From Anaerolineales bacterium (lineage in GTDB: Bacteria > Chloroflexota > Anaerolineae > Anaerolineales > UBA11579), in NCBI GenBank assembly GCA_019637755.1, contig JAHBVC010000002.1:529027-593026 (forward strand): a DNA stretch of 64,000 bases, given 5' to 3'. A program made the translations under genes and the position numbers. Position 1 is the stretch's first letter, and each line of letters begins with the position of its first letter. This document shows positions 1 to 64,000 of the stretch, piece after piece. The notes beneath the pieces are model-generated. The model saw nothing but the letters and a program-made list of their open reading frames with translations. It had not been told where the DNA came from and searched no databases.

Positions 1-1511
1 TGCTCCAGCAGCTTGTAGCGCCGTTGCATTTCTGCCACTACCCAGCGCAGGCTGGCGGTGATGCGCTCCAGCTCGGTTTCCACCTTGCCGATCAAGTGCG
101 GCAGGCCGTTGAAACGCACCAGCTCCACCATCTTGGGGTCAAGCATGACCAGGCGCAGATCGGCCGGGCTGTTGTTCATCATCAGGCACACCGCGATCGC
201 CGAGATCAGCACCGACTTGCCCGAACCGGTGGTACCGGCCACCAACAGGTGCGGCATGCGCGCCAGATCGGCGGCGATCGGTTCGCCAGAGACATCGCGC
301 CCCAGGGCAATGCCCAATGGCGAGTTGAGTTTGTGGAAGGCCATGCTCTCCAGGATCGGGCGCATGCGCACGGTCATCGTGCGGCGATTGGGCACCTCGA
401 TGCCCACATAGGCGCGCCCGGGCACCGGCGCCTGGATGCGCAGGCGCTGTGCTGAAAGCGCCAGCGCCAGATCGCGCTGCAACGCCGAGATCTGCGAGAC
501 GCGTACGCGCTGGCCGCCCTGGCCCGGCGGATCGCCGGGGCGCTGAATATAGCCCGGCTCCACGGCAAATTGGGTGACGGTGGGGCCAACCTGGAAATCA
601 ACCACTTTGGCGGGAACGCCCAGCTCAGCCAGCGCTTTCTCCAGCAAGCCACCCATCTCATTGATGTGGCGTTCATCCGGCCGCGTGCTGCGCTCTTCCA
701 CCAATAATTTGAGGGGTGGCAGATCGGCGGCGCGCGGCGCGGTTTTGAGCGCGGGTGGCTTCTGCTCTTCGCTGAGCTTGAAATCTTTGCGGTATTCGGC
801 GGGCAGGCGTGGTTTGCGCACGCGCGGCGTTGCGGCCGCCTCATCTGCCTCGGCCTCTGGCGCCATCGGTGAGGCGGTGAACACCGGCTCGTGCACGGCT
901 TCATACTCCGGCATACGCTGGGGTTCGGCGCCGGTTGGCCAGGCGCGGCGTTGCAAGGTGAGCAGGCCAGCCAGGCCGGCGACGGCCAGCCACAGCAGGC
1001 CGCTGAGGCCGAGCGCCAGCCAGTTGGGCAACACGCTATCCAACAGCAGGCGCAGGCCTTCGGCCAGCCCCCAGCCGATCAACCCACCGGCGCGCCCAGC
1101 CTCAGCTTGCTCCAGCGATAAGCCAGTCAATATGCTCAGCAAGGCCAGCAAGGCAAACACAGTAACTTCAAACGCGATCAGGCGGCCGGGTGCCAGGCCG
1201 GCGCCCAGGCGGCGGCGCTGCAGCAACTGCCAGCCCGCCAGGCCCAGGCCAACCACCACCAGGATGGAACCTACGCCCAGCCAGCGGCGCATCACGCCGA
1301 CCCAGGGGCTGAGCCAGGCGCCCTGAGTCAGGCCCAGCAAGCCCAGAATGGTGATGAGCGCCAGCGCCATCAGCGCCACGCCGATCACATCGGAGGCCGC
1401 ATCGCCCGGGCGGCGGCGCAGCCAAGCAAGCCGCTCCCATAGGGTGCGCGGCGGCTGGGGCGCGTGCGCCATGCTGGCGCGCGGCGGGCTACTGGGTTTG
1501 CGTTCAGCCAT
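1..1511 (-). CDS. ftsK: DNA translocase FtsK/SpoIIIE (3' end outside window)
   Basis: Septal DNA pump that moves chromosome ends during division. The first 503 codons are visible; the C-terminal part lies beyond base 1. The N-terminal 200 residues contain about four hydrophobic helices (roughly residues 43-65, 85-105, 120-140, 170-195), followed by a Pro/Ala/Arg-rich linker and the motor domain. Walker A GTTGSGKS is encoded at 236-213 (residues 426-433), followed by the family signature LVMLDPKMVEL. The ATG at 1511 is in frame with the motor and precedes the first helix. It is the last gene of the minus-strand run and starts 23 nt after the S1-domain gene stops. The gamma DNA-reading domain cannot be judged here. 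Confidence 0.95.
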   Translation of the reverse strand, partial: MAERKPSSPPRASMAHAPQPPRTLWERLAWLRRRPGDAASDVIGVALMALALITILGLLGLTQGAWLSPWVGVMRRWLGVGSILVVVGLGLAGWQLLQRRRLGAGLAPGRLIAFEVTVFALLALLSILTGLSLEQAEAGRAGGLIGWGLAEGLRLLLDSVLPNWLALGLSGLLWLAVAGLAGLLTLQRRAWPTGAEPQRMPEYEAVHEPVFTASPMAPEAEADEAAATPRVRKPRLPAEYRKDFKLSEEQKPPALKTAPRAADLPPLKLLVEERSTRPDERHINEMGGLLEKALAELGVPAKVVDFQVGPTVTQFAVEPGYIQRPGDPPGQGGQRVRVSQISALQRDLALALSAQRLRIQAPVPGRAYVGIEVPNRRTMTVRMRPILESMAFHKLNSPLGIALGRDVSGEPIAADLARMPHLLVAGTTGSGKSVLISAIAVCLMMNNSPADLRLVMLDPKMVELVRFNGLPHLIGKVETELERITASLRWVVAEMQRRYKLLE

Positions 1512-1534
1512 GCCGGCCTACGCAGACGAAAGAA

Positions 1535-2596
1535 TCAGGCATGCTCTCCGGGTGTCTCCAGCCAGGCGGGGCCATCGGCGGCCTGGTCTTTCCACGGCTC
1601 GCCGAGCAGTTGCAGGCTGAGGCGCTGGCGCTCCGGCTCCACCTGCAGCACCTTCACCTGCACCTGCATGCCAGCTTCCAGCACCAGGCGTGGGTCCAGT
1701 CGATGGTGCAAGCCCATCTGGGTGATATGGATGAGACCTTCCAGGCCTTCCTCCAATTTGGCAAAGGCGCCGAAGTGCACCACTTCGGTGATCTCAGCGC
1801 TGGCTTCTGAGTCTACGGGAAAACGCTCCAGCACGCTGGCCCACGGGTTGGCCTGGCCACGCTTGACGCTGAGCGAAACTCGCTCCATTTCCATATTGAC
1901 GTCGAGCACCACCACGGCCAGCGAATCGCCGGGGACGGCGACTTCGCGCGGATGGCCAACCCGGCCCCAGGAAAGCTCCGAGATGTGCACCAAGCCCTCA
2001 ACCCCGCCCAGGTCGATGAAGATGCCAAAATTGGTCACATTGGTGACCTTGCCCTCGAGCTGCTGGCCGGGCTGCAGTGTCTGCAAGAGGCCTTGGCGGG
2101 AGCCGGGGGCGCTTTCGGCGGCACGTTCGGAGAGCACAATGCGGCCACGCTCCGGGTCACACTCGATCACCTTGAGCTCCATCTCTTTGCCCATGTAGCT
2201 CTCCAGCAACTTCTCGGTGATGCGCTGGCCGCTGGCCGTGGCCTGCAGGTGCGAGCGCGGCACGAAGCCCTGAAATTCCTGGGCACGTACCAGCAAGCCG
2301 CCCTTGTTCCAGCTCACTACTTCCGCATAGCAGACGGTTTCATTTTCCTGCAGCTCGAGCACGCGGCGCCAATCCACCCAGCCCATGCTTTCATCGACCT
2401 TGGGCTTGGCGCTGCGTCCGGGGCCACCGCGCCCCGCCGGGCGGCCAGGGCGCGCCGCGGCGTTGTTGTTGCGCCGCGGCCCCGGGCGACGGCGGCCGGG
2501 GGATTGGGCGTTGCGGCCCAGGTGGCTTTCGGACATCAGTGAGCCACCCCAGCCCTCACCCTGGGTGGATTTGCCTGCGCGGTCATACTCGTTCAT
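1535..2596 (-). CDS. S1-domain RNA-binding protein (three S1 repeats)
   Basis: 353 residues. A basic, Arg/Gly/Asn-rich, probably disordered N-terminus (about 30-65) is followed by three OB-fold S1 repeats (about 83-155, 175-245, 260-330). The second is the most canonical (NFGIFIDLGGVEGLVHISEL). Proteins of this type are usually annotated as ribosomal protein S1-like or RpsA-family, but with three repeats it is shorter than enterobacterial S1 (six), so a general RNA-binding role is the safe call. The ATG at 2596 overlaps the stop of the upstream 7TM-GAF gene (ATGA), suggesting translational coupling; a second ATG lies 20 codons in. Confidence 0.85.
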   Translation of the reverse strand: MNEYDRAGKSTQGEGWGGSLMSESHLGRNAQSPGRRRPGPRRNNNAAARPGRPAGRGGPGRSAKPKVDESMGWVDWRRVLELQENETVCYAEVVSWNKGGLLVRAQEFQGFVPRSHLQATASGQRITEKLLESYMGKEMELKVIECDPERGRIVLSERAAESAPGSRQGLLQTLQPGQQLEGKVTNVTNFGIFIDLGGVEGLVHISELSWGRVGHPREVAVPGDSLAVVVLDVNMEMERVSLSVKRGQANPWASVLERFPVDSEASAEITEVVHFGAFAKLEEGLEGLIHITQMGLHHRLDPRLVLEAGMQVQVKVLQVEPERQRLSLQLLGEPWKDQAADGPAWLETPGEHA

Positions 2597-4494
2597 ACAT
2601 CTTCCTTTCCATTCTTCACAGCCAGCGTGTCTTTTTCCATTTCCAATACACTGCGCGCCACACTTTCAATGGCAACGCGCTGCTTGCGATACAAATCGGC
2701 TTCCGACATGGCCAGGCGCATCGCCACTTCGCGCACCTTGCGCCCTTGCATGAACTTCATCTCCAACAAGTTGTAGAGCATCCACTCGCCGTTGAGGCGC
2801 GGCTCGCCTTGCGGGCGATTGCGCTCAATGGCGGTTTTCAAGATCGCACGCAAAGCCAGCGCCGGGTTGCCTTCGTGGTCATCCAAGGCGGTCTGCACGA
2901 CTTGCAGGCCGCGCAAGGGGCTTTGGGTGAGCTTGGGGCCACCCCAGTAGTGGGTCAGCGCGTCGCGCACCCACTTCACCAGGTCTTGATACTTGGGCAG
3001 CGCGGCCACATCACTGAGCACTTCCGCCTGGTCATAGCGTGAGGCGGCACGCAGACGCTGAATGGCTTCGACGCGCGGCGTCAGGCTTTGCAGCGAGCGC
3101 AGCACATCGCGCTGCTGCTGGCGGTCTTCCAGTGCTTGCGCGGCACGCGCCCCGAGCGAGACGAAGGCACGTTGCAAATCTTCGGGCAGCTCGCCCTTGC
3201 GGTTACGCTGCACGCCCAACAAACCCACCAACGCCTCCCCCTGGCTGGCATGTAATGGCAGCAGTTGGTAATTGCCCCAGGTGAAGCTACGCGCCTCGTT
3301 CTGTTTATTGACCACCGCCAGCAGGTCTTTGGATTTGTCTTTATCGCGCAAATTGCGCGAGCCGACCTCCACCACGCTTTGCATCTGGCCCTCGTGCAAA
3401 GCCACCACGAAGGCTGATTTGCTCTGGAAACGATCGCAGACGGCCGCCAACACGGCTTCGAGAAATTGGCGCATGTCGGCATCGGTCAGGAAACGCTCGG
3501 GCAACTCCTGCAAGAATTGCACATCTTCCTCACTGCCGCTGAAGATGAGCCATTTTTCCAGTGCCGGGGCGGCCAGGGTGAGCAGGTGTGATACCGCCAG
3601 GATGGAAAGCCCCACCAGGATGGGCAGTACCACGCCATCTTGAATACGCAGCAGGCGCCCGATGTCATCGGCCCAAGGGATCAGTGCCAGTACGATGAAT
3701 ACGGTCACCGGGCCGCGCAAGAGCCAGCGGAACAAGCGGCTCTTGACCACGCGGTCAGGCCAGGGCACACCGAAGAAGGCGGTGGCATAGGCCATCGCCA
3801 CCATCGCCCAGAAGACGAAGATATTGGCGATCGAGGCGCTGAGGAAGAACAGGATCGGCACCGCCGCGGCCAGCTCCGCCACCAAGAGCAGGAAGGGGTA
3901 CGAGCCGACGGCCACGGCCACAGAACCGGCCAACAGGTAGGTCATGCGGCGGCGGCTGGCGCTGAGTACGGTGCGCTTCCAGGCGCGGTAGATCACCGAG
4001 AGCGCCATGCCCATGGTGACAACATAGTAGACGCTGAAACCCCACGACAGTGGCGTGAGGGTCAGGTGCGGCACCGGGCGGCCAGCGGAAACCAACGGGC
4101 CGAGGAACAGCGTCGTGGGCAGCAGGAAGACAAAGGCGGCCGAGATAAAGTACGAAAAGCGCACCGCCCAACGGCGGCGGCCACGCGAGGGGCGCCCGGT
4201 GGTCTCCAGCAGGGCATCGGAGAAGTGCAGGTAGGCGGCAGGCAGGAACAAGGTGCCCACCCATTGCAGACGCAGCCAGATCTCCAAGCTGGCCGGCTGG
4301 CTGAGCACTCCGGCCACCGCCTCGCCCAGGAAGCTGACCATGACACAGGCGAGGATGACGGCAAAGGCGCGCGAGATCCGATCGCGCAGGTTAAACGTGA
4401 GGGCGCGCAAAAATAACGAAAGCGCCGTGATAGCGATGCCGGCTTCGAATATACGGTTGATGGTTTCCAGACTTCTCAGAACCAAGTCATCCAT
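2593..4494 (-). CDS. 7TM-GAF membrane sensor with C-terminal helical/HTH-like region
   Basis: 633 residues. The N-terminal ~290 residues form seven to eight hydrophobic helices, like the 7TM input domain of some histidine kinases. About residues 320-465 look like a GAF domain (ends at SLGARAAQALEDR). No H-box, N-box or G-box of a histidine kinase is visible. The last 170 residues are helical and finish with a segment resembling a helix-turn-helix (GRKVREVAMRLAMSEADLYR). The output is therefore unknown: perhaps a membrane-bound one-component regulator. It overlaps the S1-domain gene by 4 nt and lies 17 nt after the GNAT gene. Confidence 0.75.
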   Translation of the reverse strand: MDDLVLRSLETINRIFEAGIAITALSLFLRALTFNLRDRISRAFAVILACVMVSFLGEAVAGVLSQPASLEIWLRLQWVGTLFLPAAYLHFSDALLETTGRPSRGRRRWAVRFSYFISAAFVFLLPTTLFLGPLVSAGRPVPHLTLTPLSWGFSVYYVVTMGMALSVIYRAWKRTVLSASRRRMTYLLAGSVAVAVGSYPFLLLVAELAAAVPILFFLSASIANIFVFWAMVAMAYATAFFGVPWPDRVVKSRLFRWLLRGPVTVFIVLALIPWADDIGRLLRIQDGVVLPILVGLSILAVSHLLTLAAPALEKWLIFSGSEEDVQFLQELPERFLTDADMRQFLEAVLAAVCDRFQSKSAFVVALHEGQMQSVVEVGSRNLRDKDKSKDLLAVVNKQNEARSFTWGNYQLLPLHASQGEALVGLLGVQRNRKGELPEDLQRAFVSLGARAAQALEDRQQQRDVLRSLQSLTPRVEAIQRLRAASRYDQAEVLSDVAALPKYQDLVKWVRDALTHYWGGPKLTQSPLRGLQVVQTALDDHEGNPALALRAILKTAIERNRPQGEPRLNGEWMLYNLLEMKFMQGRKVREVAMRLAMSEADLYRKQRVAIESVARSVLEMEKDTLAVKNGKEDV

Positions 4495-4511
4495 GAGGTT
4501 TCAACTTTTAA

Positions 4512-5060
4512 TCAAGCCAAGCGTTTGGCGAAGAACAGAGCAATATCCTGATTGTCGTAATAGCGATCGTTATAGCCGGCAAAGTCAAAGGCCAGCTTTT
4601 GCGCCAGTTTGATGGCCGGGTAATTTTTGGCCTGCATTTCGAGCACCAGACGCTGCTGGCCGTGTTCACGTGCCCAGTTTTGCGCCGCCAGCACCAGGCG
4701 GCTGCCGACACTGCGGCGGCGCTGGCTGGCCGCCACGACCACATCACTGAGCCAGGCGGTGCCCGGCGCCCACTGGGTGGAGAGGGCGGCGTAGCCCACC
4801 GGCTGGCCAGCGGCCTCGGCCACTAGCCACAGGCTGCGCTGTGCCAGGCTGGCCAGACCATCCTTGGCGCGCGGGTAGGCCACCTGCATCAGACGCGGCA
4901 GGCGCATCTCGCGAAAATGGGCGCCGGTACGCGGTTGCGCCGTGTCCAGCTCCATCTGCCAGACGTATTCGGTGGAGTACCCGTGATCCAAGGCCCCCAG
5001 GGCGGCCAGGTCATCCTCGCTGCCGGGGCGTAAGGTGATGGCAAGTTTCTCTTCGTTCAT
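4512..5060 (-). CDS. GNAT-family N-acetyltransferase
   Basis: 182 residues with a GNAT fold: the central acetyl-CoA pyrophosphate-binding stretch is VVVAASQRRRSVGSRLV, followed by the helix and KNYPAIKLAQKLAF segment typical of motif B. Substrate unknown. The start overlaps the stop of the upstream membrane-protein gene by 4 nt (ATGA), so the two are probably co-translated. Neighbours do not identify the acceptor; small-molecule or protein N-acetylation are both possible. Confidence 0.85.
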   Translation of the reverse strand: MNEEKLAITLRPGSEDDLAALGALDHGYSTEYVWQMELDTAQPRTGAHFREMRLPRLMQVAYPRAKDGLASLAQRSLWLVAEAAGQPVGYAALSTQWAPGTAWLSDVVVAASQRRRSVGSRLVLAAQNWAREHGQQRLVLEMQAKNYPAIKLAQKLAFDFAGYNDRYYDNQDIALFFAKRLA

Positions 5061-5755
5061 GAGCTGGGCGCCTCGATGCGCACCGGGACGCGACAGGGCG
5101 GCAGCTCTCGGCCGCTGCTATCGGTCACGACGAGTTGTAAGACATATTCCCCATTGGGCAGGCGCGAGGTGTCCCAATTTTCCACCAGGGCCCCTTCGCG
5201 TACAATGCTGCGCCCGGCCTGGATGGTGAGCCAGAGCTCTTCTTCGGCGCGGGCGACTTCAAACTTGTAGAAGCCAAAATCAGTCACATCCACCGTACCG
5301 TTAACGGTGACCGAGCCTGACAAGACGCTGCCAGGCTCCGGCTCTGTAATGGCGATCTGGGCGGGAATGCAGGCCGCCGGGTCCACCGCTACGGTGGGCA
5401 AGGCGGTGGCGGTGGCGAGCACTTCATCGCCCGCGGGGGTTACGGTGGTGGCGCCGGTTTGCATATCCATCGAGAACGACAACGTGGGCGTAGCCAGCAA
5501 GGCTTGGGCCGGCAGCGAAGTGGCTACAAAGGTAACCATCGCAAAGACCCCAACGGCAATGACCAGCAAGCCAAAGAGCATGATCGCTGCCTGGTTAAGC
5601 CGCTCACGGCTGGCTTGGCGCTCCAGGCCATAGGTGGCCTCGCGCAATTCCTGCCAGGCGAGCCAGAAGCGGTAGAAGTACAGAATCCCACCCAGGCCCA
5701 GCAAAAAATACAGGACCGCTTCATATTGAACAAAAAAGCGCAATACGTCTGCCAT
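5057..5755 (-). CDS. Two-helix membrane protein with extracytoplasmic Ig-like domain
   Basis: 232 residues, not a family I recognise by name. Two hydrophobic helices (about 13-33 and 56-80) flank a short charged loop. The rest (about 80-232) is predicted outside the membrane and ends in a beta-rich region (ITEPEPGSVLSGSVTVNGTV onward) resembling an Ig-like/Big-type domain with a late Pro-Pro-Cys. It sits between purine nucleoside phosphorylase and the GNAT gene, overlapping the latter by 4 nt. Function not inferable. Confidence 0.7.
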   Translation of the reverse strand: MADVLRFFVQYEAVLYFLLGLGGILYFYRFWLAWQELREATYGLERQASRERLNQAAIMLFGLLVIAVGVFAMVTFVATSLPAQALLATPTLSFSMDMQTGATTVTPAGDEVLATATALPTVAVDPAACIPAQIAITEPEPGSVLSGSVTVNGTVDVTDFGFYKFEVARAEEELWLTIQAGRSIVREGALVENWDTSRLPNGEYVLQLVVTDSSGRELPPCRVPVRIEAPSS

Positions 5756-5770
5756 TGAAGCACAGCACGC

Positions 5771-6607
5771 TTAGAGCTTGCGTAGCACCCCACGCACCAG
5801 CTGGGTCAGCTTGGGCGCCAGCACCTTGCCGGCTTCCAGCACTTCCTCATGGGTAGTTTCGGTGTTGCCATCCAGATTGGCTTTGTTGCTGATGCCCGAG
5901 ATGCCCAGCACGCGCGTGCCACTATGGCGGGCGATGGTGGCTTCGGGCACGGTGGACATACCCACCGCGTCCACACCCACGGCCCGCAAAAAGCGCAGAT
6001 CGGCCGGGGTTTCGAAGCTGGGGCCAGCCAGGCAGCAGTACACGCCTTCACGCAGAGTCAGCTGCTGGTCTGCGGCCACCTCACGCGTCAGCGCCAGCAA
6101 CTGGCGATCGTAGACCTGGCTCATATCAGGAAAGCGCGGGCCTAGCTCATCCAGGTTGGGGCCGCGCAACGGGTTTTGGCCGGCCATGCCGATGAAATTG
6201 AGATGATCGGTGATCAGCATCAAATCCCCCGGTTCAAACTCAGGGTGCACTGCTCCGGCGGCATTAGTGATCACGATGATCTCAATGCCCAGGGCCTGCA
6301 TGGCGCGCACCGGCAGACCAAGGCGCGGCATATCGTAGCCTTCGTAATAATGGGTGCGGCCTTGCATCACCACCACTGGCTGGCCTTCAAGGTGGCCAAA
6401 CACTAAGCGGCCGGCGTGGCCTTTAACGCCGGAGACCGGCCACCCGGGGATCTCGCCATAAGGCACATATTCGGGATTTTCGATCGATTCGGCCAGCGCC
6501 CCAAGGCCGGAGCCCAGGATCATGCCGATACGCGGTTTTTGGCTGGTTTTCTTTTGAATTTCTGCTGCTGCGGCTTGAATATCAGTAATGGTGAGGAAAT
6601 CACCCAT
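5771..6607 (-). CDS. punA: Purine nucleoside phosphorylase, PNP-I (trimeric type)
   Basis: Phosphorolysis of inosine/guanosine to base and ribose-1-phosphate in purine salvage. 278 residues from the ATG at 6607, the usual length. Visible motifs: ILGSGLG near the N-terminus (phosphate loop), MQGRTHYYEGY, ITNAAGAVHPEFEPGDLM, AGPSFETPADLRFL, VGMSTVPEATIARH and GISNKANLD with the base-contacting Asn. An in-frame ATG at 6625 would add six residues; 6607 fits the family N-terminus better. The TATAAT at 6673-6668 may be its -10. With hpt, tdk, upp and pdp also in the window, nucleoside salvage is well represented. Confidence 0.92.
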   Translation of the reverse strand: MGDFLTITDIQAAAAEIQKKTSQKPRIGMILGSGLGALAESIENPEYVPYGEIPGWPVSGVKGHAGRLVFGHLEGQPVVVMQGRTHYYEGYDMPRLGLPVRAMQALGIEIIVITNAAGAVHPEFEPGDLMLITDHLNFIGMAGQNPLRGPNLDELGPRFPDMSQVYDRQLLALTREVAADQQLTLREGVYCCLAGPSFETPADLRFLRAVGVDAVGMSTVPEATIARHSGTRVLGISGISNKANLDGNTETTHEEVLEAGKVLAPKLTQLVRGVLRKL

Positions 6608-6667
6608 GAACGGTCTGCTCCACATGCTCTCTAGTTGATAAAGACGGCGAAATGGACAATAAGCCCA

Positions 6668-6673
6668 ATTATA
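6668..6673 (-). promoter_or_regulatory. Candidate -10 box for punA
   Basis: TATAAT on the minus strand about 60 nt upstream of the punA ATG. No convincing -35 is visible at 16-18 nt, so this rests on the hexamer alone. Confidence 0.4.
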
Positions 6674-6715
6674 ACAGTAGCCACTGCCCGGCCCGTGCGG
6701 CTGGATTAATCCAGG

Positions 6716-7741
6716 CTAAAGGTTACGGGCGAAGGCAGCCAGGGTGGCTTCGATATCGGCATCTTCAATGCCGTAATGCGTCACCAGACGGAAGCCTTCG
6801 TAATGGTCATAGTCTACCAGCACCCCATCGCGGGCCAGCGCCTCGGTGAGCCTGGCGCCGTCTACGCCGCCGCCGGGCGCCAACTGAAAGCGCACGATGT
6901 TGGTGTGGCTGGGCGGCACATTGAACGGCTTGAACTCGGCCAGGCCTTCGGCCAGGCGCAGGGCGCGAGCATGGTCTTCGGCCAGGCGGTCTACCATCTC
7001 GGTGAGCGCCACAATGCCAGCGGCGGCCAGCACGCCGGCCTGGCGCATGCCGCCGCCGAGTTGCTTGCGCGCCCGGCGTGCCCGGTAGATGAAGGCTTCG
7101 TCACCGCACAGGATCGAACCCACCGGCGCGGCCAGCCCTTTGCTGAGGCAGAAGGTGATCGAATCGGCCGGGGCGGCCAGCGCACTGACCGGCACGCCCA
7201 GCGCGACTGCCGCATTAAAAATGCGCGCCCCATCCAGGTGCAGCTTCAACCCGTGGCGCTGTGCCAGGGCGGCTACGGACTGGGTGTACTCCACCGTGAG
7301 TGCCACGCCATTGCAGCGGTTGTGCGTGTTCTCCAGCGAGATCAGGCGCGTCACCGGTTGGTGAACATCGTCAGCGCGGATGGCGGCGGCGATGTCCTCA
7401 AGGCGCAGGGTGCCATCCGGCTGGTTGGGCAAGGTGTGCGGCTGGATGCCGCCCACCGCCGCCAGGCTGCCGGTCTCGGAGTTGAAGGGGTGCGAAAGAG
7501 CGCCGAGGATGAGCTCATCGCCGCGCTGGCAGTGCGCCAGGAAGGCGGCCAGGTTGCCCATGTGGCCAGAGGGCACGAACAGGGCGGCGGCTTTGCCGGT
7601 GCGCTCGGCGGCCAGTTGCTGCAGGCGGTTGACGGTGGGGTCTTCCCCATAGACGTCATCACCAAGCTCGGCGGTGTACATGGCGTCGCGCATGGCCTGG
7701 GTGGGCTGGGTGACGGTATCGGAGCGCAGGTCGATTCGCAT
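6716..7741 (-). CDS. ltaE: Low-specificity L-threonine aldolase
   Basis: PLP enzyme cleaving threonine/allo-threonine to glycine and acetaldehyde. 341 residues. N-terminal MRIDLRSDTVTQPTQAMRDA is diagnostic, with GDDVYGEDPTVNRLQ after it. The PLP lysine lies in TFCLSKGLAAPVGS, and LHLDGARIFNAAVALG holds the cofactor-contacting Asp. The ATG at 7741 is preceded by TAGAAT only 6 nt upstream and by no Shine-Dalgarno sequence, so translation may start on a leaderless mRNA. It appears monocistronic, with repeat-rich DNA on its 5' side. Confidence 0.93.
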   Translation of the reverse strand: MRIDLRSDTVTQPTQAMRDAMYTAELGDDVYGEDPTVNRLQQLAAERTGKAAALFVPSGHMGNLAAFLAHCQRGDELILGALSHPFNSETGSLAAVGGIQPHTLPNQPDGTLRLEDIAAAIRADDVHQPVTRLISLENTHNRCNGVALTVEYTQSVAALAQRHGLKLHLDGARIFNAAVALGVPVSALAAPADSITFCLSKGLAAPVGSILCGDEAFIYRARRARKQLGGGMRQAGVLAAAGIVALTEMVDRLAEDHARALRLAEGLAEFKPFNVPPSHTNIVRFQLAPGGGVDGARLTEALARDGVLVDYDHYEGFRLVTHYGIEDADIEATLAAFARNL

Positions 7742-7747
7742 GGGCGT

Positions 7748-7753
7748 ATTCTA
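7748..7753 (-). promoter_or_regulatory. Candidate -10 box, leaderless start of ltaE
   Basis: TAGAAT followed by exactly 6 nt and then the ATG at 7741. Transcription starting about 7 nt past the box would begin at or next to the start codon. No clear -35. Confidence 0.45.
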
Positions 7754-7883
7754 AAGCGTTAATGCTCGGGCGAGCCGGTAGCTACGCCATCTTTATTGCT
7801 GATTGCTTCTTTGTGCGTCCTGAGCACAGCGAAGGACCCTCGCAGCGCGTGTTTAAAGGCGCAACCTGGCACTAAAGGAATTC

Positions 7884-8027
7884 TGTCATTCCGAAGCCGC
7901 GAGGAAGCCGTTAAGGACTAGTTTTGAGTTGCCGCACATGGCCCGGAGCACAAACCATTTCAGTACGGATTCTTCCGCAGGAATGCACTGCGGCTTCTCG
8001 CGGCTGCGCCGCTCGTTCGGAATGACA
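7884..8027. repeat. Family A intergenic inverted-repeat element, copy 1
   Basis: The ends are perfect inverted 12-mers: TGTCATTCCGAA at 7884-7895 and TTCGGAATGACA at 8016-8027. The inside carries GC-rich hairpins (CGCGGCTGCGCCGC and others). The 344-base gap between rluD and ltaE (7742-8085) contains this element plus a smaller dyad around GCTGCGCTACTTCGCAGCGCAGC; no ORF in it looks coding. Related copies lie at 10823, 23058 and 32393. Confidence 0.8.
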
Positions 8028-8085
8028 AACTGCGTTGGCAACAATGCTGCGCTACTTCGCAGCGCAGCACCACACCATTGCGCCT

Positions 8086-9021
8086 CTACCCTCTGGCGCG
8101 CAAGTTATTCAAGGCGTGCTCTAGATCGGCCGGCAAGGGCGCGCTGAAGGTACGTGGTTGCGTTTCGCCGGGCAGCACCAGGCCGAGGCGCGCCGCATGC
8201 AGGAACTGGCGCTTGAGCGGCAGGCTGGGTTTGCGGCGGCCATACACGGTATCGGCCACCACCGGGCAGTGGATGAAGGCCAGGTGCACGCGGATCTGGT
8301 GGGTGCGCCCGCTGTGAATATCCACTTCGAGCAGGGTGTGCTCGGGGAAGCTCTCCAGCGTGCGGTATTCGCTCACCGCTTCGCGGCCGCGGCCGGGGCG
8401 CATCACCGCCATGCGTTTACGTTCGCGCGGATCGCGCCCGATCGGCGCTTCGATACGCCCTTGCGGCGTGGCGGGCTGGCCGTCCACCAGGGCCAGGTAG
8501 CTTTTCTGCGCCGAACGCTGCTGGAACTGGGCCTGCAAGGCCTGCTGGGCGGCGTCGTTCTTGGCCAGGGCGATCAGGCCCGAGGTGTCTTTATCCAGGC
8601 GGTGCACCAGGCCGGGGCGCAGCTCGCCGCCCACGCCTTCGATCTCAGGGGCATGCGCCAGGGCGGCATTGATCAGCGTGTGGCTGCGGTGCCCGGCCGC
8701 CGGATGCACAACCATGCCCGCAGGCTTATTGACGATGAGCACATCGTCATTCTCAAAAACAACATCCAGCGGAATGGCTTCGGGCTGCAGCTCGCTGGGA
8801 GCGGCGGGCGGCACCTGCACCTCGAGGCGCTCGCCACCCTCCAGGCTTTGGCCGGCCTTGCTGGCCAGCTTGTTGTTCACCAAGACGTGGCCAGCTTTGA
8901 TCAGCGCCTGCACGCGCGCCCGTGAGTACTGCGGCAGCGCCGCTACCAGGAATTTATCCAGGCGCTGCGGGCCATCGGGCACATCCAGGTGATGGATGTG
9001 CTCAGCGGCTGGCTCGGTCAT
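8086..9021 (-). CDS. rluD: Ribosomal large-subunit pseudouridine synthase, RluD family
   Basis: Isomerises uridines in 23S rRNA. 311 residues from ATG 9021. Domain order: S4-like RNA-binding domain (about 15-75: RLDKFLVAALPQYSRARVQ), then the RluA-type catalytic domain with the catalytic Asp in GLVHRLDKDTSGLIALAK and the KSYLALVDG and HQIRVHLA segments. The ATG lies 20 nt inside the 3' end of lspA, a common lspA-rluD arrangement. A longer reading from 9078 would only add lspA-overlapping sequence. Whether it modifies RluD sites or the RluA/RluC sites cannot be told from sequence. Confidence 0.93.
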   Translation of the reverse strand: MTEPAAEHIHHLDVPDGPQRLDKFLVAALPQYSRARVQALIKAGHVLVNNKLASKAGQSLEGGERLEVQVPPAAPSELQPEAIPLDVVFENDDVLIVNKPAGMVVHPAAGHRSHTLINAALAHAPEIEGVGGELRPGLVHRLDKDTSGLIALAKNDAAQQALQAQFQQRSAQKSYLALVDGQPATPQGRIEAPIGRDPRERKRMAVMRPGRGREAVSEYRTLESFPEHTLLEVDIHSGRTHQIRVHLAFIHCPVVADTVYGRRKPSLPLKRQFLHAARLGLVLPGETQPRTFSAPLPADLEHALNNLRARG

Positions 9022-9544
9022 CGCCCTGCACGGGAGTGGACGCCGTATCCTGGCGACCACGGTTGAACCAAACCACATCCAGGATCAGCACAATCACGCC
9101 ACAGGTAATGCTGGCATCGGCAATGTTCCAGATCGGGAAGGTGCTGACCGAAATGAAATCGGTGACGTAGCCATGTTGCAAGCGATCGATCAGGTTGCCC
9201 AGGGCGCCGCCCAGTTGCAGGCTCATCGCCAGGCGCACGGCCCAATCCTGCGGGCCGAGGCGCGGGAAGTAGTAAATGATCATGGCTGCTACCAGCACCG
9301 CCAAGATCGCAAACAGGCCACCGGCATTTTGGAACATGCCAAAGGCGGCCCCGCTGTTTTGCCAGTGCACAATGCGCGCATAGGGCGCCAGCGGCTCCCA
9401 CGGCATCCAGGTCTGGCCGAGGGCCAGGTGGGTGCGCACCCAGGATTTGGTCAGCTGGTCGAGCAGGATCACTGTGCCAGCAATCAGCCCCAGGCTGATA
9501 TAGCTGCGCAGGTTGAGGCTTGTTTCAGGAGTTTTGGATGTCAT
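9002..9544 (-). CDS. lspA: Lipoprotein signal peptidase II
   Basis: Membrane aspartyl protease that removes signal peptides from prolipoproteins. 180 residues with four hydrophobic helices. The two catalytic aspartates are in the conserved contexts GALGNLIDRL and WNIADASI; the motif WQNSGAAFGMF is also typical. A short cytoplasmic N-terminus precedes helix 1 (SLGLIAGTVILLDQLTK). It starts 58 nt after alr ends; TAGAAT about 28 nt upstream and a GAGG Shine-Dalgarno suggest its own promoter with a leader. Confidence 0.96.
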   Translation of the reverse strand: MTSKTPETSLNLRSYISLGLIAGTVILLDQLTKSWVRTHLALGQTWMPWEPLAPYARIVHWQNSGAAFGMFQNAGGLFAILAVLVAAMIIYYFPRLGPQDWAVRLAMSLQLGGALGNLIDRLQHGYVTDFISVSTFPIWNIADASITCGVIVLILDVVWFNRGRQDTASTPVQGDDRASR

Positions 9545-9602
9545 GGGCCCTCAGACGCGTGGATAAGCGCTAATTCTACCCGCTGCGCGCCGTACGCAGG
9601 TT

Positions 9603-10763
9603 TCAGGGCGTTTGATCTTGCAGGTAGACGCGCGGCACGCGCGTATTGATATTGGTGAGGATCTCGTAGGGGATCGTGCCCGCCCAACTGGCCAACTCTT
9701 CCACGGTGATGTGTTGCTCGCCGCTCTGGCCCACCAGGATGATCTCATCTTCGTTGAAGGCTGAGTCGTGCTCGATATTGACCATGAACTGATCCATGCA
9801 GATGGTGCCCACCACCGGATAGCGCTGGCCTTTGATCAGCACCTGGGCCTTGCCTGACATGGCGCGGAAGTAGCCATCGCCATAGCCCACCGGCACGGTC
9901 ACCACGCGCACCGGGTGATCGCTCTGCCAGGTGGAGCCATAGCTGACCGGGTGCCCGGGGCGCACCACTTTGAAATAGACGATGCGCGAGGCCCAGGTGA
10001 GCGCCGGCTGCACCGCCACGCTGCGCTGCGCCTGGGCAGAGGGATAGACGCCGTAGAGCAGGATGCCGGGGCGCACCATATCAAGCCAGCTTTCGGGCAA
10101 CTGCAGCACCGCACCGGAGTTGGCCATATGGCGCACGGGCGTGGGCAGGCTGTGACGCTCGTAGAAGCGCAGCACTTCCTGAAAGCGTTCTACTTGCAAA
10201 CGCGCCGAGCTTAATTCGGCGGCATCAGCATTAGCAAAGTGCGAGAAGATGCCCTCGACGGCAACATGCTTGCAAGCCAACGTGGCCTCCAGCAGGCCCT
10301 CGGCGTTGTAGTAGTGCACGCCGATGCGCTCCATGCCAGTATCGATCTTGAGGTGCACGCGCGCGGTGACGCCCGCGGCGGCGGCGGCTGCCTCGACCTG
10401 CTCCAGCTTTTGGATCGAGGATACCGTCAGGGTCAGGTTGTGCTGCAGGAACAGCGGCGCCTGGCTGCCGAGGATGCCGCCCAACACCAGGATCGGCGTG
10501 GTGACGCCGGCCTCGCGCAGCAGGATACCCTCCTCGAGATAGGCAACGCCAATGCGCGCCACCCCCAGGCTCTGCATATACTGCCCTACGCGCACCAGGC
10601 CGTGCCCGTAGGCATTGGCTTTGAGGATCGGCATGACCTGGGCGGCGCCCACATGCGCCTGGATGGCGCGCAGGTTGCTGCCCAGCCGCGCCAGATCGAT
10701 CTGGACATGGGTCGGGCGCAGGTCCGCCGTGGTGCTGATGGTGGGGTGATTGCTGATTTGCAT
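9603..10763 (-). CDS. alr: Alanine racemase
   Basis: PLP enzyme that supplies D-alanine for peptidoglycan. 386 residues, normal length. The PLP lysine is in MPILKANAYGHG near residue 50, the catalytic tyrosine is in PVSYGSTW, and GYGDGYFRAM and VGTICMDQFMVN are also characteristic. Upstream of the ATG, TAAAAT lies 9 nt away with TTGAAG/TTTGAA 15-16 nt further up, so the mRNA may be leaderless. Probably transcribed on its own or with lspA-rluD. Confidence 0.95.
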   Translation of the reverse strand: MQISNHPTISTTADLRPTHVQIDLARLGSNLRAIQAHVGAAQVMPILKANAYGHGLVRVGQYMQSLGVARIGVAYLEEGILLREAGVTTPILVLGGILGSQAPLFLQHNLTLTVSSIQKLEQVEAAAAAAGVTARVHLKIDTGMERIGVHYYNAEGLLEATLACKHVAVEGIFSHFANADAAELSSARLQVERFQEVLRFYERHSLPTPVRHMANSGAVLQLPESWLDMVRPGILLYGVYPSAQAQRSVAVQPALTWASRIVYFKVVRPGHPVSYGSTWQSDHPVRVVTVPVGYGDGYFRAMSGKAQVLIKGQRYPVVGTICMDQFMVNIEHDSAFNEDEIILVGQSGEQHITVEELASWAGTIPYEILTNINTRVPRVYLQDQTP

Positions 10764-10772
10764 GCTGGGTAA

Positions 10773-10799
10773 ATTTTAGCGCTTTGTTCGCTACTTCAA
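10773..10799 (-). promoter_or_regulatory. Candidate promoter of alr, leaderless type
   Basis: TTGAAG (10799-10794), 15-nt spacer, TAAAAT (10778-10773), then 9 nt to the ATG at 10763. No Shine-Dalgarno sequence fits in the remaining leader. Confidence 0.45.
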
Positions 10800-10822
10800 A
10801 TCACAATTGCAAACTAAAAACC

Positions 10823-10996
10823 TGTCATTCCGAACCCGAGCGCAGCGAGTGGTGAGGAATCCGTACTTCACTGCTTATCCTGCAGCTCATCTGTGGAAAA
10901 GCACTACCCGCACCATCTGCTCTGCCAAAGTATCTAGCAATCAAAACAGCCCTTAACGGATCCCTCCTCGGCCTAGCGGCCTCGTTCGGGATGACA
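10823..10996. repeat. Family A intergenic inverted-repeat element, copy 2
   Basis: Begins TGTCATTCCGAAC (10823) and ends GTTCGGGATGACA (10996), an inverted terminal repeat with one mismatch. The left end continues CCGAGCGCAGCGAG, like copy 3; the right end has a small dyad CTCGGCCTAGCGGCCTCG. It occupies most of the 448-base gap between alr and cca (10764-11211), together with the tandem duplication described separately. No coding signal. Confidence 0.8.
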
Positions 10997-11165
10997 ATAT
11001 GCGTACCCGGCGAGCCTACGCGCGAAGCATGCTGCCACACACATCCGCTCTGCCAAAGTATCTAACACTCAAAAACAGCCTCTGACAGATCCCTCCTCGG
11101 CCTAACGGCCTCGTTCGGGATGACAAATATGCGTGCTAGGCGAGTCTACGCGCGAAGCATGCTGC
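10915..11165. repeat. Tandem duplication (about 122 bp, period 128 bp)
   Basis: Sequence from about 10915 to 11036 is repeated from about 11043 to 11165 with scattered differences. Both copies share GCTCTGCCAAAGTATCTA, CAGATCCCTCCTCGGCC/CGGATCCCTCCTCGGCC, TTCGGGATGACA and CTACGCGCGAAGCATGCTG. The unit includes the right half of the family A element, so the duplication happened after insertion of that element. Confidence 0.8.
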
Positions 11166-11211
11166 GCGCCGGGCGGGCATGCATAGCAGCACACTGCTTC
11201 TCGGAATGATG

Positions 11212-12699
11212 TTAATTCTGGCCGGAGCGAACCTGCTGGCGAGCAAAAGCCAGCGCGGCATCCCTATCTGGCACCTTGCCCATGGCCTGGGCCTCGCGCA
11301 GCGCCTTGAGGATCTCGCCGACCTTGCGGCCGGGCTTGAGCCCCAGCTCAGTCATCAGGTCGTTACCGTTGAGCAGCGCGGGCGGTGAGACCACTTCTTC
11401 GGCCTGTTCGTAGTAGCCCGCCAACAGGGCGCGCAGGGTATCCAGCGTGGCGGTGAGCTCAGGCTCGTCCACGTGCGGGCCGCGCTTGCCGAGCAGATCG
11501 GCCAGGGCCAGCAGACACACATCCACCCCGACGGGCCCACTGGCCTCGAAGAAGCGATAGATGGCGCGGCGGCTGGGCGGCGTGCCCACCTGGGTGAGCA
11601 GAAAGGGGCGCATGTGCTGGCTAATCAGCGTGTGCAGATACTCTACTTCGCCATTGCTGAAATGCAGTGCCTGGGCGCGGGCCACGGCCAGCTCGGCGCC
11701 GCGCACTTCGTGCTCAAAGAAGCGGATGCGCCCACCCGGCTCCACGCTACGAGTGAGCGCCTTGCCGGCATCGTGCAGCAGGGCGCCCAGCAGCAGCAGC
11801 GCCCGCCGCGGGCGGCCGGGCACGGCCTCGGCGGCCAGGTGCTGGCTGATCGCGTTGCGGAAGCGCCCCAGGCGCAGCACAGTCAGCCCGCTGACCAGCT
11901 CCCCCACCCCCTCGGCGGGATAGGCATCGTCCAGCGCGCTGAACACCAGGCCGAGCTTATCGACCACTTGCAGGCTGTGCTCCCAGACATCGTAAATGTG
12001 CGGCGCGGATTGGCCCAGGCCCTTGAGGGGCCCCAACTCGGGCAGGAGTATCGACAGCGCACCGAACAGATCGAGGGCGCGCAGCGAAGTGGCGGGTTTA
12101 GGCGCCTGCAACAGGCGCAAGAGCTCATCGCGCTGGCGCTCGGCGGATACCTGGCCCAGCTGCGGCACGGCGGCGCGCAGCGCCTGGCGTGTCTGCGGCT
12201 CGATCTGTAGGCCGAAGCTGGCCGCCATGCGTACGGCACGCAGGATGCGGATTGGGTCAGTGTGGAAGGCCTGCAGGCCTGCCATGCGCAAGGATTTGGC
12301 GCGCAAGTCTGCCGCGCCGCCCAGCGGGTCATGCAGAGTGGCATCGGGCAGGCTGAGCGCCATGGCGTTGATGGTGAAATCGCGCTGAGCCAAGTCTTCG
12401 GCGAGGCTGCCGCCCTGCAGGGTGATGAAATCGAGTGCGGCGTGTTGATCCGGCAGCAGCACGCGGCCGGCATCGCGGGCCGCATCCAGCGGGTAGAAGT
12501 GGCCGCCGAGGGCATTGGCCAGTTTGCGCGCCAAGGGGATGGCCGGGCCGGGCACCACAAAATCAAGGTCGTGCACGCCGCGGTTAAGCAGCAGGTCACG
12601 CACGGCGCCGCCCACCAGGTACAGCGCGTGGCCGGCGGGCAAGGCATGGCAGACCTGCTGCACCAGCGGCGGCAGTTGGGGAGTGGGCGGCGTGCTCAT
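11212..12699 (-). CDS. cca: CCA tRNA nucleotidyltransferase / poly(A) polymerase family with HD domain
   Basis: Adds or repairs the 3' CCA of tRNA (or polyadenylates RNA; the family cannot be split by eye). 495 residues. The head domain starts with YLVGGAVRDLLLNRGVHDLDFVV containing the G-G-A-V-R-D and metal-binding D-x-D motifs, then RDFTINAMALSL and the RILRAVRMAA segment. A C-terminal HD-type region has LLLLGALLHDAGKA. It follows hpt by 27 nt on the same strand and is the last gene of the tdk-hpt-cca run. Confidence 0.9.
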   Translation of the reverse strand: MSTPPTPQLPPLVQQVCHALPAGHALYLVGGAVRDLLLNRGVHDLDFVVPGPAIPLARKLANALGGHFYPLDAARDAGRVLLPDQHAALDFITLQGGSLAEDLAQRDFTINAMALSLPDATLHDPLGGAADLRAKSLRMAGLQAFHTDPIRILRAVRMAASFGLQIEPQTRQALRAAVPQLGQVSAERQRDELLRLLQAPKPATSLRALDLFGALSILLPELGPLKGLGQSAPHIYDVWEHSLQVVDKLGLVFSALDDAYPAEGVGELVSGLTVLRLGRFRNAISQHLAAEAVPGRPRRALLLLGALLHDAGKALTRSVEPGGRIRFFEHEVRGAELAVARAQALHFSNGEVEYLHTLISQHMRPFLLTQVGTPPSRRAIYRFFEASGPVGVDVCLLALADLLGKRGPHVDEPELTATLDTLRALLAGYYEQAEEVVSPPALLNGNDLMTELGLKPGRKVGEILKALREAQAMGKVPDRDAALAFARQQVRSGQN

Positions 12700-12726
12700 G
12701 GCAGGGGCGGCAACGGGGCCGCGAGT

Positions 12727-13296
12727 TTACTTGGGGGGATTGTACTTTTGTGTATCGACAACGCCAATGAAGGGCAGGTTGCGATAGTACTCATCCAGAT
12801 CGAGGCCGTAGCCGAAGACAAATTTGTTGGGGATGCTGAAGCCGGTGTAGTCGATGGGCACTTCGGCCTGGCGCATGGCCGGCTTATCCAGCAGGCTGCA
12901 CACTTTGAGGCTGGCGGGCTTGCGGGCCTGCAGCAGGCTGAGCACCGAGGCGATGGTATTGCCACTATCCACAATGTCTTCGACCAGCAGCACATTGCGC
13001 CCGGCGATGTCCATGCTCAGATCCATGGTGATGCGCACCTGGCCACTGCTCTTGCGGGCCCCGGCCCCATAGGAGGAGACCGCCATGAAATCCATCATGT
13101 GCGGAGCGCTGATGTGGCGCACCAGATCGGTGAGGAACATCACCCCGCCGCGCAGAATGCAGATCAGCACCAGATCCTGGCCGGCATAATCGCGGCTGAT
13201 CTCTGCGCCCAGCTCGGCAATGCGCGCCTGGAGCGGCGCCTCGGCAATCAAGGTTTCGGCGAGGAGTTCCTGATACGGCGGCGGGAGTTGTGGCAT
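12727..13296 (-). CDS. hpt: Hypoxanthine phosphoribosyltransferase
   Basis: Converts hypoxanthine/guanine plus PRPP to IMP/GMP. 189 residues from ATG 13296, which lies 2 nt after the tdk stop. The PRPP loop is VLLVEDIVDSGNT; CILRGGVMFLTDLVRHI and the late YTGFSIPNKFVFGYGLDLDE are typical of HPRT. An upstream in-frame start (13329) would lie inside tdk and is not needed. Confidence 0.94.
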   Translation of the reverse strand: MPQLPPPYQELLAETLIAEAPLQARIAELGAEISRDYAGQDLVLICILRGGVMFLTDLVRHISAPHMMDFMAVSSYGAGARKSSGQVRITMDLSMDIAGRNVLLVEDIVDSGNTIASVLSLLQARKPASLKVCSLLDKPAMRQAEVPIDYTGFSIPNKFVFGYGLDLDEYYRNLPFIGVVDTQKYNPPK

Positions 13297-13298
13297 GG

Positions 13299-13868
13299 CT
13301 AGTTGGGCACCTGGTGGTGAGCACGGCAACGCGCCTCGTAGAGCTGAGAGGCGCCGACGATCACGATGGGGTCATTGTAATTGGCGGGCTGGCCGTTGAC
13401 CAGGCGCTGGGTGCGGCTGGCATCGCCACCGCACACCATACAGATGGCGTGCAGCTTATCGACGCGCTCAGCCAGGGCGGTGAGGGCGGGCATGCTGCCG
13501 AAGGGTTCGCCGCGGAAATCGGTATCCAACCCGGCGACGATGACGCGCACACCGTTATCGGCCATGTACTTGGTGATGGCGATGATCTCCTCATCGAGGA
13601 ACTGGGCTTCGTCGATGCCCACCACGGTGGTCTCCGCTTTAAGCTGGGCGCGAATATCGGCCGCGGTGTGGATCGGCACGGCGTCAAATTCATTGCCGGC
13701 GTGCGAAACCACTTTGGCTTCGGCATAGCGATCATCGATGGCGGGCTTGAAGACCTGGATGTGCTGCTGGGCGATACTGGCACGGCGCAGACGGCGAATC
13801 AGCTCATCCGATTTGCCGCAGAACATTGAGCCAGTAATGACTTCCAACAGGCCAGTTTTGTTTTCCAT
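13299..13868 (-). CDS. tdk: Thymidine kinase, type II
   Basis: ATP-dependent phosphorylation of thymidine. 189 residues. P-loop [11 protein letters not shown], Walker [14 protein letters not shown], lasso-region cysteines CMVCGG, and C-terminal YEARCRAHH where Cys and His complete the structural zinc site. The ATG at 13868 has GAGGTG 5 nt upstream; the longer reading from 13931 runs through the rpmE terminator and is rejected. First gene of tdk-hpt-cca. Confidence 0.95.
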
Positions 13869-13929
13869 GCTCACCTCAAGCGCGAATAGGGGTAGTGTAC
13901 TAGAAAGCCGCGCGGCCGGCTGGCGAATC

Positions 13930-13960
13930 AAAAAGCGCTCCCGGTTGGGGAGCGCTTTTT
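13930..13960. terminator. Rho-independent terminator after rpmE
   Basis: Perfect 13-bp stem AAAAAGCGCTCCC / GGGAGCGCTTTTT with a 5-nt loop (13943-13947) and T tracts on both strands. It ends the rplU-rpmA-rpmE transcript just before the tdk leader. Confidence 0.9.
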
Positions 13961-13973
13961 AAGCTTGCGGTGA

Positions 13974-14468
13974 TTACTCGGCGGCTTCCGCTTCGGCTTC
14001 AGCCTCGGCTTCGCTGCCTTCGGGCAGGCTGAAGCCAGCACGCTTCAGCGCCTTCTTGGTGTCGGCCAGGCCCTTGCGGCCTACGCCGTCGAGGGCCAGC
14101 AGGGCTTCATCGCCACCGGCCAGCTTCTCGATGAATTGGCCGGCGTTGACGATGCCAGCGGCCTTGTAGGCCTCGAGGGTCTTCTTGGTGAGCTCGAAGT
14201 CCGCCAACGGGCGCTCAGGCGACGTCTTGGCGGCCTGGGCGGCATCACGGGTCTTCTTGTACTCCGTGCGCACTTCCAAACGCTTGTAGAAGCGATCGAC
14301 CTGACCTTCGGTATCGACGATGCGCTGCTCACCGGTGTAGAACGGATGGCAGTTGGAGCAGATATCGACACGAATCTCGGCCTTGGTGGAGCCGGTGTTC
14401 CAGCTATTGCCGCAGGCGCAAACGACCTTGGCCTCTGGGTAGTATGTGGGGTGGATCTCAGCCTTCAT
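13974..14468 (-). CDS. rpmE: Ribosomal protein bL31 with C-terminal RpoA-CTD-like domain
   Basis: 164 residues against about 70 for ordinary L31. Residues 1-70 are L31 of the zinc-binding type (C17, C19, C37, C40; [11 protein letters not shown]). After a short linker, residues 87-149 look like the C-terminal domain of RNA polymerase alpha: a two-helix start, [10 protein letters not shown], and the HhH turn [20 protein letters not shown], ending AGFSLP. An acidic Glu-Ala repeat finishes the protein. The frame is continuous and the gene lies between rpmA and a strong terminator. The CTD resemblance is pattern recognition, not a search result. Confidence 0.9.
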
Positions 14469-14517
14469 GTGTTTCCTTTCAACGCTCTAACGGCAAGCGC
14501 TTCAATTGCTATTGGCC

Positions 14518-14790
14518 TTACTTGGCTTCCCCGTTGGCGGGCATCACGCTGACGCGCTTGCGGCCCGTGGCGGAGATGGTTTCGAAAACCACCTGGCCGT
14601 CAATGGTGGCGAAAATGGTGTGATCCTTGCCCAAGCCGACATTCTGGCCCGGGTGGATCTTGGTGCCGCGCTGGCGCACGAGGATGTTGCCAGCGCTGAC
14701 TTGCTCGCCACCAAACTTCTTCACGCCTAAGCGCTGCGCATGACTGTCACGACCGTTGCGGCTGGAACCGCCGCCTTTTTTATGTGCCAT
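14518..14790 (-). CDS. rpmA: 50S ribosomal protein bL27
   Basis: 90 residues. Starts [20 protein letters not shown], the peptidyl-transferase-centre tail of L27 without the cleavable N-terminal extension found in some Firmicutes, followed by [20 protein letters not shown]. Eighteen nt separate the rplU stop from the rpmA ATG, the usual L21-L27 pair; obg, the common third partner, is replaced by rpmE. Confidence 0.98.
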
Positions 14791-14808
14791 TGGTCTCTAC
14801 TCCGAAGG

Positions 14809-15267
14809 TTATTTCTTCTTGGCGGTCTTTTTAGCCGCAGTTTTCTTGGGGGCCGCGCTCTTGGCCGCCGTGCTCTTAGCCGCCGGCTTGCGGGTGCGCT
14901 TGGTTTCGGCCTTGGGGGCCTCTTCCTTGGCGGGCTTGCTGCGCGTCTCGCCAGCGATCAGGATGCTATCGATCATCAGGCGGGTGAGCTTCTGGCGGTG
15001 GCCAGTGCGCACGCGGTAGCGGATCTTGGGCTTGTACTTGAAGACCACGATCTTGGGACCTTGGGTGTCATCCACCACGGTGGCGGTCACCTTGGCGCCG
15101 GCCACGGTGGGCGTGCCCACCAGAATGTTGTCACCGTCTGAGATCAGCAGCACCTGGCCAATTTCGATCTGCTTACCGGTTTCCTCGGTTACCAGATCGA
15201 CCTCAATCGTTTCACCTTCGACAGCCTTGTACTGCTTGCCGCCGCTCTCAATAATTGCGTAACGCAT
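14809..15267 (-). CDS. rplU: 50S ribosomal protein bL21 with Lys/Ala-rich tail
   Basis: 152 residues from ATG 15267 (MRYAIIESGGKQYKAVEGET). The L21 core covers about 1-103, including KPKIRYRVRTGHRQ. The remaining ~48 residues are a basic, low-complexity Lys/Ala/Thr/Pro tail not present in the short form of the protein. GGAG lies 9 nt upstream of the ATG; a TTG five codons earlier overlaps this Shine-Dalgarno and is not the start. First gene of the operon, behind a strong promoter and a structured leader. Confidence 0.97.
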   Translation of the reverse strand: MRYAIIESGGKQYKAVEGETIEVDLVTEETGKQIEIGQVLLISDGDNILVGTPTVAGAKVTATVVDDTQGPKIVVFKYKPKIRYRVRTGHRQKLTRLMIDSILIAGETRSKPAKEEAPKAETKRTRKPAAKSTAAKSAAPKKTAAKKTAKKK

Positions 15268-15372
15268 GAACAACTTCTCCAAGGTAAATTTTCAAAACTA
15301 AGCCCCAGCAAGTAAGTCTGCCGGGGCAGAAACCGTGCAAAACCGCGCACGGGTGGCCCTACCAGTAGAGCG
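15268..15372 (-). promoter_or_regulatory. Structured 5' leader of rplU-rpmA-rpmE
   Basis: About 105 nt between the predicted transcription start and the rplU ATG. Two hairpins follow each other in the minus-strand RNA: one from 15352 to 15333 (CCGTGC/GCACGG, 8-nt loop) and one from 15327 to 15302 (9-bp stem GCCCCGGCA/TGCTGGGGC with one G-U, 8-nt loop), the latter followed by a U-rich stretch. Such leaders often mediate r-protein autoregulation; no ligand or protein site can be assigned by eye. Confidence 0.6.
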
Positions 15373-15378
15373 GCGGAT

Positions 15379-15408
15379 ATTATACGAGGACAACGGGGGA
15401 ACTGTCAA
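15379..15408 (-). promoter_or_regulatory. Sigma-70-type promoter of the rplU operon
   Basis: TTGACA (15408-15403), 18-nt spacer, TATAAT (15384-15379): both hexamers are perfect consensus. The best promoter in the window. Confidence 0.85.
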
Positions 15409-15420
15409 CGCCCGAATCCG

Positions 15421-16038
15421 CTAGCGCAGGCTGGCGGCCGCAACAATGGTAAAGGTAGAGACAAACCAGTGGATCAGAAAGGGGTAGACGAAGGAGCGCG
15501 TGCGCCAGGCAACCAGCCCAAATAATACCCCACCAAAAAGGGTCGAATAGGTCTCCAGCGCCGGCTTGCTGATATGCGCCAGGGCGAAGGGCACCGCCGC
15601 CAGCCACAGGGCATTGGCGCCAAAATAACGCGCATAGCCGAAGAGGAGGAAGCCGCGAAAAAAGAACTCCCAGCCGATGAGATCCAGGAAGGTATACAGC
15701 GCGGCAGCCGGGCCACTTTGGTGGGCGTAATAGGCCACCATCGCCGGATCGTTGCGGCCGACATACCAGAGGATCGGGGCGCCGATGAGCACCACCAGGC
15801 CGGTGAGCGCCAGGCCCGCCTTCCAATCGCCCCACTGGAAGCCGTACTCCCCCACTGGGCGGCGGAAGGCGAACACAATAATGCCCAGCGGAATGATGAG
15901 ATAGAGCGCCACCCGGTCAATCACTTTGACGGGCGTCAGCCGCTGGTAGTAATCGATCATCAGCAGCAACGTGCTGACGATGGTGAGTGCCACCACCTCA
16001 CGATCAAACTTTACGTTGAAATCGAAGAGTTTTTTCAT
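15421..16038 (-). CDS. CPBP-family intramembrane metalloprotease-like protein
   Basis: 205 residues, about six hydrophobic helices. CPBP (CAAX protease/bacteriocin-processing) motifs are recognisable but not perfect: motif 1 reads WEFFFRG where the family has EExxxR, so the first Glu is Trp; motif 2 is FALAHISK (FxxxH); motif 3 is HWFVST. Activity is therefore uncertain. The ATG at 16038 starts 1 nt after the stop of the upstream glycosyltransferase gene, so they are coupled. A longer reading from 16077 overlaps that gene and is not needed. Confidence 0.8.
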   Translation of the reverse strand: MKKLFDFNVKFDREVVALTIVSTLLLMIDYYQRLTPVKVIDRVALYLIIPLGIIVFAFRRPVGEYGFQWGDWKAGLALTGLVVLIGAPILWYVGRNDPAMVAYYAHQSGPAAALYTFLDLIGWEFFFRGFLLFGYARYFGANALWLAAVPFALAHISKPALETYSTLFGGVLFGLVAWRTRSFVYPFLIHWFVSTFTIVAAASLR

Positions 16039-16039
16039 G

Positions 16040-17467
16040 TCAGTATGAGAACCCCGCGCGGTTGCCTTCTGGCCCAAATAGTTGTTGCAGCTTGTCTGCG
16101 TCGCGGTGCAGCTCCAAACCCCAATTCAACCACAACAGGCCGACGAGCAGCGCGGCGGCGAGCATCCGCGGCAGACTGCGGCGCGCGCCAGCCCACAGCT
16201 CAGCGCGCTGCGACCAGGCATAGCCGGCGTAGACAGCCAATACTGGCAGGATGGCGAGGTGGAAGCGGTCCTCCGCCATGAGCAGCACATGCGGCAAGAT
16301 GTAGCCAGTTAATAGAAGCAAGGCCAATATGCGCTGCCGCGTCCAGCGCACAAAAGGCAGCGCCGCGGCGGCCAGCGTGGTGATGATGGGAAACGGCAGG
16401 GTGAAAGCCAGGAACACGCCCACCAAAGGAAGCGAGGGGATGTTGCCAAAGAAGTTGTTGGTGTAGAAGTAGCTGATGGCACGCCGCTCCAGGCCAAAGA
16501 AGTAGCCAAGCTTGCGCACCATGAGATAGGGCACACGGCCAGGGTCATCTTCAATGTATTGCATCGCCATTTGCGTGCCGAGTGTGTTGCGCTCGCCATC
16601 ATCCAAATAGGGCAGCAGTTCTACCGAGATGCCGTATTGGAAGGTGCCGGTACCCTCAGGGTGATAGCCCATGTGTAGGTTGTAGCCCATGGAGTTCTCG
16701 ACGAAAGTGAACTGACCTTCCAGCAGGGTGTTGCGAATGGTCCACGGCAGCACCAGCGCAAACACCGCCAGGCCATACAGCGCCGCGGCGCGGAAATTGC
16801 GCAGGCCAAACCAGATCCAGAGCCCGGCCAGGCCGGCAAAAGCAAAGATGACGGAACGGGTCAGCGTGGCGGCGCCGAGAATGACGCCAGCCAGCAGCCA
16901 ATCACGCGCCCTGCCCTTCTCGGCGGCACGCAGCAAGGCCAGCAGGCCGCCGAGAACCAGCGGGAAGAAAAGATTCTCGGTGGCGAGCGCGAGCGGGTAA
17001 ATAAGCAGCATGGGGTACACGGCGAGTGCGATGCCGGCAAAGCGAGCGGCGCGCTCGTGCTCGGGGAACAGACGGCGTGCCAGGGCATACGCCATGGGCG
17101 CCAGCAGCGCGCCCAGGGCGGCGTTGGCCAGGCGGGCGGCCAGCAGGCGGCTTTCCAGCCCGCTAATTGTGTATACGCCGGCCAGCAGGAAGGGATAGGC
17201 CGGGGCACGGAACGAAGTCTCCAGGCCGCGCGGGTCGTACTGCGGCGCAATGAAATCGATATCTATGTAGCTGCGAATGAGGTCAAGATCAGGCTGAGCG
17301 TACCAGCGGTAGCCTTCGCCGGCGGCCAGGCTGCGGCCGAGCATGTCGTACTGGAACATGTCGTCCAGGCCGATCGGCAGGTTGATGGCGGCAATGACCG
17401 GAATCAGGCGCAGGACAAAGGCGAGCAGGAATAGGCCGAGGGGCGAAAAGAGTTTGGGGAGGCGCAT
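16040..17467 (-). CDS. GT39/ArnT-like polytopic glycosyltransferase
   Basis: 475 residues with a dozen or so hydrophobic helices. The first periplasmic loop contains LPIGLDDMFQYDMLGRSLAA, the acidic metal/donor-binding site expected in PMT/ArnT-type enzymes using polyprenyl-phosphate sugars. The C-terminal third retains LLLTGYILPHVLLMAEDRFH with the late His. Acceptor unknown. It starts 27 nt after the DCC-family gene and is followed by the CPBP gene. Confidence 0.82.
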   Translation of the reverse strand: MRLPKLFSPLGLFLLAFVLRLIPVIAAINLPIGLDDMFQYDMLGRSLAAGEGYRWYAQPDLDLIRSYIDIDFIAPQYDPRGLETSFRAPAYPFLLAGVYTISGLESRLLAARLANAALGALLAPMAYALARRLFPEHERAARFAGIALAVYPMLLIYPLALATENLFFPLVLGGLLALLRAAEKGRARDWLLAGVILGAATLTRSVIFAFAGLAGLWIWFGLRNFRAAALYGLAVFALVLPWTIRNTLLEGQFTFVENSMGYNLHMGYHPEGTGTFQYGISVELLPYLDDGERNTLGTQMAMQYIEDDPGRVPYLMVRKLGYFFGLERRAISYFYTNNFFGNIPSLPLVGVFLAFTLPFPIITTLAAAALPFVRWTRQRILALLLLTGYILPHVLLMAEDRFHLAILPVLAVYAGYAWSQRAELWAGARRSLPRMLAAALLVGLLWLNWGLELHRDADKLQQLFGPEGNRAGFSY

Positions 17468-17477
17468 AGTAGGTTCA

Positions 17478-17507
17478 ATCGATTAATTGATTAATCAATT
17501 AATCGAT
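17478..17507. repeat. 30-bp perfect palindrome (family B) at the 3' end of the DCC gene
   Basis: A perfect zero-loop palindrome made of TTAAT/ATTAA modules, starting ATCGATTAATTGA and ending TCAATTAATCGAT. It encodes the last codons (R, S, I, N) and the TGA stop of the DCC-family gene and lies just before the glycosyltransferase start. Strikingly AT-rich against its surroundings. Related to the element at 20745-20796. Confidence 0.9.
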
Positions 17508-17848
17508 CTGCCAATTTTATGCCGATTATGGGCCACAAAGTTGTAGATGGGATCGCGCAAGAAGGTGGGCACGATACGCAACACGCCGAGCAGCGGCCAG
17601 GGGGAGCGCAGGTAGCGCAGCAAATGCAGCGCCGCCGCCGAGCGCAGGTAGACGCGCTCACCGTCCTGCACGACAACACTGTCGTAATCCTGCAGTGGCA
17701 GGCCTGCGGCGGCCAGCACACGCTGGCCGCGCGGCGACTGCAGCGAGGCGTACTCCAGTGCATCCGGCCGTTGACAGGCCTGCAAGAAGGCAACGCTGCG
17801 GTTGCACAGCGCACAGTAGCCATCGTAAAGCACCAGTGGCCTGCTCAT
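17495..17848 (-). CDS. DCC-family thiol-disulfide oxidoreductase-like protein (DUF393)
   Basis: 117 residues. N-terminal LVLYDGYCALCNRSVAFLQ carries the DxxCxxC signature of the DCC family; the rest (SAAALHLLRYL, IYNFVAHNRHKIG) matches the family's usual layout and length. Function in the family is not well established. Start overlaps the GNAT stop by 4 nt. The final residues and stop are supplied by the palindrome at 17478-17507. Confidence 0.88.
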   Translation of the reverse strand: MSRPLVLYDGYCALCNRSVAFLQACQRPDALEYASLQSPRGQRVLAAAGLPLQDYDSVVVQDGERVYLRSAAALHLLRYLRSPWPLLGVLRIVPTFLRDPIYNFVAHNRHKIGRSIN

Positions 17849-18312
17849 TGTGCATCCCGGCGCATAATCAGCAACTGTTCTTCTGCTGCGCGCATAGCCA
17901 AGACTACCCCAGCCAGCTTGCTGATGCGGCGAAAGTAGGTGCTCATTTCGTCTGCGCGGATACGACTGAATCCAAACTTCTCATAGAAGACACCCAGGCG
18001 CGCCTGACACATCAGGTACAGTGTGCCGGGATGCTGGGCGAGGATGGCTTCTACCAGCGCTCGCGCCACGCCCCGTGATTGCCACTGGGGTGCGACCGCC
18101 AGGGAAGCCAGCTCGCGGCTGCCATCGCGGTGCGGCTTGATTTGTACGCAGCCGATGAGTTCGCCCGCCGCATCCAGAGCGACCAAAAAACGTTCCCAAG
18201 CGAGTCCGGTGGGATTTATGCCCGACGAACGGACAAGGGCTTGGATGGCAGCCGAATGTGTGTGCTCGGCAGGCTGAATACGAAACTCGCCCTGCACAGC
18301 ACTGTGGGTCAT
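17845..18312 (-). CDS. GNAT-family N-acetyltransferase
   Basis: 155 residues. Acetyl-CoA-binding region SLAVAPQWQSRGVARALVEA, preceded by GCVQIKPHRDGSRELAS; the C-terminal FYEKFGFSRI is the usual GNAT motif B ending. Overlaps gatB by 4 nt upstream and the DCC gene by 4 nt downstream. Target unknown. Confidence 0.87.
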   Translation of the reverse strand: MTHSAVQGEFRIQPAEHTHSAAIQALVRSSGINPTGLAWERFLVALDAAGELIGCVQIKPHRDGSRELASLAVAPQWQSRGVARALVEAILAQHPGTLYLMCQARLGVFYEKFGFSRIRADEMSTYFRRISKLAGVVLAMRAAEEQLLIMRRDAQ

Positions 18313-19745
18313 GCGCGCAGCAGTTCGCTAAGGATGCGGGCGGCCGCCTTGGGGTCCGCCTTGCCCTTGGTGCGCTGCATCAGCTGACCTACAAACCAAC
18401 CCATGAGCGCGTCTTTGCCGCCTCGGAAAGCGGCCACGTTGTCCGGGTTGGCGGCAATGATGTCTTCGGCAATCTTGCGCAGCTCGCCTTCATCGCTGAC
18501 CTGGGCCAGGCCTTCGGCCTGGACGATGTCCGCCGGCGCATGGCCGCTGGCCTGTACCTTGAGCAGCAGACTCTTGCCAGTGGGGGTATTCACCGCGCCC
18601 GAGTCCATCAGCTTGAGCACCTCGGCAAAGTAGTGCGGCGTCAACTTAAGCTGGGCAGCGGTTTCGCCACTCTCGTTGAGCATGGCGAGCACATCATTCA
18701 TCAGCCAGTTGGAGACACGTTTGATGTCACCGCCGTAGGCCGCGGCGGCGGCCTCGAAGTAATCGGAGAGGGCACGCTCGCCGCTGAGGATATCGGCATC
18801 GTATTCGGGCAGGCCGAGCTCAGCGATGAAGCGCTGGCGGCGCGCCAGGGGCAGCTCCGGCAGGGCGCCAATGATCTCGGCGCGCTTGGCGTCATCCAGC
18901 ACCAGCGGCAATAGGTCGGGCTCGCGGAAGTAGCGGTAATCCGCCTCGGTTTCCTTGGAGCGCATCTTGCTCAGCGTGCCACTGTTTTCATCCCAACCCA
19001 GCGTCCACGGTTGGATGCTACCGCCCGCTTCCACCTCGCGGATTTGGCGTTCAATCTCAACTTCGATGGCCGAGCGCAGCGAGTCGATGGAGTTGACATT
19101 CTTGATTTCCGTCTTGGTGTTGAGTACATCGCTGCCCACCGGGCGGATGGAGACGTTGGCATCTGCACGCAGATGGCCCTTCTCCATGTCTGCCTCGGAA
19201 ATGCCCAGCCAGCGCAGCAGTTGGCGCAGGCGGATGAGGTATTGGGCGGCCTCTTCAGCCGAGCGCAGGTCTGGCCCGGTGACCATCTCGACCAGTGGCA
19301 CGCCGCAGCGATTGAAATCGATGAGGCGGGCGCCATCGGCGCGGTTCACGGTCTTGCCAGCGTCTTCCTCAAGGTGCAGCTTATGGATGCCGATGCGGCG
19401 CGTGCCTTCGGCAGTCGGCAAGTCCATATACCCGCCATTGGCCAGCGGCATATCGTATTGCGAGATCTGATAGCCCTTGGGCAGGTCTGGGTAGAAGTAG
19501 TTCTTGCGGTCAAAGTGCGAGATGGGCTGCAGCTCGGCACCCATGGCGGCCGCCAGCGTGGCGGCCTTGCGCACGGCGCCTTCGTTTAGCACAGGCAGCA
19601 CGCCGGGCAGGCCGCTGCACACCGGGCAGATGTTGGTGTTGGGGTCAGCGCCCCACGAGTCGGCACTGCAGGAGCAAAAAATCTTGCTCTCGGTGTTGAG
19701 CTGGATGTGGGTCTCGAGACCGATGACTACTTCGTATTGGGTCAT
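18309..19745 (-). CDS. gatB: Asp/Glu-tRNA(Asn/Gln) amidotransferase subunit B
   Basis: GatB of the GatCAB complex, which amidates misacylated Glu-tRNA(Gln)/Asp-tRNA(Asn). 478 residues, full length. EVVIGLETHIQL start, zinc-binding CSCSADSWGADPNTNICPVC, the kinase/cradle domain with GHLRADANVSIRP, and the C-terminal YqeY-like tail (GGKDALMGWFVGQLMQRTKG). gatA and gatC are not in the window. TAAAAT lies 6 nt before the ATG, a candidate leaderless start. First gene of a run ending with the CPBP gene. Confidence 0.96.
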   Translation of the reverse strand: MTQYEVVIGLETHIQLNTESKIFCSCSADSWGADPNTNICPVCSGLPGVLPVLNEGAVRKAATLAAAMGAELQPISHFDRKNYFYPDLPKGYQISQYDMPLANGGYMDLPTAEGTRRIGIHKLHLEEDAGKTVNRADGARLIDFNRCGVPLVEMVTGPDLRSAEEAAQYLIRLRQLLRWLGISEADMEKGHLRADANVSIRPVGSDVLNTKTEIKNVNSIDSLRSAIEVEIERQIREVEAGGSIQPWTLGWDENSGTLSKMRSKETEADYRYFREPDLLPLVLDDAKRAEIIGALPELPLARRQRFIAELGLPEYDADILSGERALSDYFEAAAAAYGGDIKRVSNWLMNDVLAMLNESGETAAQLKLTPHYFAEVLKLMDSGAVNTPTGKSLLLKVQASGHAPADIVQAEGLAQVSDEGELRKIAEDIIAANPDNVAAFRGGKDALMGWFVGQLMQRTKGKADPKAAARILSELLRA

Positions 19746-19751
19746 AGAGGA

Positions 19752-19757
19752 ATTTTA
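19752..19757 (-). promoter_or_regulatory. Candidate -10 box, leaderless start of gatB
   Basis: TAAAAT, 6 nt, ATG at 19745. The intervening TCCTCT is not Shine-Dalgarno-like. No -35 is evident. Confidence 0.45.
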
Positions 19758-19780
19758 TCAGGGGAGAGACCCTCACCCGC

Positions 19781-19830
19781 TTGCGTGGGCTTCGCCCACG
19801 CAACGCGCCCTCTCCCATGAGGGAGAGGGC
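19781..19830. repeat. Double-hairpin intergenic element (family E)
   Basis: Two perfect adjacent hairpins: TTGCGTGGGC/GCCCACGCAA with a 3-nt loop (19781-19803) and GCCCTCTCCC/GGGAGAGGGC with a 4-nt loop (19807-19830). It lies between the dehydrogenase stop and gatB and could act in transcript ending or 3' protection. Confidence 0.8.
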
Positions 19831-19876
19831 TGAATATTTTGCCAAGATTGTTCTGCGAATAACCTGGGTGTGAGTG

Positions 19877-20725
19877 TTACTTGTACTCGTAGAAGCCTTT
19901 GCCGCTCTTGCGGCCGAGGTAACCCGCGTCCACCATGCGGCGCAGCAGCGGGGCTGGGCGGTACTTGCTGTCACCCAGATCGCGCTGCAGCACTTCCATC
20001 ACGTAGAGGACGACATCCAGACCGATAAGGTCAGCCAGGGTCAGCGGGCCCATGGGGTGCGCCATGCCCAGCTTCATGACCGTATCAATGCCCTCGGCAT
20101 CCGAGACGCCTTCCTCGAGGGCGAAGATGGCTTCGTTGATCATGGGGCACAGCACGCGGTTGGAGACGAAGCCGGGCGAGTCATTGACTACGACGGGGGT
20201 CTTGCCCATCTGCGCCCCGACTTCGAGCGCCAGCTCCACGCTGGCATCGCTGGTGCCCAAGCCGCGCACGATTTCGATGAGCGACATGAGCGGCACAGGG
20301 TTGAAAAAATGCATACCCACCACTTTGTCTGGCCGCTTGGTAGCGGCAGCCAGCTTGGTGAGGCTAATAGACGATGTATTGGAAGCCAACACCGTTTCGG
20401 GCCGGGCGATGGCATCCAAATCTTGAAAGAGCTTGAATTTGATTTCAGGATTCTCGGTGGCGGCCTCGATGACCAAGTCTGTCTCGGCGACGCCCTTGAT
20501 ATCCGTCACAGGCACAATGTCCAGCGCGGCCTGCTTCTGCTCGGCGGTGATGCGGCCCTTCTCCGCCAGCTTCTCAACCGATTTAGCGATGGTGCTCATG
20601 CCGCGCTGCACGTACTCCTCGGCCACATCCATCATGGTGACCTGGTAGCCGGAGACTGCGGCAGTTTGGGCAATGCCATTGCCCATAGTACCCGCGCCGA
20701 TGACGAAAATCTTCTTGATTGCCAT
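19877..20725 (-). CDS. hbd: 3-hydroxybutyryl-CoA dehydrogenase
   Basis: NAD(P)-dependent oxidation/reduction of 3-hydroxyacyl-CoA. 282 residues. Rossmann motif [14 protein letters not shown], then the substrate-domain signature [12 protein letters not shown] and [17 protein letters not shown] with the catalytic His, and the C-terminal dimer domain with [14 protein letters not shown]. Upstream GAGGAG is a good Shine-Dalgarno. A thiolase lies two genes upstream on the same strand, so both probably serve acyl-CoA (butyrate-type or beta-oxidation) metabolism. Confidence 0.94.
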
Positions 20726-20744
20726 TAAGACTCCTCAGTATCTA

Positions 20745-20796
20745 CAGACCAATCGACTAATCAACCAGTCGCCTGGTCGATTAGTCAATTAGTCTG
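20745..20796. repeat. Inverted repeat (family B) between hbd and the DinB gene
   Basis: 24-bp arms (20745-20768 and 20773-20796) with a 4-nt loop. The three arm differences become G-U pairs in the minus-strand RNA, so the transcript folds without mismatch. The right arm encodes the final codons and the TGA stop of the DinB-family gene. Built of the same GATTA/TAATC modules as the palindrome at 17478. Confidence 0.85.
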
Positions 20797-21276
20797 TTGC
20801 TCTTGCCAGACGCGGTAGTTCTCAGTGATTTGCTGAGCATGGGCGCGCGGGTGGTTGGAATAGATGCGCAGCCACTTTTCAAAGGTATACGGCTCGTCGT
20901 ATTCGGGGTGGACTACGGTATTGTTCCAGACCTCATCGGGCAGGTTCTTGATGAAGTCATAGGTGACCTTACGCACCAGGCGAGTCAGCGCCAGCGCATC
21001 TTCAATATTCTCGGAGTGGTAATCCAGCTTGACGGCCCACAGATCCTGGTCGTAGGCCATCAGCGGCAGGCCGGGTTCGGCCACCAGGCGGCGGGCACGC
21101 AGGAAGCTGTTGGTCTCGCTATCCAACAGATGGATGATGTTCTCGTGCACGCTCCACGCATCGGGCGCGGGCTTGAACAGCCAGGCTTCTTTGGGGATAG
21201 CGTTCAGTGCGGCTTCGAACTCGTCGAAAGCGCTGGCGTATTTCTCAATTAGGGCTTGACGCTCGGCTTTCTCCAT
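20785..21276 (-). CDS. DinB/YfiT-like four-helix-bundle protein
   Basis: 163 residues from ATG 21276. The pattern AWSVHENIIHLLDSE near residue 45 and the late NHPRAHAQQI give the spaced histidines of the DinB/YfiT metal-binding bundle. Members include thiol-dependent transferases; substrate unknown. The ATG follows the thiolase stop by 1 nt. The C-terminal TN and stop codon fall inside an inverted repeat. Confidence 0.85.
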   Translation of the reverse strand: MEKAERQALIEKYASAFDEFEAALNAIPKEAWLFKPAPDAWSVHENIIHLLDSETNSFLRARRLVAEPGLPLMAYDQDLWAVKLDYHSENIEDALALTRLVRKVTYDFIKNLPDEVWNNTVVHPEYDEPYTFEKWLRIYSNHPRAHAQQITENYRVWQEQQTN

Positions 21277-21277
21277 C

Positions 21278-22486
21278 TTAGTCCTCCAACTCAATCGCCA
21301 TTGCCACAGCCTCGCCACCGCCGAGGCACAGCGAAGCGATGCCGCGCTTCAGGCCGCGGTCCTTCAGGGCGTAAATGAGCGTAGCCAGGAGGCGAGCGCC
21401 GCTGGCGCCCAGCGGGTGGCCAAGCGCAATCGCGCCGCCATTCACATTGACCTTGCTCCAGTCCCAGCCTTTATCGGCCAGGGCGTAGCCATCGGCCAAT
21501 ACTTGGGCAGCGTAAGCTTCGTTGAGCTCGATGAGGTCAACATCAGCCAGGGTCCAGCCAATCTTCTCCAGCAGCCGCGGAATGGCGTGCGCCGGAGCGA
21601 TGAAGATGCTCTTGGGGTCTACGGCGGCCTGGGCGTAGCCCACCACGCGCGCCAGCGGCTTGACGCCCAGTTCCTCGGCGCGGGCACGGCTAGCAATCAC
21701 GGTGGCGGCGGCGCCGTCGTTGAGGCCGGGGGCGTTGCCGGCGGTCACCTTACCGCCCTCCTGGAAGGCGGGCGGCAGCTTGTGCAGCACCTCCAGCGAG
21801 GTGTCACGGCGCGGCGACTCGTCCGTGTCTACAACGGTGACGCCTTTTTTGGTCTTGATCTCAACGGGAACAATTTCGTTCTTGAACTTGCCGCTTTCAA
21901 TGGCGGCCACGGCTTTCTGGTGGCTGCCGAGGGCGTATTCATCCATCGCCTCACGGGTAACTTCATATTCATCGGCGATGAACTCGGCCGCGTCGCCCAT
22001 AATCCAATCTTCGAAGGGGTCCCACAAGCCATCGAACTGCAGCGCATCGGTGAGTTGAGTGCTGCCATAGCGCAGCGTGCCGCCGCGCCCGTCCACAAGG
22101 AAGGGCGCCTTGCTCATGCTCTCCATGCCACCGGCGACGAACAAATCACCGTCACCCGCCTTGATGGCCTGGCTGGCGATCATCACAGCTTTGAGGCCGG
22201 AGCCGCACACCTTGTTGACGGTGGTGGCGCCGACTTCGGGGCTGATGCCGGCAAAGATGCTGGCCTGGCGGGCGGGTGCCTGACCCAAGCCAGCCGAGAC
22301 CACGTTGCCCATGATGACTTCATCGATCTTGGTGCTGCCATCCAACCCGGCGCGCTCCAGCGCCGCCTTCACGGCGATGGCGCCGAGCTGCGGCGCGCTG
22401 AGGGTGCTGTAGGCGCTGAGGAACTTGCCAATGGGCGTGCGCACCGCGCTGAGAATAACGGGCTGATTGTGCTTATCTTGGGTCAT
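21278..22486 (-). CDS. thlA: Acetyl-CoA C-acyltransferase (thiolase)
   Basis: 402 residues. Nucleophilic Cys in VNKVCGSGLKAVM, catalytic His in GGAIALGHPLGASGAR, second Cys in IASLCLGGGEAVAM. Full-length thiolase; biosynthetic (2 acetyl-CoA to acetoacetyl-CoA) and degradative roles cannot be separated by eye. Start at 22486 has AGGA upstream; an ATG two codons earlier is also possible. Forms a unit with the DinB and hbd genes. It could also supply acetoacetyl-CoA to the mevalonate route suggested by mvk and ipk. Confidence 0.93.
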   Translation of the reverse strand: MTQDKHNQPVILSAVRTPIGKFLSAYSTLSAPQLGAIAVKAALERAGLDGSTKIDEVIMGNVVSAGLGQAPARQASIFAGISPEVGATTVNKVCGSGLKAVMIASQAIKAGDGDLFVAGGMESMSKAPFLVDGRGGTLRYGSTQLTDALQFDGLWDPFEDWIMGDAAEFIADEYEVTREAMDEYALGSHQKAVAAIESGKFKNEIVPVEIKTKKGVTVVDTDESPRRDTSLEVLHKLPPAFQEGGKVTAGNAPGLNDGAAATVIASRARAEELGVKPLARVVGYAQAAVDPKSIFIAPAHAIPRLLEKIGWTLADVDLIELNEAYAAQVLADGYALADKGWDWSKVNVNGGAIALGHPLGASGARLLATLIYALKDRGLKRGIASLCLGGGEAVAMAIELED

Positions 22487-22548
22487 AACCATCCTGTGTG
22501 GGGTTGGCGGAACTGCCAGAGTGAAAAGTGTACCTCAGGCCTTGGGGC

Positions 22549-23031
22549 TTACTTCCAGGCGGCGCGCAGGCGCTGCCAGGTTTCTTCGAGCGTTTCGGGC
22601 AGTACGCGGGTCTGGCCCACGGTGGCGGTGAAGTTGGTATCGCCGGCCCAGCGCGGCACGATGTGCAGATGCAAGTGCTCAGCAATGCCGGCGCCGGCGG
22701 CGGAGCCAAGGTTGGCACCCAGGTTGAAGCCCTGCGGAGCATAGACCGCCTCGAGCAGCGCCACGGCCTGCGTCTGCAACTCCATCATCTCGGCGCGCAC
22801 TGCTGGGGTCAGCGCATCCAAGCGGGCGACATGCGCCAGCGGCAAGACCATCAGGTGGCCGCTAGTGTAGGGGTAGCGGTTGAGCATCACGAAGGCATCG
22901 GCGCCGCGGTGCAAGACCAGGGTCTCGGCGCTATCCGCTTGGGTCAGGACCTGGCAGAAGACACAGCCATCATTCATGGTTTTATCCCTTTGGATATAGG
23001 GTTTACGCCACGGGGAGAAGAGGCGCTGCAT
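22549..23031 (-). CDS. HIT-family hydrolase/phosphorylase
   Basis: 160 residues. The nucleotide-binding HIT triad is HLHLHIVPRW; an early CVFC pair suits a zinc site. The N-terminus MQRLFSPWRKPYI matches the opening of Ap4A-phosphorylase-like HIT proteins, which fixes the ATG at 23031 rather than the later ATG at 22977. TACAAT lies 6 nt upstream of 23031, a candidate leaderless start. A still longer reading (to 23175) is made of repeat DNA and is rejected. Confidence 0.9.
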   Translation of the reverse strand: MQRLFSPWRKPYIQRDKTMNDGCVFCQVLTQADSAETLVLHRGADAFVMLNRYPYTSGHLMVLPLAHVARLDALTPAVRAEMMELQTQAVALLEAVYAPQGFNLGANLGSAAGAGIAEHLHLHIVPRWAGDTNFTATVGQTRVLPETLEETWQRLRAAWK

Positions 23032-23037
23032 GAGTGA

Positions 23038-23043
23038 ATTGTA
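23038..23043 (-). promoter_or_regulatory. Candidate -10 box, leaderless start of the HIT gene
   Basis: TACAAT, 6 nt, ATG at 23031. It agrees with the start chosen from protein similarity. Confidence 0.5.
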
Positions 23044-23057
23044 CTTTGAGGACGGGG

Positions 23058-23174
23058 TGTCATTCCGAGCGCAATAGCCGAAGGCTAAGAATCCTTTAGG
23101 GTAAAAGCCATCGACTCTATTGCATTGCCATATCGGATTCCTCCTCGCGGCTGCGCCGCTCGTTCGGAATGACA
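23058..23174. repeat. Family A intergenic inverted-repeat element, copy 3
   Basis: Left end TGTCATTCCGAGCG (23058), right end TTCGGAATGACA (23163-23174). The right part CTCGCGGCTGCGCCGCTCG equals that of copy 1. Lies between the divergent HIT and xseA genes. Confidence 0.8.
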
Positions 23175-23225
23175 AGATGATCTACCCTGGCAGAGGCTGC
23201 AGCCTTGACAGACAGCCGTAAAAAC

Positions 23226-23254
23226 TTGACGCGCCCGCGTGCGGCAAGTATCCT
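23226..23254 (+). promoter_or_regulatory. Promoter of xseA, leaderless type
   Basis: TTGACG (23226-23231), 17-nt spacer, TATCCT (23249-23254), then 6 nt to the ATG at 23261. The clearest leaderless-type promoter here because the -35 is also present. Confidence 0.65.
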
Positions 23255-23260
23255 GCTCGC

Positions 23261-24418
23261 ATGCAACAGATGGACCTGTTCACCCCTGAACCCAAAGCCA
23301 TCACGGTGACTGAGCTCACCCGCGGTTTGCGCCGGGCGATTGAGTCTGTGGATGTGTTCCAGAACCTGTGGGTGCAGGGCGAAGTGTCCAACTTCTCGCG
23401 CCCGCAATCTGGCCATTGGTATTTCACCTTGAAAGACCGCGATGCCGCCCTGCCCTGCGTGATGTGGCGCAGCACCGCCGAGCTGCAAGCACAGATCCCT
23501 AAAAACGGCGACCAGATCGAAGTGCACGGTGGCCTGAGCATCTACGAAGCGCAGGGGCGCTACCAGCTGTATGTAGATGAGATTCGTTCGGCCGGCGAAG
23601 GCTCGCTGTACCAGAAATTCATTGAGCTCAAGAACCGGCTGAAGGCGGAAGGCCTGTTTGAACGCAACCGCAGCCTGCCCGCCTGGCCGCAGCGCATCGG
23701 CATCGTCACTTCGGCCACCGGGGCGGCGCTGCAAGACGTGCTGCACACGCTGGAGCGCCGCTACCCGCTGGCCGAGGTGGTGTTGGCGCCCACGCAGGTG
23801 CAAGGCCCCTCGGCAGCCGCCCTGGTGGCCGAGGCGCTGGGCCTGCTGGACCAGTTTGCCCAACCCGAGTTGATCCTGCTGGTGCGCGGCGGCGGTTCGC
23901 TGGAAGACCTGGACGCGTTCAACAGTGAGATCGTGGCACGCGCCATCGTGCGCACGCGTGCCGTTGTGGTGAGCGGTGTGGGGCATGAGACTGATGTCAC
24001 CATTGCCGATTTTGCCGCGGATCTGCGTGCCCCCACCCCCACCGCGGCTGCCGAGCTAGCCACGCCAGATTTGCAAGAGTTACAAGCGCGGTTGGCCGCC
24101 CTGCACAGCCGGCTACAACGCCAAACGCCCATCGCCAAGATCAACAGAGCCCGCCAGCAACTGGATGAGCTCAGCTTGCGCAGCGGCCGCGCCCTGGCGC
24201 AACGCACGCGCTGGCTGCGCGCCACGCTGCAAGGCCACACGGCGCGGCTGCAGGCGTTGAGCCCGCTGGCGGTGCTGGAGCGCGGCTACGCCGTGGTGCG
24301 CACGGCGGAGGGCAGGCTGGTGCGCCAAGCGAGCCAGGTGCAGCCCGGTGCAGCGCTGGATGTGCGCGTACAGCGCGGCCGCATCCATGTTGAAGTCAAG
24401 GAAACGAAGGAAGACTAA
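23261..24418 (+). CDS. xseA: Exodeoxyribonuclease VII large subunit
   Basis: Nuclease subunit acting on single-stranded DNA ends. 385 residues. N-terminal OB-fold (about 15-110: VQGEVSNFSRPQSGHWYFTL), then the catalytic region with GIVTSATGAALQDVLHTLERRYP and LLVRGGGSLEDLDAFNSE, GVGHETDVTIADFAADLRAPTPTAA. The coiled-coil C-terminal part is short compared with the E. coli protein. Its last base is the first base of the xseB ATG (TAATG). Confidence 0.96.
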   Translation: MQQMDLFTPEPKAITVTELTRGLRRAIESVDVFQNLWVQGEVSNFSRPQSGHWYFTLKDRDAALPCVMWRSTAELQAQIPKNGDQIEVHGGLSIYEAQGRYQLYVDEIRSAGEGSLYQKFIELKNRLKAEGLFERNRSLPAWPQRIGIVTSATGAALQDVLHTLERRYPLAEVVLAPTQVQGPSAAALVAEALGLLDQFAQPELILLVRGGGSLEDLDAFNSEIVARAIVRTRAVVVSGVGHETDVTIADFAADLRAPTPTAAAELATPDLQELQARLAALHSRLQRQTPIAKINRARQQLDELSLRSGRALAQRTRWLRATLQGHTARLQALSPLAVLERGYAVVRTAEGRLVRQASQVQPGAALDVRVQRGRIHVEVKETKED

Positions 24419-24642
24419 TGGCCAAGCCCAAAGAGATCAGCAGCCTGAGCTATGACCAGGCTTTAGAAGAACTCGAAACTATCGTGCAACAACTGGAAGC
24501 CGAAGTGGGCGATCTGGACGCGGCGCTGGCATTGTATGAACGCGGCCAGGCGCTCAGCCAGCATTGCAGCACGCTGCTGGAACAAGCCGAGCTGCGTGTG
24601 CAGCAACTGGGCAGCGATGGCCAGCTCACCGCGCTTGAGTGA
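24418..24642 (+). CDS. xseB: Exodeoxyribonuclease VII small subunit
   Basis: 74 residues. LSYDQALEELETIVQQLE and LDAALALYERGQAL are the conserved helices by which XseB binds the XseA coiled coil. Coupled to xseA through a TAATG overlap. Confidence 0.95.
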   Translation: MAKPKEISSLSYDQALEELETIVQQLEAEVGDLDAALALYERGQALSQHCSTLLEQAELRVQQLGSDGQLTALE

Positions 24643-24643
24643 A

Positions 24644-25423
24644 ATGCAAGCCCTGCGCCTCGCAGAGGTAGCGCGGCCCAAGCCGCAGCCGCGCGGCATT
24701 GACGTGGTCAGCACCCTGCTGCACTTTGCCATCATCACTTATGCCGTGCCGCCAGAGCGTTTGCGCCCGCTAGTGCATGAGCGCTTTGAGTTGCTCACCG
24801 TCCCAGTACAAGGTGAAGAACGCGCACTGATTTCGGTTGTCCCGTTTCAGGAACTTGACTTCCGGCTGGCCGCCTACCCTTCCCCACAGTTTCGCTTCGG
24901 GCAGATCAATTACCGCGTGTATGTCACTGACCGCACAACCGGTGAGCCTTGCGTGTGGTTCTTGGGCAGCCTGCTCGATTCGGTAACTGTAGTGATTCCC
25001 CGTTACTTATGGAATCTGCCCTGGCATCATGGGCGCATGCACTTTGACTGCACACTAGGCACCGATGGCCGCTACAGCCACTACGCCATCGAGACGCGCT
25101 CAGCCTGGGGCGGCGCTGCGCTGGAGCTGAGACAAACCTTCGGTTTGTCTCAGCAGCATGCTGGCTTCCCCGATGAGGAGACGGCGCTGGTGTATCTCAC
25201 CCATCCGCTACGCGGCTACTACACGCGCCGCGATGGCAAGCTGGGCAGCTACAGCATCTGGCACGATCGGCTAAACATGCAGCCTGGCGAAGTGGTAGAC
25301 GCGCGCTTTGAGGCGCTGGAGCGCCTGGGCGTGGCCAGTTTCGAGGAGCAACGCAGGCCGTATAGCATACTGGTGCAGCCCGAAACCGAGTTCACGATCT
25401 ATCTACCGCCGGGACTGGCCTAA
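24644..25423 (+). CDS. DUF2071-like (YqjF family) protein
   Basis: 259 residues from ATG 24644, which lies 1 nt after the xseB stop; an ATG at 24617 would overlap xseB by 26 nt. The pattern resembles the DUF2071/acetoacetate-decarboxylase-like fold: an early beta-strand-rich region with PERLRPLVHERFELL, then INYRVYVTDRTTGEPCVWFL and a central IPRYLWNLPWHHGRM segment. No catalytic assignment. The assignment is by pattern memory and is moderate; continuity with xseAB is certain. Confidence 0.75.
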   Translation: MQALRLAEVARPKPQPRGIDVVSTLLHFAIITYAVPPERLRPLVHERFELLTVPVQGEERALISVVPFQELDFRLAAYPSPQFRFGQINYRVYVTDRTTGEPCVWFLGSLLDSVTVVIPRYLWNLPWHHGRMHFDCTLGTDGRYSHYAIETRSAWGGAALELRQTFGLSQQHAGFPDEETALVYLTHPLRGYYTRRDGKLGSYSIWHDRLNMQPGEVVDARFEALERLGVASFEEQRRPYSILVQPETEFTIYLPPGLA

Positions 25424-25451
25424 GCCGCTGACCCCGCCGCCATTTGAATCC

Positions 25452-25478
25452 AAAGAGCCAGCTATACGCTGGCTCTTT
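25452..25478. terminator. Bidirectional terminator between the DUF2071-like gene and greA
   Basis: 11-bp perfect stem AAAGAGCCAGC/GCTGGCTCTTT with a 5-nt loop and T runs on both strands, placed between convergent genes. Confidence 0.88.
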
Positions 25479-25504
25479 TGGGTTTACCGATAGCGAGCCG
25501 CGCT

Positions 25505-25978
25505 CTATTCCACGCTGACCACTTCAAAGACCAGCACACCGGCCGGCGTCTGCGCTTCTACCTTCTCGCCGGCTTTGTGGCCGAGCAGCGCCTTGCCAAT
25601 CGGCGACTCGTTGGAGATCTTGCCGTTGCGCGGGTCGGCCTCTTGGGCGCCCACCAGGAAGTACTTCACGGGCTCGCGGCCTTTTTCTTTCAAGGTCACC
25701 GTGGAACCGATGCCGATCACGCCATCCGGCGTGCCCTTGTCGCTGATTACGACCGCGTTGCCCAGAATGGTGTTGATCTCCTGGATGCGGCCTTCCAAAA
25801 AGGCCTGGTCCTCTTTGGCCTTGGAGTAATCCGCATTCTCAGACAGGTCGCCCTGCTGGATGGCGGTGCGCAGCCGTTGCGCTAGCTCGGTGCGGCGCGG
25901 GCCGCTCAGCTCCTCCAGTTCGGCCTTCAGTTTCTGAATGCCTTCTTCGGTTAGGTAAAACTCGTGGGGGGAGCTCAT
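25505..25978 (-). CDS. greA: Transcription elongation factor GreA
   Basis: Rescues backtracked RNA polymerase. 157 residues: N-terminal antiparallel coiled coil (about 8-75) with the tip acidic residues in GDLSENADYSKAKEDQAF, then the FKBP-like domain with IGIGSTVTLKEKG and SNESPIGKALLGHKAG. The ATG overlaps the dgt stop by 4 nt. Confidence 0.97.
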   Translation of the reverse strand: MSSPHEFYLTEEGIQKLKAELEELSGPRRTELAQRLRTAIQQGDLSENADYSKAKEDQAFLEGRIQEINTILGNAVVISDKGTPDGVIGIGSTVTLKEKGREPVKYFLVGAQEADPRNGKISNESPIGKALLGHKAGEKVEAQTPAGVLVFEVVSVE

Positions 25979-27129
25979 GGCAAGCTGGTGGTTCCTTTCA
26001 ACCGGTTGTTTTCTTGCTCGGCAAAACGGTCGGTCATGCCAGCGATGTAATCACACACGGCGCGTTCGAGGCCGCGGCTGGGAATGGCGGCCTGGAAATC
26101 CGGCGGCAGCATCTCAGGCTTGGCTACGTAGGCGCGATAGATGGTGATGAGCGCATTGCGGGCATGTTCAGCCATACCGCGCACACGTGGGTGGTTATAC
26201 AAGTTCTTGAACAAAAAGCTCTTGAGCTCCTTGTTCATCGGCAGCATCGTGGTGCTGTAGCCAATGACGTTGTGATCCAACTGCTGAAGATCCAGCACGC
26301 TTTGGGCCCCCGCCGCCTCAATGCGCGCATTGGTGGCCTCAAGCACATCACTGATGAGGATGCCGACCAGGCGGCGCACAATCTGATGGCGCATGAGTTC
26401 ACTCATCTCGCCCTTGCCATCCCAGCCCACGCTTTCGATCACCAGCTTCCACAGCGCTAGATCGCTGAACATCTCGTGATGGATCATGCCGGAGCGCAGG
26501 CCGTCATCCAGGTCGTGCGTGGTGTAGGCCAGCTCATCGGCCACATTGGCGATCTGCGCTTCCAGGTTGCCGCGCAGCTCCGGGTTGAAGTCGGTCGCAT
26601 CGGAGACGTCATACTCGGTCTCGTGCTTAACGATGCCCTCGCGCACTTCCCAAGTGAGATTGAGACCGGGCCAGTTGGGGAAGCGGCGCTCCAACTTGGT
26701 GACGATGCGGAAGGACTGCTTGTTATGGTCGTAGCCGCCGTGATCCTTGAGCAACTCGTTGAGCGTAGCTTCGCCGGAGTGGCCGAAGGCGGCGTGGCCG
26801 AGGTCATGCGCCAGGCAGATGGCCTCGATGAGGTCTTCGTTGGCGCCCAGGGCGCGCGCGATGGTGCGGCCTACCTGGGCCACTTCCAGCGTGTGCGTCA
26901 GGCGCGTGCGGAAGTAGTCACCCTCAAAGTTGTTGAAGACTTGCGTCTTGTACTCCAGGCGGCGGAAGGCCGTAGTGTGGATGATGCGATCACGGTCGCG
27001 CTGAAAGGTAGTGCGGTACTCCGGCTCGTTGTCGGGGTACTCGCGGCCCTTGGTGTCGCGGCTGCGCATGCCATAGGGAGCCAGCGTTTGGTCTTCGAAC
27101 TGTTCAAGCAGTTGGCGAGTAATAATCAT
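25975..27129 (-). CDS. dgt: dGTP triphosphohydrolase-like HD protein
   Basis: 384 residues. The HD domain is intact: RTRLTHTLEVAQVGRTIARA (first His), CLAHDLGHAAFGHSGEATL (HD pair), TTHDLDDGL (late Asp). These features, with the N-terminal RTTFQRDRDRIIHTTAFRRL, mark the dGTPase family, which trims dNTP pools. TAGACT sits 9 nt upstream of the ATG, a weaker leaderless candidate. Overlaps greA. Confidence 0.92.
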   Translation of the reverse strand: MIITRQLLEQFEDQTLAPYGMRSRDTKGREYPDNEPEYRTTFQRDRDRIIHTTAFRRLEYKTQVFNNFEGDYFRTRLTHTLEVAQVGRTIARALGANEDLIEAICLAHDLGHAAFGHSGEATLNELLKDHGGYDHNKQSFRIVTKLERRFPNWPGLNLTWEVREGIVKHETEYDVSDATDFNPELRGNLEAQIANVADELAYTTHDLDDGLRSGMIHHEMFSDLALWKLVIESVGWDGKGEMSELMRHQIVRRLVGILISDVLEATNARIEAAGAQSVLDLQQLDHNVIGYSTTMLPMNKELKSFLFKNLYNHPRVRGMAEHARNALITIYRAYVAKPEMLPPDFQAAIPSRGLERAVCDYIAGMTDRFAEQENNRLKGTTSLP

Positions 27130-27187
27130 CTTATGAAAAGTCTAGTTGATGGCTATGGGACTGTCAATCGGGGTTAATCAGGAAAGA

Positions 27188-27287
27188 GTGAGCAGGGAGC
27201 AGTCAATCAGGGAGCAGTCAATCGGTGAAGCAGTCCGTGATGGTCAGTTCGCTAAGCACTGATTGCCGATCACTACTCACTGCTCAC
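27188..27287. repeat. Inverted repeat (family C) between dgt and ipk
   Basis: Outer arms GTGAGCAG (27188-27195) and CTGCTCAC (27280-27287), with a tandem GGGAGCAGTCAATC pair inside the left half and imperfect pairing (CAATCGGTGA with CGATCACT) further in. Nearly fills the 161-base gap 27130-27290. Confidence 0.7.
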
Positions 27288-27290
27288 TTG

Positions 27291-28094
27291 TTATTCATCA
27301 CTGGCTATTAGCGTTCCCAACTGCTCTCCTAGTAGGGCGGCCTGAATATTGCCGTCTTCAATACCAGAGAAGATGCTGATTTGGCACGCCGGCATCGCCT
27401 GCACGATGCCCAGCATGCTCTCCACTTTGCTGGCCATGCCGCCGGTTACATCGGTGGCGGCGGAGGCGCCGGGCAGCGCGTTCATGTTGGCGTAGCTGGC
27501 AGGCGTAATGCGCGGCACCACTGTGCCATCGGGATAACGGTCGTATACGCCAGCATCGTTGCCGGCCAGCAGAATTCGGGCAGGCTGCAGCTCGGCGGCC
27601 AGGTGCACGAACAAATCTTCGGTGGAGAGGATCGTGCCGCCTAGCTGGGTGTCGAAGATCACATCGCCATACACCACGGGGATGATGCCCGCCGCCAGCG
27701 CGGCGCGGATGGGCTGCAGGTTCCAGCTCTGCACGCCGCCGCCCGCCGCCAGCACGCTGCTGACGGGCGCAAAAGAGATGGCAGGCTGGTCAGCTACGGC
27801 TTGCAACGCGCCCATGATGGCTTGGTTGAGCGCGCTGGCATAGCGCCACACTTCTACAAAGCCCAGCCATTGCTCGGGCGAATTAACGCCCTGGCGCGTG
27901 CCATGCTTTTTGGCGGGCACGTGCCCAAAGGAGCCCGAGCCATGCCCCAGCACGATGCGCAGCCCGGAGTTGGCTTGGCGCGCCGCGGCAATCTCTTGCA
28001 CGATGCGGCGCACCACATCCGGACGCAACGTGGCCTCGGTGTGCTTGTCTGTGATCAGCGAGCCGCCCAGCTTCAGGAAGACCAGCTCGCTCAT
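27291..28094 (-). CDS. ipk: Isopentenyl phosphate kinase
   Basis: Amino-acid-kinase-fold enzyme that phosphorylates isopentenyl phosphate to IPP. 267 residues. FLKLGGSLITDK is the N-terminal phosphate-binding loop, and GHGSGSFGHVPAKKHG carries the catalytic His and the GSFGH signature of IPK; AGNDAGVYDRYPDG and TDVTGGMASKVESM follow. Overlaps mvk by 4 nt. With mvk it indicates a modified mevalonate route of the kind shown in Roseiflexus; the decarboxylase is not in the window. Confidence 0.9.
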   Translation of the reverse strand: MSELVFLKLGGSLITDKHTEATLRPDVVRRIVQEIAAARQANSGLRIVLGHGSGSFGHVPAKKHGTRQGVNSPEQWLGFVEVWRYASALNQAIMGALQAVADQPAISFAPVSSVLAAGGGVQSWNLQPIRAALAAGIIPVVYGDVIFDTQLGGTILSTEDLFVHLAAELQPARILLAGNDAGVYDRYPDGTVVPRITPASYANMNALPGASAATDVTGGMASKVESMLGIVQAMPACQISIFSGIEDGNIQAALLGEQLGTLIASDE

Positions 28095-29035
28095 GCCACC
28101 ACCGTGTGCAGCGTGGCGCTGGCCCCCGCGGTCTGCAGGGCTTCCTGCAGTGGCGCCGGGTCGCCGGCGGCCAGCGCGATCAAGTTGCCGCCGCGCCCGC
28201 CGCCGGAGAGTTTGGCGCCCAGGGCGCCTGCGGCGCGTGCCGCGGCCACCAGAGCGTCCAACTCTGGCGAGGACACGTTGAGCTGTTGTAGTAAGCCGTG
28301 GTTTTGGTTCATCAGCTCGCCCAGCGTGGCCAGCTCGCCCTGTTGCAGTGCGGCACGGGCGGCATTGGTGATGGCGCCAATCTCGGCGAACAAGGCTTCG
28401 TAGCGCTCCGGCTCAGCCTGCCATGCGCTGCGCACATCGCCCACAGTTATTTTGGTGGGGCTGGGGATGCCCGTGTCGGCGATGACGAGATTCAGCGGCG
28501 CGCCCAGCGTAAAGGTCTGCAGTGGCTGCCCTTTGATGAAGTACACCGGCTGGTTGTACGTAATCACGGTATTGTCGATGCCCGAAGGTGTGCCGTGATG
28601 GATTTTTTCCACTTCGAACGCCACGGCACTGACCTGCTCATCGGCCAGCGGGTGGCCGAGGAAGCCGGAGAGGGCGCGGGCAATCGCCACGCTCACCGCC
28701 GCGCCGGAGCCGAGCCCGGCCGCCACCGGGATGGTGGAGCTGACCTTGATGGTCACTGCTAACGGGCGCTGCACGCCCATCGCCTGCAGGGTGAAGTGCA
28801 CCGCGGCGGCCAGTGGGTGTTGCGGATCTAGCTCGTCCAGGTCAGCTTCCAGGCCTACTTCAGGCGCCTGGATACGAATGCGGCCGCTGGGCGCATTGAA
28901 TAGCGGGCGCACCAGGGCACGCGCCGCCACCTGCTGCACGGGCACGGCGATGGCCGGCTGGCCGTACACCGCGGCGTGCTCGCCAAACAGAATCACTTTG
29001 CCGGGGGCCGCCCCGGTGCCGGCGGGCATGCTCAT
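28091..29035 (-). CDS. mvk: Mevalonate kinase (GHMP kinase)
   Basis: 314 residues from ATG 29035, which overlaps the ubiA stop (ATGA). GHMP motifs: APGKVILFGEHAAVYGQPA (motif 1, the GEHAVVYG form of mevalonate kinase), IPVAAGLGSGAAVSVAIARA (ATP loop) and AKLSGGGRGGNLIAL (motif 3). Phosphomevalonate kinase or a decarboxylase would be alternatives, but motif 1 favours mevalonate kinase. Confidence 0.9.
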   Translation of the reverse strand: MSMPAGTGAAPGKVILFGEHAAVYGQPAIAVPVQQVAARALVRPLFNAPSGRIRIQAPEVGLEADLDELDPQHPLAAAVHFTLQAMGVQRPLAVTIKVSSTIPVAAGLGSGAAVSVAIARALSGFLGHPLADEQVSAVAFEVEKIHHGTPSGIDNTVITYNQPVYFIKGQPLQTFTLGAPLNLVIADTGIPSPTKITVGDVRSAWQAEPERYEALFAEIGAITNAARAALQQGELATLGELMNQNHGLLQQLNVSSPELDALVAAARAAGALGAKLSGGGRGGNLIALAAGDPAPLQEALQTAGASATLHTVVA

Positions 29036-29907
29036 GCGAGGTAGAAAATTAGCAAGACGGTCAGCGCCCACAGCACCAAGTCAATTTGCAGAGGGCGGTC
29101 AGAGAACAGAATATCCTCCGGCGCTTCACCGGAATGTTTGACCTGCACCAGATACAGATAACGAAAGAAGCCGTAGAGCACAAAGGGAATGGTCAGCATC
29201 ATGCTGTGATTATCGGGCAGGTTAGGGGCGGAGAAGGTGTACAGGCTGTAGGTCAGAATGGCCAGGCTGAGCACGATGAGCAGTAGTTGGTCGAGAAATT
29301 CCTCGGTGTAGCCCGCCAACACTTTACGCGTGTGCGCGCCGCCTTTGGCCTTGATTTCGGCGCGGCGTTTGCCGATGCCGAGGAACAGGGCAAAGAAGGT
29401 GGTGAATACATACAGCCAGGGCGAGAAACGCACCACATCGATCAGCGTGACGCCCGCGCCGACACGGATGACATAAAACAGCGCCAGCACGATGACGTCA
29501 ATGATGGCGATGTGCTTGAGCCAGGCCGAGTACACGAAATTGAGCGCAAGATAGATCACGCACAGGATGCCAAACGCTGGCGAGAGCCAGAAGGCGCCCA
29601 CCAGGGCCACCAGTATGCAGGCCGCTGCCGCGCTCACCGCCAGCCACATGGGCAGCGCCCCGGAGGCCAGCGGGCGGTGCTTCTTCTGAGGGTGGCGGCG
29701 ATCGGCCTCCACATCCACAATGTCGTTGATGAGGTAGACGCTGCTGCTCAACAAGCAGAAGAACGCAAAGCCCAACACCGTCTGCTGCAGTGGGCCGAGC
29801 CGGGTGAGTTGGCGGTCAAACACCAGCCCGGCAAACAGCAACACATTCTTGGCCCATTGTTTTGGGCGCATGTTTTTGAGCAGAGCAAGCAGCATGGGGC
29901 GAATCAT
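29032..29907 (-). CDS. UbiA-family prenyltransferase, decaprenyl-phosphate phosphoribosyltransferase-like
   Basis: 291 residues with eight to nine hydrophobic helices. First Asp-rich motif is in LINDIVDVEADRRHPQKKHR, and LKNMRPKQWAKNVLLFAGL opens the protein; both resemble decaprenyl-phosphate phosphoribosyltransferase (first step of decaprenyl-phosphoryl-arabinose formation) more than quinone-type UbiA. TACTTT lies 7 nt before the ATG. Its location ahead of mvk-ipk ties prenyl precursor supply to use of a prenyl phosphate. Confidence 0.83.
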   Translation of the reverse strand: MIRPMLLALLKNMRPKQWAKNVLLFAGLVFDRQLTRLGPLQQTVLGFAFFCLLSSSVYLINDIVDVEADRRHPQKKHRPLASGALPMWLAVSAAAACILVALVGAFWLSPAFGILCVIYLALNFVYSAWLKHIAIIDVIVLALFYVIRVGAGVTLIDVVRFSPWLYVFTTFFALFLGIGKRRAEIKAKGGAHTRKVLAGYTEEFLDQLLLIVLSLAILTYSLYTFSAPNLPDNHSMMLTIPFVLYGFFRYLYLVQVKHSGEAPEDILFSDRPLQIDLVLWALTVLLIFYLA

Positions 29908-29921
29908 AGCATTTAAAGTAT

Positions 29922-29977
29922 GAGTGATTAGTGATCGGTGAACAGTAATCTGTAAGGTGATTGATAACTAATCACTC
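29922..29977. repeat. Inverted repeat (family C) between ubiA and tlyA
   Basis: Arms GAGTGATTAGT (29922-29932) and ACTAATCACTC (29967-29977). Related hexamers (CTCACTGATCGCT) continue to 29999. Lies between divergent genes, so it cannot be a terminator for either. Confidence 0.75.
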
Positions 29978-30010
29978 ACCCCCGCTCACTGATCGCTCGT
30001 TTTTCTGCTA

Positions 30011-30016
30011 TAGAAT
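30011..30016 (+). promoter_or_regulatory. Candidate -10 box, leaderless start of tlyA
   Basis: TAGAAT, 6 nt, ATG at 30023. Same box and spacing as ltaE. Confidence 0.45.
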
Positions 30017-30022
30017 CTCACT

Positions 30023-30817
30023 ATGCCTAAACAACGCGCCGACTTGCTTCTGGTGCAGCGCGGCCTGGCCGAAACCCGCAGCCAGGCGCAGCGCCTGCTG
30101 ATGGCCGGCCAGGTGCGCGTCAACGGCCAGCTGGTCGATAAGGCCGGAGCGCTGCTGCCGGAAGACGCCGCCATGGAGCTGGCGGCGCGGCCGCCTTTCG
30201 TTTCGCGCGGCGGCGAGAAGCTGCAGGCCGCTCTGGATGGCTTCGCTATCTCGGTGGAAGGCTGGGTGGCGGCCGATGTGGGCTCTTCAACCGGCGGCTT
30301 CACCGATTGCCTGCTGCAACGCGGCGCAGCCAAGGTGTACGCCATTGACGTGGGCAAAGGCCAGTTGCACTGGCAGTTGCGTCAGGATGGGCGTGTAGTG
30401 GTGATGGAAGAAACCAATGCCCGCAATGTAGCCGCCCTGCCAGAGCTAGTGGATGGCGTGGTAGTGGACGCTTCGTTCATCTCGCTCAAGACGCTGCTAC
30501 CCGTATTTCAAAGTTGGCTGAAGCCAGGCGGCCAGGTAGTGGCGCTGATCAAACCGCAATTCGAGGCGGGCAAAAAAGAGGTCGCACGCGGCAAAGGCGT
30601 CATCCGTGATGCTAGCGTGCACCGCCGCGTGCTCGAAGATACGCTGGCCTTCGTCAGCCAGCGCGGCCTGGCGCTGCGCGGGCTGCTGCGCTCGCCCGTG
30701 CTCGGCCCCAAGGGAAATGTGGAGTTCCTGCTCTGGGCACAGCAGGGCGCGGCAGCCGTGACGCCGGACCTGGACGCGGTGCTGGCGGCGCCAGAGCCGG
30801 AGGGCGAAGATGGCTAA
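30023..30817 (+). CDS. tlyA: TlyA-family rRNA 2'-O-methyltransferase
   Basis: 264 residues. S4-like domain (about 5-60: RADLLLVQRGLAETRSQAQR), then FtsJ/RrmJ-like methyltransferase with SAM motif VAADVGSSTGGFTDCLL, catalytic lysine in VALIKPQFEAGK and VVVDASFISLKTLLPVF. In characterised members it methylates cytidines of 16S/23S rRNA; many are labelled hemolysin A. Ends 8 nt inside the next gene. Confidence 0.93.
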   Translation: MPKQRADLLLVQRGLAETRSQAQRLLMAGQVRVNGQLVDKAGALLPEDAAMELAARPPFVSRGGEKLQAALDGFAISVEGWVAADVGSSTGGFTDCLLQRGAAKVYAIDVGKGQLHWQLRQDGRVVVMEETNARNVAALPELVDGVVVDASFISLKTLLPVFQSWLKPGGQVVALIKPQFEAGKKEVARGKGVIRDASVHRRVLEDTLAFVSQRGLALRGLLRSPVLGPKGNVEFLLWAQQGAAAVTPDLDAVLAAPEPEGEDG

Positions 30818-31178
30818 GCTACAGAGCCATGCGGGTGTACTGGCCTATTTTTTGAAGAAGCCCGGCGCCGGCGACAGCTATCCCTTTGGCCCGGGCGCCC
30901 GCGTGCTCAAAGTGGGCGGCAAGATGTTCGCCCTTATCGGCGAGGGCGAAGCGCAGCTCACCCTGAATCTCAAATGTGACCCTGAAGATGCGCTGGCGCA
31001 GCGCGCTGCCTACCCGCAGTGGGTGCGGCCGGGCTATCACATGAACAAAAAGCACTGGAATACGGTGGTGGTCGGCGAAGGTTTGCCTGATGCTGTGCTG
31101 CGCGAAATGATCGACCAGTCGTACCTGCTGGTGGTCGCCAGCCTGCCCAAAGCCGTGCGTGCCACACTGGAAAGCTAA
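30810..31178 (+). CDS. MmcQ/YjbR-family small protein
   Basis: 122 residues. CyaY-like fold signature: KPGAGDSYPFGPGARVLKVG near the start, then KMFALIG, LNLKCDPEDALAQR, GYHMNKKHWNTV and a C-terminal SYLLVVASLPKA. Function unknown in general (DNA-binding has been proposed). The ATG overlaps tlyA by 8 nt and has GGAGGG upstream. Confidence 0.9.
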   Translation: MAKLQSHAGVLAYFLKKPGAGDSYPFGPGARVLKVGGKMFALIGEGEAQLTLNLKCDPEDALAQRAAYPQWVRPGYHMNKKHWNTVVVGEGLPDAVLREMIDQSYLLVVASLPKAVRATLES

Positions 31179-31200
31179 CACAGCTGCTAAGGCGCAAAAG

Positions 31201-31228
31201 AAAAGACCAGCCAAACGGCTGGTCTTTT
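31201..31228. terminator. Bidirectional terminator after the YjbR-like gene
   Basis: 12-bp perfect stem AAAAGACCAGCC/GGCTGGTCTTTT with a 4-nt loop, between convergent genes. Confidence 0.9.
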
Positions 31229-31244
31229 GTTGCTTGCATTCAGG

Positions 31245-32342
31245 TTAGCTCTTGGCCCACACGGCCAACTCCAGCGTCACGCGCTCAAAGAAGCTGTCTT
31301 CGGGCAAGGCACCCTCACCGTATTGCATATCCACCACGCGCGCCACCATCTGTAGAGTGGCGGTCTCGAGCACCATCTCGACGCCGGGGCTGCACAACGC
31401 CGGCTCGCCCTTGGCGGAGAGACGGCCACGGGCCGCATCATCGCGGAAGACGTGGCTGCTCATCAGCACTTTCGTCACGGTCTGGATATCGTTCTTGTCA
31501 AACAGCCAGATCTCGAAGGCCGTGACACGCTTGGGCGTGCCTACCCCGATGGTATCGGCAATGCCCACGCCGCACTCGCCCATGAATTCGCCGGCAGGCG
31601 AATCAATGCTGAACGAGTCATCGAACAGGTCATCGCCCATCAAATAGGTGGTCATCCACTGCGAGAGCGGCAAGGCATCATTGCTGATGGCGCCGGGAGC
31701 CGCGCTGGGTTGCACCTTGCCACGCGGCCCTAGCGGCGACGCGGCGAGCGCGCCACTTTGGCGCTTCTTCAGTAAGGTAACCGCTAGCAAAACCGCGCCC
31801 AAAGCGAGCGTAATGCCACACATTGTGGTGAACCAGTTGCCCGCTGTTAGTTGCGGCTTATCGGCGCCGGCAGCCGGGGTTGACTGGCTAGCTGGCCCGG
31901 TCTCGGCATTGGGCGTTTGTGCGCCCTGGGCGGGATTGGTGCCCAGCAGCAATTGGAAATGAGCGATGGTATTGACGTCCTGGCTGCCGGGTGCAGCGGC
32001 CACGGCGGCCATGATGCCATCCACGGCGGCGCCCAGCGCCTCAAGGCGCTGGCGCGCTACGGTCTCATCCGGGGTGAGGGTGTAGGAGTCGATGGCAGCA
32101 CGCAGGTAGCTTTGCTGGTAATCGGCGCGCATCTGTGCCGGATTGCCATCGATGAATTCCACCGGGTACAGCCACCAGCCGATGACCAGCCAGCCGAACA
32201 GCAACCCGGCAATAGCGCTAGCAATTGCTAGGGTACGTGGCTGGCGCAGGCTGGCGAGCAGCGCAGTGGGATCGAACGCAAAGCCGCGGCGGCGGGCGGC
32301 GGGCGGTGCGACGGGGTCAGGAGTTTGTGGGTCGTAGTCCAT
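31245..32342 (-). CDS. Two-helix membrane protein of unknown function
   Basis: 365 residues, no family recognised. A Pro/Arg-rich N-terminus precedes helix 1 (about 38-62, IASAIAGLLFGWLVIGWWLY), an extracytoplasmic region of ~110 residues, helix 2 (about 170-190, MCGITLALGAVLLAVTLL) and a cytoplasmic C-terminal domain of about 170 residues that is beta-rich (FEIWLFDKNDIQTVTKVLMS). TAAAAT lies 9 nt before the ATG. It appears to be transcribed alone, between a terminator and a family A repeat. Confidence 0.75.
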   Translation of the reverse strand: MDYDPQTPDPVAPPAARRRGFAFDPTALLASLRQPRTLAIASAIAGLLFGWLVIGWWLYPVEFIDGNPAQMRADYQQSYLRAAIDSYTLTPDETVARQRLEALGAAVDGIMAAVAAAPGSQDVNTIAHFQLLLGTNPAQGAQTPNAETGPASQSTPAAGADKPQLTAGNWFTTMCGITLALGAVLLAVTLLKKRQSGALAASPLGPRGKVQPSAAPGAISNDALPLSQWMTTYLMGDDLFDDSFSIDSPAGEFMGECGVGIADTIGVGTPKRVTAFEIWLFDKNDIQTVTKVLMSSHVFRDDAARGRLSAKGEPALCSPGVEMVLETATLQMVARVVDMQYGEGALPEDSFFERVTLELAVWAKS

Positions 32343-32392
32343 TTGGATTGGATTTTAGAGGAGCAGCAGGGAATGTGCAACTAACTCCAGCC

Positions 32393-32485
32393 TGTCATTG
32401 CGAGCGCAGCGAAGCAATCTGGCTTGGAGATTGCTTCGGGGCTGAAAGTTGCATGAATGCAACTTTCAGCGTCCTCGCAATGACA
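32393..32485. repeat. Family A-like inverted-repeat element, copy 4
   Basis: Ends TGTCATTGCGAGCG and CGCAATGACA; the centre has a perfect hairpin GAAAGTTGCAT/ATGCAACTTTC. Variant of the other family A copies (ATTGCGAG instead of ATTCCGAG). Begins 51 nt from the membrane-protein start and ends 3 nt before the topA stop codon. Confidence 0.8.
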
Positions 32486-32487
32486 AA

Positions 32488-34821
<2,334 letters not shown>

Positions 34822-34855
34822 ACAAACACCTCTAAAGTTTTAATCATCATCATGG

Positions 34856-35965
34856 TTACAGATACTTCTGTAACCCTTTTTCTTTCAGGGCTTCAATGAC
34901 CTGGCGCACATCCTGGGCGCGCTCACGGGAGCAAATTAATAGCACATCTCCGGTGTCTACGACCACCAAATCCTTGACGCCAACGGTAACGATGAGACGC
35001 TCTGGCGTGTTGCTGGCGCCGTGCACCAAGGAATCATGGCTATCGAGGTCATGGTGGTGTGGATGCAGCGCCAGATTGCCGTTGGCGTCGGCGGGCAGCA
35101 CCTCAAACAGCGAGGTCCACGAGCCGACATCGTTCCAGGCCAATTCCTTGGCGGGGATGACGGCGACGTTGGCGGCATGCTCCATGACGCCATAGTCAAT
35201 CGTCTGGGCGGCGATGCGCGGCCATTCGTGGGCGATCACGCTGTCGTAGTCTGGCGTGCCCATGGCGGCGGCCACAGTTTGCAGCGTGGCGTGCAGGTCT
35301 GGCATTTGCTGGGCAAATTCCTGCAGGATACGCTCAATGGTCCAGATAAACATGCCGGAATTCCAGGCATAGTCACCGGAAGCGAGCATGGCTTCAGCTT
35401 CTGGCAGGCTGGGCTTCTCTTTGAAGCGCTTGACCTTGTGGGCAACAAAGCCGCCGAATTCGCCCAGACTCTCACCCATGTGGATGTAGCCATATTGCGT
35501 GGCGGGGAAGGCCGGGTCAATACCCAGGGTAACCAGCGGCCCGGTCTGCGCCAGGGCCACAGCGGCTTCGAGGTAGCGGTGGAAGCCAGTTTCGTTGCCA
35601 ATGTAGTGGTCAGCGGTGAGCACGATCATCACGGCCTGCGGGTCACGCTGGCCGAGGGCGGCAGCGGCCAAGCCAATGGCGGCGGCGGTGCCGCGTGGCT
35701 GCGGCTCTAGAATGTAATTCTCGGTGGGCAGCTCGGGGGCGTGAGTCTTGAGCTGGTCAGCCTGCTGCTGGCTGGTGACCACCAAAATGCGCTCGGGCGG
35801 CAGCAGGGCTTGCAAACGCTGCACGGCGATCTGGAACAGGCTGCGCTCCTCGATGAGGGTGAGCATCTGCTTGGGCTTGGACTGGCGCGAGAGCGGCCAG
35901 AGCCGCGTGCCGCCGCCGCCGGCCATGATCACGGCGTAGGCGTGTTGCATCACAGGCTTAGCCAT
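34856..35965 (-). CDS. manC: Mannose-1-phosphate guanylyltransferase
   Basis: Makes GDP-mannose from mannose-1-phosphate and GTP. 369 residues. AVIMAGGGGTRLWPLSRQSKPKQ is the nucleotide-binding start; FKEKPSLPEAEAMLASGDYAWNSGMFIW and AWNDVGSWTSLFEVLP are the sugar-phosphate contact regions. No C-terminal isomerase domain. ATG 35965 overlaps the dprA 3' end by 8 nt. GDP-mannose could feed the polyprenyl-linked glycosyltransferases in the window. Its insertion between dprA and topA is unusual. Confidence 0.93.
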   Translation of the reverse strand: MAKPVMQHAYAVIMAGGGGTRLWPLSRQSKPKQMLTLIEERSLFQIAVQRLQALLPPERILVVTSQQQADQLKTHAPELPTENYILEPQPRGTAAAIGLAAAALGQRDPQAVMIVLTADHYIGNETGFHRYLEAAVALAQTGPLVTLGIDPAFPATQYGYIHMGESLGEFGGFVAHKVKRFKEKPSLPEAEAMLASGDYAWNSGMFIWTIERILQEFAQQMPDLHATLQTVAAAMGTPDYDSVIAHEWPRIAAQTIDYGVMEHAANVAVIPAKELAWNDVGSWTSLFEVLPADANGNLALHPHHHDLDSHDSLVHGASNTPERLIVTVGVKDLVVVDTGDVLLICSRERAQDVRQVIEALKEKGLQKYL

Positions 35966-37079
35966 AAGTAGCCCCCAGTTCGCGGGCGGCCACATAGGCC
36001 ATGCCGCCCACATGGCGCACCAAACCTTTGAGCTCCATCAAGGTCAGCGTGGAGGAGACTTGGGCGATGGGCAGGGCCGCACGAGCGCCAATCTCATTGA
36101 GGTGCAGCGGCTCAGCCCCTAGCAGGCGGTAGAGCGCAGCCTCGGTGGCGTCTGTGGGCAATGCCTGGCGGGCATCTTTGTTGGCTTGCATCGTTTCCAG
36201 GTTCAACACCTTTAGTAAGTTCTCAAACTGCGTTAGTGGGTGTGCCCCACGTTCAATCAGCATATTGCATCCCTTGCTTTGCGGCGCATAGATCGGGCCG
36301 GGCACAGCAAAGACCTCGCGGCCTTGCTCAGCGGCAAAGCCAGCGGTGATCAACGCCCCGCTGCGCTCACCCGCCTCGATGACCACCACCGCCTGCGAGA
36401 GGCCGGAGATGATGCGGTTGCGCGGCGGGAAGTTGGCCGCATCCGGCGGAGTGCCCAGCGCATAGTCGCTGAGCACGGCACCGCGCTTGATCATCTCTTC
36501 GGCCAGGCCGCGGTTGGCAGCGGGATAGACACTATCCAACCCATGTGCCACTACGGCTAGCGTGCGGCCGCCGGCGCGCAGGGCGGCGGTGTGCGCCAGG
36601 GCGTCCACGCCGCGCGCCAGCCCACTTACCACGGTGATGCCGCGCTGCGCCAGAAAGGTAGCTAGCTCTTGCGCCACCTGGCGGCCGTAGGCGGTCACCT
36701 CGCGGCTGCCGACAATGGCCACGGCCCATTCATCCTCAGGCAGCAGATCGCCACGCAGGTAGAGTACCGGCGGGGCTTGCTCGAGCTCGCGCAGGCGGCG
36801 GGGATATTCGTCATCCTCCCACACCAGGGCACGCACGCCGTACTGCGCCAGGCGGGCGGGAACCTTGTCCAGCTCCAGGCTCTGGCGCGCCTGCACCAAG
36901 CCATTGACGGCGGCGGGCGGCAGGCCAGCCGCTTGCCATTGGGCCGGCGTGGCGGCCCATGCAGCCGCGGCGCTGCCAAAGGCCTCCAGCAGCAAACGGA
37001 AGCGCACGGCGCCTACATTTTTAACGCTGGTGAGTGCAATGCGGCTGAGCTTTTCGCTATCCATGGGTGGCGTAGGCAT
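35958..37079 (-). CDS. dprA: DNA-processing protein DprA
   Basis: Loads RecA on incoming single-stranded DNA in transformation. 373 residues from ATG 37079 (GAGG Shine-Dalgarno); an ATG at 37064 is a possible alternative. Domains: N-terminal SAM/HhH-like region (about 10-75: LTSVKNVGAVRFRLLLEAF), Rossmann-like domain with AIVGSREVTAYGRQVAQEL, VSGLARGVDALAHTAAL and GAERS..ALITAGFA-type loops, and a C-terminal winged helix from about 300. A longer reading to 37166 runs into repeat DNA. Confidence 0.92.
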   Translation of the reverse strand: MPTPPMDSEKLSRIALTSVKNVGAVRFRLLLEAFGSAAAAWAATPAQWQAAGLPPAAVNGLVQARQSLELDKVPARLAQYGVRALVWEDDEYPRRLRELEQAPPVLYLRGDLLPEDEWAVAIVGSREVTAYGRQVAQELATFLAQRGITVVSGLARGVDALAHTAALRAGGRTLAVVAHGLDSVYPAANRGLAEEMIKRGAVLSDYALGTPPDAANFPPRNRIISGLSQAVVVIEAGERSGALITAGFAAEQGREVFAVPGPIYAPQSKGCNMLIERGAHPLTQFENLLKVLNLETMQANKDARQALPTDATEAALYRLLGAEPLHLNEIGARAALPIAQVSSTLTLMELKGLVRHVGGMAYVAARELGATYG

Positions 37080-37124
37080 GCTGGCCCTCAAAACGGCAAC
37101 CAGAATACCACAGGCATACCAAGG

Positions 37125-37176
37125 ATGAAGAATGAGGGATGAAGGATGAGTTAGAACATCCCCCACGGTTCTTCAT
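37125..37176. repeat. Small inverted repeat between rimM and dprA
   Basis: ATGAAGAA (37125-37132) pairs with TTCTTCAT (37169-37176) and GGGATG (37136-37141) with CATCCC (37157-37162), giving a two-part stem; GGATGA is repeated directly three times in the left half. Imperfect, so confidence is moderate. Confidence 0.6.
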
Positions 37177-37178
37177 TA

Positions 37179-37772
37179 TTACTTCTCGGGCAGCAGGCCG
37201 GGCAGCAGGTGCACGCGCATGCGCTTAGCGGCAATGTCGGTCTCCAGCACTACGTCCGCGATGGCGGGCAACAGCACTTCCCCATAGGTGGGCGATTGCA
37301 CCACGTAGACATCATTGGCGCCGGTCTCCAGCACCTGGGTGAGCTGGCCCAGCGCCTCTCCGCTATCGGTGAGAACCTGCAAACCGAGCAGTTGGTAACG
37401 GTAAAACTGGCCGGGCGGCAATGGCGGGCTGTCTTGCACGCGCGAGAACAGCGGTGCATTGCGCACCTGCTCCAGGGAGGCACGATCGGGAAATTCTTTG
37501 AACGCCAGCAGCACGCCGTTATCTACCGGGCGCACGCTGCGAATGGTGACCGGGCGATGGTCTTCACCCAGGAAGAACACCGCGCCGGGTTTGAAGCGCT
37601 CGGGGAAATCGGTTTCGATGGAGGCTTGCAGCTCGCCGCGCAGGCCATGCGGGCGGCGCAAGACGGCCACCAACACAAAGTCAGGCTCGCGAAAAACTGC
37701 CGAGCCTGACTGGGAGGGCTTGCCTTCATTTGCCTTGCGGCGAGTGTTGGCTCTGTGACGTCGCGAGGTCAA
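37179..37772 (-). CDS. rimM: 16S rRNA processing protein RimM
   Basis: Helps mature the 30S head and binds S19. 197 residues: N-terminal RimM domain starting FVLVAVLRRPHGLRGELQ (about 32) and the PRC-barrel from about 110 (FYRYQLLGLQVLTDSGEALG, NDVYVVQSPTYGEVLLPAI). A basic ~28-residue N-terminal extension precedes the conserved part. The start overlaps khpA by 4 nt. Confidence 0.93.
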   Translation of the reverse strand: MTSRRHRANTRRKANEGKPSQSGSAVFREPDFVLVAVLRRPHGLRGELQASIETDFPERFKPGAVFFLGEDHRPVTIRSVRPVDNGVLLAFKEFPDRASLEQVRNAPLFSRVQDSPPLPPGQFYRYQLLGLQVLTDSGEALGQLTQVLETGANDVYVVQSPTYGEVLLPAIADVVLETDIAAKRMRVHLLPGLLPEK

Positions 37773-38005
37773 TCAGGTTCCGAGATGTGCAGGCTGGCGT
37801 GTTTGCCATCTTGCGAGGCGGCTACCTGCAGCAACAGGCGAATGGCATTGGCGACGCGCCCGTTGCGGCCAATGATGCGCCCCATATCTTCTTTGGCCAC
37901 TTGCAAGGCGAGCTCATTGCCCTCGCCACGGCGGCGCGGGCGCACCTGCACCTGGGTAGGATCATCTACCAGGGAACGGGCGATGTATTCGATGAGCGCT
38001 TGCAT
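37769..38005 (-). CDS. khpA: KH-domain RNA-binding protein KhpA
   Basis: 78 residues, a single KH domain. LIEYIARSLVDDPTQVQV start; the GxxG loop is GRIIGRNGR, with Arg in place of the common Lys in the first position (GKIIGKxGR). Its partner KhpB/Jag is not in the window. Standard rpsP-khpA-rimM order, 6 nt from rpsP. Confidence 0.95.
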   Translation of the reverse strand: MQALIEYIARSLVDDPTQVQVRPRRRGEGNELALQVAKEDMGRIIGRNGRVANAIRLLLQVAASQDGKHASLHISEPD

Positions 38006-38011
38006 AGCTGC

Positions 38012-38506
38012 TTATTCAGCGGCAGGGGCGTCGTCTGCGGGAGCGGCCTCGGCCGGCGCTTCAGCTTCGGCGGCAGGGGCCTCAGCCACTGGCGCAGCCG
38101 GAGCAGCCGCGGCGGCGGCAGCGGCCGCCAGGTTCTTCTTGTTGCGGCTGGAAGACGCCGGAGCCGGGCGGCGAGTGCGCTGGTCAGCATTGCGCAGCTT
38201 GGCGGCGGCATCGGCCTCGGCCAGCAGGGTCTCGATGGCCTCGCCGGCTTTGAAGCGCACATAGCGATCCAGCAAGCCAGCCTGCTTGAAGACCTGCTCG
38301 GCCGATTCGCTGGGCTGGGCACCATTGCCGATCCAGTGATAAATGCGGTCTTCCTTCAGCACAATCGTGGCCGGCTGAGTGCGCGGGTTGTAGGAACCCA
38401 GCACCTCAATAAAACGGCCTTTGACCGGGCTTTCTTTATCTGCGGCTACGATACGAAAGCTAGCCTGGTTATGGCCGCCCACGCGGCGCAATCTGATCCG
38501 TACCAT
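38012..38506 (-). CDS. rpsP: 30S ribosomal protein bS16 with Ala-rich tail
   Basis: 164 residues; core S16 covers about 1-83 (MVRIRLRRVGGHNQASFRIV, FIEVLGSYNP, QPSESAEQVFKQAGLLD). The remaining ~80 residues form a low-complexity tail: a charged helix to about 113, a nine-Ala run near 127-135, then Ala/Pro/Glu/Asp. The frame is open throughout, so it is a true extension. First gene of the operon, with GAGGAG upstream. Confidence 0.95.
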   Translation of the reverse strand: MVRIRLRRVGGHNQASFRIVAADKESPVKGRFIEVLGSYNPRTQPATIVLKEDRIYHWIGNGAQPSESAEQVFKQAGLLDRYVRFKAGEAIETLLAEADAAAKLRNADQRTRRPAPASSSRNKKNLAAAAAAAAAPAAPVAEAPAAEAEAPAEAAPADDAPAAE

Positions 38507-38586
38507 CTACAACAAGCTCCTCAAGTAAACGTTAACTAGGCCCTGCCGATGGCAAAGCCCATGTGTAGTTTTATCACTACAAACGG
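38507..38586 (-). promoter_or_regulatory. Structured 5' leader of the rpsP operon
   Basis: About 80 nt of predicted leader with two hairpins in the minus-strand RNA: TGTAGT/ACTACA (38581-38564) and GGCTTTGCC/GGCAGGGCC (38559-38539, 9 pairs with G-U). Possibly an r-protein regulatory leader; no known leader class recognised. Confidence 0.5.
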
Positions 38587-38592
38587 CGGGTG

Positions 38593-38621
38593 ATTGTAGC
38601 CGCTAAGCGGCGGCGGGTCAA
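38593..38621 (-). promoter_or_regulatory. Promoter of the rpsP operon
   Basis: TTGACC (38621-38616), 17-nt spacer, TACAAT (38598-38593), close to consensus. Confidence 0.7.
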
Positions 38622-38667
38622 GAGCGCGCTTTAGGCCCCAGGGCGGGCGGTAACGGGCGCGCTCTTG
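38619..38667. repeat. Inverted repeat between rpsP and degV promoters
   Basis: 11-bp perfect arms CAAGAGCGCGC (38619-38629) and GCGCGCTCTTG (38657-38667), with a 27-nt spacer. Its arms touch the -35 elements of both divergent promoters, a layout that would suit an operator. Confidence 0.6.
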
Positions 38668-38693
38668 TAGGCTGGCCGAGTTTCCACTACACT
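38665..38693 (+). promoter_or_regulatory. Candidate promoter of degV
   Basis: TTGTAG (38665-38670), 17-nt spacer, TACACT (38688-38693); leaves a leader of about 54 nt with GAGGAGAG before the ATG. Confidence 0.55.
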
Positions 38694-38753
38694 TAGCCAC
38701 TACCCTATTTTACGTGCCCGCCCCGGCACACGAATCATCTGTGAGGAGAGAGC

Positions 38754-39611
38754 ATGGCCAAAGTTGCAATCATTACCGATAGTACCACCTACCTTCCCAA
38801 AGAGCTGAGCGAGGGCCTGAACATCAACATTGTGCCCACGGTGGTAATTTGGAACGGGGAGGAACTGCGCGATGGCGTGGATATCCAGCCCGACGAGTTT
38901 TACGAACGCCTGGCTAAGGCAGATAGCATGCCCAGCACCTCGCAGCCCTCGCCGGCCGCCTTCAAGGACATGTACGAGAAGTTGAAGAAAGATGGCTATA
39001 GCGACATTTTGGGCCTGTTTGTTTCCGCCAAGCTCTCGGGCACGATCAGCTCAGCCAACCAGGCCAAAGAGCTGGTCAGTGGCATCAATATCGAAGTGAT
39101 GGACGGGCATTCGGCTTCGATGGGCACCGGCTGGGCGCTGCTGGAAGCGGCCAAGGCCGCCAAGGCGGGCAAATCGCTGCAAGACTGCGCGGCGATCGCC
39201 AAGAAGGCCGGTGAGCACACCGGCTTGATGCTGCTGGTGGATACGCTGGAGTTCCTGCACCGCGGCGGCCGTATCGGCGGCGGGGCGCGCTTCCTGGGCA
39301 CGGCGTTGAACCTGAAGCCGATCCTGGAAGTGGAAGATGGCGCCCTGGAAGCCCGCGAGCGCGTGCGCACCAAGGCCAAGGCGTTGGCGCGTGTGCTGGA
39401 GCTGGTGGAAGAACGCATCGGCGGCCGCACACCGCTGCACCTGGCGGTAGTGCACGCCAACGCCGAGGCGGATGCCAAGGCGCTGCTGGATGAGGCCAAA
39501 GCGCGCTTCAACCCGACGATGACCGCAGTAACCGCGGTGAGCCCTTCGGTGGGCACGCACACTGGCCCGGGTACACTGGGCGTGGCGTTTATGGCGGGGT
39601 ATCAAGGGTAG
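38754..39611 (+). CDS. degV: DegV-family fatty-acid-binding protein
   Basis: 285 residues. MAKVAIITDSTTYLPKE start and SMPSTSQPSP, LSGTISSANQA, HRGGRIGGGARFLGTALNLKPIL are signatures of DegV/FakB-type proteins that bind a fatty acid. In Firmicutes FakB presents fatty acids to FakA kinase; no fakA is in the window. Strong Shine-Dalgarno GAGGAG 6-7 nt upstream. Confidence 0.93.
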   Translation: MAKVAIITDSTTYLPKELSEGLNINIVPTVVIWNGEELRDGVDIQPDEFYERLAKADSMPSTSQPSPAAFKDMYEKLKKDGYSDILGLFVSAKLSGTISSANQAKELVSGINIEVMDGHSASMGTGWALLEAAKAAKAGKSLQDCAAIAKKAGEHTGLMLLVDTLEFLHRGGRIGGGARFLGTALNLKPILEVEDGALEARERVRTKAKALARVLELVEERIGGRTPLHLAVVHANAEADAKALLDEAKARFNPTMTAVTAVSPSVGTHTGPGTLGVAFMAGYQG

Positions 39612-39654
39612 CAATCAGCGATCAGCTTTTAGCTATCAGCTAAATCAACTTCAA

Positions 39655-39698
39655 AAACAAAAACAAGCCCTGCGAATTCGCAGGGCTTGTTTTTGTTT
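39655..39698. terminator. 22-bp zero-loop palindromic terminator between degV and pdp
   Basis: Arms 39655-39676 and 39677-39698 are perfectly complementary with GAATTC at the centre, A tract on one side and T tract on the other. It serves both convergent genes. Flanking AATCAACTT/AAGTTGATT and AGCGATCAGC/GCTGAACGCT extend the dyad imperfectly outward to about 39616 and 39720 (family C-like sequence). Confidence 0.9.
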
Positions 39699-39728
39699 AA
39701 AGTTGATTGCTGAACGCTGACAGCTGGT

Positions 39729-41033
39729 CTACTTCACCACCCCATAGGAGTGCGGCAGCGGCTTGACTTTGCTGGCCGACCACTGGTGCGCGCCGAGCAC
39801 ACGCGCCCGGGCCGCGGCGAGCGATTGTTTGGAGTTGGCGTGCAACTCAAATAGGGCTTCGCCCTTGGCCACCTTGTCGCCCACTTTGTGCAGCACCACG
39901 ATGCCCACGGCGGGGTCAATCGCATCGCCCTTCTTGGCGCGGCCGGCGCCCATCTCTACAGAGGTTTCGCCGACGGTCTTGGCGTCGATCCATTTCAGGT
40001 AGCCGCTCTTGGGGGCCTTCACAACTTCCACAAAGGGCGCCTTGGGCAGCTTCTCGGGATCATCCACATAGCGGACATCGCCGCCTTGCGCGGCCACCAG
40101 CTTGCGGAAGCGCTCGAAGGCGCCGCCATTCTGCAGGCTGGCCTCGGCCAGCTTGCGGGCCGCTGCCAGGCTGCTGGCGCCCTCGCCCAGCACGATGAGC
40201 TGGCTGGCCACTTCGAGGCAATGCTCGCGGAAATCCGCCGGGCCAGCGCCATGCAGGGTAGCGATGGCTTCCTTGACTTCAAGGGCATTGCCCACGGCGA
40301 AGCCGAGCGGCTGGTTCATATCCGAAAGCAGGCAAACGGCTTTGCGGCCGGCGCGCTTGGCAATGCGCACCATCAACTGCGCCAGCTCTTTGGCTTGCGG
40401 CAGCGTTTTCATGAACGCGCCCACCCCCACCTTCACATCCAGCACCATGCGTTGGGCGCCGCCGGCGATCTTCTTGCTCATGATGGAAGAGGCGATCAGC
40501 GCCATCGAATCAACGGTGCCGGTGACATCGCGCAGAGCGTACATCTTGCCATCCGCCGGCGCCAAATCACCGGTTTGGCCGGTGAGCACCACGCCAAGCG
40601 TCTTGAGCTGGCGCAGGAATTCTTTCTGGGTCAGGTTGGTGCGGAAGCCGGGAATGGCCTCCATTTTGTCGAGCGTGCCGCCGCTGAAGCCCAGGCCGCG
40701 GCCAGACATTTTGCCGACGCGCAGGCCACAGGCCGAGACGACCGGCTCCACCACCAAAGTAGTTTTATCCCCCACCCCGCCGGTGGAATGTTTATCCAGG
40801 GCAATATCCACCACGCCACTCAGATCGAGCACATCGCCCGAATGGGCCATCGCCAGGGTGAGATCGGTGGTTTCGCGGTCACTCATCCCGTTGAGCAGCA
40901 CCGCCATGGCCCAGGCCGCGGCCTGATAGTCGGCCACGCTGCCATCGGTGAAGCCCTGAACGAAGAATTCAATTTCCTCGCGGGTCAGTTCCAGGCCATC
41001 ACGCTTCTTAATGATCAGATCCACAGTTCGCAT
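39729..41033 (-). CDS. pdp: Pyrimidine-nucleoside (thymidine) phosphorylase
   Basis: 434 residues. IIKKRDGLELTREEIEFFV start, LDKHSTGGVGDKTTLVVEP (phosphate-binding loop), KMSGRGLGFSGGTLDKMEAI and the central DVTGTVDSMALIASSIMSKK are typical; C-terminal beta-alpha domain after about 340. Pyrimidine versus thymidine specificity cannot be set. TATAAT at 41056-41051 with GAGGTG Shine-Dalgarno gives a short normal leader. Confidence 0.95.
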   Translation of the reverse strand: MRTVDLIIKKRDGLELTREEIEFFVQGFTDGSVADYQAAAWAMAVLLNGMSDRETTDLTLAMAHSGDVLDLSGVVDIALDKHSTGGVGDKTTLVVEPVVSACGLRVGKMSGRGLGFSGGTLDKMEAIPGFRTNLTQKEFLRQLKTLGVVLTGQTGDLAPADGKMYALRDVTGTVDSMALIASSIMSKKIAGGAQRMVLDVKVGVGAFMKTLPQAKELAQLMVRIAKRAGRKAVCLLSDMNQPLGFAVGNALEVKEAIATLHGAGPADFREHCLEVASQLIVLGEGASSLAAARKLAEASLQNGGAFERFRKLVAAQGGDVRYVDDPEKLPKAPFVEVVKAPKSGYLKWIDAKTVGETSVEMGAGRAKKGDAIDPAVGIVVLHKVGDKVAKGEALFELHANSKQSLAAARARVLGAHQWSASKVKPLPHSYGVVK

Positions 41034-41050
41034 AACACCTCACTGGGAAA

Positions 41051-41056
41051 ATTATA
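41051..41056 (-). promoter_or_regulatory. Candidate -10 box of pdp
   Basis: TATAAT 17 nt before the ATG, with GAGGTG between. -35 not clear. Confidence 0.5.
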
Positions 41057-41081
41057 CTAATGCCCCATCCACCGTTCGGGC

Positions 41082-41110
41082 TCAACATTCAGGGCGGATT
41101 GCCCTACAAT
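41082..41110 (+). promoter_or_regulatory. Candidate promoter of the MalT-like/BTAD gene
   Basis: TCAACA (41082-41087), 17-nt spacer, TACAAT (41105-41110). The leader to the ATG at 41142 is about 25 nt with no good Shine-Dalgarno. Confidence 0.5.
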
Positions 41111-41141
41111 AAGCCTGTACGGAAAGGCTGTACTTCGCCGA

Positions 41142-44100
41142 ATGACTATTCTGCTGACCAAGGTGCGTGCCCCGCAACGTCGCAAGGACGTGCTGCGGCG
41201 CGTGCGCCTGGTGGATACGCTGCACCAAAACCTGCACCGCAAGCTGACCTTTGTATCGGCGCCGGCGGGCTACGGCAAAACCACGCTGCTGGTGGATTTT
41301 GCCGCTGATGTAGATGCTCACGTCTGCTGGTATCGCGTAGGGCCGGAGGATGGCGATCTGGTGCAATTTGCCCTGCACATTGTGGCCGCCTTCCAGCAGC
41401 AATTCCCCGGCTTCGGCGAAGCCCTGGAGGAACACCTGAACACGCCCGGTGCCACGCCGGATGCGCCCAGCATTGCTACTGAGCTGATCAATGCGATCCA
41501 GGAGCAGGTCAAAGATTTTTGTGTGCTGGTGCTGGATGACTATCATCTGGCAGGCGAGAACCAGCAGATCGTCGATTTTCTCGAAAGCCTGCTGGAGCAT
41601 CTGCCCGACCATTTGCGTATTCTGATCGGCTCGCGCAGCGTTTACGGCATCCCCGCCGCCAGCCTGTATATTCGTGATGAGCTAGTGACGATCAGCGCGG
41701 ATGAGTTGCGCTTCCGCGCCGATGAGCTGCAAAAGCTGGTGCTGCAAAACTATCGCATGCGGCTGACGCAGGAGGAAGCCGAGGAGCTGGCCAAGCGTGC
41801 TGACGGATGGATCGTGGCGCTGTTGCTGGCGGTGCGCGCCATCAGCCACGGCGCGCTGCCGCGCTTCCTGGGGGACACCGAGCAGGTTTACACCTACTTG
41901 GCCGAAGAAGTCGTCAACCAACAAAGCGAAGAGCTGCGGGCGTTTATGCTGGGCGCCTCGGTGTTCAGCGATTTTAGCGAAGCGCAGTGTAACTTCCTGC
42001 TGCAACGCCAGGATTCGGGCCAGATGCTGCGCGCTCTCGAAGAACGCAACTTGTTCGTCAGCCGCACCGAAACGCGCGAGGGGACCAGCTACCGCTTCCA
42101 CCAGTTATTTGCCGAATTCCTGCAGGATTACTTCGCACGGCATGACGCCGCACGCCTGCACCACTTGCAAAGCCGCGCCGCCGAATGGCATTTTGCCCGC
42201 CAGGAATGGGAGAGCGCGGTAGCCTTCAAACTGGCCGCCGGCGAAACCGAGCAGGCCGCCGAGTGGATGGATGCCGCCGCCGAGCACTTCTACACCACCG
42301 GGCGCCAGGCCCTGCTGGCGCGCTGGCTGGAAGAATTAGGCACGGCGCCGGCCCTGTGCCAATTGGCGCCACGCCTGCTGCTCTACCAGGCTAAATCGCT
42401 CGGCAACCAAAACCAATTTGAGGAGTGCCTCAAGCTGCTGGCCGAAGCCGAGCCGGTGCTGCGTGACCGTGGTGATGTACAGCTATTGGCCAATGCGCTG
42501 ATCACGCGTGGCATGGTCTATCGTTTTACCGGCAATACCAATGGCGCCATCGGCCTGGCCGATGCAGCACAGGAGTTGTTGAGCGAGACACGCTCCTACC
42601 AGTGGTACCAAGCCGAACGTTTGCGCGGCGTTTCCTTGCACTTGCAGGGCCAGACCCGCACGGGCATCCATCACCTGGAAGATGCGGTGCGCGGCTTGCG
42701 CCAACTGGCCGCCGAAGGGCAAGACAAGCTCAAAGGGGTATACGTCTTCAATCTGGCTGAATGCCTGAGCGATCTAGGCTGGATCCATATTGTCAACGGG
42801 CAGATCCTGCTGGCACAGCAAGCGTTTCAGGAAGCATTGGATATTCATGTCAGCATCCGCAGCAATCTGGGGGCGTTAGCGGCGGCGCGCAACAACATCG
42901 CTTATCTGCACCACCAGGTAGGCCACTACCCCGCCGCCTGGAAGGAGTACTCGCTGGCATTGGGGCACGCCCACGCCTCAGGGCAGGTGCGCGCCGAGAT
43001 TGCCATTCTGAGCGGCCAGGGGGAGCTGCTGCTGGACCTGGGCGAGCTGGCGGAGGCGGAGGCGGTTTTCGAACACGCCTTGCAGCTTGGCCAGCGTGAC
43101 GCGCAACTGGACCTGGCCTTGATCTATGCCGGCCAGGCGCGCGTGCAGCGCCTGCAGGGCAATGGCAACGAGGCGATGGCGTTGCTGCGCCAGGCCGCCA
43201 GCAAACCCAGCAACACCTTTGGCAGCGATGACTATGCTCTGGAATTGGGCTGCATTTATCTAGCGATGGGCCAAACCGTACTGGCACGCGAAGAATTCGC
43301 CAAGTGCCTGGTTAATGCCCAAGACGGCCAGCCACGCCCCAGCACGCCGCTGGCCGCCTTTCACCAGGCGCTGCTGCTGCACGCCGCAGGCGAGCTGCCG
43401 GCTGCCGAGGATCTGTTTGCCCTGGCGCTGCAGATCGCCGCACGCCTGGGCTATGACCAGTTCCTGGTGGTAGCGGCACAACGCCACCTGGAGGCGTTGG
43501 CCCGCGCGCTGGCCGATGTGCAGCTGCCCGCGCTGGAGAAGTTGCATGCCCGTGCAGCAGCCTTCCAGCCGGGGCGCGCCAACCTGGGCCCGCCCAGCCC
43601 GGTGGAGCAAGTGCCCGATACCAACCTGGAGGTGCACGCCTTTGGCAGCAGCACGGTAAGCAAGGATGGCGCCGCGATCCACAGCGCGGTGTGGCGTTCT
43701 AGCCGTGCCAAGGCGCTCTTCTTTTATATATTGGATCAAGGCAGGGTGCGCAAAGAAGCCATCGGCCTGGATTTCTGGCCAGACTTCAGCATCAGTAAGA
43801 TCAGCAGCAACTTCCACGCCACGCTATGGCGTGTGCGCCAGGCGCTAGGCTTCAAGGAAGCCATCGTTTTCGAAGACGAAAGCTACAGCTTGCACCACAG
43901 TCTGCACGTATGGTACGACGTGGCTGAATTTCAAAATTATCTGGCGATGGCCGGGGCCAGCGGGCTGGCGGATGCCGAGCGGGCCGAGCTGCTGCGCCAG
44001 GCGATCCGCCTGTACCGTGGGCCCTTTATGGAAGACCTGTACATGGAATGGGTAGACCAGCGCCGCGAGGTGCTGCGCGGCCGCTACCTGGATGCCTTGA

Positions 44101-44354
44101 TAAGCCTGGGTGAGATCGAGATGCGTGGCAAGCGCTTCCGCGAAGCGCGCGAGACCTATGAACGCATCGTCGCCAGCGACCCGTATCGTGATGAAGCGCA
44201 CCTGGCCCTGATGAAGAGCATGGTCGCCTCGGGCGCCACCTCCACCGCGCTGGCCCACTATAAGGACTATAAGGCCCTGCTACGCCATGAACTGAACGCC
44301 GAGCCGATCGAGGCGCTGCAGGAGTATTACCAACAATTGATCATCAACGTGTAG
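41142..44354 (+). CDS. MalT-like STAND ATPase with C-terminal winged-helix/BTAD (SARP) module
   Basis: 1070 residues, a large signal-integrating transcription regulator. N-terminus TKVRAPQRRKDVLRR resembles MalT/LuxR-type STAND proteins; Walker A SAPAGYGKTTLL (39-50), Walker B FCVLVLDDYHLA (126-137), and the GSR sensor loop LIGSRSVYG. About 350-830 is helical TPR-like repeats. From about 835 a winged helix (AKALFFYILDQGRVRKEAIG) is followed by the BTAD (about 930-1070: LYRGPFMEDLYMEWVDQRRE). This puts the DNA-binding module at the end, unlike MalT's LuxR-type HTH. It precedes two small peptide genes and may control them. Confidence 0.9.
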   Translation: MTILLTKVRAPQRRKDVLRRVRLVDTLHQNLHRKLTFVSAPAGYGKTTLLVDFAADVDAHVCWYRVGPEDGDLVQFALHIVAAFQQQFPGFGEALEEHLNTPGATPDAPSIATELINAIQEQVKDFCVLVLDDYHLAGENQQIVDFLESLLEHLPDHLRILIGSRSVYGIPAASLYIRDELVTISADELRFRADELQKLVLQNYRMRLTQEEAEELAKRADGWIVALLLAVRAISHGALPRFLGDTEQVYTYLAEEVVNQQSEELRAFMLGASVFSDFSEAQCNFLLQRQDSGQMLRALEERNLFVSRTETREGTSYRFHQLFAEFLQDYFARHDAARLHHLQSRAAEWHFARQEWESAVAFKLAAGETEQAAEWMDAAAEHFYTTGRQALLARWLEELGTAPALCQLAPRLLLYQAKSLGNQNQFEECLKLLAEAEPVLRDRGDVQLLANALITRGMVYRFTGNTNGAIGLADAAQELLSETRSYQWYQAERLRGVSLHLQGQTRTGIHHLEDAVRGLRQLAAEGQDKLKGVYVFNLAECLSDLGWIHIVNGQILLAQQAFQEALDIHVSIRSNLGALAAARNNIAYLHHQVGHYPAAWKEYSLALGHAHASGQVRAEIAILSGQGELLLDLGELAEAEAVFEHALQLGQRDAQLDLALIYAGQARVQRLQGNGNEAMALLRQAASKPSNTFGSDDYALELGCIYLAMGQTVLAREEFAKCLVNAQDGQPRPSTPLAAFHQALLLHAAGELPAAEDLFALALQIAARLGYDQFLVVAAQRHLEALARALADVQLPALEKLHARAAAFQPGRANLGPPSPVEQVPDTNLEVHAFGSSTVSKDGAAIHSAVWRSSRAKALFFYILDQGRVRKEAIGLDFWPDFSISKISSNFHATLWRVRQALGFKEAIVFEDESYSLHHSLHVWYDVAEFQNYLAMAGASGLADAERAELLRQAIRLYRGPFMEDLYMEWVDQRREVLRGRYLDALISLGEIEMRGKRFREARETYERIVASDPYRDEAHLALMKSMVASGATSTALAHYKDYKALLRHELNAEPIEALQEYYQQLIINV

Positions 44355-44449
44355 AACAAAAATACGCACCCTTGCGTTTGCACTTCACCGGTGCGCAACC
44401 GGAAACGTGCCAAACGGCAAGGAAATTGCAACTTAATCGCCAGGTAATG

Positions 44450-44479
44450 AAAAAGCTACTCGAAATTGGGTGGCTTTTT
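44450..44479 (+). terminator. Terminator after the MalT-like/BTAD gene
   Basis: AAAAAGCTACTC / GGGTGGCTTTTT, 12 pairs including two U-G, 6-nt loop, followed by T. It lies about 95 nt past the stop codon; the next base begins a TTGACA. Confidence 0.8.
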
Positions 44480-44523
44480 TTGACATTTGGTCATAGCTGC
44501 GTTCATAGGTGCATTCGTAGAAT
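44480..44523 (+). promoter_or_regulatory. Candidate promoter region of the repeat-peptide gene
   Basis: Perfect TTGACA at 44480-44485 abuts the T tract of the upstream terminator; the hexamer at 17 nt (TCATAG, 44503) is a poor -10. A better -10, TAGAAT, lies at 44518-44523 but lacks a -35. Either start leaves room for the AGGAG at 44542. Confidence 0.5.
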
Positions 44524-44556
44524 GTGGCCAATCTAATCTACAGGAGATTTACCAAC

Positions 44557-44751
44557 ATGATCAAGCAGACCAGCTTCTCTTACCCCATCGGTGGCGGCAT
44601 CGGCTCCGGCCCGCAGGCTAGCTACCCTATCGGCGGCGGCATCGGCTCCGGCCCGCAGGCCAGCTACCCCATTGGCGGCGGCATCGGTTCCGGCCCGCAG
44701 GCCAGCTACCCCATCGGCGGCGGCATCGGCTCCGGCCCGGCCACGCGCTAA
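44557..44751 (+). CDS. 64-residue peptide of four 14-residue Gly-rich repeats
   Basis: M-I-K-Q-T-S-F followed by three perfect copies of SYPIGGGIGSGPQA and a fourth ending SYPIGGGIGSGPATR. AGGAG 10 nt before the ATG. The codons differ between copies at six places (TCT/AGC, GGT/GGC, GCT/GCC, CCT/CCC, ATC/ATT, GGC/GGT) and every change is synonymous, including a Ser box switch, so the amino-acid sequence is selected. No family recognised. It has no signal peptide or membrane helix. The product could be a multi-copy precursor cut into identical short peptides, or a structural repeat protein. Confidence 0.85.
   Translation: MIKQTSFSYPIGGGIGSGPQASYPIGGGIGSGPQASYPIGGGIGSGPQASYPIGGGIGSGPATR
44578..44739 (+). 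repeat. In-frame 42-bp tandem repeat, nearly four copies
   Basis: Units start at 44578, 44620, 44662 and 44704; the last is truncated after 12 codons. Contiguous, without spacers. Confidence 0.95.
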
Positions 44752-44790
44752 TCCAGCCCTGACCTTTACGCACACCCAACGGAGACCCCA

Positions 44791-45006
44791 ATGTCCAAGC
44801 TCAAACTGAACGCTATTGCCACTCTCGCGCTGGTAGACCAGGATTTCAAGGCAGCCATGCTGAGCGGCCGCTTGCAGGAAAAACTGAGCGCGTTCCAATT
44901 GAATGAAGAAGAAATGCGCGCCGTCACCGCTATCCAGGCCATGGATCTCGATCAATTCATGCACCGCCTGGGCACCCTGATTCAGGCCGCGCCCGCAGTA
45001 CACTAA
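44791..45006 (+). CDS. 71-residue NHLP/Os1348-like RiPP precursor-type protein
   Basis: GGAG 6 nt before the ATG; 39 nt after the repeat-peptide stop. All helical: ATLALVDQDFKAAMLSGRL, LSAFQLNEEEMRAVTAIQAM, LDQFMHRLGTLI. This spacing of D-x-x-F, L-x-x-F-x-L-x-x-E-E and a final amphipathic helix is what I recall of Os1348/Franean1_4349-type putative RiPP precursors common in Chloroflexota and actinobacteria. It ends in a short AAPAVH tail with no obvious core rich in Cys/Ser/Thr. Family call is from memory; the ORF itself is well supported. Confidence 0.78.
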   Translation: MSKLKLNAIATLALVDQDFKAAMLSGRLQEKLSAFQLNEEEMRAVTAIQAMDLDQFMHRLGTLIQAAPAVH

Positions 45007-45089
45007 GCATTCCGTGGGGCTTTCCTCGGCCTACGCCGCAGGATACTGGCCCCTTAACATGACGCATGCCCGTACGTTGAGCGGCGCTT

Positions 45090-48000
45090 ATGGATGCAAA
45101 CACAATGCTGCTGGCCTCCTTCAACGATTCACGTTCCCGTCGAGCTTCGTCGGGCAATGACTTCTCGCGTAATCTGAGCAAAGTCAAGGCCCTGATCGAG
45201 CATATTGCCGAGGCCGTATTGATTCTGCAGGCCGATAACGGCCAAGTGCTGGCGGCCAACCAGAGTGCCGTGCTGCTATTTGAAGCCGAAGAAAACCGCC
45301 TGCAGCAGCACAACTTTGAACAGCTAAGCCAAACGGGCCAGGGGGAACTGGACCGTTACCGCGCCTTGGCGCGGCAAGGCGAGACACCCGAAACGCCGTG
45401 GGCCGGGCGCACCCCTGCCGGCAAACCGATCAACGGCAAAATTCAATTAAGCCACCTACCGCTCAAAGATACGGACCTGATCCGCGTCACGATCAGCAAC
45501 CCCGAAAACCTGCCCATTCCCTGGCTGCATGAAAGCACCGATGGTCAGCATACCGATGAGCTCGCCGCGCTGGCGCTCACCGGAGCCAGCATTAGCTCCA
45601 GCCTGGATATTGACAAAGTATTGCAGGTGGTGGGGTACCAACTGATCAACCTGTTGGATGTACACACCTTTATTGCGTACGACTGGCTGGCGGATACCCA
45701 AGCCTTACGCCTGCGCCACAGCTACGACAAAGTGCCCAGCCACCCACCGCAGGCCATCGCCGCGCATATGGACGTGAGCGCCGCGCTGGAAGCGGGCCAA
45801 TCGATGCAACGCCAACGCACGCAAAGCAACCTTGCCGCCGCCGAGAAGAAGGCCTTGCAACGCGCCGGGGTGGAAACGGTATTGCTGGTGCCGCTGATCG
45901 CCCAGAGCAAGATCATCGGGTTGGTGGAATTGCAAGACCGTGAAGCACTGCGCAGCTTCTCCAGCCGTGAGATCTACCTGGCGCAAACCCTGTGCCAGCA
46001 AGCTGCAGTGGCGATCGAGAACGCGCGCCTGTTCCAAGCCACCCGCCGCCAACTGCAAGAGTTGACCATTTTGCAGCAGGTGGCCAATGCCACCACCGAG
46101 GCCAACAGCGAAGATGAGCTGATCGAAAGTGCAACCCAGCTCATTCGCCATAGTATTTATTCGGATAACTTCGGCATCATTCTGTTGGCCGAGAACAGCC
46201 AAGAATTGCACATCCACCCCTCCTATGAATCGGCGCCGGAAGTGGCCGGCAAACCGATTGCCCTGGGCGTGGGCGTCACCGGGCGCGTGGCACAAACCGG
46301 CAAGCCGATGCGCATTGCGGATGCGCGCCTGGAGCCCAACTACCTGGATTACGACAAGGCCACGCTCTCCGAGCTGTGTGTGCCGATGAAGATCGGCGAA
46401 CGCGTCATCGGCGTGATCAACACCGAAAGCCGTGAGCTGAACCACTTCACGGAAGACGATGAGCGCCTGCTCAGCACTCTGGCGGGCCAGTTGGCCACCG
46501 GTATTCAGCGCTTGCGCAATGCCAGCGCTGAAACCCGCCGTGCCCACCAGTTGGCCGTGCTGAACGAATTGACCACGCGCATGAGCGGCCTGTTGGAGCG
46601 CGAAAAGCTATTTGAAACGATTGTGGAGTGCCTGCACCGCCGCATGGGCTACTTCTCCACAGACATCACGCGTGTAGACGATGAAACGCAAGCCTACATC
46701 GTGGAGGCCAGTGCCGGCGCCTTCGAGGGCCGCGTCAACCGTCAGGGCTACAGCCAGGCCTTTGGCGTGGGCTTGCTGGGCCAGGCAGCGCAAAGCGGCG
46801 AGGTCGTGCTGGCCAACGATGTCAGCAAGGCTGCCAATTTTCACCATGTGGAAGGGCACGGCCCGATCCAATCAGAGCTGGTCATTCCGATCAAGATCTA
46901 CAAGAAGGTCTTTGCGCTACTCAACATCGAAAGCCAGCAACTGAACGCATTTGATGATTACGAAGTGGCGGCACTCTCCACCCTGGGTGATCAGATCTCC
47001 CTGTCGTTGGAAAGCATCCAGCTGTTTGAATCGACCAAGCGCCAGCTACAAGAGCTGACCATGCTGCACGCCATCACCCAGGCGGCTGTGAATGCCAAGA
47101 CCGAGAATGAGCTACTCGAACGCGCCACGGAAATCATCGGCGCCAGCTTATATACCGATAAATTCGGCTTCCTGATCATGGATGCCGAGGGCAGCGCACT
47201 GCTGGTGCACCCCTCCTATCGCGGCATCGACGAAAGCAGCCGCCAGCAGGCCGTGCCGCTCTCTCAAGGCATCACCGGCCATGTGGCCGCCACTGGCAAA
47301 GCCTGGCGCGTGCCCGATGTGTACAAAGAGCCCAATTACATGCGCGTCAACCCCAGCATGCGCTCTGAATTGTGTGTGCCGATCTTCGGCAATGACAATC
47401 GTGTGCTGGGCGTGATCAACGCCGAGAGCACACGCATCAACGCCTTCACCGAATCTGATCTGCGCTTGTTGAGCACCATCGCCGGGCAAGTCGGCACGGC
47501 GCTGGAGAAGCTGCGCCTGTTCGCGGCGGAGCGCGAACAGCGCGGCCAGGCGGAGACCTTGCGCGAAGTGGCCGCGATCCTCGGTTCAGCCGCCGACCGG
47601 GCCAGCGTGCTCAATCTGATCCTCGAGCAGCTCAAACGCGTGGTGCCCTTTGACAGTGCCTCGGTACAACTGCGGCGCGGCGACCACTTGGTGATCCACG
47701 CCGTGGCCGGTAAGCTGCCGCCGGAAACCGTGGGGCACGAATTGAACATTCAGGAAGACCGCCTGGCCCACCCGCTGCTGTTCGAACAGCGCACCCTGCT
47801 GTTCGAGGATATTGGCCAGCACCCCGATTGGATGTTGGCGCCCGGCGCGGCGCAGGTGCTCTCGTGGATCGGCGCGCCGCTGATGGCGCGCGGCGAATGC
47901 ATCGGCGTGCTGACCGTGGATGGCTATACGCGCAAGCAGTTCTCGCAGGCAGATGCCGATCTGGTGGCCTCGTTTGCCATCCATGCCGGCATTGCGCTGG

Positions 48001-48602
48001 AGAACGTGCGCCTGTTTGAAGAAGCGCAGGATGCATATCTGCAAACCGTCAGCGCCCTGGCCAGTGCCATCGACGTGCGCGACACCTACACCAGCGGGCA
48101 CAGCCAGCGCCTGGTGGACCTGGCCGTGGAAACCGGGCGCCTGCTGGGCTGCACGCCCGATGAACTGACTGATATCAAATGGGGTGCCCTACTGCACGAC
48201 ATTGGCAAGATCGGCGTACCCGATGAAATCTTACGCAAGCCCAGCTCGCTGGAAGCGGCCGAGCTCGACATCATGCGCCAGCACCCTGAGATCGGGGCGC
48301 GCATTGTGGAGCCAGTGCGCAACCTGGCCACGGTGGCGCCGATCATCCGTGCCCACCAGGAGCGCTACGACGGCACCGGCTACCCCGATGGCTTGCGCGG
48401 CGAGCAGATCCCCAAGATCGCGCGCATCATCAGCGTGGCGGATGCCTATGTAGCCATGACCGATGAACGCGTCTATCGCCAGGCACGCACCCAGGCGGAG
48501 GCCATCGCTGAGCTGAAGCGCTGTAGCGGCTCACAGTTTGACCCGAATGTAGTGCAAGCCTTTTTGCAGGCGTTGGAAAATTTCAGAGCGCGCAACAACT
48601 AA
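45090..48602 (+). CDS. PAS-GAF(x5)-HD-GYP sensor / cyclic-di-GMP phosphodiesterase
   Basis: 1170 residues, soluble. PAS-like domain at about 30-145, then about five GAF domains (roughly 155-320, 325-470, 490-640, 645-800, 815-980) separated by coiled linkers with repeated ATRRQLQELTILQQV-type sequence. HD-GYP domain from about 985: HDIGK at 1036-1040, DGTGYP at 1094-1099 and IISVADAYVAMT, all needed for c-di-GMP hydrolysis. ATG 45090 lacks a good Shine-Dalgarno; ATG 45105 is an alternative. It follows the two peptide genes by 83 nt. Converges with queA with a 4-nt overlap of the stops. Confidence 0.92.
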   Translation: MDANTMLLASFNDSRSRRASSGNDFSRNLSKVKALIEHIAEAVLILQADNGQVLAANQSAVLLFEAEENRLQQHNFEQLSQTGQGELDRYRALARQGETPETPWAGRTPAGKPINGKIQLSHLPLKDTDLIRVTISNPENLPIPWLHESTDGQHTDELAALALTGASISSSLDIDKVLQVVGYQLINLLDVHTFIAYDWLADTQALRLRHSYDKVPSHPPQAIAAHMDVSAALEAGQSMQRQRTQSNLAAAEKKALQRAGVETVLLVPLIAQSKIIGLVELQDREALRSFSSREIYLAQTLCQQAAVAIENARLFQATRRQLQELTILQQVANATTEANSEDELIESATQLIRHSIYSDNFGIILLAENSQELHIHPSYESAPEVAGKPIALGVGVTGRVAQTGKPMRIADARLEPNYLDYDKATLSELCVPMKIGERVIGVINTESRELNHFTEDDERLLSTLAGQLATGIQRLRNASAETRRAHQLAVLNELTTRMSGLLEREKLFETIVECLHRRMGYFSTDITRVDDETQAYIVEASAGAFEGRVNRQGYSQAFGVGLLGQAAQSGEVVLANDVSKAANFHHVEGHGPIQSELVIPIKIYKKVFALLNIESQQLNAFDDYEVAALSTLGDQISLSLESIQLFESTKRQLQELTMLHAITQAAVNAKTENELLERATEIIGASLYTDKFGFLIMDAEGSALLVHPSYRGIDESSRQQAVPLSQGITGHVAATGKAWRVPDVYKEPNYMRVNPSMRSELCVPIFGNDNRVLGVINAESTRINAFTESDLRLLSTIAGQVGTALEKLRLFAAEREQRGQAETLREVAAILGSAADRASVLNLILEQLKRVVPFDSASVQLRRGDHLVIHAVAGKLPPETVGHELNIQEDRLAHPLLFEQRTLLFEDIGQHPDWMLAPGAAQVLSWIGAPLMARGECIGVLTVDGYTRKQFSQADADLVASFAIHAGIALENVRLFEEAQDAYLQTVSALASAIDVRDTYTSGHSQRLVDLAVETGRLLGCTPDELTDIKWGALLHDIGKIGVPDEILRKPSSLEAAELDIMRQHPEIGARIVEPVRNLATVAPIIRAHQERYDGTGYPDGLRGEQIPKIARIISVADAYVAMTDERVYRQARTQAEAIAELKRCSGSQFDPNVVQAFLQALENFRARNN

Positions 48603-49615
48603 AGAATCAGCATCGCATCGCCAAATGAATAGAAGCGATAGCCGCGCTGGATCGCCTCCTGATACACATCCAGGATCAATTCGCGCCCCGCAAAGGCGCT
48701 CACCAGCATCAACAGGCTGGAGCGCGGCAAGTGGAAATTGGTGATCATCGCATCCACCGCCTTGAATTCGAACCCCGGCAAGATAAATAGGTCAGTACGT
48801 CCTTCGTAGGCCGCGACGCGGCCCGCGCCAGCACGCGCGGCGCTCTCTAGCGTGCGCACGCTGGTGGTGCCCACGGCCAGCACGCGCCCGCCAGCCTGGC
48901 GCGCCGCGGCCACGGCCGCGGCGGTGGCGGCGGGCAGGCGGCACCATTCGGTGTGGATGGTGTGCTGCTGCGGGTCATCCTCATGCACTGGGGCAAAGGT
49001 ATCCAGGCCGACATGCAGCAGCACCTCGGCGAAGCCGGTGCCCTGCGCCTGCAAGCGGGCCAGCAGCTCAGGCGTGAAGTGCAGCCCGGCGGTGGGCGCG
49101 GCAACCGAGCCCGCCTGCTGGGCATAGACGGTTTGGTAACGCTCGCGGTCTTGCAAGGCGGTGTGGATATAGGGTGGCAGCGGCATCTGCCCGATGGAAT
49201 TGAGAGCCTCGTCGAGCGGCTGGTTAAACACGATCACCCGCGCCGAGCGCTCTAGCTCTTCGACCACTTCGGCCTGCAAACCATGCCCGAGCTCGATCAC
49301 CCGGCCGGGGCGTAGCCCCTTGCCGCCCACCAGCGCCTTCCAGCGCTGCGGCGCCAACTGCTCCACCAGCAAGATCTCCACCTCGCCGCCGCCGGGCTGC
49401 TTGTGGCCGTGCAGGCGCGCCGGCAGCACGCGGCTGCGGTTGGCCACCAGCAGATCATGCGGACGCAAAAACTGGCCAATTTCAGCGAAGTGGGTGTGGA
49501 TGCGCTGCCCGCTGGCGCGGTCGAGCACCAGCAGGCGCGAGCTATCGCGCGGCTCGGCGGGCGTTTGGGCAATGCGCTCTTCGGGGAGCTCGTAGTCGAA
49601 GTCAGCGGTGTTCAA
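48599..49615 (-). CDS. queA: tRNA preQ1(34) S-adenosylmethionine ribosyltransferase-isomerase
   Basis: Makes epoxyqueuosine in tRNA anticodons. 338 residues from a TTG at 49615, which has GGAGAG 8 nt upstream. DFDYELPEERIAQTPAEPRD is the family start, and PLPPYIHTALQDRERYQTVYA, GSVAAPTAGLHFT and ITNFHLPRSSLLMLVSAFAG are signature blocks. A GTG at 49639 would put the start inside the left arm of an inverted repeat and is less likely. Confidence 0.93.
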   Translation of the reverse strand: MNTADFDYELPEERIAQTPAEPRDSSRLLVLDRASGQRIHTHFAEIGQFLRPHDLLVANRSRVLPARLHGHKQPGGGEVEILLVEQLAPQRWKALVGGKGLRPGRVIELGHGLQAEVVEELERSARVIVFNQPLDEALNSIGQMPLPPYIHTALQDRERYQTVYAQQAGSVAAPTAGLHFTPELLARLQAQGTGFAEVLLHVGLDTFAPVHEDDPQQHTIHTEWCRLPAATAAAVAAARQAGGRVLAVGTTSVRTLESAARAGAGRVAAYEGRTDLFILPGFEFKAVDAMITNFHLPRSSLLMLVSAFAGRELILDVYQEAIQRGYRFYSFGDAMLIL

Positions 49616-49627
49616 GACAAAAACTCT

Positions 49628-49708
49628 CCACAGATACACACAGATAACAAGCAGATGAACTCAGATGTATCTGCTTTATCTGTTCCAAGCATCTGTGTTT
49701 ATCTGTGG
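49628..49708. repeat. Inverted repeat (family D) between queA and ruvB
   Basis: 18-bp arms (49628-49645 and 49691-49708) with one mismatch, built of CACAGAT units, and an inner GCAGAT/ATCTGC pair. It fills the gap between ruvB's stop and the queA Shine-Dalgarno. Similar CACAGAT-type palindromes occur between genes in many bacteria, to my knowledge. Confidence 0.8.
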
Positions 49709-49709
49709 A

Positions 49710-50735
<1,026 letters not shown>

Positions 50736-50743
50736 CGTCAAAG

Positions 50744-50749
50744 ATTATA
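50744..50749 (-). promoter_or_regulatory. Candidate -10 box, leaderless start of ruvB
   Basis: TATAAT, 8 nt, ATG at 50735. An upstream in-frame TTG (50741) would sit too close to the box to be used. Confidence 0.5.
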
Positions 50750-50785
50750 CAGGTTCGAAAATTCGCGGCGCAGCGGCGCTGCGTA

Positions 50786-50791
50786 TATAAT
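50786..50791 (+). promoter_or_regulatory. Candidate -10 box of upp
   Basis: TATAAT 45 nt before the upp ATG, leaving a leader with GGAGGA. -35 is not clear. Confidence 0.5.
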
Positions 50792-50836
50792 CGGCGCAAT
50801 TTATTCGCCGCCTCATTAGCCAACGGAGGAACGCGC

Positions 50837-51463
50837 ATGGCCCAGGCAAACATTTCCCAGCACCCCATGGTTTTACACAAGCTTACTATTCTGCGAGACA
50901 AATCCACCGAACCGCGCAAGTTCCGCGAGCTGGTGAAAGAGATCAGCGCCCTGCTGACCTACGAGGCCACGCGTGATCTGCCGACGATCAAGAAAACGGT
51001 GGACACCCCGATGGGCAAGGCTGAAGGCGGCGAAATGGAAGACACGATTGGCCTGGTGCCGATCCTGCGTGCCGGCCTGGGCATGGTGGATGGCGTGTGG
51101 GAGCTGATCCCCGATGCGCAGGTGTGGCACATTGGCCTGTTCCGCGACGAGAAGACCCTGCAACCCGTGCAGTACTACAACAAGCTGCCATTGGCCCCCA
51201 CCGTGGGCGTGTGCCTGGTGCTCGACCCGATGCTGGCTACCGGCGGCTCGGCGGCGGCCACCGTGAGCATCCTCAAGGAATGGGGCGTCAAGAACATTCG
51301 TTACATTGGCTTGCTGGGCGCCCCCGAGGGCATTCGTTACCTGGCCGAGCAACACCCCGATGTGCCGGTGTTCCTCGGTGCCCAAGACGAACGCCTGAAT
51401 GAGATTGGCTACATTGTTCCCGGCCTGGGCGATGCAGGTGATCGCCAATTCGGCACGGGCTAA
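50837..51463 (+). CDS. upp: Uracil phosphoribosyltransferase
   Basis: Salvages uracil to UMP. 208 residues from ATG 50837 (Shine-Dalgarno GGAGGA). [23 protein letters not shown] start, [15 protein letters not shown] and the PRPP loop [16 protein letters not shown], ending with [19 protein letters not shown] longer reading from 50720 includes the promoter and is rejected. Confidence 0.97.
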
Positions 51464-51546
51464 CGCTAATGCCGGCTTGCAGTTTTGTTAGCTCGCTTTG
51501 TTCTACGTTTTTGTAAGGTGTACACTCGGAGTGGTCTGACCGCTAT

Positions 51547-52902
51547 ATGCCAACCAAGAAAGCGCCGCTGACGCGCGCCAAAGGCCCTACGCTGGCTGAA
51601 TTGCGCAAGGAGAATGCCGAGCTGAAGAAGAAGCTCGCCCAAGTCTCCCTGGAGCGCAATTTTCTTGACCGCGCCATGTCAGATCTCAACTTTCACAACA
51701 ACGCCCATGATGGCGTGGTGTACACCAACGCCAACAACGAGATCACTTACGCCAATCCCTACTTTCTTAGCATGATGGGCGTGGATGCCAAAAGTGAACT
51801 GTTGGAGAAGGGCTTCCCGGGCTATATGTGGAACGAGCCTAAGGATGCCGAGCGCCTGTTTGCCGATGTGAAAAGCAACGGCTTTGTGCGCGAACGCGAG
51901 CTAACCCTCTACAACAAGCACGGCACCCCGGTGTTCGCCATGTGCTCGGCGGTGGCCAGCAAGGATGAAGCCGGCGCGGTGATCGGCACTGAGCTGATGT
52001 TCTGCAATATCACCAGCAAGCGCAAGTTTCAAGCCGAGCTGATGGAACAAACCGCCCTGTTCGATGCGGTGCTACAAAGCACGCCCGATCCGATCCTGCT
52101 GCTGACCAGTGAGACGCGCGTGACGCGCGCCAACCAAGCGGCGATCGACTTCTTCGGCATCCCGGCGAACGAGCCGCTGGCGCTGGCCAGCGTGCTGCAA
52201 GGCTGTGGTCTGGCCGCCACCGAAGCCGAGCAGATCGTGGCGCGCTTTGCCCAACTGCACCCCTTTGATTTTGAGATTGCCCTGGGTGACCAGCACTTCG
52301 ATTGGCATGCCGCCCCGCTGCAGATCCAGCAGCCCGGCTGGGTGTGCGTGCTGCACAACGTCACAGTCCGCAAGCTCACTCAGGAGGTGCTGCAGCACCA
52401 CGCCACCCACGATGCGCTCACGCAAGTGCCCAATCGTTCCTACTTTATCGAGCAGCTCAGCCGTGCCCAGGAACACCAGCAAGAGCGACACTACGCGGTG
52501 CTGTTTATCGATCTGGACGATCTGAAATTGTTCAACGATAGCTATGGGCACATGGTGGGCGACGAGCTGCTGTATCACTTCGCCCGGCGCGTGGAAGCCA
52601 GTATTCGCCCGGGCGACATCGTGGCCCGCCTGGGCGGCGATGAGTTTGCCGTGCTGTTGGATGGGATCGAGCAGGCCGCGGATGCGATGCAAGTGGCACA
52701 ACGCATACGTGAAGCGGTGCTGCGCCCCTTCGTACTGAGCGCGCTGAAGGATGAAGCCAACATTACCGCCAGCATCGGCATCGCCCTCAATGACGCCGAT
52801 ACCGAAGCAGAAAGCCTGCTGCGCGAGGCCGACCAGGCGATGTATGCCGCCAAACAACAGGGCGGCAACACTGTGCGCTTGTTCGGGCGAGCGGCGGGCT
52901 GA
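51547..52902 (+). CDS. PAS-PAS-GGDEF diguanylate cyclase
   Basis: 451 residues, soluble. N-terminal coiled coil (about 15-45), PAS-like domain (about 50-155), second PAS-like domain (about 160-280) and GGDEF domain (about 285-450). LGGDEF at 362-367 is intact, with DLDDLKLFNDSYGHMVGDELL; no RxxD inhibitory site is obvious upstream of GGDEF. Expected to make c-di-GMP, opposing the HD-GYP protein. Its stop is 13 nt from the convergent tpiA stop. Confidence 0.93.
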   Translation: MPTKKAPLTRAKGPTLAELRKENAELKKKLAQVSLERNFLDRAMSDLNFHNNAHDGVVYTNANNEITYANPYFLSMMGVDAKSELLEKGFPGYMWNEPKDAERLFADVKSNGFVRERELTLYNKHGTPVFAMCSAVASKDEAGAVIGTELMFCNITSKRKFQAELMEQTALFDAVLQSTPDPILLLTSETRVTRANQAAIDFFGIPANEPLALASVLQGCGLAATEAEQIVARFAQLHPFDFEIALGDQHFDWHAAPLQIQQPGWVCVLHNVTVRKLTQEVLQHHATHDALTQVPNRSYFIEQLSRAQEHQQERHYAVLFIDLDDLKLFNDSYGHMVGDELLYHFARRVEASIRPGDIVARLGGDEFAVLLDGIEQAADAMQVAQRIREAVLRPFVLSALKDEANITASIGIALNDADTEAESLLREADQAMYAAKQQGGNTVRLFGRAAG

Positions 52903-52914
52903 TCCGGCCGCCGG

Positions 52915-53673
52915 TTAAGCCGCGGCCTGCGTGATCGCTACGAAATCAGCCGCCTTCAAACTAGCCCCGCCCACCAAAGCGCCATCGACCTCCGGCTGAG
53001 CAAAGTACTCGCCGGCGTTGCCTGCATTCACGGACCCACCATACAGCACGCGCACTTCGTCAGCCACGGCCTGGCCCAGCAACCCGGCCAGCGTGGGCCG
53101 CACGACATTGCGCAACAGGGTGTTGATCGGCTCAGGGCTGGCCGCCTTGCCAGTGCCAATGGCCCACACCGGCTCATACGCCACCACCAGCGCCTGCGCC
53201 GAGGGAATGTCCACGCCTTCCAGGGCGGCGCGCAGCTGGCCGCTGAGCACTTCGGCGGCGCGGCCAGCTTCGTTCTGCTCCAAGGTCTCGCCGATGCACA
53301 GCACCGGGGTCAACCCGGCCGCCAGGGCGGCAACCAGCTTGCGGTGCACGTTAAGATCCGTATCGCCAAACAAGGCGCGGCGTTCGGAATGGCCCACGAT
53401 CACATACTGGCAGAATTCGGCCAGCATGCGGGCGGATAGTTCGCCGGTGAAGGCGCCATCCGCCTCCCAGTGCAGGTTCTGCGCGCCGAGGGCCACGCCT
53501 TTGCCTTCCAGCAGGGCCGCCACGGGCATCAAGGCCATCGCCGGCGGGCAGAGCAATGTCTCCACACCCTGCACGGCGCGTAAGCCGGGCAACATATCTT
53601 CCACCAGGCGCAGGGCTTCCCCCACGGTTTTGTTCATTTTCCAGTTGCCTGCGATCAGCGGGGTACGTGCCAT
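52915..53673 (-). CDS. tpiA: Triosephosphate isomerase
   Basis: 252 residues from ATG 53673 with GGAGG upstream. IAGNWKMNKT start, VIGHSERRALFGD (catalytic His), VVAYEPVWAIGTGKAASP (catalytic Glu) and VLYGGSVNAGNAGEYF phosphate loop. The ATG starts 1 nt after pgk ends. A longer reading in this frame overlaps pgk and is a shadow. Confidence 0.97.
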   Translation of the reverse strand: MARTPLIAGNWKMNKTVGEALRLVEDMLPGLRAVQGVETLLCPPAMALMPVAALLEGKGVALGAQNLHWEADGAFTGELSARMLAEFCQYVIVGHSERRALFGDTDLNVHRKLVAALAAGLTPVLCIGETLEQNEAGRAAEVLSGQLRAALEGVDIPSAQALVVAYEPVWAIGTGKAASPEPINTLLRNVVRPTLAGLLGQAVADEVRVLYGGSVNAGNAGEYFAQPEVDGALVGGASLKAADFVAITQAAA

Positions 53674-53674
53674 G

Positions 53675-54850
53675 CTATTTATCCTCCAACGCTGCCAACC
53701 CGGGCAGCAGTTTGCCTTCGAGCATCTCCAATGAAGCGCCACCGCCGGTGGAGATATGGGTGATCTTGCCAGCCAAGCCAGATTGCTGCAGGGCGGCGAC
53801 TGAATCGCCACCACCGACGATGCTGACCGCCGAGGACTGGGCCACGGCCTGGGCAACGCCCACGGTGCCGCTGGCAAAGGGCGCCAGCTCAAATACGCCC
53901 ATCGGCCCGTTCCACACCACGGTGCCGGCGTGGCTGAGCACGGAGCCAAAAGCGGCGACGGTCTCCGGCCCAATATCCAGCACGCGCCATCCGGCGGGCA
54001 CATCACTCACCGGCACAATGCGATAGGCAGCCTCTGCGCTAAAGGCATCGGCAATCACAAAATCCAGCGGCAGGTGCAGCTTGCCCTGGCTATCCGCCAG
54101 CAGCGCCTTGGCGGTGGCGATCGCTTCAGGCTCCACCAGCGAATCGCCCATGGCGATGCCCTGGGCGGCGAAGAAGGTGTTAGCCATGCCGCCGCCAATC
54201 AGCACCTGATCCGCCTTGGCGAGCAGGTTGCGGATCACCTCGATCTTGTCGCTCACTTTGGCGCCGCCCAAAATAGCAATGAAGGGCCGCGCCGGATCGG
54301 CCAACGCCTGGCCCAGGTATTGGATCTCTTTTTCCATCAATAAGCCAGCCACGGCGGGCACATAGTGGGCAACGCCCTCGGTAGAGGCATGGGCGCGGTG
54401 CGCTGAGCCAAAGGCATCATTGACGTACAGGTCAGCCAGCTTGGCCAGCGCAGCCGCCATCGCCGGATCGTTGGCGGTTTCGCCGGGGTAGAAACGCGTG
54501 TTCTCGAGCACCAGGATTTCGCCCGGCTTGAGCGCCTGGGCGGCCGCCTCGGCTTGCGGGCCGATGGCCTCTGCTACAAAGTGCACCGGCGCTGCGGTGA
54601 GCGTGCGCAGGTGCGCCGCCACTGGGGCCAGCGAGTACTGCGCATCGGGGGCGCCTTTGGGCCGCCCGAGGTGCGAGCACAGGATCACGGCCGCGCCACG
54701 CTGCAGCAAGCTCTCGATGGTGGGCAGGGCGGCGGTGATGCGTGTGTCATCCTGCACCACCTCGCCCTCCAGCGGCACGTTGAAATCCACGCGCACCAGG
54801 ACGCGCTTGCCTTGCGGGTCAATATCAGCAATCGTTTTCTTATTGAACAT
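53675..54850 (-). CDS. pgk: Phosphoglycerate kinase
   Basis: 391 residues, normal length. [16 protein letters not shown] start, [41 protein letters not shown] and [14 protein letters not shown] with the C-terminal [14 protein letters not shown]. Lies between yvcK (overlap 11 nt) and tpiA, forming a glycolytic/gluconeogenic unit. Confidence 0.97.
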
Positions 54851-56198
54851 GTTCCTGCTCTTCTCGCGTCAATGGGCCAGTGCGCTCCTGCAATAGATCG
54901 ATCAGCAGTTGCGCTAGTTTATCGGCCAGGTGCTGGCCGGGTTTCTCAGGGTCTGCCACCTGCGCCAGGTAGAGCGGATAGTTCTTGCGCAGGTCCTCAT
55001 CGATGGTCACCCAATCGCTGCCTTTGGGCAGCTTGCGCCCCAGGGGTTGGTTGCCAATCACGACATCAAACAAATGATCGCCCACATGCTGCTCGATGGC
55101 GCGCACATGGTCACCGCAACTGTAGCCATCCGTCTCGCCGGGCTGGGTCGAGAGATTGCAAATGAAGATCTTGAGCGCCGGGCTGTTGCGCAGCGCGGCG
55201 GCCAGGTCGGGCACCAGCAGGTTGGGCAGAATGCTGGTGTATAGGCTGCCGGGGCCGATCACGATCAGATCCGCATTCAGCAGGGCGCGCACCGCCGCCG
55301 GGTAGGCCGGGGGTGCATTGGGCTCCAGCCAGACGCGGCGCACCGCCGCGCCGGTTTGCTCCGGAATTTTGCTCTCGCCGTGCACGCGCACTTCGCCGCC
55401 GGCCAGCGGCACGCTCAGATCGGCCACCAGACGCACATCGTGCAGCGTGGCGGGCAGCACCTGGCCGTGCACGGAGAGCACCCGGCCAGATTCGGCCACG
55501 GCTTGCTCAAAGCTGCCGGTGATCTCGCTCAACGCGCTGATGAACAGGTTGCCAAAGGAGTGGCCCTGCAATTCACCGGCGCCGCTGGAAAAACGATACT
55601 GGAAGAGCTGGGTGATCAGGGTTTCATCGTTGGAGAGCGCGGCCAGGCAGTTGCGGATATCGCCAGGGGGCAGCACGCCGAGATTGCTACGCAGGCGGCC
55701 GGAGGAGCCGCCATCATCGGCCACGGTGACGATGGCGGTGATGTTGTAGGTATGCTCTTTGAGGCCGCGCAGCAGGGTGGAGAGCCCGTGGCCGCCGCCG
55801 ATGACGACGATGCGCTGGCCGCGGCCACGTTTACGGTGATCTACCAGGGTATCGACGACCGGGCGGCCGGGGCGCAGATAAGGCGCCAACAAGGCCCGGT
55901 TCATATTCAGCACGCCGTAGACCAGCGCACCCATCCCCAGGCCGCCAAAGATGAGCGCGCGCACGGGGCGTTCAAGGAAGCGCAGTGAGAGCGTAGAGAG
56001 GTAGCTGGCCCACCAGGTATCCGGCGCGGTGCGGTAGATATCCAATACCAGGATGGCACCACCTACGCCGATCAAAAAGGTGCCAAAGAGAATGACCACC
56101 AGCCAACGTTTGATCCCCAGGCCGGGGGTGAGCCAACGCAGCACGCGGCGCACCCCCACCCAGGCCGCCTGCCACCATTTCTGCATTTGAAGCCACAT
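54840..56198 (-). CDS. yvcK: YvcK/CofD-like protein with N-terminal membrane anchor
   Basis: 452 residues against about 310-330 in Firmicutes. Residues 1-125 add two hydrophobic helices (about 30-52 and 80-100) and a basic linker. The conserved YvcK core begins [18 protein letters not shown] and includes [32 protein letters not shown]. In B. subtilis YvcK is needed for growth on gluconeogenic carbon and for envelope homeostasis; the neighbours pgk and tpiA suit that. TATCAT lies 8 nt before the ATG. Confidence 0.92.
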
Positions 56199-56271
56199 CG
56201 CCCGCGATGATAACGCAAGAAATGTAGCCCTGTTTAGAGAGTTTGTAAGTGGTTGCCCCTACAGCATAGGG

Positions 56272-56299
56272 TTGTTGGCTTGCTGCCGGCTGGTATGAT
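56272..56299 (+). promoter_or_regulatory. Promoter of recJ, leaderless type
   Basis: TTGTTG (56272-56277), 16-nt spacer, TATGAT (56294-56299), 9 nt to the ATG at 56309. No Shine-Dalgarno in the remaining leader. Confidence 0.55.
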
Positions 56300-56308
56300 T
56301 GCGCCGCC

Positions 56309-58000
56309 ATGCCACCCACTGAGAAGATCTGGAAAATTGCGCCGCGCATCGATGCGGCGATCGAGCAAAACCTGGCCCACCATCCGGCGCTGCTGCGCCA
56401 GATCCTGTTCAATCGTGGCCACCATACGGCGCAAGCCGCCAGCGAGTACCTGGGGGCGCAGCCGCCGCACGACAACGACCCGCTGCGCATGAAGGACATG
56501 GGCGTGGCGGTGGAGCGCATCGCCTACGCCATCCAGCACGGGGAAACGATCGTGGTATATGGCGATTACGACGCCGACGGCGTCACCGCCACGGCGCTGC
56601 TGGTGCAGGCCATCCAGGCGTTGGGCGGCCAGGCACGCGGCTACATCCCCGATCGCTTTGAAGAAGGCTATGGCCTGAACGTGGCGGCGCTGCAAACGCT
56701 GCACGCGCAGGGCGCGGCGCTGGTGATCAGTGTGGATTGTGGCATCCGCTCCCTGGCTGAGGCCGCCGAAGCTCGCCGCCTGGGCTTGGATCTGATCATT
56801 ACCGATCATCACTCGCCCGGCCCCGAACTGCCGGATGCCCTGGCGATCATCAATACCAAACAAGCCGGTGATGAGTACCCTGAAAAACAATTGGCTGGTG
56901 TAGGCACCGCCTACAAGCTGGCCGTGGCGCTGCGCAACCGCCTGCAGCCCCAGGCCGATGCGTTGGCCGGGCTGGACCTGGTGGCACTGGGTACCGTGGC
57001 CGATATGGTGCCGCTGGCCGGCGAAAACCGCTGGCTGGTACGCCAGGGGCTGGAGCTGATCCGGCGCCCCACCCGCCAGGGCTTGCTCTCGCTGATGGGC
57101 GCGGCTGGCGTGAAGCCAGCCAAGGTGAGTGCGGGTGACATTGGCTACATGCTCGGGCCGCGCCTCAACGCGGCCGGGCGCATGGAGAACGCCAAGGCCG
57201 CCTACGACCTGCTGACCACTGATGATGTGTTCAGCGCCGGCCAACTGGCTCAATATCTTGACCTGCGCAATAAGGAACGCCAGGAGCTGACGCGTTCGAT
57301 GAGCGCCTCGGCCGAGGTACTGGCCACGCAAGGGGACCCGGAAGCCCTGGTGCTGTTCGCCTTCCACCCGGAGTACAGCTCCGGCGTGGTGGGCTTGGCG
57401 GCTTCGCGCCTGGTGGAGCGCTTCTACCGCCCGGCCATCGTCGGCCAGCAGGGCGATGTATTCACGCGTGCCTCGTGCCGCAGCATCCCTCACTTTCATA
57501 TTACCGATGCGCTGGAACAATGCGCCGAGCTGTTCGAGAATTTTGGCGGCCACGCGGCCGCGGCTGGCTTCACCATCCGCAACGAGCGCCTGCCCGAGCT
57601 GCAGGAACGCCTGCGGGCGATCGCTGCGGCGCAACTGGGCACCCTCGACCTGCGCCAGGAAATCACGGTGGATGCCGAGCTGCCACTGAGCGAGCTGCGC
57701 CCCGATGTGCTCAACCAGTTGGCGCTGCTCGAGCCTACCGGCTTCGGCAACCCCCAGGTCAACCTGGTGAGCCGCGGGCTGCAGGTGCGCTCGGCGCGCA
57801 CCGTCGGCGCCGAGGCGCGCCACCTCAAGCTCAGCGTCAGCGATGGGCACATCGTCTACGATGCGATCGCCTTCGGCATGGGCGAATGGTACTCACGCAT
57901 GCCGAAGGCGATCGATCTGCTCTATCGTTTTGAAGCGAATGAATTCAACGGGCGCACCAGCCTGCAACTGAATGTGCGCGATCTCAAGCCGGCGGATTAA
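56309..58000 (+). CDS. recJ: Single-stranded-DNA exonuclease RecJ
   Basis: 563 residues. DHH domain motifs: VVYGDYDADGVTATALLVQA, SVDCGIRSLAEA, IITDHHSPGPELPDA, AGVGTAYKLAVAL; DHHA1 part with GNGFGGHA-like NFGGHAAAAGFTI; C-terminal OB-fold (after about 460). Full set of catalytic Asp/His residues is visible. Ends 20 nt from the convergent glycosyltransferase. Confidence 0.95.
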   Translation: MPPTEKIWKIAPRIDAAIEQNLAHHPALLRQILFNRGHHTAQAASEYLGAQPPHDNDPLRMKDMGVAVERIAYAIQHGETIVVYGDYDADGVTATALLVQAIQALGGQARGYIPDRFEEGYGLNVAALQTLHAQGAALVISVDCGIRSLAEAAEARRLGLDLIITDHHSPGPELPDALAIINTKQAGDEYPEKQLAGVGTAYKLAVALRNRLQPQADALAGLDLVALGTVADMVPLAGENRWLVRQGLELIRRPTRQGLLSLMGAAGVKPAKVSAGDIGYMLGPRLNAAGRMENAKAAYDLLTTDDVFSAGQLAQYLDLRNKERQELTRSMSASAEVLATQGDPEALVLFAFHPEYSSGVVGLAASRLVERFYRPAIVGQQGDVFTRASCRSIPHFHITDALEQCAELFENFGGHAAAAGFTIRNERLPELQERLRAIAAAQLGTLDLRQEITVDAELPLSELRPDVLNQLALLEPTGFGNPQVNLVSRGLQVRSARTVGAEARHLKLSVSDGHIVYDAIAFGMGEWYSRMPKAIDLLYRFEANEFNGRTSLQLNVRDLKPAD

Positions 58001-58019
58001 CCCGCTACCGGCCCAGCCA

Positions 58020-58703
58020 TTAATCGAAAAAGCGATACCACAGCAAGGCCCACACGGCCTCAAAGGCATCTTTGAGGCCGATCTTTTTGCCTTCCGAGTA
58101 ATCACGCGGGTTGAAGCTGATCGGCACTTCATAGATGCGCACGCGGCTCTTGAGCAGCTTGGCGGTGATCTCCGGCTCAAAGTTAAAGCGATTGGAGCGG
58201 ATGGTGATGCCTTGCAAAGCCTCACGTTTGAACAGCTTGTAGCCCGTCTCCATGTCGGTAAGGATGTTGTTGTAGAGGATATTGGTGAGCAGCGTGAGCA
58301 GCTTGTTGGCGACCATGTGCCAGAACATGGTGGGCCGGCGCGGGCCGCCGAGGAAGCGCGAGCCGTAGACCACATCGGCGTTGGCGGTGTGGATCGGATC
58401 GAGCAGTTTGCCAAAATCACGCGGATCGTACTCCAGATCAGCGTCCTGGATCAGGATCAGATCGCCGGTGGCAGCCTGAATGCCACTGCGCACCGCGGCG
58501 CCCTTGCCCATGTTGCGGGCGTGCTGCAGCACTTGCACCCCGGGCTGCCCGGCATAGGCCTGCAATAGCGCTGCACTGCCGTCTTGGCTGCCATCATTCA
58601 CCAACACCAATTCATCCGCCAACCCGGCGGCACGCACGCGCTGGATGATCTCTTGCAAAGTATTGGCTTCGTTGTAAATGGGAATGATGACACTGAGCTT
58701 CAT
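58020..58703 (-). CDS. Family 2 glycosyltransferase, polyprenol-phosphate sugar synthase-like
   Basis: 227 residues. [55 protein letters not shown] (DxD-like DAD) and [10 protein letters not shown] place it in the dolichyl/polyprenyl-phosphate mannose/glucose synthase branch; no C-terminal membrane helices. Such enzymes load the lipid-linked sugars used by GT39-type enzymes like the one at 16040. TATAAT lies 6 nt before the ATG, a candidate leaderless start. Confidence 0.88.
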
Positions 58704-58709
58704 GCTGGG

Positions 58710-58715
58710 ATTATA
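58710..58715 (-). promoter_or_regulatory. Candidate -10 box, leaderless start of the GT2 gene
   Basis: Consensus TATAAT, 6 nt, ATG at 58703. No -35 evident. Confidence 0.55.
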
Positions 58716-58761
58716 TGCTACCTAGCCGGCCAGGCTTGCCGGGAGCCACAGACCGTACAGG

Positions 58762-58767
58762 TATAAT
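58762..58767 (+). promoter_or_regulatory. Candidate -10 box of the GH3-like gene
   Basis: Consensus TATAAT; TTGCCG lies upstream but 20 nt away. Predicted start near 58774, exactly where the terminator-like hairpin begins. Confidence 0.5.
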
Positions 58768-58773
58768 AGAGCC

Positions 58774-58801
58774 AACCGCAAACGGTTAAGGTTTTGCGGT
58801 T
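58774..58801 (+). terminator. Promoter-proximal terminator-like hairpin upstream of the GH3-like gene
   Basis: 9-bp stem AACCGCAAA/TTTGCGGTT, 10-nt loop, then TTTTATT. Both flanking genes point away from it, so it cannot end an upstream gene; it may attenuate the plus-strand transcript. Confidence 0.6.
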
Positions 58802-58814
58802 TTTTATTACTCGT

Positions 58815-61652
58815 ATGCGATCCGCGCCCGCGTCTCCCCCAGCCCGCGCCCTGCGCCTCCGCTTGATGAGCGCGGGGGTATTGCTCAGCCTGTTGGTGCC
58901 CCTGTTTATTGCCGCTCAGCCAGTGCTGGCCGCGCCGCGCCCGCAAAGCGATGCCCAAGCCCAGGCGGAGGCACTGCTGCAACGCCTGACGCCCGAAGAG
59001 CGCGTCGGGCAGCTCTTTATGGTGACCTTTAGCGGTGCACACGCCAGCACGGACAGCCAGATTTACGAACTGATCAACCGCTATCACATTGGCGGCGTAG
59101 TGCTGCGCCGCGACATGGATAACTTCGTAGCCGCGCCGGATACGCTGGCTCAGGCACACACCCTGATCGCGGAGCTGCAGACCGCCGAACAAGACGCCTC
59201 GCAAGGCAGCCTGCTCAACGGCACGCGGGCGGCCTATATTCCGCTGCTGGTGGCGCTGGCCCAGGAAGGCGATGGCTACCCGAACGACCAACTGCTGGAT
59301 GTGCTCAGCCCGCAGCCGAACGCGATGATGCTAGGCGCCACCTGGCGCCCTGGCCTGGCGCAGCAGGCTGGCGCCCTGCTCGGCAGCGAGCTCGCCGCAC
59401 TGGGCGTTAACCTGCTACTGGGCCCTTCGCTGGATGTGATCGAAACGCCGCGGCCGAGCTCACCGGGTGATCTGGGCGTGCGCAGCTTCGGCGGCGATCC
59501 CTACTGGGTGGGGCAGATGGGCCAGGCCTACATTAGCGGCATTCATGCCGGCAGCCAGAACCGCGTGGCGGTGGTGGCCAAGCACCTGCCCGGCTACGGC
59601 GATTCGGATCGCCCGCTGGATGATGAAGTGCCTACGATCCGCAAATCGTTGACGCAGCTTACCCAGGTGGAGTTGCCGCCCTTTTTTAGCGTCACCGGCA
59701 ATGCTCCCAGTGCCGAAGCCAGCGCCGATGCAATGCTGCTGGCGCACATTCGCTATCAGGGCTTCCAGGGCAACATCCGCACCACCACGCGCCCGCTCAG
59801 TTTCGATCTGCAAGCCTTCAATGATCTGATGGCCCTGCCGGCCTTCGCCAGTTGGCGCGAGCAAGGGGGGCTGATCGTTAGCGATAGCCTCGGCACGCGC
59901 GCCGTACGGCGCAGCTACGACGCCAGCGAGCAAAGCTTCAATGCACCCCTGGTGGCACGCGATGCGTTTCTGGCTGGCAGCGATCTGCTGTATCTAGGTA
60001 ACTTCATTTCCACCGGGGATCCCAACAGCTACACCACCATCGTGCACACCGCCGAGTTCTTTGCCCAAAAATACCGCGAGGATTTGGCCTTTGCTGAGCG
60101 CGTGGACGAATCGGTCTTGCGCATCCTCACACTCAAATTCCGCCTGTACCCCAGCTTCAGCGCCAGCCAGGTGCTCAGCGCCGCCGAGGGCTTGGCGGCC
60201 ATCGGCCAGGATGACCAGCTCATCTTTGAGGTCGGCCGCCGGGCGGCCACCCTGTTCAGCCCCAGCCCGGCCGCCCTGGCCGATGCACTGCCGGAACCAC
60301 CGGGGCGCTTTGAGCAGATCGTCTTCATTACGGATAGCTACACCGCCCAGCAATGCAGCCAGTGCCCACCGCAGGCCGAGGTTGCGGTCAACGCCTTTGC
60401 CCAGGCGGCCGTAAATCTTTATGGCCCGGCGGCGGGCAACCAGATCACTGCCGCCAACTTGTCGTCCTTCTCCTTCATGCAGCTCACCCGCACGTTGGAT
60501 GGCAACATCGAAGGGGAAGACCCACTGCTGGATAATTTGGCCCGCGCCGAATGGGTGGTGTTTGGCGTCACGCAAAACAACCCGGCGCGGCCTGAATCGC
60601 AGGCACTGCGGCGCCTGCTGGCCGAACGCATGAATCTGCTGCAAAACAAGAAAGTGATTGTGTTCGCGCTGAATGCGCCGTACTACCTGGATGCGACCGA
60701 CGTGACCAAGGTAAGCGCCTATTACGGCTTGTATGGTGAAGGCGCCGGCCTGGCCGAAGTGGCCGCACGCCTGCTCTTCAAAGAGATCGACCCGCGCGGC
60801 GCTTCGCCGGTGAGCGTGCTGGGCGTAGGCTACGAGCTGGCCGATGCGCTGGCTCCCAACCCATTGCGCGAAGTTCCGCTGGTAGTGTCACGCTTGCTGC
60901 CCGAAGCCAGCGCCACGCCCGATAGCACTACACCGACGGTGACCGCCGAGCCGCCCAGCTACAAAGCCGGCGACCTGCTGGCATTGCAGGCGGGGCCGAT
61001 CCTCGACCATAACAACAACCCGGTGCCAGACAATACCCTGGTGACCTTTGCGATCAACCTGGTGACCGAGCAAACCACCTTGCAACGCCAGATCAGCGCG
61101 CCCACGCATCTGGGCGTGGCCAACACCACCTATTCGATCGAAGATGAAGGCACGCTGATCATCACCGCCGCCAGCGGGGAGCCGGCGGCGCTTGCGCTGG
61201 GCCAGCAGTTCAGCGTAGCTGGCATCAACCCTGAGGGCTTGGCGCTGCAGGCAACGCAAACGGCCCAATCGATCCTGGCCACCCAGGCGGCGCAAACGCC
61301 ATTGCCTACACTGGCGGCCAATGGGCAGGAGAGTGCACGGCGCACGGATCTGGTGGATTGGTTTCTGTGGGTGCTGATCTCGGCCGTGGCGGCGCTGTTT
61401 GCCTACCAAAGTGGGACTAGCCTGCACCAGCTACGTTGGGGCGTGCGCTGGGCACTGACCACACTGATCGGCGGGCTGCTGGCCGGCTGCTATCTGGCGC
61501 TGGATCTGCCCGGCAGCCAGGCGATCCTGGAGTTTAGCGGCAAGTGGGGGCTGGTTCTGGCGGTGTTGGCTGGCTGCCTGGGGGGCTGGCTGGCCGGCTG
61601 GGCCTGGTGGCGGCGCGGCCGCAAACCGGCTAGTGGCCGATCGTCGCAATAA
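58815..61652 (+). CDS. Exported GH3-like (NagZ-related) protein with C-terminal membrane anchor
   Basis: 945 residues from ATG 58815. A signal peptide (basic start, then LMSAGVLLSLLVPLFIAAQP, A-A cleavage near residue 37). GH3 fold: VGQLFMVTFSG, RYHIGGVVLRRDMD, VVAKHLPGYGDSDRPLDDEV (256 on) and LIVSDSLGTRAV, with the likely nucleophile D357. The usual NagZ DSH histidine after GD is absent. From about 480 a second alpha/beta domain, an Ig-like region (about 710-810) and three C-terminal hydrophobic helices (about 855-935). Possibly a cell-wall glycan enzyme or a degenerate binding protein. A TTG at 58794 lies inside the upstream hairpin and is rejected. Confidence 0.85.
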   Translation: MRSAPASPPARALRLRLMSAGVLLSLLVPLFIAAQPVLAAPRPQSDAQAQAEALLQRLTPEERVGQLFMVTFSGAHASTDSQIYELINRYHIGGVVLRRDMDNFVAAPDTLAQAHTLIAELQTAEQDASQGSLLNGTRAAYIPLLVALAQEGDGYPNDQLLDVLSPQPNAMMLGATWRPGLAQQAGALLGSELAALGVNLLLGPSLDVIETPRPSSPGDLGVRSFGGDPYWVGQMGQAYISGIHAGSQNRVAVVAKHLPGYGDSDRPLDDEVPTIRKSLTQLTQVELPPFFSVTGNAPSAEASADAMLLAHIRYQGFQGNIRTTTRPLSFDLQAFNDLMALPAFASWREQGGLIVSDSLGTRAVRRSYDASEQSFNAPLVARDAFLAGSDLLYLGNFISTGDPNSYTTIVHTAEFFAQKYREDLAFAERVDESVLRILTLKFRLYPSFSASQVLSAAEGLAAIGQDDQLIFEVGRRAATLFSPSPAALADALPEPPGRFEQIVFITDSYTAQQCSQCPPQAEVAVNAFAQAAVNLYGPAAGNQITAANLSSFSFMQLTRTLDGNIEGEDPLLDNLARAEWVVFGVTQNNPARPESQALRRLLAERMNLLQNKKVIVFALNAPYYLDATDVTKVSAYYGLYGEGAGLAEVAARLLFKEIDPRGASPVSVLGVGYELADALAPNPLREVPLVVSRLLPEASATPDSTTPTVTAEPPSYKAGDLLALQAGPILDHNNNPVPDNTLVTFAINLVTEQTTLQRQISAPTHLGVANTTYSIEDEGTLIITAASGEPAALALGQQFSVAGINPEGLALQATQTAQSILATQAAQTPLPTLAANGQESARRTDLVDWFLWVLISAVAALFAYQSGTSLHQLRWGVRWALTTLIGGLLAGCYLALDLPGSQAILEFSGKWGLVLAVLAGCLGGWLAGWAWWRRGRKPASGRSSQ

Positions 61653-62613
61653 AGCCCAACAACAGCAACATCCCCGCTAACCACACCAGCGAACGCTCGG
61701 TGCCGAGCGAAAGAATATCGCCCCAACTGGGTGCAGGCACGCGGCCCGCATTGCGCCCCACCGGCTCCAACTTGCCAAACAACGCCTCCTGAAACTCGGC
61801 GATGCTTTGCGGCCGCTCCTCGGGGTGCAAACTCAGCGCCCACATCACGGCGCGTTCGGTGCGCGGGCTGACCTCGGGGTTGAGGGTGCGCAGGCTGGGC
61901 ATCTGCTCCGGATGCAAGAAGCGCTCGCGCGCCTCCACCGGGGGCGTGTTACACAGCAGGTGATAGAGCGTGGCGCCCAGGGCGTACACATCGCTGCGCA
62001 CATCGGTGTGGCCGGTATCGCCGCCGTATTGCTCCAGTGGCGTGTAGAGCGCCGTGCCGCGGCCCTGCACGATCGTGACCGTATCTTCCTGGGCGGCGAG
62101 GATCTTGACCAGGCCGAAATCGACCAGCTTGACGACACCATTCGGGGTCAGTTTAAGATTGCTCGGCTTGACGTCACGGTGCAGGATCGGCGGATCCTGG
62201 CTGTGCAGGTAATTTAGCGCCGCGGCGATCTGCCCGGCCCAGGCCAGCACTTCCGTCTCATGCAAAAACTCATCCGTCTGGCGGGCTTCCATCATCAAGG
62301 TGCGCAAATCCCCGCCGGGGACGTAATCCATCACCAGGTAATCACTTTCACCTTCGGAAAAGAAATCTGACACTTTGGGCAAGTTGGGGTGATCGAGGCG
62401 CGCCAACACCGTCGCCTCGCGCAGGAATTGGGCGCGGGTTTGGTTGAGCGTTTCTTCGGAAAGCGAGGGATCGAGGCGAACTTCTTTTACGGCGCACTGG
62501 CGCCCCTCAAGGCGCAAGTCTTCAGCCAGGTAGATACTGCCCATGCCGCCCCGGCTGATGAACTCTTTGATCTGGTAGCGCTCGCGTAAGATCTCGCCGG
62601 CGTCCAAAGGCAT
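61630..62613 (-). CDS. Membrane-anchored Ser/Thr protein kinase
   Basis: 327 residues from ATG 62613. Complete Hanks-type kinase: YQIKEFISRGGMGSIYLAED (Gly loop), CAVKEVRLD (Lys), LHRDVKPSNLKLTPNG (catalytic loop), VKLVDFGLVK (DFG), TALYTPLEQY and SDVYALGATLYHLL. A single C-terminal helix (about 305-325) anchors it with no extracellular sensor domain. Its 3' end overlaps the convergent GH3-like gene by 23 nt. It diverges from an FHA gene, its likely partner. Confidence 0.93.
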   Translation of the reverse strand: MPLDAGEILRERYQIKEFISRGGMGSIYLAEDLRLEGRQCAVKEVRLDPSLSEETLNQTRAQFLREATVLARLDHPNLPKVSDFFSEGESDYLVMDYVPGGDLRTLMMEARQTDEFLHETEVLAWAGQIAAALNYLHSQDPPILHRDVKPSNLKLTPNGVVKLVDFGLVKILAAQEDTVTIVQGRGTALYTPLEQYGGDTGHTDVRSDVYALGATLYHLLCNTPPVEARERFLHPEQMPSLRTLNPEVSPRTERAVMWALSLHPEERPQSIAEFQEALFGKLEPVGRNAGRVPAPSWGDILSLGTERSLVWLAGMLLLLGFIATIGH

Positions 62614-62716
62614 CGTTTTGATTCTTCTCCGAACTCCGCTGCGCACCCCGGGGGCGTAACCCGTTGGCGAAGCCGGGTGAGCAGCCTGAATTTGGTATTA
62701 TACCTGCGGAGTGCAC

Positions 62717-63412
62717 ATGCCCCCGAGTGCCGAAAGTTACCCCGTGCTGATCGCGCAAAACGGCCCATTAAATGGGGAGCGTTGGACGGTGCGCAACCAA
62801 CTGGTGATCGGCCGCGGGGAGGATTGCGACATCATCATCCCGGATCGCAAGATTTCGCGCCAGCACGCCCGCCTGCTGGCCGGCGCCGATGGCATCACCC
62901 TCGAAGACCTGGACAGCAAAAATGGCACGCACCACAACGGCAAGCCGCTTAAGGGCTCAGTGGCACTCAACGATGGCGACCTGATCCAGATTGCCCTGGC
63001 CCAAAAGTTCACCTTCCTCAGCTCAGATGCCACCGTACCGCTGGATTTTGACATTCCCGCGGCGGTACCCGAAGGGCGCCGGCGCCTGCACATGGACAAA
63101 CGTTCACGGCGGGTGTGGGCCAATCAAATCGAGGTGGACCCGCCGCTTTCGGTGGCGCAATTCAGCATGCTGGAGATGCTCTACCTGCGCGATGGCCTGG
63201 TGGTGACGCGCGATGAGCTGGTGCGCCATGTATGGCAGGCTGATGAGGCGTTGAACATCTCTGACCAGGCGCTGGATGCGCTGATCCGCCGCCTGCGCGA
63301 GCGCCTGGCCAAGGCCGATCCGAGCCACGAGTATGTGGTGACGGTGCGCGGCCACGGGCTGCGCCTGGAAAACCCCCTGGAACCCGAAGACGAACAAAAA
63401 GACCCGCACTAG
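62717..63412 (+). CDS. FHA domain fused to a winged-helix DNA-binding domain
   Basis: 231 residues. FHA domain (about 10-95): LVIGRGEDCDIIIPDRKISR and HARLLAG, DSKNGTHHNG hold the phosphothreonine-binding Gly-Arg, Ser-x-x-His and Asn-Gly residues. After a linker, an OmpR/PhoB-type winged helix (about 125-225: LSVAQFSMLEMLYLRDGLVV, LDALIRRLRERLAK, VRGHGLRLE). A transcription regulator that should respond to phosphothreonine, in divergent orientation to the kinase. ATG 62717 has GGAG 5 nt upstream; GTG 62711 overlaps it. Confidence 0.9.
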   Translation: MPPSAESYPVLIAQNGPLNGERWTVRNQLVIGRGEDCDIIIPDRKISRQHARLLAGADGITLEDLDSKNGTHHNGKPLKGSVALNDGDLIQIALAQKFTFLSSDATVPLDFDIPAAVPEGRRRLHMDKRSRRVWANQIEVDPPLSVAQFSMLEMLYLRDGLVVTRDELVRHVWQADEALNISDQALDALIRRLRERLAKADPSHEYVVTVRGHGLRLENPLEPEDEQKDPH

Positions 63413-63425
63413 TGCGGGTCTTTTT
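63396..63425. terminator. Terminator overlapping the FHA-wHTH stop codon
   Basis: Perfect 15-bp palindrome AAAAAGACCCGCACT/AGTGCGGGTCTTTTT. The TAG stop (63410-63412) spans its centre. T tracts on both sides, so it also serves the convergent WD40-like gene. Confidence 0.9.
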
Positions 63426-63446
63426 TGATTGCTTGTTTTTTTTTGG

Positions 63447-64000
63447 CTACTCAAGCCCCCATAGCTGCAGGATGCCGTCTGTCGAAGCAACCAGAATGCC
63501 GCGCCCATCCAGCACCACGCGCGTGTTGGATACCTGCCCCAACCCGGTAGGCAACGTAGTTAGCAGGCTGGTGCTCAGGTAATCCCAAAGATAGAGCTGA
63601 CCGTCGGACCCCACGACGACCACGAGCGGCTCACCAAGAAACGCGATAGCAGAAGCCCAGGATGGATTCTTGATATCGCGCAACTTTTGGCCATCGGTCA
63701 GCCGCCACACTCCCATGGCGCCATTCCCCTGATTGGACATCAGGATCTGATTGTCCGGCGAGAACGCCAGCGGGCCATACACGGGTGAAGGCGCCGATAA
63801 GCTGAGGGTTTTGCTTACCTCGCCCTCCAGGCTCCAAATGAAGAGCTCTTTGTTTGCATACGAGGCAAGCAGACGGCCATCCTCAGAGAAGGCCAGCAAT
63901 TGCACATCCTCTTGATGGGCACGCAAGGTGGCCACGAGCGCACCATCGATGAGGCTGTACAGCTCGACGACCGAGCCGTTGGCGAGCGCCGCCAAGCCGC
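63447..64000 (-). CDS. WD40/beta-propeller repeat protein (5' end outside window)
   Basis: At least 184 codons, open at base 64000. Four repeats of the VATLRAHQEDVQLLAFSEDG / LLASYANKELFIWSLEG kind are visible: VQLLAFSEDGRLLAS, PLAFSPDNQILMSN, AIAFLGEPLVVVV, TRVVLDGRGILVAST. The ends FIWSLE, GVWRL, YLWDYL and QLWGLE show the WD-like strand. Function unknown; it may belong with the kinase/FHA pair, since kinase-WD40 combinations are common in Chloroflexota. Confidence 0.8.
   Translation of the reverse strand, partial: GLAALANGSVVELYSLIDGALVATLRAHQEDVQLLAFSEDGRLLASYANKELFIWSLEGEVSKTLSLSAPSPVYGPLAFSPDNQILMSNQGNGAMGVWRLTDGQKLRDIKNPSWASAIAFLGEPLVVVVGSDGQLYLWDYLSTSLLTTLPTGLGQVSNTRVVLDGRGILVASTDGILQLWGLE

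Follow-up and report, generated by a model that had tools for sequence, protein, structure and literature searches.

What is the role of a short peptide made of repeated units when its gene lies between those of two large regulatory proteins? The question was raised by a 64,000-nt stretch of an Anaerolineales genome (hereafter the window), in which a gene for a 64-aa repeat peptide (44557..44751) is followed by a gene for a 71-aa helical protein, Os71 (44791..45006), both on the forward strand. An earlier note, made from the sequence alone, had placed the locus between a MalT-like/BTAD regulator and a PAS-GAF-HD-GYP protein. Pfam and NCBIfam searches confirmed this arrangement, with a 1070-aa MalT-like STAND-TPR-BTAD/SARP regulator encoded upstream (41142..44354, forward strand) and a 1170-aa PAS-GAF-HD-GYP protein, a probable c-di-GMP phosphodiesterase and likely output of the system, encoded downstream (45090..48602, forward strand). 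The module looks like a peptide-signalling circuit, of which we found no description. Our analysis goes beyond the earlier account in three respects: an operator, single-copy orthologous precursors, and a parallel to AfsR-AfsS.

The repeat-peptide gene and its conservation in the genus

The repeat peptide consists of MIKQTSF, three full SYPIGGGIGSGPQA units (44578-44619, 44620-44661, and 44662-44703), a fourth unit cut at SYPIGGGIGSGP (44704-44739), and a closing ATR, all read on the forward strand. The 64-residue product described earlier is confirmed, with the correction that three of its units are complete and the fourth is not. A Shine-Dalgarno sequence, AGGAG, precedes the gene (44542..44546, forward strand), and such sites were also found before its orthologues. 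Analysis of the window with TRF determined the underlying 42-bp array (3.8 copies, 93% match, score 283) to be by far its strongest tandem repeat. Six codon columns vary between the units and all six, including TCT/AGC for Ser, are synonymous, in agreement with the earlier note.

The gene is present in 11 of 11 genomes of the genus, with the same neighbours each time. The unit is repeated four or five times per genome, and each genome or small group of genomes has its own version (SYPIGGGIGSGPQA, NHPIGGGIGTGPQA, HHPVGGGIGTGPGLS, NQPRGGGIGTGPLF, NQPLGGGIGTGPSF, NRPVGGGVGGYPQS, or NQPLSGGIGGFPIA). Despite many synonymous differences, a 9-residue core is amino-acid-identical among the units of each genome; when ten residues were compared, all within-genome amino-acid differences between units fell in the first position. 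Variable sites numbered 84 synonymous vs. 21 in the first-position column, with about 30% synonymous expected at random; the pooled binomial value for this excess is not a strict probability, as related genomes share some of the unit differences. The units differ between species yet stay identical within one genome, and such joint change is as expected if each unit does the same job. Selection at the peptide level, argued in the earlier note from the window, is therefore borne out by core units that remain identical under synonymous divergence, indicative of purifying selection. A chance ORF and a recent duplication were ruled out by the conservation in 11 genomes together with the synonymous divergence of the units.

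The regulator and its putative operator

The regulator comprises a STAND ATPase (residues ~6-397), a TPR sensor region (~400-800), and a winged helix with BTAD that together form a SARP domain (~827-1070). Comparison with PDB profiles identified MalT (8bob, E 2.9e-47) and AfsR (8k60, E 1.6e-14), and the AF2 model of the protein (pLDDT 83) was matched by Foldseek to 8bob, 6mfv, and 8k60, the last with a TM of 0.76. The TPRs are backed by Pfam, by the PDB profile, and by the AF2 model.

Regulator and peptide genes are separated by ~200 bp in the window and are adjacent in most loci. Upstream of the peptide gene, GTTCATA is repeated directly in tandem every 12 bp, and a TAnnnT -10 box lies 9-10 bp beyond the repeat. 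The site is conserved across the order. In the window the putative operator reads GGTCATA-GCTGC-GTTCATA (44489..44507, forward strand; score 13/14, p 0.0025), with a weaker third copy, ATTCGTA, at 44513-44519 and a putative -10 box, TAGAAT, at 44518..44523 on the same strand. The latter begins 10 bp past the second repeat, the distance being 9-10 bp in most loci. An apparent terminator for the regulator gene lies immediately before the operator, at 44449-44483; this stretch closes with a T run and is similar in several genus members.

In operator tests, which count related lineages as separate, the direct repeat with its -10 box gave p<0.01 at 15 of 25 loci (combined p 6e-19). Distant lineages have other half-sites (TTTTGATGCCT, TTTTGCATCCT, CGTGAGAG, GGAAGCCT) in the same position, again as an 11- or 12-bp direct repeat with a -10-like box (p<0.05 at 17 of 20 loci). 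No direct repeat was detected upstream of the peptide in G003, and no significant one in G518, G688, and G697. An exact search of 101 genomes returned 24 sites, 10 of them at a peptide promoter, vs. about 6 matches for the reversed control pattern in the same search; the exact matches in G054, G067, G082, G013, G020, G064, G088, and G058 were not tied to a promoter. A looser search of the window's own genome gave one good site, the putative operator (here matched at 44490-44508), besides one shifted overlapping match and three two-mismatch matches elsewhere. Single-mismatch matches in G011 (C16, C30, and C62) were discounted as chance, since they lie within or next to coding genes and have no promoter context. 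A second operator of G018 (C10:7114-7132; L179, reverse strand, ~2368) shares a 19-bp identity with the peptide-promoter one and has a -10 box, TACAAT, with no evident peptide gene behind it; perhaps it belongs to a small RNA or is a remnant.

Sites of SARP activators are direct repeats at 11 or 22 bp that overlap the -35 and end 8 bp from the -10 (PMC10936776). Measured against this rule, the repeats described here are in the right place, with a period of 12 bp in most loci (11 bp in a few) and with the -10 box 9-10 bp away. Because a SARP-type repeat at the promoter is paired with a C-terminal SARP domain in the regulator, there is strong reason, as far as sequence can tell, to regard the regulator as acting on the peptide promoter, and its control of this adjacent promoter is highly probable. 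The link between the peptide and its flanking regulator, previously suggested, thus gains a conserved SARP-type operator.

Precursors and partners in relatives

Our main result lies outside the locus of the window: across the order and the class, the slot between regulator and Os71 holds small precursors. The relatives with names were Anaerolineales and Chloroflexi MAGs. Outside the genus the precursors are 34-64 aa long, or longer where the tail is multiplied (34-109 aa overall), and have a basic N-terminus, a hydrophobic segment, and a short Gly/Pro/Ser tail of ~7-13 residues, often after A-x-A. Examples of their ends, with a slash before the tail, are ...FAFA/GPIPGGAGS, ...TAYA/DGPSPGPVGG, ...LAAA/GPTGGGGS, and ...YAWA/EGVLIPGGQGVN; a further one is ...ASGAPVGGSGF. 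In a simple check of hydropathy and A-x-A, the precursors outside the genus look Sec-like.

Using criteria fixed after the first loci had been seen, we found a precursor-type ORF with ATG and Shine-Dalgarno sequence in 32 of 38 regulator-to-Os71 gaps outside the genus. With dinucleotide shuffling the expected number was 0.0, and the reverse strand contained none. Such an ORF was not found in G024, G026, G039, and G051, loci with the regulator. A second set comprised 20 loci picked by Os71 match once the pattern was known. The majority had a regulator orthologue upstream in the same orientation, and a precursor was present in most of these; loci without a nearby regulator were mainly weak Os71 matches. 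As loci were sampled by Os71, the set leans towards those that keep it and would overlook modules lacking the gene. Recurrence in relatives, to which the earlier note had looked for support, was accordingly seen for the trio of regulator, peptide, and Os71 throughout the order and class.

Between close relatives the tails are generally better conserved than the heads, except in the G018/G023 pair, where the tail differs also in length; between families they vary widely. Outside the window's genus the tail was multiplied independently at least two more times: G021 has seven YGPIPGGVGG-type units where its congener G018 has one AGPIPGGIGG, and G282 has the tail unit LLANPPVGGGSSAT in three copies. 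By position and composition, the window's repeat unit is tied to the single-copy precursor tails, with the exact letters differing. In G011 (L077) the slot between regulator and Os71 holds two near-identical precursor genes in a row, both ending in the tail GPIPGGAGS; the doubling there concerns the whole precursor gene, not the tail.

The peptides of the window's genus have no hydrophobic segment (maximum 15-residue hydropathy ~0.3 from the annotated start region). The signal sequence has been lost in this genus, so that export there is uncertain. Four oligopeptide-binding (SBP_bac_5) proteins are encoded in the window's own genome, a possible route for peptide import.

Os71 is the constant partner of the module and is weakly Os1348-like. 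It scored 19.1 bits (E 0.0011) against the Os1348/NHLP model NF038399, below the curated cut-off of 40 bits, and its best solved relative was Os1348 (6lk7, E 0.021). The AF2 model has five helices (pLDDT 81), and fold searches with it (Foldseek best E 5.5, VIA best Z 4.8) were uninformative for a small helical protein of this kind. A viral or phage origin was rejected, since no Os71 relative was found in viral_contigs. In one genus member (G003, L061), two Os71 genes of equal match score, at 9629-9838 and 10219-10428, flank the repeat-peptide gene, a local duplication. Other members of the phylum have more distant Os1348-like proteins of ~72 aa (L094-L105, L111-L113), several with ...LSKSAGRGFF-like ends and with no evident regulator-peptide module within 1.5-kb flanks; these possibly represent a different use of the fold.

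In most of the order's modules an HD-GYP gene comes after Os71, but some lineages do not have it there. Two further exact operators of G011, each with a -10-like box, stand before genes for GAF-HD-GYP and MASE3-GAF-HD-GYP proteins. Both observations reinforce the link between peptide and HD-GYP protein drawn in the earlier note, and we infer from these sequences that the regulon includes c-di-GMP turnover. The same genome has an exact operator with a -10-like box (G011:C9:23144-23162, L174) before the gene for a 508-aa metallo-beta-lactamase-fold (PF00753) protein, possibly a further target of the regulator. Three loci (L146, L159, and L163, in G117, G126, and G082) have a membrane protein gene between peptide and Os71. 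Pfam places its product in DUF5317 for G117 and G082, and the G126 protein is similar; it is a candidate processing or transport partner of the peptide. Recurring partners in the modules examined are thus the regulator, Os71, and HD-GYP or DUF5317, with neither a modification enzyme nor a peptidase-exporter among them.

Proposed circuit and comparison with known systems

The following circuit builds on observed features, namely the conserved genes and the conserved operator-like repeat. The STAND-TPR-SARP regulator would bind the tandem direct repeat at 44489-44507, which would take the place of a -35 box, and would thereby activate the peptide gene and, behind it, the genes for the 71-aa and HD-GYP proteins. 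The predicted product contains a short Gly/Pro peptide in several copies; this peptide, or a proteolytic fragment of the product, would be the ligand of the regulator's TPR sensor. The circuit would then be an autoinducing peptide-signalling loop, whose activity would lower c-di-GMP through the HD-GYP protein. In most relatives, a Sec-type precursor would release its tail of ~7-13 residues outside the cell. As the window's genus has lost the signal sequence and multiplied the unit four- or fivefold, the peptide would there be exported another way or act inside the cell.

That the peptide is the regulator's own signal is the most likely reading, held with moderate confidence; sensing is suggested by the TPR region, the dedicated pairing, the precursor anatomy, and the unit multiplication. 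For the whole autoinduction loop, with activation, sensing, and c-di-GMP output, we consider the case evenly balanced. Somewhat less likely than not is the proposal of a new Chloroflexota class of peptide cell-cell signalling, with a STAND-TPR-SARP activator as receptor, a short Gly/Pro autoinducer often multiplied in its precursor, a direct-repeat operator of 12-bp period that co-evolves with the receptor, and c-di-GMP turnover as output. Because its genus has lost the signal sequence, the intercellular version is less well supported for the window's genome.

The main rival to the loop is a relay of the AfsR-AfsS kind, in which the regulator activates the peptide gene and the peptide, instead of being its signal, acts as an effector elsewhere, for example on RNA polymerase or the HD-GYP protein; this effector would be cytoplasmic in the window's genus and membrane-bound in relatives. 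AfsR is a large SARP-STAND-TPR regulator that acts through direct repeats at the -35 to activate afsS; its target and effector, AfsS, is a 63-aa protein with three 12-aa repeats (PMC10936776, PMC2267785). The window's gene suits such a relay, having 64 aa, four 14-aa repeats, no signal sequence, and the same kind of promoter. Relatives, however, encode signal-like precursors that end in tails of only ~7-13 residues, and the same tail can be single or sevenfold within one genus; we judge the relay rather unlikely.

The earlier note had left the choice between signalling and a secreted or structural product. We favour the signalling loop; the structural product is possible and less likely. Glycine-rich repeats are common in structural proteins, and relatives do encode small proteins with a membrane segment, so a secreted or cell-surface glycine-rich repeat protein under dedicated control might be considered. 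The shortness of the relatives' tails (~7-13 residues), the dedication of a regulator and operator to a 64-aa product, and the coupling to HD-GYP genes all speak against it, and we regard it as quite improbable. A RiPP pathway, where the repeat ORF would be a multi-core precursor, Os71 would act as leader or recognition protein in trans, and a modifying enzyme would be encoded elsewhere, appears just as improbable. Multi-core precursors do occur among RiPPs and Os71 is weakly similar to the leader-like Os1348/NHLP family, but it falls short of the family cut-off, the modules have no recurring modification enzyme or peptidase-exporter, and in many species the tails are poor in Cys, Ser, and Thr or lack them. 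The suggestion that the 71-aa protein is itself a RiPP precursor was not supported, given its low score, its end in a helical domain with no core peptide behind, and the lack of a recurring modification enzyme beside it.

Chloroflexota are abundant in wastewater and sediment communities, and no peptide-signalling system was found for this phylum in the literature searched, whose coverage excluded most subscription papers. The regulator, the probable operator, and the peptide co-occur across many genera, so that synthetic parts could be used to examine the ligand, the receptor, and the DNA site one by one.

RRNPP quorum sensing, described from Bacillota, has a five-point signature of a 10-100-aa propeptide that is Sec-secreted, a receptor of 250-500 aa with TPRs, and adjacent genes (-60 to 400 bp) (PMC10075063). 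As in Rap-Phr, PlcR-PapR, and Rgg-SHP, the gene for a TPR regulator here adjoins that for a small precursor. The precursors of relatives have a short C-terminal peptide, multiplied in some cases like the tandem peptide unit of some Phr propeptides (PMC11343458). The small propeptide, the TPR receptor, and the gene adjacency are thus shared; in contrast, the receptor has 1070 aa and is built on STAND and SARP, the window's genus lacks a Sec signal, and the phylum is Chloroflexota. Since receptor length and, in the window, Sec secretion depart from the signature, we did not file the system under RRNPP, though by analogy it may work in a like manner. The published RRNPP search tool would miss such systems, as the receptor is about twice its length limit.

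The regulator is closely similar to MalT in its N-terminal STAND ATPase (E 2.9e-47) and also has a TPR-type sensor region. MalT carries a LuxR-type DNA-binding domain and senses maltotriose, whereas the window's regulator has a SARP domain and is paired with a peptide. Os1348 of Pseudomonas sp. Os17 (NF038399, PDB 6lk7) is likewise a small helical protein with weak similarity to Os71; unlike it, Os71 lies under the family cut-off, is the fixed partner of a regulator-peptide module, and is found with no modification cluster.

AfsR-AfsS of Streptomyces likewise pairs a SARP-STAND regulator with a small partner. Common to both are a large SARP protein with STAND and TPR domains, a small repeat product as its target (compared here by size and repeat layout), and tandem direct repeats whose half-site is of the TTCA type and which overlap the -35. 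The SARP domain is C-terminal in the window's regulator vs. N-terminal in AfsR, and the repeat period is mostly 12 bp vs. 11 bp in Streptomyces SARPs. The module further differs from AfsR-AfsS in its constant Os71 and HD-GYP partners, in the signal-like precursors of relatives, and in its phylum. We know of no settled mechanism for AfsS, the small partner of AfsR, and the system described here offers an independent view of that pair.
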